A stretch of DNA of 23,200 nt from a virus, in IMG/VR virus record IMGVR_UViG_3300022413_000223, positions 1-23,200 of that record. One strand, given 5' to 3'. This document shows positions 1-23,200 of this stretch, in pieces. Each line of letters starts with the position of its first letter. Position 1 is the first letter of the stretch. A program made the translations under genes and the position numbers. The notes beneath the pieces are model-generated. The model ran no database searches, was not told the DNA's origin, and saw only the letters and a list, made by a program, of their open reading frames with translations.

Positions 1-28
1 CCTTGGGGATGGTTATGTGTCGCGTCAT
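1..28 (-). CDS. Start of an unidentified gene, cut by the window edge
   Basis: On the minus strand an ATG at 26-28 overlaps the TGA of the helix-turn-helix gene (ATGA), the same coupling seen at many junctions in this window. Only nine residues, MTRHITIPK, can be read before the edge. The overlap suggests it is cotranslated with the regulator gene. A product cannot be named. In such a position an integrase or another early regulator would be possible, but nothing in nine residues shows this. Confidence 0.4.
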
Positions 29-231
29 TCCGGCTCCGACTCTGCCCGCTTCCTCTCCACCCAGCCCACGACGTCGTCTCGAGTCCAGCGGCGGCGCGAG
101 ATGGGAATCGTGAACGAGGGCGGCGGGATTACGCCCTCGCGGATGTATCGCTTGGCGTGCTCTGAGCGCAGGGACGTGAGGCCCAGGTACTCGCACACCT
201 TGTGGAAGTCCCAGATGGTGTTGTCTGTCAT
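25..231 (-). CDS. Small helix-turn-helix protein, AlpA/excisionase-like
   Basis: This 68-residue protein has the shape of the MerR/AlpA/excisionase helix-turn-helix group: an N-terminal helix pair (about residues 6-33, with EYLGL and a recognition-helix segment ending IREG), then GVIPPP, a short basic wing (SRRRWTRDD, 45-53) and a final helix DVVGWVERKR. Such proteins bind DNA as excisionases or small regulators. I chose the ATG at 229-231 because the upstream in-frame ATG at 358-360 would add 43 residues without family similarity and run through the divergent promoter region into the opposite gene. An AGGA lies about 10 bases upstream. It faces the rightward operon, so it is the best candidate to act on the control region at 232-344. 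Direct evidence for that is lacking. Confidence 0.7.
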   Translation of the reverse strand: MTDNTIWDFHKVCEYLGLTSLRSEHAKRYIREGVIPPPSFTIPISRRRWTRDDVVGWVERKRAESEPE

Positions 232-240
232 GACGGGGGC

Positions 241-269
241 ATCCTGGACCGGATACGGACGGATGTCAA
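241..269 (-). promoter_or_regulatory. Candidate leftward promoter of the HTH gene
   Basis: Read on the minus strand there is a perfect -35 hexamer TTGACA (264-269), a spacer of exactly 17 bases and CAGGAT (241-246) as a weak -10 that keeps the -11 A and -7 T. The distance to the ATG at 231 would leave a very short leader. The AGGA inside CAGGAT could instead be read as the ribosome binding site. The matching element on the other strand (291-319) supports a promoter. Confidence 0.5.
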
Positions 270-290
270 CGGGTTTTATCGGAATCTCGC

Positions 291-319
291 TTGACCCGTC
301 GAGATTGGGGTGCCAGGAT
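291..319 (+). promoter_or_regulatory. Candidate rightward promoter of the early operon
   Basis: TTGACC (291-296), 17 bases, then CAGGAT (314-319). It has the same spacing and the same -10 word as the leftward element. It lies 25 bases before the ATG at 345 and faces the recombination operon. The -10 word is a poor sigma-70 match (three of six), so dependence on an activator or a phage or host alternative factor is possible. Confidence 0.5.
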
Positions 320-344
320 GCCGAACCCTGACGAAGGACGACTG

Positions 345-632
345 ATGAACCGACGAGCATTCTTCCGCGGCGCGCTGGGCTTGCTGGGCGCCGGCGCAGC
401 CATCAAGCAGGCTGCGGCTCAAGCGCCGTGCCCCGGCATCGATCCCACGGCGCCTGTCACATGGACCGCGCAGCAGCGCACATACACGCCAGCCTACCTC
501 AGCGCCGAGGGCAAGCGCTATTTCTCGACGCAGTACGACGCGGTTTGGATTGAGGAGGAGCTTCTTCTTGAGGGCCCGGCGGCGACGGGGAAGACGCAGG
601 CGATGATCCAGTTTCTGAGGGAAAGGCGATGA
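345..632 (+). CDS. Tat-leader-like small protein ending in a Walker A motif
   Basis: First gene of the rightward operon, 95 residues. The N-terminus resembles a twin-arginine signal: NRRAFFR (2-8), a hydrophobic stretch GALGLLGAGAAI, and an AxA-type site near AAAQA (23-27). The C-terminus carries EEELLLEGPAATGKT, a Walker A loop at 77-84 like that at the start of phage terminase or other P-loop ATPases, yet the protein stops 11 residues later, with no Walker B. The start at 345 has AAGGA six bases upstream; an in-frame ATG at 291 lies inside the promoter region. The stop overlaps the next start (ATGA). A secreted ATPase fragment makes little sense, so this may be a recombined remnant or a small protein with a chance P-loop. 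Function is unknown. Confidence 0.6.
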   Translation: MNRRAFFRGALGLLGAGAAIKQAAAQAPCPGIDPTAPVTWTAQQRTYTPAYLSAEGKRYFSTQYDAVWIEEELLLEGPAATGKTQAMIQFLRERR

Positions 633-817
633 GCGAGCAGCTTGTACCCGCCGAAGCAGTCCTCACGACCCTTCAGGTAGTCGCCGACTACCGCGCGTCA
701 GTCGAGCGCTTGCAGCGCGAGAAGCAGACGCGCGAGGCCGAGAAGAGCAGCCACGGCACCGCGCTCTTCCACATCGCCCATTCGCTAGGCTTCGATGAAG
801 GGGGATCCGAACCCTAA
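629..817 (+). CDS. Small protein of unknown function
   Basis: A 62-residue protein whose ATG overlaps the stop of the gene before (ATGA). The middle (about residues 20-42) is a charged, probably helical segment rich in Glu, Arg and Lys, followed by a short segment around FHIAHSLGF. No known domain is recognised. It belongs to the string of small accessory genes before the recombination set, and shares the same transcription unit by spacing. Confidence 0.55.
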   Translation: MSEQLVPAEAVLTTLQVVADYRASVERLQREKQTREAEKSSHGTALFHIAHSLGFDEGGSEP

Positions 818-832
818 CCAGGACCGCAACCC

Positions 833-955
833 ATGACCAAGCCAGACGACATTCCCGAGCTGTTCCTGTCCCTAGCTGCGGTGTTCGTGCTCGGCGGCGC
901 GCTCATCGCCTGCGCTGTGGCGTCATTCGCCATGAACATGTGGGGGGCGCTATGA
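833..955 (+). CDS. 40-residue single-pass membrane protein
   Basis: A short gene between two other operon members that fills what would otherwise be a gap. The protein starts MTKPDDIPEL and then has one long hydrophobic stretch (about residues 10-32, including AAVFVLGGALIACAVA), so it is almost entirely a membrane helix. An AGGAC lies about 10 bases before the ATG. The TGA at 953-955 overlaps the next ATG at 952, the coupling used throughout this operon, which supports it being real. Function is unknown. Small one-helix proteins in phage early regions often act on the host membrane, but nothing specific is visible. Confidence 0.6.
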   Translation: MTKPDDIPELFLSLAAVFVLGGALIACAVASFAMNMWGAL

Positions 956-1239
956 GCGCACCCAGCGACTGGGACGCCGTAACCAACCGCATCCGCATCG
1001 CAATCCGCAAGTACGTCGACTCGGACGGGTACGACATAGAACGATCGGTGTACGCGCTGTGCGAGGCCTACGACGTGCTCCTACGCCGCATCCAGTTCCT
1101 CGAGTCCCTGGCCCTGCAGCAGCACATGGGAATACTCGAGCTAACGGACGCCCTGAAGGGTCTAGCTGAGCGCGAGCCCGTAGCGAGGGAGGCATACCTT
1201 CGCGCCAAACACCAAGGCCTTTTGGAGGACATCATATGA
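952..1239 (+). CDS. Unknown protein, probably all-helical
   Basis: A 95-residue protein, start chosen at the ATG that overlaps the preceding stop (ATGA) rather than the in-frame ATG 12 bases upstream inside that gene. Segments such as NRIRIAIRKYV, ALCEAYDVLLRRIQFLESLAL and ILELTDALKGLAE suggest several amphipathic helices. There is no signal peptide and no recognisable catalytic motif. Its stop overlaps the next start in the same ATGA fashion. I do not recognise the family. Confidence 0.6.
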   Translation: MSAPSDWDAVTNRIRIAIRKYVDSDGYDIERSVYALCEAYDVLLRRIQFLESLALQQHMGILELTDALKGLAEREPVAREAYLRAKHQGLLEDII

Positions 1240-1616
1240 GCCGCGAGTACTGGCCCGAGGAATTAGACGACCCGCGCGACAGCGACGGGGACCACGCGCT
1301 CAACGAGCACCGCGAGCGGCCGATTACCGAGACCGTGCCCGACATCATCCGGCAGGCCATCTATCAACTCGAGATGGCCTGCAACGACCTGCAGGGCTCC
1401 ATCTCGGCCGTGAACTACGAGCGGCTCAGCGACGTCATGGGGCTCCTGCACCGGCTTGCGGGCTACCACTCGCTGCACGTGCGCCGGCGCTGCCTGCAGA
1501 CCGAGGACGAGGTGCGTGCAGAGCTCGACCGGCTAGCGCAGGGGGAGCCTGCATTCATCCGCTATGACCAAACCATGGGACCCGGTTGTGAGGACTGGGA
1601 CCCGACCATTGACTAG
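1236..1616 (+). CDS. Unknown acidic protein upstream of the ERF gene
   Basis: A 126-residue protein coupled to the preceding gene by ATGA. The first 40 residues are rich in Asp, Glu and Arg and look disordered. The middle (about 45-80: PDIIRQAIYQLEMACNDLQ, then SDVMGLLHRLAGYHSL) looks helical, and the C-terminus is again acidic and ends DWDPTID. No domain is recognised. It stops 10 bases before the ATG of the annealing protein, so it is part of the same operon. The G-rich run at its 3' end doubles as the ribosome binding site of the next gene. Confidence 0.6.
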   Translation: MSREYWPEELDDPRDSDGDHALNEHRERPITETVPDIIRQAIYQLEMACNDLQGSISAVNYERLSDVMGLLHRLAGYHSLHVRRRCLQTEDEVRAELDRLAQGEPAFIRYDQTMGPGCEDWDPTID

Positions 1617-1626
1617 GGGGGATACG

Positions 1627-2358
1627 ATGACAACAACGCCGGAACAGACGACGCCATTCGCGTTTAAGACGCGATTCGCGCCGCTATACCTGCTTATCGA
1701 GCAGGCCATCTCCGCGGGCTCCGACCCCGCGGTGGTCCAGCACATAGCCGCACTGATAGACGCAGAGCGGGAAGCGTCGCAGCGATGCGCACTGTACTCG
1801 GCGCTCAGCGCCTTCCAGGCTGAGTGCCCGAGCATCGAGAAGAACTCGACCGCGAACGTCATGATGAAGGGCGGCGGAACCTACAGCTACAACTACGCCG
1901 AGCTAGGAGACATCGCGGAGGCTATCCGCGAGCCGCTCGGTAAGCACGGGCTCTGCTACTTCTGGACCAGCAACCCCGACGGCGACGGCCGGCTGATATG
2001 CAAGTGCAGCGTGCGCCATGTCGAAGGGGGGTCCCTCGCCGCCACGTTCACCGCGCCAACCGACACGATATCGAAGATGTCGTCGCAGCAGGCCCAGGCC
2101 TCCGCGCTGACGTACGCCAAGCGCCAGTCGCTCGTCCAGGCCCTCGGGCTCGCGATGTGCGACGGGGACGACGACGGGGCGGCTCACGGGAGCGGTAAGA
2201 CACTCACAGAGGAGCAGGCCGCGGAACTCGATGCGCTGATTGACGCCAAAGGCGCCGACCGCCCGGCGTTCCTCAAGTACATGGGGACCGAGAACATCCG
2301 CGACATCCCCATGTCCCGGTTCCAGCACGCCAAACGCGCACTGGAGGCCAAGAAGTGA
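1627..2358 (+). CDS. erf: ERF-family single-strand DNA annealing protein
   Basis: A 243-residue protein with the ERF superfamily pattern: the YSYNYAELGDIAEAIREPLGKHGL block (about residues 86-109), a beta-rich central part, and SSQQAQASALTYAKRQSLVQALGLA (152-176) followed by an acidic run of Asp. Proteins of this family anneal complementary single strands in phage homologous recombination, often with an exonuclease partner. The C-terminal third (about 195-243) is a separate charged helical domain ending RALEAKK. The ATG at 1627 follows a G-rich Shine-Dalgarno-like run; an earlier in-frame ATG at 1564 would overlap the previous gene by about 50 bases and adds unlike sequence. The stop overlaps the GTG of the nuclease gene, so the two are made together. 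Confidence 0.88.
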   Translation: MTTTPEQTTPFAFKTRFAPLYLLIEQAISAGSDPAVVQHIAALIDAEREASQRCALYSALSAFQAECPSIEKNSTANVMMKGGGTYSYNYAELGDIAEAIREPLGKHGLCYFWTSNPDGDGRLICKCSVRHVEGGSLAATFTAPTDTISKMSSQQAQASALTYAKRQSLVQALGLAMCDGDDDGAAHGSGKTLTEEQAAELDALIDAKGADRPAFLKYMGTENIRDIPMSRFQHAKRALEAKK

Positions 2359-2960
2359 TAACCCTCGACTTCAAGCAGCGCTCGCCCGAATGGTTCAAGG
2401 CGCGGTGTGGGACGCCGACGGCTAGTCAGTTTAGCCGCATCGTCACGCCGACAGGGACGCGCTCGACACAAGCCAAAGCGTACATGGCCGAGCTCATCGC
2501 CGAGACGCAGTGCGGACCACTGGAGAGGTACTCCAGCGACTACATGGACCGCGGAACCGAGCTCGAGGGCGAGGCAATCGACTGGTACGAGTACACGACC
2601 GGCGCAAAGGTCGAAACCGTCGGTATGTGCGTGGCCGACGACCTCCGGGTCGCATGCTCGCCAGACGGACTCGTCGGCGATGACGCCGGGCTCGAGATAA
2701 AATGCCTGTCGCCGGCCAATCATGTGCTGGCACAGCTAGGCCCCGAGCCCGACAAGAAACACCGGCCCCAGATACAGGGCTGCCTGTGGATAACCGGGCG
2801 CAAGTGCTGGGACCTCCTCTACTACCACCCCGACATGGCTCCGGTTCTGCGCACGCAAGAACGAGACGAGAACTACATCGCAACCCTGGCCGGCCTGGTC
2901 TGGGAATTCCGCGAAGAACTCCACGTACAGCAGGAGCGGCTCGACAAATGGCACGCATAG
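2355..2960 (+). CDS. YqaJ-type recombination exonuclease
   Basis: A 201-residue protein of the YqaJ/lambda-exonuclease (PD-(D/E)XK) group, which degrades one strand of duplex ends to give single strands for annealing. Visible motifs: QRSPEWFKARCGTPTAS (8-24), RGTELEGEA (66-74, the conserved glutamate helix), SPDGLVG with D104, the E114-x-K116 pair in LEIKC, and the Q139-x-Q141 motif followed by LWITGR. All expected active-site positions are present, so it should be active. Translation starts at a GTG (2355) that overlaps the TGA of the annealing protein. Length is normal for the family. It overlaps the next gene by 13 bases. Confidence 0.9.
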   Translation: MITLDFKQRSPEWFKARCGTPTASQFSRIVTPTGTRSTQAKAYMAELIAETQCGPLERYSSDYMDRGTELEGEAIDWYEYTTGAKVETVGMCVADDLRVACSPDGLVGDDAGLEIKCLSPANHVLAQLGPEPDKKHRPQIQGCLWITGRKCWDLLYYHPDMAPVLRTQERDENYIATLAGLVWEFREELHVQQERLDKWHA

Positions 2961-3418
2961 ACTGGAGCAGCGAGGATCGCAAACAACTCGAGCCGGGCAC
3001 CTACCACGTCGAGGTGCTTACCGCCGAGGAGCGCACGAGCCGCAAGGGCGACACATACTTCAACGTCGGGCTCGGGGCCATCGACTTCGGGGGCCGCCGG
3101 CTCTGCTACGACAACATCATGCTCGAGGGCGGCGGCCGGTCCATGGGACAGGCTAAGCTCGTCGCCCTCGGAATCGAGAAGGGTACGCCAGAGGTGCACC
3201 CCGACTCGCTGATAGGCCTACGCGCCTACGCGTTCGTGTCGATTGAGGAGTTCAACGGCAAAAAGCGCCTGTCGGTCGACATCAGCCGCGGCTCACACTG
3301 CGGCTATTGGCTCGAGAGCGAAAAGGAGAACATCGAGGACCTGCACACCGTCGACGGGTTCACGCCCGACGAGAGCCCATTCGATACCCAAACAGCCGAG
3401 GACGACGTCCCCTTCTAG
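2948..3418 (+). CDS. Probable single-stranded-DNA-binding protein
   Basis: A 156-residue protein that starts inside the end of the nuclease gene. It begins MARIDWSS and continues with beta-rich segments (GTYHVEVLTAEERTSRKG, YFNVGLGAIDFGG, LRAYAFVSIEEFNGKKRLSVDI) of the kind seen in phage DUF669-like or OB-fold proteins next to recombinases. The C-terminus ends EDDVPF, very close to the acidic DDDIPF-type tip by which SSB proteins recruit partners. With ERF and YqaJ it would complete a recombination set: the nuclease makes single strands, this protein coats them and ERF anneals them. The assignment rests on position, fold-like pattern and tail, not on a clear family match. Confidence 0.65.
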   Translation: MARIDWSSEDRKQLEPGTYHVEVLTAEERTSRKGDTYFNVGLGAIDFGGRRLCYDNIMLEGGGRSMGQAKLVALGIEKGTPEVHPDSLIGLRAYAFVSIEEFNGKKRLSVDISRGSHCGYWLESEKENIEDLHTVDGFTPDESPFDTQTAEDDVPF

Positions 3419-3420
3419 CC

Positions 3421-3558
3421 ATGAAGAAGTACACGCTCACCGAAGAGCACCGATCGAACCATCGTTCAGGGATAACCATCAGCCTGCCCCGCGGCTGGTA
3501 CAAGGTCGCCTACCAGCAGGACTACGCAGCCGAGGAGCGGGCTCGAGTCCAAGACTAA
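3421..3558 (+). CDS. Small unknown protein (45 residues)
   Basis: The ATG follows the stop of the SSB-like gene by two bases. No Shine-Dalgarno sequence is seen, so it probably depends on translational coupling. The protein begins MKKYTLTEEHRSNHRSG, continues ITISLPRGWYKVAYQQDY and ends in a charged segment. The central part could form a short beta hairpin. I do not recognise the family. Tight spacing on both sides supports it as a real operon member. Confidence 0.5.
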   Translation: MKKYTLTEEHRSNHRSGITISLPRGWYKVAYQQDYAAEERARVQD

Positions 3559-3569
3559 TGGGAGGCGCC

Positions 3570-3740
3570 ATGCAAGACGCAACGTCGCGCTGGGCCCGCA
3601 TGGCCCAAGTGTCCGAGAGCATCGCAAAGAAGCTCGCAGAGCTGCGAGACGATAGAGAGCGCGCGGAGGTGGCAAAAGCCATCTGGGAAGCACACCGCCC
3701 GCGCCGCGAGAGTCAGGCAGGAGACCCTAAAAAGGGGTAG
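3570..3740 (+). CDS. Small charged helical protein, last gene of the rightward operon
   Basis: A 56-residue protein, largely one charged helix (about 10-45, VSESIAKKLAELRDDRERAE), with a basic tail ending GDPKKG. I chose the ATG at 3570 because GGGAGG lies four to five bases before it; an in-frame ATG at 3558 that overlaps the preceding stop is the alternative (60 residues). No family is recognised. It is followed at once by the hairpin that separates the two converging operons. Confidence 0.5.
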   Translation: MQDATSRWARMAQVSESIAKKLAELRDDRERAEVAKAIWEAHRPRRESQAGDPKKG

Positions 3741-3759
3741 TCCCATCTCTCCTACCCCC

Positions 3760-3797
3760 GGGCCCCGAGCGTTTCTCATGGGTTGCGCTTGGGGCCC
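3760..3797. terminator. Hairpin between converging operons, likely two-way terminator
   Basis: GGGCCCCGAGCG (3760-3771) pairs with CGCTTGGGGCCC (3786-3797): 12 bp with one G-U pair and a 14-base loop. It lies between the rightward stop at 3740 and the leftward stop at 3800, filling the intergenic gap. Neither strand has a clean run of T after the stem, so it is not a textbook intrinsic terminator. Confidence 0.6.
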
Positions 3798-3799
3798 AC

Positions 3800-4087
3800 C
3801 TATTTCACCTTTTGCTCGATGGACCGCAAGCGTGTCTCGACCCCCCTTAGGTTGCCCTTGATTTCGACAAGTTCGTCGCGCAGCCACTGGGGCGGCAGCT
3901 TCTCGAGAAGCCTGCGCTCGAGCGCAACACCGTCGGTGTGCGTGAATCTGTTGGACTCTATCTGTGTAATGCGCCACTCCTGACGGAGGGAGAACACAAT
4001 CAATCCAACAATCAACACGCGCGCGGCCCACTCGACGGTGTCCCAGGCGCGTCCGGTATCTGGTTGCTTCTTCGATGTTGTTGTCAT
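3800..4087 (-). CDS. One-helix membrane protein with coiled-coil tail, possible lysis protein
   Basis: A 95-residue protein. Residues 1-16 are polar, about 17-35 (TVEWAARVLIVGLIVFSL) form a membrane helix, and the rest is charged, with a likely coiled coil at about 72-95 (EIKGNLRGVETRLRSIEQKV). It is the last gene of the leftward virion operon, a common place for holins or inner-membrane spanins, and the topology fits either. No endolysin lies beside it, so a lysis role is inference only. It starts nine bases after the stop of the preceding gene with only a weak ribosome binding site. Confidence 0.6.
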   Translation of the reverse strand: MTTTSKKQPDTGRAWDTVEWAARVLIVGLIVFSLRQEWRITQIESNRFTHTDGVALERRLLEKLPPQWLRDELVEIKGNLRGVETRLRSIEQKVK

Positions 4088-4096
4088 ACCGAGCTT

Positions 4097-4933
4097 TCAG
4101 TCATCGACTAGATACCCCCACCATCCGCAGGAACCCTCAGAGCCGACAGCGTCCGGCCATGCCGTAACCTTGACGATTGACAAGGCCGGCACCGTCGCCG
4201 ATGCGGGTATTGGACCGGAGGCTGTCCCGCTGATGTAGGTAGTACCCTTAAAGCAGAAAACCCCCGGGATGAGGGTCCCGCCCATATCTGTTGACCGTAT
4301 CCGGAACGCGACCCGCTTACCTTGGGCCTCGGCGGCATGCCACTCCTGCAGCAGCAGCGTCTTTCCCAGCGGTACCATGCGGTGCGGAACTAGGGACTTG
4401 TTCCCCCCTAGCGCAATCATCTGGTACAGGTCGTTCGCGATGCTGCCGCCCTGTTTATAAATGGCGATGTTCCCCTCGGCGACTCCGTTCGATCCTGTCG
4501 TGAGAGCGTAGAAGTCGTTTACAAATCGGATGTTCGTCGCCGTCGTGTTCGTCGGAGTCGTTCCGGTGAGGACGATGTCCTCAGTTTGCTCCGCTCCGGT
4601 GTCGTCTAAATACTCGATGCGCGCCGTTCGTACCCCCGTGTTGATCGAGCTGTCTGCCGCACTATCCGATACGAAAGTCATCTGCTCACCGGATGCCGAT
4701 GGTGTAGGTAGGCGCACGGGACCATCGGGCGTGAAGTCCTGCCAGCGGCACACATCCTCGCCGTCGGCGTCCGTTCCGCCCGCCTCGTACTCGCCCATGG
4801 CCTCCACGATGGACCATCCCGGGACGAGCCCCGCCTGCACCTGTGTGCGGAAGTCGGTCGTCTGTAGCCCGCCCGTTGGGGACGACACCGGCAGCGGGTT
4901 GGGGACAAAGAAGTTGTACGGGCGGTGCGTCAT
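4097..4933 (-). CDS. Beta-rich virion protein, possible tail appendage
   Basis: A 278-residue protein, coupled by ATGA to the gene before it. It is rich in Thr, Gly, Ser and Asp. The central part (about 85-165) has the pattern of phage structural proteins with paired beta strands, such as TARIEYLDDTGAEQTEDIVL followed by TNIRFVNDFYALTTGSNGVA and NIAIYKQGG. The C-terminal third (CFKGTTYISGTASGPIPASATVPALSIV) again looks like beta strands. There is no signal peptide and no enzyme motif. Its place after the giant internal virion protein suits a fibre, spike or decoration component. Exact role is unknown. Confidence 0.6.
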   Translation of the reverse strand: MTHRPYNFFVPNPLPVSSPTGGLQTTDFRTQVQAGLVPGWSIVEAMGEYEAGGTDADGEDVCRWQDFTPDGPVRLPTPSASGEQMTFVSDSAADSSINTGVRTARIEYLDDTGAEQTEDIVLTGTTPTNTTATNIRFVNDFYALTTGSNGVAEGNIAIYKQGGSIANDLYQMIALGGNKSLVPHRMVPLGKTLLLQEWHAAEAQGKRVAFRIRSTDMGGTLIPGVFCFKGTTYISGTASGPIPASATVPALSIVKVTAWPDAVGSEGSCGWWGYLVDD

Positions 4934-5259
4934 GCTCGAGTCACCTCGATATAGGTGCCAATCACGTTAGCGACGCTGGCGTAGACCTTCACTGTACCTC
5001 CGGCTAATATCGTCCAGTCTGGGATGACCGACACCGGGCCCGAGAGGGCCGGTATGGTCATCACGAGTTCTTCCTCCGCCAGGGTGCTGTGCCACTGCAC
5101 TGTTAGGTCAGCATCAGACGCGGACTTATTGAACGCGTCCAGGCGGACACGGTTGAACGCCGGGCCAGGGGCCAAGAGGAGCTGGGCTGCCGCGCCCGAT
5201 GTGGTTCCCGTCACCAGGAAAATGCGGCCGTAGGGTGATGAAAGCGGCTTAGTCGGCAT
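4930..5259 (-). CDS. Small beta-rich virion-associated protein
   Basis: A 109-residue protein whose predicted strands (IFLVTGTTSGAAAQLLLAPG, NRVRLDAFN, DADLTVQWHSTL, LVMTIPALSG, GTVKVYASVANVIGTYIEV) suggest a small beta sandwich. GGAG lies seven bases before the ATG and the stop overlaps the next start (ATGA). It is probably made with the 278-residue protein and may be its partner in a tail appendage or a head decoration. No family is recognised. Confidence 0.55.
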   Translation of the reverse strand: MPTKPLSSPYGRIFLVTGTTSGAAAQLLLAPGPAFNRVRLDAFNKSASDADLTVQWHSTLAEEELVMTIPALSGPVSVIPDWTILAGGTVKVYASVANVIGTYIEVTRA

Positions 5260-5273
5260 GCTAGGCTCCGGAC

Positions 5274-5390
5274 GTGCTGCGCGTGATATGGCAGGAGCGG
5301 TGGGTCATTTTGGGAATCCTCGTCATCCTCTCCGCCATGGTGGCTTGCAACGTAGTCCTGCGTGGGCCCTATGACCCGCTCGAGCCGTAG
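5274..5390 (+). CDS. Doubtful small rightward ORF, lipoprotein- or membrane-like
   Basis: The 109-base gap between two leftward genes holds a rightward reading frame of 38 codons from GTG 5274 that would make a short basic and aromatic start (RVIWQERW), a hydrophobic segment VILGILVILSAMVA, a cysteine at residue 25 in a near-lipobox context (MVAC), and a short Pro-rich end. About 80 % of its third codon positions are G or C, similar to the real genes. Against it: strand opposite to its neighbours, no clear ribosome binding site, only GTG starts, and overlap with the 3' end of the giant gene. It could be a tiny spanin-like lipoprotein or simply chance. Confidence 0.25.
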   Translation: MLRVIWQERWVILGILVILSAMVACNVVLRGPYDPLEP

Positions 5391-8300
5391 CGCTCAAGGA
5401 ACGTTTTGGTGAACTGCTTCATCTGCGCCTCCATGCGCTGATTGAGCTCTCGCTTACGGTCGTCGTCCTCCTCGCTCCGCATAGCATCCCTCAGCGCCTT
5501 GACCCGACGCCTGGACTTGGCCGCCATCTTCTTGAGCCCAATGGCGCCGGCGTGCTCCTTGCGCAGCTCTCGGGCAGTCTCGGACGCCCCCTTCTTGCGG
5601 TGGTGCTCAAACTGCCGCGAGCGCATCTCGACCTCGTGCACGGCGTCGTAATACAGGGAAGCCGTGGTATAGCCCGGCAGCTCCCCGTAGAAGCGGCGCA
5701 GGAAGGGCACCTGGCGCAACTCGAGGTCCTGGGCCGGAGTCGTGTACATCGTCGAGATTCGCTTAGCGAGCCGCCCTAGGCCGCCTGTGGCGAAGTCCCA
5801 AAGATGGTCCACGTGCTCAGGGCTGACGTCGACGCCGCCCGAGATGACCGCGTCCCCGCCCGTCATGGCGTTCATCCACTCGGCCGCGACCTTGGCAGGC
5901 TTGGACACCGAGTAGAAGGAGCGCTGGCTCGCCGGCGTATCGCGACCGTAGTCGGGCGGCGCGATGGGGTGCCCGGCGAAGTTCATGTTCAGCATGATGT
6001 CGACAGCCGGGTCCGTGACGGTGGGCGAGACAATCTGAGCGAGGTGCTGCGCGCCGCCGATGGGGTTGAACGACTCCATGAATGCGACCGCGAGCGACTG
6101 GCTGGCTTTGCCCACGGTCTTGGACCCGCTGGCCAACTCGGACACGTGGCGCCCGATGGCATTGATGACGTTGTAGCCGTACGGCAGCGGGATGCTGATG
6201 TAGTCATCCGCCTTCGCCGTCATCGGGTTCATCAGGATGAGGTTCCGCTGCTTGGTGTGCTCGGGCAGCTTGTCATAGATGTTGAGCCCGTCGTCATCGT
6301 CATCGGTGACCATCCGGTTCACCTGGTCGATGATGGCCGACATGACGGCGATTCCGACGACCATGCGCTGCACGCGCGGATGCTTGATGTTCCGGTACAG
6401 CGTTGCCGTGCCCTGGATGCCCGCGTTGGCGAACATGTAGAGGGCATTGATGGTCGGGCCGAGCTCGCCGTGGCGGTTGAAGTTGACCGTGAGGTTCTTG
6501 GCCGCGGACATGGCCCTGAGCTCGGGGACGCCGCGCTTGATTAGCTGCTTGAACAGCGAGGCGCGCACGCCGTTCTCGACCATCATGTTGTAATCCTCGA
6601 TGGCCTTCATGATGTGGCCATAGGCGCGATGGACCCGCCCCTCACCAACGGCCTTCTCGATAGCCTTCTTCTTCTCCGCGAACCCTCCCGTGGCGTAGAA
6701 CCAGCCGACCTTTGCGCCCGCCCCGAGGTACTGATTGATGTACTGGTCGTTCTCGTTCTTGGCCTCGCCCCCCCGGAAGTTACGGCGCAGGGCGGCCATG
6801 ATGCCGGGCATGTCCTTGAGCACCGCGCGCGTCAGCCCCTTCTGGTCAAGGGACCGCATGTTCACGCCCGCCGTCTGCAGGTCGCGCGTGAAGTTCGACA
6901 GCATGAACTCGGGGTCGAGGCTCGTGTTGATTGACGATAGGAACCTGTTTAGGTGGTGCAGGCCAGAGACCACCTTTCCGTGCCTAACGGTCCCCAGGTT
7001 CTTCATCGCCCGCCCGAGTTCGGGGTGCAGGCGGATAATCATCTCCTTGCCGTCGACCTTGTAGCCGAACGACTCCTTAGGCATCTCCCAATCGGCCTGG
7101 TCCGGGCGCTCGTATTCCTTGACGATGGAGTCCTTGGAGAACTTGTGCAGAACCTTCGATAGCGACACACCCACGGCGTTCTGCTCGGAACGATTGATGG
7201 CAATCTCTGCCTGTGCGGCCGAGAACACTAGCGGGTTGTCTGGCCGGCTCGTGCGGCCCAGGCGGCGGCGCACCTCGGGTCCTTTGACCGAGACCCCTGT
7301 GGGCCGTGACGGGAAGCTCGGCCCGGCTCCGTCCTCCTCGGCCGTGCGCGTGGGCACGTAGTGCTTGAAGCGCTTTGTCCAGTGGTTGTAGTTCTCCCTG
7401 GAGATGAGGCCCGACGCCACCTGGATGCGCAGCGTCCGCTTGTTCATGCGATCCGTCAGCGTGCCGATACGCTGGTAAAGCTCGTCGCCAGCGTGCTCTT
7501 TCAGGATGGCCTGGGCGTCGGCGTCCTTCATGCCCGAGCCCCAACCCTCGGGGACGGACGGCGCGAAGTCCTTTTTGCCCTTCTCGTCTGCCGCGTTGTA
7601 CTGCTCGAGTAGGTCGGCGTTGGCCTCCTGGGCGTGGCGGGCCAGAACGAACGTTCCGGCGGACTCGATGACGTCCTCGGCCGACTTGCCGTCACGCTTC
7701 ATGACGGACTGGAGCGTGCTGTGTAACGGGTCGAGCGCGTGTTTTTTGAGCCGGCGGTATCGCTCCTCCTGCTTGCCCGGCATGGCCTCGGCCTTGAGGT
7801 AGGCCTCGTAGGCCTGTAGCTCGCGCTGGCTGAGGTCCTCGAACAGGCCCATGCCGCGGAGCTTGTCGATGAAGCGGCGCAGCGGGTCGAGCTTGTCGAC
7901 GAACAGGCGGGTTGCCGCCTGGGCACGGGTCATCTCGACGTCGAATGGGGTGAGCAGGTCAGCGCGGCGGAACGCGCCCCCGCCCTTGCGTGATGCGGCG
8001 AACCTCCCCGTAATCTTCGCGTCTTTCGGGTCGAAAATGACGTAGTTGTAGGAGCCCTCGCCCTTGCCGCGGCTGGTGCCGTCCAGATACTTGATACCCC
8101 GAATGCCCGCGGCGAGCAGGGCCTGGGATGCGGCGCGCTGACCGCCCATTTCCTCGGCGGTATCGTCGTAGTGAGTGCTGCCCTTGATGGAATCGTCAGG
8201 GCCTAGTTCGACAAGCTCGCGGTTGAGGCGCAGCGACTCCTCGCGCGCTTTCTGTATGCCGGCATCGTACCGCTCCGGCTCAGGGTCCATCGATTGTGAC

Positions 8301-11005
8301 GATTCCAGACCGCTTCTGCGTCGGTTTGCGCGCTCGATGCGGCGCCGCAGCTCTTCGCCGCGCTTCCTGGCCTGGTCGGTAATGCCTAGCGCAGCCCGAA
8401 CCTTCTCGCTCTGCGCCGAGAGCGGCTCGTCCCACAGGAGGTACTCGTCCTCGGCGGGGGCGAGGTCGACTTGGTAGCCGACGCCGCGCTGTATATCCGC
8501 TGTGCCCGCCTCCAGCGCATCGGCCGCCGCGTCAAAATAGCGCCCCTCCCTGTCGTAGTCGCGCGCATCCTTGGCCCGCGTGCGCATGTAGGCCACGGCA
8601 TCGGCATTAGTCTTGGAATTGCCAGAGCCAATTCGGAGAGCTGACAGGAAAACTCGTTTCTCGGCATCGCTGTATCCGTCCGGGTACTCCCGCACCTGGG
8701 CATCTGCCCCAACAGCCTTCTTGTAGTAGTCCGCAACCTCCTTCCGCCCCGCGAAGTAGTGCCCGTGCCCAAACGCCTGGGCCCCCTCCCCTGTCCCGAT
8801 GAACTCGTCCGAGAACTTGTCAAAGTCCTTCGCGCTGCCGTGGTACGCCGCCGCCTCGCGGATGTCGGCAACGTCCAGCGTGTGCGTGTGCCCGTTCTTC
8901 TCCCCAGGCTGCACCACCCCGTCAACGACCGCATGGTCGTGCCCGTCGTCGAAGCTCGTGCGGGCGGCGCCGGGGGTGTATGTGTGGCTGTGGCCGTCCG
9001 CTACGCCTGTCTTGATGGGCGTGGTGCTCCCGTCCTGTCCCCTACTTTCCACCTTTTTCCCTACCAGACTGTCCAGGGCGCCCTTGATGGCCTTGGCCGC
9101 CTGGGCCGCGGGAATCGTCGCCTCCTGCCCTAGGAGCCCCGAGAGGGTCTCCAGGTTGGACTGGTAGCCCTTGATGCCCAGCTTGCTCGCCACCCGGCGG
9201 ATGGCCTCCACAAGGCGCTGTAACAGCGTAGGCTTAGCTAGGAGCCGCTCAATCGACGCACGGCCGTCTGGGGTCGAGAGGGCCTCCAGGTACGCCGTGA
9301 GCTCCTGGGCCCGCATAGCGACGCCCTCCTCGCCCTGTGCGGCCTCTGTGAGCGCGTCAAACCGCTCCGGGCCGAACGACTGGCGATAGCTCTCGCGTGC
9401 AGCAGCGAGCCCCTCAGGGTCGATTGAGGCAATCTCCGCGCTGAGGGCCTCTATGCCACCGTCGGTGCGGCGCCCAAAGTCGTGCGTGAGCTCGTGGTAG
9501 ACAATCGGCGTCGGGTCCTCGGACTTGGCGTCGACAAACACCTCGCCCGGCTCGAGCGAGGCGCCGATGAAGTCGGCCTCCTCCCCCTGTACGAACCGGA
9601 CCTTGGTCCCCAGCCGCTCGGCCGTCTCGGCCATCTTGGTCTGGCGGGGCGTCGTGGCCTCGACCTCCTCCATGGGGCCGAAGCGCTCTGTGAGGGCCTC
9701 GGGCACCCCCTCACGGACCCCCTCACGGACCCCCTCACGGACCCCCTCAAAAGATGAGGCCCCCTCATTCTGGTTTTTGAGGGGGGTGCCCGGCCCGGCC
9801 GGGGCTGCACCCCCGGACTCGGCCCCAGGAGCCGACTCCGGGCCGGGCTCAACGACGGCAGCCACGTCCGCCGCCTGCTCCTCCGGTTTAGGACCCGCCG
9901 CCGGTGCCTCTCTAGCAGCCCCCGTTGCCGTCTGACCTTCTACAGTTTCAGTCGGTTCAGGTAAGCCGGCGGCGGGTTTGTCGGGCAGCATCGCAGATGC
10001 CGCGCTCATGCCAGAGCCCAGGATGGCGATTCCGAGAGCCTCGCCCAGGATGGTCTCCGGCGGCGGTATGACGTCGCCCCAAGACTCCGCGAGCTCGGGG
10101 TCCGCCGCCTGGAGAACTCGAGTCCAGTACTCCTCGGCAATCTCAGGGAGAACCCCATCCCACTTAGCGCCCTTGGCAATCTTGGCCACGAGCTTGGACC
10201 CCGCGCCCTTGCCCAGGAGGGGTTTCAGCAGGGTCCGCTGGAACTTCTTGAGCAGCACACCCCCGGGAATACCCTGCTCGCCCACGGCCTCCCAGAACAT
10301 GCGCCGCGTCTCCTCGGGCAGGCTGGCGCCAAAGTCCTCCAGCGTCCCCTCGAACGCGAGCTTGTCGTCCTCCGAGACCTTGACCCCCTGCCAGAAGGAC
10401 TCCTCTGCGCCGCGCATCGCCGCTCGAGTTACCGAGCCCTTGCCGCCCGTGACCTTGGGCACGTTCTCAGACGCCACGACCTGCAGCGCGCCACGCCCGA
10501 GAATCTTGGCGGCCGACATGGCGAGCTTGCTCCCCTTGTTCGCCTGGGATACCGCGCTCAGAAACTGCATCACCTTGCCCGCGGTGCGCGTGCCCGACGC
10601 CAGGGTCCCGAGCCCTCCAGTCGCGAGCGACACGGCGGCCATCTCGCCGCCCCACTGAATCGAGCTCGGGATGACCTCGGCGGCCTTGCTCAGTACGCCT
10701 CCCGGACGTTGGCGCCAGCGGTACTCGTCCAGGATTAGCGCGGCGTCCTCGTCGCTGTACGTGTCGTTGGCCACGCGCTCTTGAGCCGCGCGCATCTTCT
10801 CCTCGGGCGTCTCGCCAAAGAGCCCGCGGAAGGGCGTGAAGTCCCCGCGCGTGAGCGTCTCGAAGAACCCACGCGGCACGCTGGGGTCGTGCGTCTTGAC
10901 CCCGAGACTCTCGAAGTCGAAGGGCTCCGCTTGGGGCTCTTGGCGCGGCTCCTCACGCGGCTCCCCCGCGCTAACGCCCAGGTCGGAGAAGAACGCGTCA
11001 GTCAT
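5369..11005 (-). CDS. Giant polyvalent internal virion protein
   Basis: 1878 residues. N-terminal helical region (1-340) with a hydrophobic segment at about 320-340; Ala/Pro/Glu-rich linker (345-445) with tandem EGVR units; a zinc-peptidase-like domain with HELTH at 504-508; a His-rich stretch with three GHxH motifs (671-709); an ADP-ribosyltransferase-like domain (about 721-1002: YHGSAKDFDKF, IGTGEGAQAFGHGHYFA, and IKYLDGTSRGKG followed by NYVIFD) with a coiled-coil insert at 876-935; a long helical region; and an LPD38-like C-terminal part (about 1345-1700, with LDPEFMLSNFTRDL and a membrane-like segment near 1545-1562). These are domains of phage polyvalent proteins, which are thought to be ejected with the DNA. 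It sits where T7-like phages have their largest internal virion protein. The start at 11005 overlaps the preceding stop (ATGA); an ATG at 11185 would overlap that gene by 180 bases. Confidence 0.85.
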   Translation of the reverse strand: MTDAFFSDLGVSAGEPREEPRQEPQAEPFDFESLGVKTHDPSVPRGFFETLTRGDFTPFRGLFGETPEEKMRAAQERVANDTYSDEDAALILDEYRWRQRPGGVLSKAAEVIPSSIQWGGEMAAVSLATGGLGTLASGTRTAGKVMQFLSAVSQANKGSKLAMSAAKILGRGALQVVASENVPKVTGGKGSVTRAAMRGAEESFWQGVKVSEDDKLAFEGTLEDFGASLPEETRRMFWEAVGEQGIPGGVLLKKFQRTLLKPLLGKGAGSKLVAKIAKGAKWDGVLPEIAEEYWTRVLQAADPELAESWGDVIPPPETILGEALGIAILGSGMSAASAMLPDKPAAGLPEPTETVEGQTATGAAREAPAAGPKPEEQAADVAAVVEPGPESAPGAESGGAAPAGPGTPLKNQNEGASSFEGVREGVREGVREGVPEALTERFGPMEEVEATTPRQTKMAETAERLGTKVRFVQGEEADFIGASLEPGEVFVDAKSEDPTPIVYHELTHDFGRRTDGGIEALSAEIASIDPEGLAAARESYRQSFGPERFDALTEAAQGEEGVAMRAQELTAYLEALSTPDGRASIERLLAKPTLLQRLVEAIRRVASKLGIKGYQSNLETLSGLLGQEATIPAAQAAKAIKGALDSLVGKKVESRGQDGSTTPIKTGVADGHSHTYTPGAARTSFDDGHDHAVVDGVVQPGEKNGHTHTLDVADIREAAAYHGSAKDFDKFSDEFIGTGEGAQAFGHGHYFAGRKEVADYYKKAVGADAQVREYPDGYSDAEKRVFLSALRIGSGNSKTNADAVAYMRTRAKDARDYDREGRYFDAAADALEAGTADIQRGVGYQVDLAPAEDEYLLWDEPLSAQSEKVRAALGITDQARKRGEELRRRIERANRRRSGLESSQSMDPEPERYDAGIQKAREESLRLNRELVELGPDDSIKGSTHYDDTAEEMGGQRAASQALLAAGIRGIKYLDGTSRGKGEGSYNYVIFDPKDAKITGRFAASRKGGGAFRRADLLTPFDVEMTRAQAATRLFVDKLDPLRRFIDKLRGMGLFEDLSQRELQAYEAYLKAEAMPGKQEERYRRLKKHALDPLHSTLQSVMKRDGKSAEDVIESAGTFVLARHAQEANADLLEQYNAADEKGKKDFAPSVPEGWGSGMKDADAQAILKEHAGDELYQRIGTLTDRMNKRTLRIQVASGLISRENYNHWTKRFKHYVPTRTAEEDGAGPSFPSRPTGVSVKGPEVRRRLGRTSRPDNPLVFSAAQAEIAINRSEQNAVGVSLSKVLHKFSKDSIVKEYERPDQADWEMPKESFGYKVDGKEMIIRLHPELGRAMKNLGTVRHGKVVSGLHHLNRFLSSINTSLDPEFMLSNFTRDLQTAGVNMRSLDQKGLTRAVLKDMPGIMAALRRNFRGGEAKNENDQYINQYLGAGAKVGWFYATGGFAEKKKAIEKAVGEGRVHRAYGHIMKAIEDYNMMVENGVRASLFKQLIKRGVPELRAMSAAKNLTVNFNRHGELGPTINALYMFANAGIQGTATLYRNIKHPRVQRMVVGIAVMSAIIDQVNRMVTDDDDDGLNIYDKLPEHTKQRNLILMNPMTAKADDYISIPLPYGYNVINAIGRHVSELASGSKTVGKASQSLAVAFMESFNPIGGAQHLAQIVSPTVTDPAVDIMLNMNFAGHPIAPPDYGRDTPASQRSFYSVSKPAKVAAEWMNAMTGGDAVISGGVDVSPEHVDHLWDFATGGLGRLAKRISTMYTTPAQDLELRQVPFLRRFYGELPGYTTASLYYDAVHEVEMRSRQFEHHRKKGASETARELRKEHAGAIGLKKMAAKSRRRVKALRDAMRSEEDDDRKRELNQRMEAQMKQFTKTFLERYGSSGS
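8000..8845 (-). other. ADP-ribosyltransferase-like domain in the giant protein
   Basis: Residues 721-1002. H722 in YHGS and Y750 in GHYFA are candidates for the H and Y of an H-Y-E-type active site. The last conserved strand reads YNYVIFD (986-992), so the usual Glu is not obvious. A coiled-coil-like insert (876-935) separates the two halves. Activity is uncertain. Confidence 0.6.
8876..8995 (-). other. Triple GHxH histidine motif in the giant protein
   Basis: Residues 671-710 contain GHSHTY, then SFDDGHDHAVVDG, then NGHTHTL: three GHxH units spaced about 17 residues apart. This is a likely metal-binding module between the peptidase-like and ADP-ribosyltransferase-like domains. Confidence 0.6.
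9476..9499 (-). other. HExxH metallopeptidase motif in the giant protein
   Basis: This stretch encodes YHELTHDF (residues 503-510), the zinc-binding HExxH signature, preceded by a strand (TPIVY) and followed by a helical region as in metallopeptidase-like domains of phage polyvalent proteins. The third zinc ligand is not evident; E568 in the helix RAQELTAYLEAL (565-576) is a candidate. Confidence 0.65.
9706..9749. repeat. 12-bp tandem repeat, three full copies and a partial fourth
   Basis: The unit CCCCCTCACGGA (plus strand) starts at 9706, 9718 and 9730, with a truncated copy at 9742. In the giant gene it encodes tandem EGVR. On the coding strand it gives four runs of five G separated by seven bases. 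Confidence 0.9.
9742..9785. repeat. Nested inverted repeat beside the tandem repeat
   Basis: CCCCCTCAAAA (9742-9752) pairs perfectly with TTTTGAGGGGG (9775-9785). Inside it ATGAGG (9754-9759) pairs with CCTCAT (9763-9768) around three C. It is inside the coding region of the linker of the giant protein. Confidence 0.75.
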
Positions 11006-12399
11006 TGCGGCGGAATCAGTCGGCCCGCGGAGACGGACGGCGGACGGCCGACCATGTACTGGTGTTCCTGAGTCCAAGCCTCGCGCGCCTGAGATGTGAT
11101 GGCCTCTGCAATCTTTGCTGCGGGATCGTCCTCGAGAATGCTGGATAGCTTCTTCTTGAGAGCGCGCCCCTTGCGCTCGAGCCATTGGATGCCGGCGCCG
11201 ACCGGGTCGACGCCCGGGTCCTTAGGCGCGCCCTTGGCGGCCTTCCGCTGCTTGTCCATGGTGGCCGTAACCCTAAGGTCGATGTCCTTCATGAAGTCCA
11301 TCACGGACTTGGCCGCCTTCTTCAGGGAGTCATCGAGCGCTAGGTCGTTCTCCGCCGCGAACTGCGTTAGCTCCTCCGGCGTCGCGCCCTGGGCAATCAT
11401 GGTTGTGAATGCAGACACGAGCTGCGGCCCCTCGGGGTGCTCACGCACGCTCGTGGTCCCGCCAGTGAGCGGCGGGTCCTGCTCGACCGGCGGGGCCTGT
11501 CCCATCGGAGGAGCGCCGCCGCCCATGAGGCCCGACTGCTCCGCGGCGCCCTGAACCATCTCCGGCCACGAGGCATCACCGCCCGAGGCCAGCCACTGCT
11601 GGGACGCCGCAATCTGCGCCGCTCGAATCTGAGGTGTATCCATACCCAAGCCGCGCATCGACTGCTCCAGCTCGGGGGCGAATGGCTTGAGCGCGCCCAG
11701 CGCCATGGACGGCGAGATATTCCCGTCGAGCAGAGCCCCATGCACCTGGCTAAGCATCTCGCCCGCCGGCTCGAACGGGTCGACCGCCTGCATCAGCTGC
11801 GTTACCGTCTCCATGGCAGCACCGAGCTGCTGCTGCTCCATGGCGTTAGTGTGCTCCTCGCGCAGGTCCATGAACGCGCGGTGCCGCTCCTCGGGGTCGA
11901 GGTTCGGGTCGGCAATCATCTGCATGAACGCCTCGCCGTTAGGCACAGCCTGCGCCATGACGGCGGCGCGGTTGGCCATGCCGCGCATCTGCTCCTGCTC
12001 CTGCGCCTTTGCCTGGGCCTGCAACTCCAGCTGCATCGCCAGCTTGAAGTCGGGCTCAGACAATGAAGCGAGCATGCGCCGGCGCTCGGGCGGCATCTCC
12101 TGCATCGCGCCGAGCATCTGGTCCCGCGCCTCTTGCTCTTGCGCAAAGCGGTCCTGGTCGAACTGCTCCATCTCGGCAAGACGACGCTCGCGGTCCTCGG
12201 CTATCTGCAGGTTGCGGTCATACTGCCGCAGACGCTCCTCCTGGGCCGCCTGCTCCTGCGCTATCGACTCCTCCTCGAGCCGGTTGCGGCGCAGCTGTTC
12301 ACGAGTACCAAAGAACCCCGTCGCAGCGGCGCCCACGGCGGCGAGATGCGGGTTGTCCGCACTGTTCGGACCACTGACGCTGTAACGGAGAACGCCCAT
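11002..12399 (-). CDS. Helical internal-virion-like protein
   Basis: A 465-residue protein. After a short start it has a long charged, Gln- and Glu-rich coiled-coil region (about 33-190, with EEERLRQYDRNLQIAEDRE-like heptads), then helical segments to about 300, a Pro/Gly-rich linker (PPMGQAPPVEQDPPL, about 297-311), and a C-terminal helical, Lys-rich part ending GRLIPPQ. No enzyme motif. It lies between a small glycine-rich virion protein and the giant polyvalent protein, the place where T7-like phages encode a second internal core protein that is ejected with the DNA. Its start overlaps the previous stop by one base and its stop overlaps the giant gene (ATGA). The role is inferred from order and composition. 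Confidence 0.65.
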   Translation of the reverse strand: MGVLRYSVSGPNSADNPHLAAVGAAATGFFGTREQLRRNRLEEESIAQEQAAQEERLRQYDRNLQIAEDRERRLAEMEQFDQDRFAQEQEARDQMLGAMQEMPPERRRMLASLSEPDFKLAMQLELQAQAKAQEQEQMRGMANRAAVMAQAVPNGEAFMQMIADPNLDPEERHRAFMDLREEHTNAMEQQQLGAAMETVTQLMQAVDPFEPAGEMLSQVHGALLDGNISPSMALGALKPFAPELEQSMRGLGMDTPQIRAAQIAASQQWLASGGDASWPEMVQGAAEQSGLMGGGAPPMGQAPPVEQDPPLTGGTTSVREHPEGPQLVSAFTTMIAQGATPEELTQFAAENDLALDDSLKKAAKSVMDFMKDIDLRVTATMDKQRKAAKGAPKDPGVDPVGAGIQWLERKGRALKKKLSSILEDDPAAKIAEAITSQAREAWTQEHQYMVGRPPSVSAGRLIPPQ

Positions 12400-13067
12400 T
12401 AGAGGTAGCCTCGCTCGCGGAGACGCCCGGCCTCGCTCTGGCGTCCGCCGAAGTTGTCGATCTGGTCCCCGATGAAGGCGCCAGCCGACCCGATGTCCCG
12501 GTAGACCTGCGGGTCCACCGTCTGCTGCTGACCGAGCCAGATCTTCATGCGGTCAAGGTTGAAGTTCCGCCGTACCCCCATGAAGTTGCGGTAGCTCCCC
12601 GCGAGTCCACCTAAGGCCCCCGCCTGCGCTCGAGCCTGGCCCGTGTGCAAACCCGCGCGCAACCCAGCAAGGCCCTCGTCGACCTCACCAAACGCGCGGT
12701 TGGCGTCCGAGCTAATGCCGCGCGCAAAGTTAGCCTTGAGCGTGCTCGATGCCCCCGGCATGAACGACTGCAGCGAGCCCATGTCGCGCCGGCGGCCCTC
12801 ATCGACACGCCGGTACGCCGCCCGCCCAATGTTGCTTACCGCCGCCTGAGCGTTGCCGTACCCCTGGCCGAGCAGGTCGAACATCTCCCCAAAGACGTCG
12901 CGCTCCTTACGGAACAGGCGCTTCTGGTGAGCAAAGCCCTTCTTGAGTGCCTCGTTCTCCTCGAACTGGCGCCGCTGCATCGAGCGCCGCGCCTTGTGCC
13001 CGGCGTGCCCCCCCGCCAGTCCACCGGCCAGGGCGATGCCGCCGCCAATCAGTCCTCCGTATCCCAT
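12399..13067 (-). CDS. Small internal-virion-like protein with glycine-zipper start
   Basis: A 222-residue protein. It begins with a Gly/Ala-rich hydrophobic stretch (GYGGLIGGGIALAGGLAGG, residues 2-20) that resembles a glycine-zipper membrane segment. Next come a basic, Gln/Arg-rich helix (25-60) and further helices, with a Gly/Ala/Arg-rich middle and QQQTVDPQVYRDIGSAGAFI near the end. Such small proteins downstream of the tail nozzle gene in podoviruses are usually ejection proteins that help form a channel. AGGAG lies six bases before the ATG. The gene starts only a few bases after the stop of the nozzle gene and its stop overlaps the next start. Confidence 0.6.
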   Translation of the reverse strand: MGYGGLIGGGIALAGGLAGGHAGHKARRSMQRRQFEENEALKKGFAHQKRLFRKERDVFGEMFDLLGQGYGNAQAAVSNIGRAAYRRVDEGRRRDMGSLQSFMPGASSTLKANFARGISSDANRAFGEVDEGLAGLRAGLHTGQARAQAGALGGLAGSYRNFMGVRRNFNLDRMKIWLGQQQTVDPQVYRDIGSAGAFIGDQIDNFGGRQSEAGRLRERGYL

Positions 13068-13069
13068 GG

Positions 13070-16000
13070 CTAACTCCTAATCCTCCGGCGACCCGCGGGG
13101 ACCGCCTCGATCTCGAGTGACTCAAACGCCCAACGCCCGCGAGGCGTGGCGTCCATGATCTGATAGTAGACGTAGGAGCCGCGCACGCGGTCGAACACGT
13201 AGGCGTTCAGCCCCCTATCCTGGACTCGACTCCACTGCACGTCTCCCATGTCGTCAGCCGACGCTGCCACCAAAGCCTGGAGCTTCGCCCCGTCTTGGTC
13301 GCGGTCGAGCTCGAGCTGGCAGCGGTTGACTCGAGTCTCAGCACCCTCCGTAGAGAAGGGACCGATGAGCACACGACTCGCGATGCGGAACCCGTCATCG
13401 TCCGGGGCGTCGTCGTCAAAGTAGCGGATCCGTCCGTCCTCGCAGCCGACCAACAGGACCCGGTCGTCCTTGCCGTCAGCGTCCATCGAGTGCAGCGCAG
13501 TCGGCTGTACCGCCACGCTCGCCGAGTCGTCCTCCCACCAGCCGCCAGAGCCGACGGCCTCGTTTGCCTTCTTCTCCCAGAACCAGCGCCGGGTCTTGGT
13601 CCCATACGCCGTGTAGGGCACCTGGGCGACCATCAGGCCGTTGCGGCGGAAATCCCAGGCCATCTCGATGCGGTAGGCCCCGAAGTCCAGGTCGGCCAGC
13701 CTGCGCTCGATCCAGTGCTCGGATATCTCCACCGTGGTCGCGGTATCGGTGACGTAGATACCGCCCTTGGAGCCCATGAAGAATATCTGGCCGTCCGGCG
13801 AGCGCGCCCAGGGTGTGCCAAATGCCATCCCGATCTGGTCCGACACTAGCTGGGGCGGCGTCGCCCGGTCGCTCGAGGAGTGCACACCAAAGTCTCGAGC
13901 CGGGTCGCCCAGGATGGCGTGGATGCTCTTGTCCCCGCCGATGAGCAGCGTCTCATTGCTGGCCGGGATGACCGCCTGGATGATGTCCGCTAGACGCCCT
14001 GGGAAGGCCTGTAGGTCCAGGCTCCATGCCATCGAGGGATTGAGCACGGGCGGGAAGAAGTCCCAGCCCAGGGGATTACCGGCCTCGCTAGCGTAGATGT
14101 TGCGCGGGTCCTCGCGCGGCACCGTGATGATGCGGCCGTTCCACTTCTCAAGATGGATGAGCCTCTTAGGCACCTCCCCGCCGGCCTCGGCCTCCCAGTC
14201 GGTCAGCGTGTCCTCGAGCGGGTCATACACCTTGGAGCTGTACCCGTCGGTCATGTACAGCTTGCCGTACGCCTCGACGCTCGTGACATACGGGCTTAGC
14301 GGGTCGAACGCGCTCGCGCCGCCAGTCGGTGTAGTCACAGCCCCGCCGCGCGAGTCGAACGTCTTGACGTTGCCCTCGGACACCGCCACGCCTCGAGTCT
14401 GCCGCGGAGGACCAGCGGCGCCAGGAGTCGCGGCGAGCAGGCGCAGCTTGTGCACCGTCGGCTCTGTTGTCAGCCCCGCGTCATCGGTCGTTACAAAGAT
14501 GTGCTCGGGAGATGCCTCACCCGTTGGGGTAGAGCCGAACGTCGCGCTGTATGCCATCACGTCCTGAGAGAACGTGTAGCCAAACTTCTTAGTCGTCGAC
14601 CCGTCCCCGTTCCCCTGGCCGTCGTACTTCTCGAGATGCGCCGCCTGAGGGTTGTCGTTCGATATGGGGATGTAGACGTCGCCATCTGAGTCAACGCTAA
14701 TATTCGGCTGATTATAGCTAGGCTCATCCGTTGCGTCCGCGTTCACGACCCATGCGCCAAAGTCTCCTCCTGTTACGGTCTGCGTAACCCGCGTCAAAGC
14801 CCCGTCGGTCGTGATGCCGCCGTTGGGGGCGTCATCTAGACGTGTCGCCTCTACGTGCGTCGCTGCAACAGCCTCGTTCGAGGCGCGGAACAGGAACACT
14901 GAGGGGTCGGACAGCGCCTCGACGATGTTGATTTCCGCCGTCAAGTTCAGCGCCGCCGCCGTGGCAGAGCCCGCGATGAGAACCTCACGGTAAGTCGCTG
15001 TAATCGGAGTCCCCGAGAGGGTCGTCTGGAATACGAACCTCACCTCAGGGTTCACGCCGTCGTTCAGCGTAAAACTCTCGCCCGGCGCAGGGGCCGCGCC
15101 AGCACCCCCTAGGCCTAAATCCCACTCGGCCCCTACAGGGACCTTGTACGTCGTGCCCGCGTCGATGACCTTGCGGAAGATGGGCTCGAGGTCCGTGTCT
15201 GTCGTGGACACCCTCTGCCCGACTGTGAGCAGGTCCCCGGATGTATCGATGGCCACCGCGAACCCAACTCCGGGGCCGGCGAACGCCCATGAGAGCGCAC
15301 CTGCCTCGGGTTGGAACTTAGCTAGGACGGGGTCGGGGCTGTTGAGGATCAGCGTGTCCGGGTCGACGCCGGGCGGAGTGGTGCCCGAGTAGAGCCCACC
15401 GTCTATGGGTGTACCCGGCGGGTTGTTTGTCGACGACCACGGATGTGCAGTGAGCAGGATGTGAGAGATGCCCCACTTGTGCGCGAGATATCCCTCGATG
15501 CGCTCGATCTCGTCCTCGGTGAGCGGCGTGTCGTGCGGCGTGACGCTCGTATCGCCAAGGACGGTTACCCACTCGGCGAACTGGCCAAAAAAGCTCCGGT
15601 ATCCGTCGTGTTGCGTTCCGGGCCTAGTGTCGTACACGTCGGCATCGGGGTTCGCAGACTGCTCCGACCGGGGGCCGCCGATAGTCGTTCGAGTGTTCTC
15701 GCCGCTCCAGCTCTCATCCTCTGGGATGATGAACGCGTTGTCGACCCTCTCGCCGTTGACCCGGAACTCGCCAGTGTTCCCTGCGCCGTTGAAGATGAAC
15801 GACACAACAGCAGAGTGCACATCGTTCACCGAGCCGTTCGCATCCTCAGCAAATCCGCCACCCGGCCCGCCCGCTACGCTGTGCAGGATGGTCCCGTTAG
15901 GGCCATTGCCGCCCGTCGCGCCAGGCGCCTCGATGACAATCCCGCCGGGGCTGTTCGGCGCAAACTCAAGCTCCGAGTTCGGGTTCTGCGCGTTCATCAG

Positions 16001-17353
16001 AATCCCAAACGACTGACGAGGAGACTTCTGGAACGCGAAGACGTTGATGTCCTCCTGGTTCAAGTCGGGACGCACGACGAAGAACACGCCCCATGTACCG
16101 CCGGCAAAGCCCGGTATCGCCCCGCGCTGGGCGGGCATCGCGTCGGTCGCGGTCTCTTTGTTGTCCTCTGCTGAGTTCGGCTTGCTCGAGAGGATCTCTC
16201 CACCGAACGCATTGCCGCCGATGGTGCGGTCGCCGTCGAAGATGATGGACGGCTTGTTCCCAATCCCCTGCGCCTTGTATGACGGCACACCGCGCCGGTC
16301 GTCCCCTATGCCCGTCCGGGTCTTGAGCGGCCGGTTCGTAGCGTCGGTGACCTCGGGGAAGATGTCATAGAACGGGTCGACTCGCGTGTCCTCCATGACA
16401 CGCACCCGGTCCAGGTCTGCGAAGCCCGTCAGGCGCTCGGCGTCGACGTGGTAGTGAACCCGCTGGTCGCCATTGACGACATCGCGCGGGGTCCAGCCGA
16501 TTGATGTCTCCGTGAAGTTGTCCGAGCTCGGAGTCGAGCCGCGAAGGTTGTTCTTCTCCGATGTGACGATAATCGACCCATCGTTCTGTACAGCTAGGTC
16601 GTTGACGGGGTACGGCGCGCCTCTGTCCCACACCCGATAGGGGCGGGGTGTCGTGACGTCGTACATCGCCAGCTTGGAGAACGTGTCGCCCTCGTCGTAG
16701 TCCTCGACCACGTACAGGAGCCCGTGCCGCACGGCGATGCTCTTAGCCGCGCCCTCGAGCCTCAGGGGCCAAAAGTCCTGGTCGCTGAGCTCGTACTGGC
16801 TGTCCTCGTTGCGGCTGAACCGCCAGACCTTGCCCAGCGAGCCCTCGCTAGATGTCGCAGCTACGTACAGCTGGTCGAGCTCGTCAATGAGCAGCTTGCG
16901 AATCAGCTCGTCGGTGTCCTCCACAGGGATCGGTATCGTGTCGATGATCTCCATGGCCGAGTTCATCTTCAAGACGACGCTGCCGCCGTCCAGGACGAAC
17001 ACGTTGCCACCCTGGTCTACCGCGCTGGCGAACGCCGCGCCCGATGCGGTCCTATGACTGCCCTCGCTCGTGATGACCTGCGGCGTTACCAGCGTGTTCG
17101 CAACCGAGGTCAGCTCGGTATAGGAGACGCGGGGCGCCTCGAATGAGACACTCGAGAGTTCCTGTACCGGGGCCCCCGCTGAGCTCACCGGGTCCAGTAG
17201 GAACCTGCGCATACCCGCACGCTGCGCCCCGCGTAGACGTCCCGTCTTAGGGTCCTCTGCCCGCACGTTACGTGCGTCTCGAGTCGACCCAGGCACCTGC
17301 TCGCTAAACGCCAGCTCCTCTGAGATGCCCTTGATGGGGAACGGGATCTTCAT
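13070..17353 (-). CDS. Very large tail-nozzle-like protein with inserted LamG-like domain
   Basis: 1427 residues, much longer than the T7 tail nozzle protein (about 800). The N-terminus (PFPIKGISEELAFSEQVPGST) and the C-terminal half (about 980-1420: RLIHLEKWNGRIITVP, NIYASEAGNPLGW, TLLIGGDKSIHAILGD, GGIYVTDTATT, NGLMVAQVPY) match the beta-propeller pattern of nozzle and DNA-stabilisation proteins. Residues 100-340 also look propeller-like. About 345-640 form an inserted LamG-like sandwich (FDGDRTIGG, WGVFFVVRPD, NGERVDNAF), ending in EIERIEGYLAHKWGI...HPW, a signature common after such domains. Another beta-rich insertion follows (750-870). It probably forms the tail exit tube, with the LamG-like part facing out for receptor or sugar binding. 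Start overlaps the adaptor stop (ATGA). Confidence 0.75.
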   Translation of the reverse strand: MKIPFPIKGISEELAFSEQVPGSTRDARNVRAEDPKTGRLRGAQRAGMRRFLLDPVSSAGAPVQELSSVSFEAPRVSYTELTSVANTLVTPQVITSEGSHRTASGAAFASAVDQGGNVFVLDGGSVVLKMNSAMEIIDTIPIPVEDTDELIRKLLIDELDQLYVAATSSEGSLGKVWRFSRNEDSQYELSDQDFWPLRLEGAAKSIAVRHGLLYVVEDYDEGDTFSKLAMYDVTTPRPYRVWDRGAPYPVNDLAVQNDGSIIVTSEKNNLRGSTPSSDNFTETSIGWTPRDVVNGDQRVHYHVDAERLTGFADLDRVRVMEDTRVDPFYDIFPEVTDATNRPLKTRTGIGDDRRGVPSYKAQGIGNKPSIIFDGDRTIGGNAFGGEILSSKPNSAEDNKETATDAMPAQRGAIPGFAGGTWGVFFVVRPDLNQEDINVFAFQKSPRQSFGILMNAQNPNSELEFAPNSPGGIVIEAPGATGGNGPNGTILHSVAGGPGGGFAEDANGSVNDVHSAVVSFIFNGAGNTGEFRVNGERVDNAFIIPEDESWSGENTRTTIGGPRSEQSANPDADVYDTRPGTQHDGYRSFFGQFAEWVTVLGDTSVTPHDTPLTEDEIERIEGYLAHKWGISHILLTAHPWSSTNNPPGTPIDGGLYSGTTPPGVDPDTLILNSPDPVLAKFQPEAGALSWAFAGPGVGFAVAIDTSGDLLTVGQRVSTTDTDLEPIFRKVIDAGTTYKVPVGAEWDLGLGGAGAAPAPGESFTLNDGVNPEVRFVFQTTLSGTPITATYREVLIAGSATAAALNLTAEINIVEALSDPSVFLFRASNEAVAATHVEATRLDDAPNGGITTDGALTRVTQTVTGGDFGAWVVNADATDEPSYNQPNISVDSDGDVYIPISNDNPQAAHLEKYDGQGNGDGSTTKKFGYTFSQDVMAYSATFGSTPTGEASPEHIFVTTDDAGLTTEPTVHKLRLLAATPGAAGPPRQTRGVAVSEGNVKTFDSRGGAVTTPTGGASAFDPLSPYVTSVEAYGKLYMTDGYSSKVYDPLEDTLTDWEAEAGGEVPKRLIHLEKWNGRIITVPREDPRNIYASEAGNPLGWDFFPPVLNPSMAWSLDLQAFPGRLADIIQAVIPASNETLLIGGDKSIHAILGDPARDFGVHSSSDRATPPQLVSDQIGMAFGTPWARSPDGQIFFMGSKGGIYVTDTATTVEISEHWIERRLADLDFGAYRIEMAWDFRRNGLMVAQVPYTAYGTKTRRWFWEKKANEAVGSGGWWEDDSASVAVQPTALHSMDADGKDDRVLLVGCEDGRIRYFDDDAPDDDGFRIASRVLIGPFSTEGAETRVNRCQLELDRDQDGAKLQALVAASADDMGDVQWSRVQDRGLNAYVFDRVRGSYVYYQIMDATPRGRWAFESLEIEAVPAGRRRIRS
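15434..16321 (-). other. LamG-like domain inserted in the tail nozzle protein
   Basis: Residues 345-640. It is a concanavalin-like beta sandwich by pattern, closing with LTEDEIERIEGYLAHKWGIS (611-630), the helix typically found after LamG-like domains. Both sides are beta-propeller-like sequence, which suggests an insertion within the tail protein. Confidence 0.6.
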
Positions 17354-18072
17354 CAGCTAGGAGCCTGTACGCTGTCCCAGTTCCAGTGATAGTCCGGTCG
17401 CGGGGACAGGTGCACAGCACCGCCCTCGATGCGGCCCAGGGAGCGCTGCATCTTCTCGTCGACCATCTCGACCGCGCGCCACATCTGGCTAAGCTGCAGC
17501 CGCTCGAGACGCTCCTCCACCTCGCCGCCCGCGTCCTCCTCTACGAGGCCCTTGGCGTACGCGCGGATAGCCTGGATATATACCCCCTCCATCCACTGAG
17601 GGATCGGCAGGACCGTCTCGTCCTCTTTGGCGCGGGGCCAGGTGGCGTGATACCAGATGGTGAAGAACCCGGTCTGCACCGTCGTGAACGCTGGCCAGAC
17701 GCGCAGGATGGGCACACGCACCCCGCCCGTGACGGGCTCCATGTAGGACAGCACGCCCTTGTACTGATAGCTCGTCGCCACCGGTGTGGTCTCGAGCGCG
17801 AGCAGCTCCGTCGGGCCTGTGAGCTGCATCGTGTTTGTGAGGTTGTCCGCGGGGAAGATGCGCACGACGGCGCGCAGGTCCGCGGGTAGGTGGATAAGTG
17901 TCCCCACCTCCGTATCGAGCGATGCGGTCGAGTTCTCGAGGAACCTCCACTCGCGCGTGTTCACCAGCCAATCACCGGCCAGGCCGGCAATCTCATTCGA
18001 TGAGAACCCCGACGGGCTGCCGCCCAGCGTGGACTCCACGATCTTTGCCGCTCTGCCTAGTGTGAGTGTCAT
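17353..18072 (-). CDS. Tail adaptor protein (T7 gp11-like role)
   Basis: A 239-residue protein placed between decoration and nozzle genes, where podoviruses encode the tail tube A or adaptor protein that joins the portal to the nozzle. The N-terminal half has helices (AAKIVESTLGG, GLAGDWLVNTREWRFLEN) followed by TLIHLPADLRAVVRIFPAD, a pattern common in this family. A beta-rich middle (about 85-150) leads to a helical C-terminal part (PQWMEGVYIQAIRAYAKGL to VDEKMQRSLGRIEGG). No Shine-Dalgarno sequence is visible before the ATG; instead a stable hairpin ends eight bases upstream. The stop overlaps the nozzle gene start. Confidence 0.7.
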   Translation of the reverse strand: MTLTLGRAAKIVESTLGGSPSGFSSNEIAGLAGDWLVNTREWRFLENSTASLDTEVGTLIHLPADLRAVVRIFPADNLTNTMQLTGPTELLALETTPVATSYQYKGVLSYMEPVTGGVRVPILRVWPAFTTVQTGFFTIWYHATWPRAKEDETVLPIPQWMEGVYIQAIRAYAKGLVEEDAGGEVEERLERLQLSQMWRAVEMVDEKMQRSLGRIEGGAVHLSPRPDYHWNWDSVQAPS

Positions 18073-18080
18073 GGGTGGTG

Positions 18081-18104
18081 GGGCGGGGACCGAAGCCCCC
18101 GCCC
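18081..18104 (-). promoter_or_regulatory. C(UUCG)G hairpin between decoration and adaptor genes
   Basis: In the leftward transcript GGGCGGGGGC and GTCCCCGCCC pair over 10 bp (one G-U) and are capped by the very stable C(UUCG)G tetraloop. It follows the decoration gene stop by about 14 bases and ends 8 bases before the adaptor ATG. There is no T run, so it is more likely an RNA-end stabiliser, partial terminator or translation control element. Confidence 0.65.
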
Positions 18105-18118
18105 GTATCAGCTAGGGA

Positions 18119-18589
18119 TCAGGAAACAAACTGACCGAAGCCACGAAGGCCGTCGACGTAGACGCTCGCCAGGCCGCCGGATTCGTCCGCCTGGGCAATC
18201 GCCCAGTAGTACTCGCCGGCTGCGGGGGTCGAGTCAAACGCGCCCGTGATGGCTGCAACGAGGGGTTCGTCCTCGAGGTCGCCCGTCGTGCACGCCGCGG
18301 TGGTCGTTCCGCGAATCATCACCTTGAGGTCCGCGTTATCCGCGACGGCCTCAAGGCAAACGCCGAAGATCAGCTTTAGCTTGATTCCGGCTGCAGTGGG
18401 GACAACCACGTTGCCCCACACTGAGTTTGCCCCGCCGGTAAAGGTGCTTACGTCACCGTCACCCCGAAGCAGGTCGAACTGCACCACGTCACCGACGACA
18501 GTTGCCGCACCTGTGCGGTTTGTCGCGATAACAACGTACTCACCCGGCGGCTCGATACCGTGGGGAGCCTGTACTCCAATGTCATGCAT
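18119..18589 (-). CDS. Probable head decoration protein
   Basis: A 156-residue protein directly after the major capsid gene. It is beta-rich (GEYVVIATNRTGAATVVGDVVQFDL, GIKLKLIFGVCLEAVADNADLKVMIRG, AAGEYYWAIAQADESG, ASVYVDGLRGFGQFVS) and resembles small head decoration or stabilising proteins encoded after phage capsid genes. I chose the ATG at 18589, because AAGGAG in the minus strand lies six bases before it; the adjacent ATG at 18592 is also possible. A longer version from 18655 would overlap the capsid gene. The strong ribosome binding site fits a protein made in large amounts. Confidence 0.65.
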   Translation of the reverse strand: MHDIGVQAPHGIEPPGEYVVIATNRTGAATVVGDVVQFDLLRGDGDVSTFTGGANSVWGNVVVPTAAGIKLKLIFGVCLEAVADNADLKVMIRGTTTAACTTGDLEDEPLVAAITGAFDSTPAAGEYYWAIAQADESGGLASVYVDGLRGFGQFVS

Positions 18590-18600
18590 CATTAACTCCT

Positions 18601-19755
18601 TTAGGTGAGCGTTGCAGACGGGTAAACGATGCCGAGACGGCGGCGAGAGTCGCAACGCCAGTTGTACCAGCTGTCATACCAGAGGACCTGAGTGTCAGGC
18701 TGGTTCGGGTGCGTCAGATAGCCTTCCGGGTGCGGCACGCAGTACTTCGTGGTGTGGTAGACGGGATATACCCAATCACCGTTCCACCAGAAGTAGCGCG
18801 GACCTGCTGCGTTAGCGTTGGCCTGATCGGTGAAGCCGCTCGAGCCGTCGTCGTAAATGGCCGCCGTATCAAGCGCGGCCCAGTACATGATGTCGATGCC
18901 GGCATACTTGATGTTCGAGTACGCCGGATCCTGGTGACCGCCCTGAGCGAGGTTGTCGTTCGAGCGACGTGCACCTTCCTGGTAGTTCGTACGGCCTTCC
19001 TTGTCGGTCGTGATGAAGTACTTGCCACTAGACTTCGTGGCGTACTCCTCGCGACCCGGGAGGGTGTCGAAGTGAACGTCGATGAGCATGTCATCGAACG
19101 CCCCCCACAGGTCCCATCCAGCCCCGGCTCCGGTCGCGGGAAGCTGCGCGTAAGTGCCCTGCTGGGGAACCCACTTGGGGAAGGTCGCCGGGGCGAGACC
19201 CTGGATAACCGAGTACCCATTGAGCAGCCCGTTTGTCGCCTCGTTGTTGAAGACGATCAGAGAGTTCGGATCGGTACCGCCCGCGACCTCCATGGTGTTG
19301 GGGTCCGGCAGCGCCGCCATCGCGGTCTCCATGGTGTTAATCTTCGACGTCCACATGCGCATCTCCTTCGCATACTTCACTGAGAAGTACACGTCGAAGG
19401 CCGCCTCGGCCGTCATACCAGACACCTGGAGGTCGATCTCCTTGTCTACGTGCGCGGTGTGGTCACGCAAGAACCTCCACGGGATCGCGTTGTCCGTGAT
19501 CACCTGAGGGTTGCGCGGGCTCGCCTTGGCGCCGGGCAGGTAGAACTCTGCCGTCGACTCCTCGTCGAACATCACCGTGCCCTTGATGTCGTTACCACCT
19601 TGCAACGACTTGGAGAGGTTGGCGTCCTTCGTGAACCTGCGCAGCAGGTACGAGCGCGCCGTGCTCTCGTTCAGAATACCTTCTTCGCCAGTGATGTAGA
19701 CCGGTCCTGTACCCAGGTCCCAATCCGCATAGCTGGGAAGTGCCGTGCCAGACAT
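18601..19755 (-). CDS. Major capsid protein
   Basis: A 384-residue protein in the standard place after portal and scaffold. It has the size and look of a phage major capsid subunit: an extended N-terminal arm (about 1-60, LPSYADWDLGTGPVYITGEE), a helical middle (DVYFSVKYAKEMRMWTSKINTM, about 130-150) and an aromatic, beta-rich C-terminal part (YFWWNGDWVYPVYHTTKY and WYDSWYNWRCDSRRRLGIVY, about 318-380). No maturation protease site is clear. The ATG has GGAGG five bases upstream, a strong site that fits the most abundant virion protein. It is separated from the scaffold gene by 24 bases, the longest gap in this part. HK97 fold is the expected one but cannot be proven here. Confidence 0.8.
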   Translation of the reverse strand: MSGTALPSYADWDLGTGPVYITGEEGILNESTARSYLLRRFTKDANLSKSLQGGNDIKGTVMFDEESTAEFYLPGAKASPRNPQVITDNAIPWRFLRDHTAHVDKEIDLQVSGMTAEAAFDVYFSVKYAKEMRMWTSKINTMETAMAALPDPNTMEVAGGTDPNSLIVFNNEATNGLLNGYSVIQGLAPATFPKWVPQQGTYAQLPATGAGAGWDLWGAFDDMLIDVHFDTLPGREEYATKSSGKYFITTDKEGRTNYQEGARRSNDNLAQGGHQDPAYSNIKYAGIDIMYWAALDTAAIYDDGSSGFTDQANANAAGPRYFWWNGDWVYPVYHTTKYCVPHPEGYLTHPNQPDTQVLWYDSWYNWRCDSRRRLGIVYPSATLT

Positions 19756-19779
19756 TTATGCCTCCGTTGTCACAGCTGT

Positions 19780-20751
19780 TTACCTCGGCGTCATCTCCAT
19801 GAACTTTGCGTACGCCCGCTCCTTCGGAGTCGAGGGAGTCGGCACGTCGCGCGTCGTCGTCACGGGGGTCAACTGACCCGACGCTCGAGCCTTATCACGT
19901 TTACGGTTGTCTTTGACCGGCGTACGAGGGCCGCGACCGAGGCCCAGGAGGTAGGCCTTCTTCATCAGCGAACTCACGTTCTGGGGGCCATAGTCCCCCG
20001 TCCTCAAAAGGCTCTCGACCTCCGGACGGATCTTGGCCTCGTACACCGCATCATCGACTAGCTCGGGGTGACTCCCCCCAAGCTCCACTCGGGCCCGGTC
20101 AATCAGCAGGCGCCCCTGGGCCTCTGCCTCGTTACCCTCTCGCTGCGAGCGCTCCTGGGAGAGCTTCGCCTCGAGCCGGCTTTCGGCATCGCCCACGGCC
20201 GCCTGGATGATCTTCACCAGGTCCTTCTGCGCGTGCTCCGTGTCGCCCTCGTCCAGACGCTTGATGAAGGGTGAGACCAGTGCTTCGAGATCTATCGAGG
20301 GGGAGGCTTCCGGCACGGCCGTTTGGGAAGACGCCTCTGTCTCGCTTGCACTGGACGCCTTCTGGGCATCCTTGATTGCTCGGACTTCACGGTCACGCTC
20401 AGCTCTGGCCTCCTTGGCTTTCGCCGCGGCATCCAAGAGCTGCGCCGGAGATAGTGCATCGACCACCTCCGGTGTAAGTACAGGGGAGCGCAGCGCCTCA
20501 GCGCGCGCCTCCCGGAGCTCGTCCTCGTCGAACTCCACGTCGGCCTCAGGCTCCGGCGCCTTCTCGGCTGCCGGCTTGGGCGGCTCTGGCTTAGGCTTAG
20601 CCTCTGGCTCAGTGCGCGCCGGGGTCACATCGCCATCGCCCGCGAACAGCTCGTTGAGCGCGGGGTTATCCGCCGCGGGACCGGCAAGCTTGGTAAACGC
20701 CTCTTTCGCCTTGGCCTTGGCTTCACTGATCTGCGGTTCTGATTCTGCCAT
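19780..20751 (-). CDS. Capsid scaffolding protein
   Basis: A 323-residue protein between the small head protein and the major capsid gene. It is highly charged and Ala/Glu/Lys/Pro-rich: an N-terminal disordered part (about 40-70, EPEAKPKPEPPKPAAEKAPE), an acidic segment (VEFDEDELREARAEALRS), long helices and a likely coiled coil (about 165-230, DLVKIIQAAVGDAESRLEAKL), and a basic C-terminus (about 280-323) which in scaffolds usually contacts the capsid protein. No protease motif is seen, so a separate prohead protease would have to lie elsewhere or be absent. Its start overlaps the previous stop (TAATG). Confidence 0.75.
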   Translation of the reverse strand: MAESEPQISEAKAKAKEAFTKLAGPAADNPALNELFAGDGDVTPARTEPEAKPKPEPPKPAAEKAPEPEADVEFDEDELREARAEALRSPVLTPEVVDALSPAQLLDAAAKAKEARAERDREVRAIKDAQKASSASETEASSQTAVPEASPSIDLEALVSPFIKRLDEGDTEHAQKDLVKIIQAAVGDAESRLEAKLSQERSQREGNEAEAQGRLLIDRARVELGGSHPELVDDAVYEAKIRPEVESLLRTGDYGPQNVSSLMKKAYLLGLGRGPRTPVKDNRKRDKARASGQLTPVTTTRDVPTPSTPKERAYAKFMEMTPR

Positions 20752-21077
20752 TAGATGATGTCGTCCAGAGTGTGGACGGGCTCCTCGTGGGTATCGGCGG
20801 ACTTCATGCAGAAGTCCTCCTTGCTGCGATCGTTGTTGAACCCAGGCGTGCCGTCCTTCAGGTAGAAGTCAGCGCCCGGATAATTGCGCGGCAGGCTGCG
20901 AGCAATCGTGTAGCCGCTGATGGGCTGAATCTGCAGGTAGCCGCGGCTCTCGACGATGCGTCTGAGCTTGCGGCCCTTGCGCTGGATGATGTCGCCAAAG
21001 TCAACAGCCTCGGTCATCGGCATCTCCACCATGACCGTCTCGCCGCTATCAACGTCCTCGAATGAATACTGGACCAT
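20751..21077 (-). CDS. Small conserved-looking head-module protein
   Basis: A 108-residue protein between portal and scaffold. The N-terminus (YSFEDVDSGETVMVEMPMTE, 4-23, then DFGDIIQRKGRKLRRIVE) resembles the beta-ribbon start of FmdB-like small proteins often found beside phage portal genes, but without the paired cysteines that bind zinc there. The C-terminal half (GADFYLKDGTPGFNNDRSKEDF) is polar and ends acidic. ATGA overlap with the portal stop and TAATG overlap with the scaffold start show tight coupling. Function is unknown; an assembly or chaperone role is a guess. Confidence 0.6.
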   Translation of the reverse strand: MVQYSFEDVDSGETVMVEMPMTEAVDFGDIIQRKGRKLRRIVESRGYLQIQPISGYTIARSLPRNYPGADFYLKDGTPGFNNDRSKEDFCMKSADTHEEPVHTLDDII

Positions 21078-23047
21078 CAGAGACTCCTGACTCGTTCCTG
21101 CTCGCGCCCTGTGCCCTGAGATGCGGGCATGCCCATCGGGCTACCGTTCATGTTTCTAGGAGCGCCAGCCATGCCGCCCGAGCCGGCCGGTGAACTCGAT
21201 CCGCCATCGGGCATCCTCGGCGTCTGGCTCTGCATCCTCTGTGGCTGCGCCGGCTGTGACTGCGGGCCCTGACCCTGGCCCATCATCGCCATAGCCATCT
21301 CCGCCAGCCGCGCCGCCATAGCGCCCGCATCAGGGATGCCAAGCGACTCGCCTAGGTGGTTGAAGTGCCACGCCCAGAAGACGGGGTCCGGGCTGGCCTG
21401 AATGGCTGGCAGCGCCTCGAGATAGCGCGCGTGCAGCTCGTTGGCCGCCTGGCGGAACTCGGGGTCGTCCTGACGCCGCATAGAGCGCGCGCTAACCGAG
21501 ATCTCCAAGTCCTCAAACGTGAAGCCCGACTCGGGGTCGTGGTCCCCGCCCGTGAACAATAGCTCGGTACCAGGAGGCGCATCGGGGTCCGCGATGCCCA
21601 TCGGGGCAATGATGCGGTCCTCGTAGTAGAAGAAGTGCCCGACCTTTGCCATCAGGGCACCCGTGTCACGCTGCACCGCGCGCTCAAGCCAGGAGACGCG
21701 GGCAGACGATGAGCGGTCGGCAATCACGTTCTCGGTCGCCGTGCCCTTGCCCGTGACGTTGCCCGACTGCGCGTCAAACGCGCCTAGGGTCGTGTCTACG
21801 CGCTCCTGCAGAATGGATGCGTACTCAATGAGCTCCCGGCTCGTGCCGCCCATAACGATCTCGTGCACGGACTCGCGCGTGAGCTCGTCCGGGATGCCGA
21901 CAACGTGGTCGTGCGGTGTGCTCTTGATCGTGTCCGCCACGTTCTTCGGCGCGACCACCTGGCGCTTGTACGCCTCGTTCTCGCGCGAGATGGCCAGCAT
22001 CTGCCGGTCGAGCTCGGTAATCTGGCCCTCGACCGCAACGAGCGGCGACATCGGCAGCGTCTGGTTCGGGATCTTGTACGCCCCGAATATCTGGTACGGC
22101 CCACTCTTCGGCCCGTAGTACGGGCGCGGCGGGCGAATCAGCGCCGGCTTGTTCGTGGTCGATGAGTGCAGCCCGAGCGTGTACGTCGATCCTGAGAACC
22201 CCTCATCTGGGCCGTGGTCCTTCTGGAACACCTCGGGAATCCACACGTCGCGGCCGACCACAAGGTTGCGGCTCGGCATGTACTGGCGCGTGTCGTACCC
22301 CAACTCGCGCACATCGCTCGTGGTCGAGAGCCCCTTCACCGCCTCGACGTCCCAGTCGTCCGGGTTGGCCTCGGCGCGGGCAATGAGGTCGTCTAGGTCG
22401 GCAATCCAGCGGTGGCCCATAAACCGCGCGTTGTCACGGTCCTTTGCGCCGGGGTCGATGAAGAAGAACCGCGGGGGGACTCGGGACACCGCGGGCCACT
22501 GCACCTTGGCGTCCCATCGCGGGTCGGTCTCGGCCATCTGAGGATCGCCAAACACCCGCCAGACTCGAGCGTCTGCGGTCTGGTCGTTGTCCTCGAACCC
22601 CTCGAAGGGCTCGCCGTAGTCCGAGTTCGCGTAGCGGCGCCGCACCGCCTCGGACGTGATGGTCGGGCCCTCCCCGATCGAGACGAGCGCCACGCCGTAG
22701 CCGAACATCATGTCGACTACCAGGGACTCAAGCAGGTCTCCAAGCCCCACGTCGCGCGCCCACTGGTTGTAGACCAGCTCGTGGCTCGCAGCGATGGCCT
22801 CGTAGACCGTGTTCTTGCGCCGCGTCTCAACCTCGAACTCGGGGTGCTCGTACACGAGCCGCGGCAGCATGACCGAGAGGTACTCGTGCGCGTGGTTCTC
22901 GCCCGCGTAGTCGTCGCCGGTCCGGCCCATGTATGCGGGGCCGTGGTAGCGCTTGATGAGCGTCTCGTTGCTCGAGAGGTGCGCTTTAGTCTTCTCCTCG
23001 GCTCCCTTGACCTCGGCCCATAGTGCCTGTGCGTTAGTGTTCAGCAT
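21077..23047 (-). CDS. Portal protein
   Basis: A 656-residue protein with the look of a large podovirus-type portal, the ring at one vertex through which DNA enters and leaves. Visible portal-like parts: LPRLVYEHPEFEVETRR (61-77), NQWARDVGLGDLLESLVVDMMFGYGVALVSIG (about 94-125), RVPPRFFFIDPGAKD, a long helical stem-like region near LVAVEGQITELDRQMLAISRENEAYKRQVVAPKNV, and ERVDTTLGAFDAQSGNVTGKGTATEN (the wing and crown side). The last 70 residues are Met/Gln/Pro/Gly-rich and probably disordered. It is followed by scaffold and capsid genes, as expected. The start overlaps the preceding stop and the stop overlaps the next start (ATGA on both sides). Confidence 0.85.
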   Translation of the reverse strand: MLNTNAQALWAEVKGAEEKTKAHLSSNETLIKRYHGPAYMGRTGDDYAGENHAHEYLSVMLPRLVYEHPEFEVETRRKNTVYEAIAASHELVYNQWARDVGLGDLLESLVVDMMFGYGVALVSIGEGPTITSEAVRRRYANSDYGEPFEGFEDNDQTADARVWRVFGDPQMAETDPRWDAKVQWPAVSRVPPRFFFIDPGAKDRDNARFMGHRWIADLDDLIARAEANPDDWDVEAVKGLSTTSDVRELGYDTRQYMPSRNLVVGRDVWIPEVFQKDHGPDEGFSGSTYTLGLHSSTTNKPALIRPPRPYYGPKSGPYQIFGAYKIPNQTLPMSPLVAVEGQITELDRQMLAISRENEAYKRQVVAPKNVADTIKSTPHDHVVGIPDELTRESVHEIVMGGTSRELIEYASILQERVDTTLGAFDAQSGNVTGKGTATENVIADRSSSARVSWLERAVQRDTGALMAKVGHFFYYEDRIIAPMGIADPDAPPGTELLFTGGDHDPESGFTFEDLEISVSARSMRRQDDPEFRQAANELHARYLEALPAIQASPDPVFWAWHFNHLGESLGIPDAGAMAARLAEMAMAMMGQGQGPQSQPAQPQRMQSQTPRMPDGGSSSPAGSGGMAGAPRNMNGSPMGMPASQGTGREQERVRSL

Positions 23048-23200
23048 CAGGCAAACCTCTGGCGGCCCTTAGTGGGCGGGTTGAGAATCTCGGCGTGTCC
23101 CATGAGGTCGCCGAACGATCCCGGCGGGAACATCGGCTCCTCCTCGAGCGGGGCAAAGTTGCGCTTGTACGCCCAGGTGTACCCGTACTCCATGGCGTTA
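23047..23200 (-). CDS. End of an unidentified gene upstream of the portal gene
   Basis: On the minus strand a frame is open from the window edge for 50 codons and ends with TGA at 23047-23049, overlapping the portal ATG. The C-terminus includes YGYTWAYKRNFAPLEEEPMF, PPGSFGDLMGHAEILNPPTK and a final GRQRFA. It is not recognised. The gene before a portal is often the terminase or a small head-module gene, and either would fit. The codon coupling makes it a real gene. Confidence 0.65.
   Translation of the reverse strand, partial: NAMEYGYTWAYKRNFAPLEEEPMFPPGSFGDLMGHAEILNPPTKGRQRFA

What the first reader, a model, noticed from the sequence alone, without database searches (positions are those of the whole stretch)
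5369..11005. Giant polyvalent virion protein with several predicted effector domains
One protein joins an HExxH peptidase-like domain, a triple GHxH motif, an ADP-ribosyltransferase-like domain and an LPD38-like part, in the place of the T7-type large internal virion protein. Polyvalent proteins (described by Iyer and co-workers) are thought to enter the host with the DNA and disarm host defence or modify host proteins. This combination and order, with two possible enzymes and a metal-binding module, may be a new architecture.
Basis: partly seen in the sequence, partly recalled or inferred. Interest (0 to 1): 0.65.

Follow-up and report, generated by a model that had tools for sequence, protein, structure and literature searches.

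The report
Polyvalent phage ejection protein (MPTase–ART–LPD38)
A short-tailed phage carries one very large protein that is probably packed inside its particle and injected with the DNA, and that joins a likely zinc peptidase, a likely ADP-ribosyltransferase and a known phage injection-type core; this is a new member of a described class of proteins, ordinary except for an odd histidine-rich insert.

Summary
On the minus strand (11005→5369) lies one 1878-aa gene in the virion operon of a short-tailed phage. HExxH (504), three GHxH motifs at an exact 17-residue period (671/688/705), an ART-type H722/Y750 site and LPD38 (1577–1769, Pfam E 6e-44) are all present.

The domains are real. The ART domain has at least 577 relatives in IMG/VR; its AlphaFold2 model (pLDDT about 80–97) matches best a cyanophage A4 pre-ejectosome chain, then tankyrases. 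The HExxH region folds as a zincin (best matches lethal factor, ArdC, PPEP), with likely third ligand E560.

It is a new member of the polyvalent-protein class of Iyer et al. 2017, in the gp14–gp15–gp16 position; an LPD38 homologue (phage JC1 gp69) has been found in purified virions. "New architecture" is mostly not supported: HExxH, ART and LPD38 occur in this order in at least five other proteins; two have the same peptidase family and one is collinear. Only the GHxH insert is unusual (0 of 98 complete LPD38 giants). Similar triplets sit in a portal, a head protease and a fibre-like protein; metal binding is untested.

Packaging, injection and both enzyme activities remain inferred.

The parts
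5369..11005 (-). giant polyvalent protein, 1878 aa; ATG at 11005, 4-bp overlap (ATGA) with the upstream gene
9701..11005 (-). N-terminal helical region, residues 1-435; weak LPD14 match at 267-338 (E 0.007); collinear with residues 89 onward of L126
9056..9700 (-). zincin-like metallopeptidase-type domain, residues 436-650; model alpha-beta-beta-beta-alpha(HExxH)-...-alpha(E560)
9482..9496 (-). HELTH, residues 504-508 (zinc ligands H504 and H508, general base E505, by analogy)
9326..9328 (-). E560 in EEGxA, likely third zinc ligand, conserved in L126, L318 and L315
8870..9007 (-). triple GHxH module, residues 667-712 (motifs at 671, 688, 705; period 17)
7985..8857 (-). ART-PolyVal-type ADP-ribosyltransferase domain, residues 717-1007; H722, Y750, E740, D975, R979, N987 conserved
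5384..7981 (-). conserved C-terminal core, residues 1009-1874, about 30% identical to C-termini of giant proteins of Stx-type, Vibrio and Bcep22-like phages
5699..6277 (-). LPD38 (PF18857), residues 1577-1769
11002..12399 (-). 465-aa protein in the gp15-like position (no sequence match; assigned by position)
12399..13067 (-). 222-aa protein in the gp14-like position; weak match to the 230-aa gene upstream of the L126 giant (E 0.001)
13070..17353 (-). tail-tube-B-like protein, 1427 aa; homologue precedes the giant gene in L206 (E 3e-73) and L318 (E 2e-51)

Best explanation
It is a polyvalent internal virion (ejection) protein of a short-tailed phage. The C-terminal 870 residues with LPD38 are the conserved part that places the protein in the head core together with the two smaller core proteins encoded just upstream, and lets it leave with the DNA (inferred from homology and gene order). 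The N-terminal half is cargo. Once in the envelope or cytoplasm, the zincin-like domain most likely cuts the polypeptide, at its linkers, so that domains are freed (inferred), and the ART domain uses NAD+ to modify a host macromolecule early in infection (inferred; target unknown). The GHxH triplet is most likely a small virion-associated module in the linker between the two enzymes, perhaps binding metal (weakest step). Shown here: the gene, the domains' homology, the folds as models, and the recurrent domain order. Not shown: packaging, injection, activity of either enzyme.
For: LPD38 E 6e-44; the C-terminus is homologous to giant proteins of Stx-type, Vibrio and Bcep22-like phages. In Bcep22-like phage JC1 the LPD38 giant gp69 (4515 aa) was found in CsCl-purified virions with 51 unique peptides (PMC9144972); the C-terminus of the corresponding BcepIL02 gp70 is homologous to ours (E 3e-30). 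Gene order small core protein, about 500-aa protein, giant is shared with JC1 (196, 510, 4515 aa), BcepIL02, vir555, pelagiphage Lederberg, where the first is annotated internal virion protein, and L206. ART: 577 or more relatives; H722 in 74/74, D975 72/74, R979 73/74, N987 70/74; best structural match a cyanophage A4 pre-ejectosome chain, Z 10.2, then tankyrases Z 7.5-7.9; BFVD matches to ART-PolyVal-like proteins; A-4L ORF27 itself shows YHGT...GSGTYFS. Peptidase: HExxH and EEGxA conserved in L126, L318, L315; model with pLDDT 80-90 whose best matches are lethal factor, a HExxH oxygenase domain, ArdC and PPEP-3. Iyer et al. 2017 found the same domain types combined in phage polyvalent proteins.
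Against: No virion proteomics for this phage; the window is a 23.2-kb uncultured IMG/VR fragment. Structural Z for the peptidase is only 5-6, within the range of chance for single hits, and one top match (8s5f) is a HExxH oxygenase, not a peptidase. The third ART catalytic residue is not settled: the position matching the PARP glutamate is Asn (N987, matched by eye from the strand motif), while Iyer et al. describe Asp. No cleavage site is identified.
Confidence: 0.72

Rival explanations
1. The giant protein is a purely structural core/ejection protein; the ART-like and zincin-like domains are retained as structural or DNA/portal-binding parts without catalysis.
For: The best structural match of the ART domain is a chain of a cyanophage A4 pre-ejectosome, where the domain sits in an assembled core; the PARP glutamate position is Asn in 70 of 74 family members.
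Against: H722, Y750, E740, D975 and R979 are almost invariant over 74 divergent ART domains, many in unrelated architectures or short proteins (Y750 and E740 are partly favoured by the search patterns). HExxH and EEGxA are kept at about 30% identity.
Confidence: 0.17
2. The peptidase domain acts on host proteins (defence or envelope) rather than cleaving its own polypeptide; the whole protein acts as one unit. (This competes only with the self-cleavage step of the main explanation.)
For: Iyer et al. 2017 allow this: N4 virion RNAP and ArdC, with zincin domains, are packaged or transferred unprocessed. Closest folds include lethal factor and PPEP, which cut other proteins.
Against: Phage P1 DdrB, with a C-terminal MPTase, is cut before packaging; here the domain is flanked by low-complexity linkers suited to processing.
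Confidence: 0.35
3. Anti-restriction or defence-blocking protein of the DarB type, acting on incoming DNA.
For: LPD38 giants of Bcep22-like phages are annotated DarB-like antirestriction; sister L126 carries a ddrB-ParB domain.
Against: The window protein has no methylase, helicase or ParB domain match in Pfam, NCBIfam or PADLOC.
Confidence: 0.12

Closest known systems
Phage polyvalent proteins, Iyer et al. 2017 (PMC5512222): MPTase, ART and LPD38 domains
   Same: Multidomain, next to late virion genes, zincin HExxH, HY-type ART, LPD38 at the C-terminus
   Different: Triple GHxH insert not described there (term absent from the text); N-terminal region without firm family
L126 = L231/L206, IMG/VR contig 3300008952_001992, 4055 aa
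   Same: N-terminal region, HExxH domain, ART and LPD38 C-terminus collinear; same upstream genes
   Different: About 1600 aa more between peptidase and ART (ddrB-ParB and three further ART-PolyVal copies) and about 600 aa more before the C-terminus; no GHxH module
Bcep22-like giant proteins (JC1 gp69, BcepIL02 gp70)
   Same: LPD38 C-terminus, position after two small virion proteins, found in JC1 virions
   Different: Lytic transglycosylase-like, methylase/helicase-like and LPD3 domains in place of MPTase and ART
Cyanophage A4 pre-ejectosome protein (PDB 9k3a chain B; A-4L ORF27 by length)
   Same: ART-fold domain in an internal ejection protein
   Different: No detectable sequence homology by profile; no LPD38; ART near the C-terminal end
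Phage T4 Alt
   Same: Packaged, injected ART is the functional model
   Different: R-S-E clade, single-enzyme protein; taken from the text of Iyer et al., not compared here

Membership tests
Phage polyvalent protein (Iyer et al. 2017) | Two or more domains of different biochemical type in one large protein | tested here: met
   ART, zincin-like domain, LPD38
Phage polyvalent protein (Iyer et al. 2017) | Gene next to late virion genes | tested here: met
   portal match, tail-tube-like and core genes in one minus-strand run
Phage polyvalent protein (Iyer et al. 2017) | Packaged and delivered with DNA | not testable with these tools
   only by homology: JC1 gp69 in virions (PMC9144972)
LPD38 (PF18857) | Match above the curated cut-off (27 bits) | tested here: met
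   150.8 bits, E 6e-44
ART-PolyVal (PF18760) | Match above the curated cut-off (31.2 bits) | tested here: not met
   22.4 to 24.7 bits; the sister L126 passes at 230 bits, but over four copies together
ART superfamily, HYD type | ART fold | tested here: met
   model pLDDT about 80-97; 9k3a Z 10.2 and tankyrases Z 7.5-7.9 are the top six rows; BFVD ART-PolyVal proteins E about 1e-12
ART superfamily, HYD type | H in strand 1, Y in strand 2, D in strand 5 | tested here: inconclusive
   H722 and Y750 in 74/74; third residue could be D975 (72/74), D992 (54/74) or N987 (70/74)
Zincin-like MPTase of polyvalent proteins | Three-stranded sheet, N-terminal helix, helix with HExxH, helix with third-ligand Glu | tested here: met
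   secondary structure of model m89f96a77fa12 fits, HExxH and E560 both in helices; conserved in L126, L318, L315; zinc geometry not measured, coordinates not at hand
Zincin-like MPTase of polyvalent proteins | Significant match to a known zincin by sequence or structure | tested here: inconclusive
   no significant sequence match; M48 peptidase 3c37 E 0.22 over the HExxH region; VIA-align Z 5.8 lethal factor, 5.6 ArdC
T7 gp16-type internal core protein | Third gene of the core cassette after gp14- and gp15-like genes | tested here: met
   order 222-, 465-, 1878-aa genes; same pattern in pelagiphage Lederberg, whose protein matches our C-terminal profile (E 5e-31 among five sequences), and others
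T7 gp16-type internal core protein | Sequence or fold homology to T7 gp16 | not tested

The most novel reading that the evidence does not exclude
The triple GHxH stretch is an undescribed small metal-binding module that moves among virion proteins (portal C-terminus, head maturation protease, fibre-like proteins, and here a polyvalent ejection protein) and works inside the particle, for example by holding metal for, or restraining, the neighbouring peptidase until injection.
Probability: 0.2. Interest if true: 0.5.

Novelty: new member of a known kind. Interest (0 to 1): 0.32.

Why it matters
It adds a compact example of a phage injection protein with two candidate enzymes, and ties ART domains of polyvalent proteins to a solved pre-ejectosome chain, which supports the idea that such domains travel in the particle core. 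The recurrent HExxH, ART, LPD38 order suggests a cassette of cargo domains in front of a fixed ejection core, which can be tested in cultured relatives. The GHxH module is the only part that would be new.

Tried and rejected
Single-sequence scan of viral contigs with the whole protein found nothing. Pfam, PHROGs, NCBIfam and PADLOC gave no match for the peptidase region. The first alignment for folding (A4) misplaced the peptidase and GHxH rows onto the ART region; that model's peptidase part therefore had no alignment, and the region was folded again with a correct one (A6). Foldseek alone gave no significant PDB hit for either model; only the VIA-align second look did. The profile of our ART family does not detect A-4L ORF27 by sequence, so that link rests on fold and motif. 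Many GHxH pattern hits in IMG/VR are simple repeats or non-coding frames and were discarded, as were GHTH runs in tail-fibre repeats. The GHxH query alone found nothing in the phage collection. The idea that the combination is new was rejected. The A4 structure paper (Hou et al. 2025) is not held in the library. An ORF start at 11185 was rejected in favour of 11005.

Full report
Observation. The reported interval holds one long minus-strand gene. HExxH is at 504-508, GHxH at 671, 688 and 705 with an exact spacing of 17, and the ART-like H and Y at 722 and 750. The triple GHxH is far above chance (0.015% of shuffles), a lone HExxH is not (5.7%), so the peptidase claim needed other evidence. The window is a 23.2-kb linear IMG/VR record.

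C-terminus. LPD38 is certain (E 6e-44). Residues 1009-1874 are about 30% identical to the C-termini of giant proteins of Stx-type coliphages, Vibrio podoviruses and Bcep22-like phages, with at least 534 IMG/VR relatives and 85 in bacterial genomes. In a set of 98 distinct complete proteins of this kind, median length 2637 aa, the region lies at the very C-terminus in 94.

ART domain. Residues 717-1007 match the vir555 giant protein at 42% and 62% over two pieces and at least 577 IMG/VR loci. H722 is kept in 74 of 74, D975 in 72, R979 in 73 and N987 in 70; Y750 and E740 are also invariant but lie in the search patterns. The model has pLDDT of about 80-97 over most of the domain. Among solved structures the best match is chain B of the cyanophage A4 pre-ejectosome (9k3a, Z 10.2), followed by tankyrases (Z 7.5-7.9). 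By residue numbering that chain can only be A-4L ORF27, 1717 aa, which shows YHGT...GSGTYFS near its C-terminal end. BFVD gives ART-PolyVal-like proteins. Iyer et al. assign polyvalent ARTs an H-Y-D site (PMC5512222); which residue is the third here is not settled.

Peptidase domain. No family matched by sequence. But a collinear sister, L126, keeps HELxHD and the following EEGxA, and profile iteration finds the same pattern in L318 and L315. With these rows the region folds at pLDDT 80-90 as helix, three to four strands, helix with HExxH, and a later helix with E560. The structural neighbours are mostly HExxH proteins: lethal factor, a HExxH oxygenase domain, ArdC, PPEP-3, M48, selecase (Z 3.6-5.8). 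Each Z alone is weak; the concentration of zincins and the two conserved motifs make the zincin assignment likely. It agrees with Iyer et al., who linked polyvalent MPTases to lethal factor.

GHxH module. A pattern scan of viral contigs and inspection of frames found comparable triplets in a portal C-terminus (L009), a head maturation protease-like protein (L020), proteins of phrog_24785 (L050, L107), a 368-aa ORF (L015) and a fibre-like protein (L064). L009, L037 and L064 also match ours by sequence (E 7e-7 to 3e-4 in this small set). No giant protein among the 98 has it. It is modelled with low confidence, so metal binding is only suggested by the histidines.

Context. The order tail-tube-like protein, 222 aa, 465 aa, giant recurs: L206 has a tail-tube homologue (E 3e-73), a 230-aa gene (E 0.001), a 515-aa gene and the 4055-aa giant; vir555, Lederberg and BcepIL02 show the same pattern by size and annotation. 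In phage JC1 the LPD38 giant gp69 was found in purified virions with 51 unique peptides (PMC9144972). The protein thus very likely occupies the place of the large ejection protein.

Mechanism. Shown: gene, domain homology, model folds, recurrent order, and virion presence of a homologue. Inferred: packaging here, injection, self-cleavage by the zincin-like domain, NAD+-dependent modification of a host target. The main rivals are a purely structural role of the two enzyme-like domains and a peptidase aimed at host proteins.

Novelty. HExxH, ART and LPD38 in this order occur in L126, L271, L233, L318 and L269, L126 and L318 with the same peptidase family. The architecture is therefore a member of a known kind, with the GHxH insert as its only unusual part.

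Noticed in passing
window 9705-9749: Perfect 12-bp tandem repeat, 3.8 copies, coding EGVR repeats in the linker just before the peptidase domain; length could vary in frame.
   Followed up: partly
window 13070-17353 (-): 1427-aa tail-tube-B-like protein, much longer than usual, with a possible lectin-like insert around residues 350-650 by eye; no Pfam match.
   Followed up: no
window 1564-2960 (+): ERF recombinase followed by YqaJ exonuclease, a typical phage recombination pair on the other strand.
   Followed up: partly
L009:5120-5365, L020:2448-4259, L050:658-1785, L064:3618-3815, L107:9245-10393: Triple GHxH stretches in unrelated virion proteins (portal, head protease, fibre-like, phrog_24785); no Pfam model covers them.
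   Followed up: partly
L126:1128-13292: 4055-aa sister protein with four ART-PolyVal copies, a ddrB-ParB domain and LPD38.
   Followed up: partly
L369:20116-25269 (-): Anabaena phage A-4L ORF27, annotated tail protein, carries an ART-like motif and is by length the pre-ejectosome chain 9k3a_B.
   Followed up: partly
L003:6549-12473: Virus vir555, assigned to Methanomicrobiales, has a giant protein with ART first and HExxH after it, the reverse order, and no LPD38 match.
   Followed up: partly
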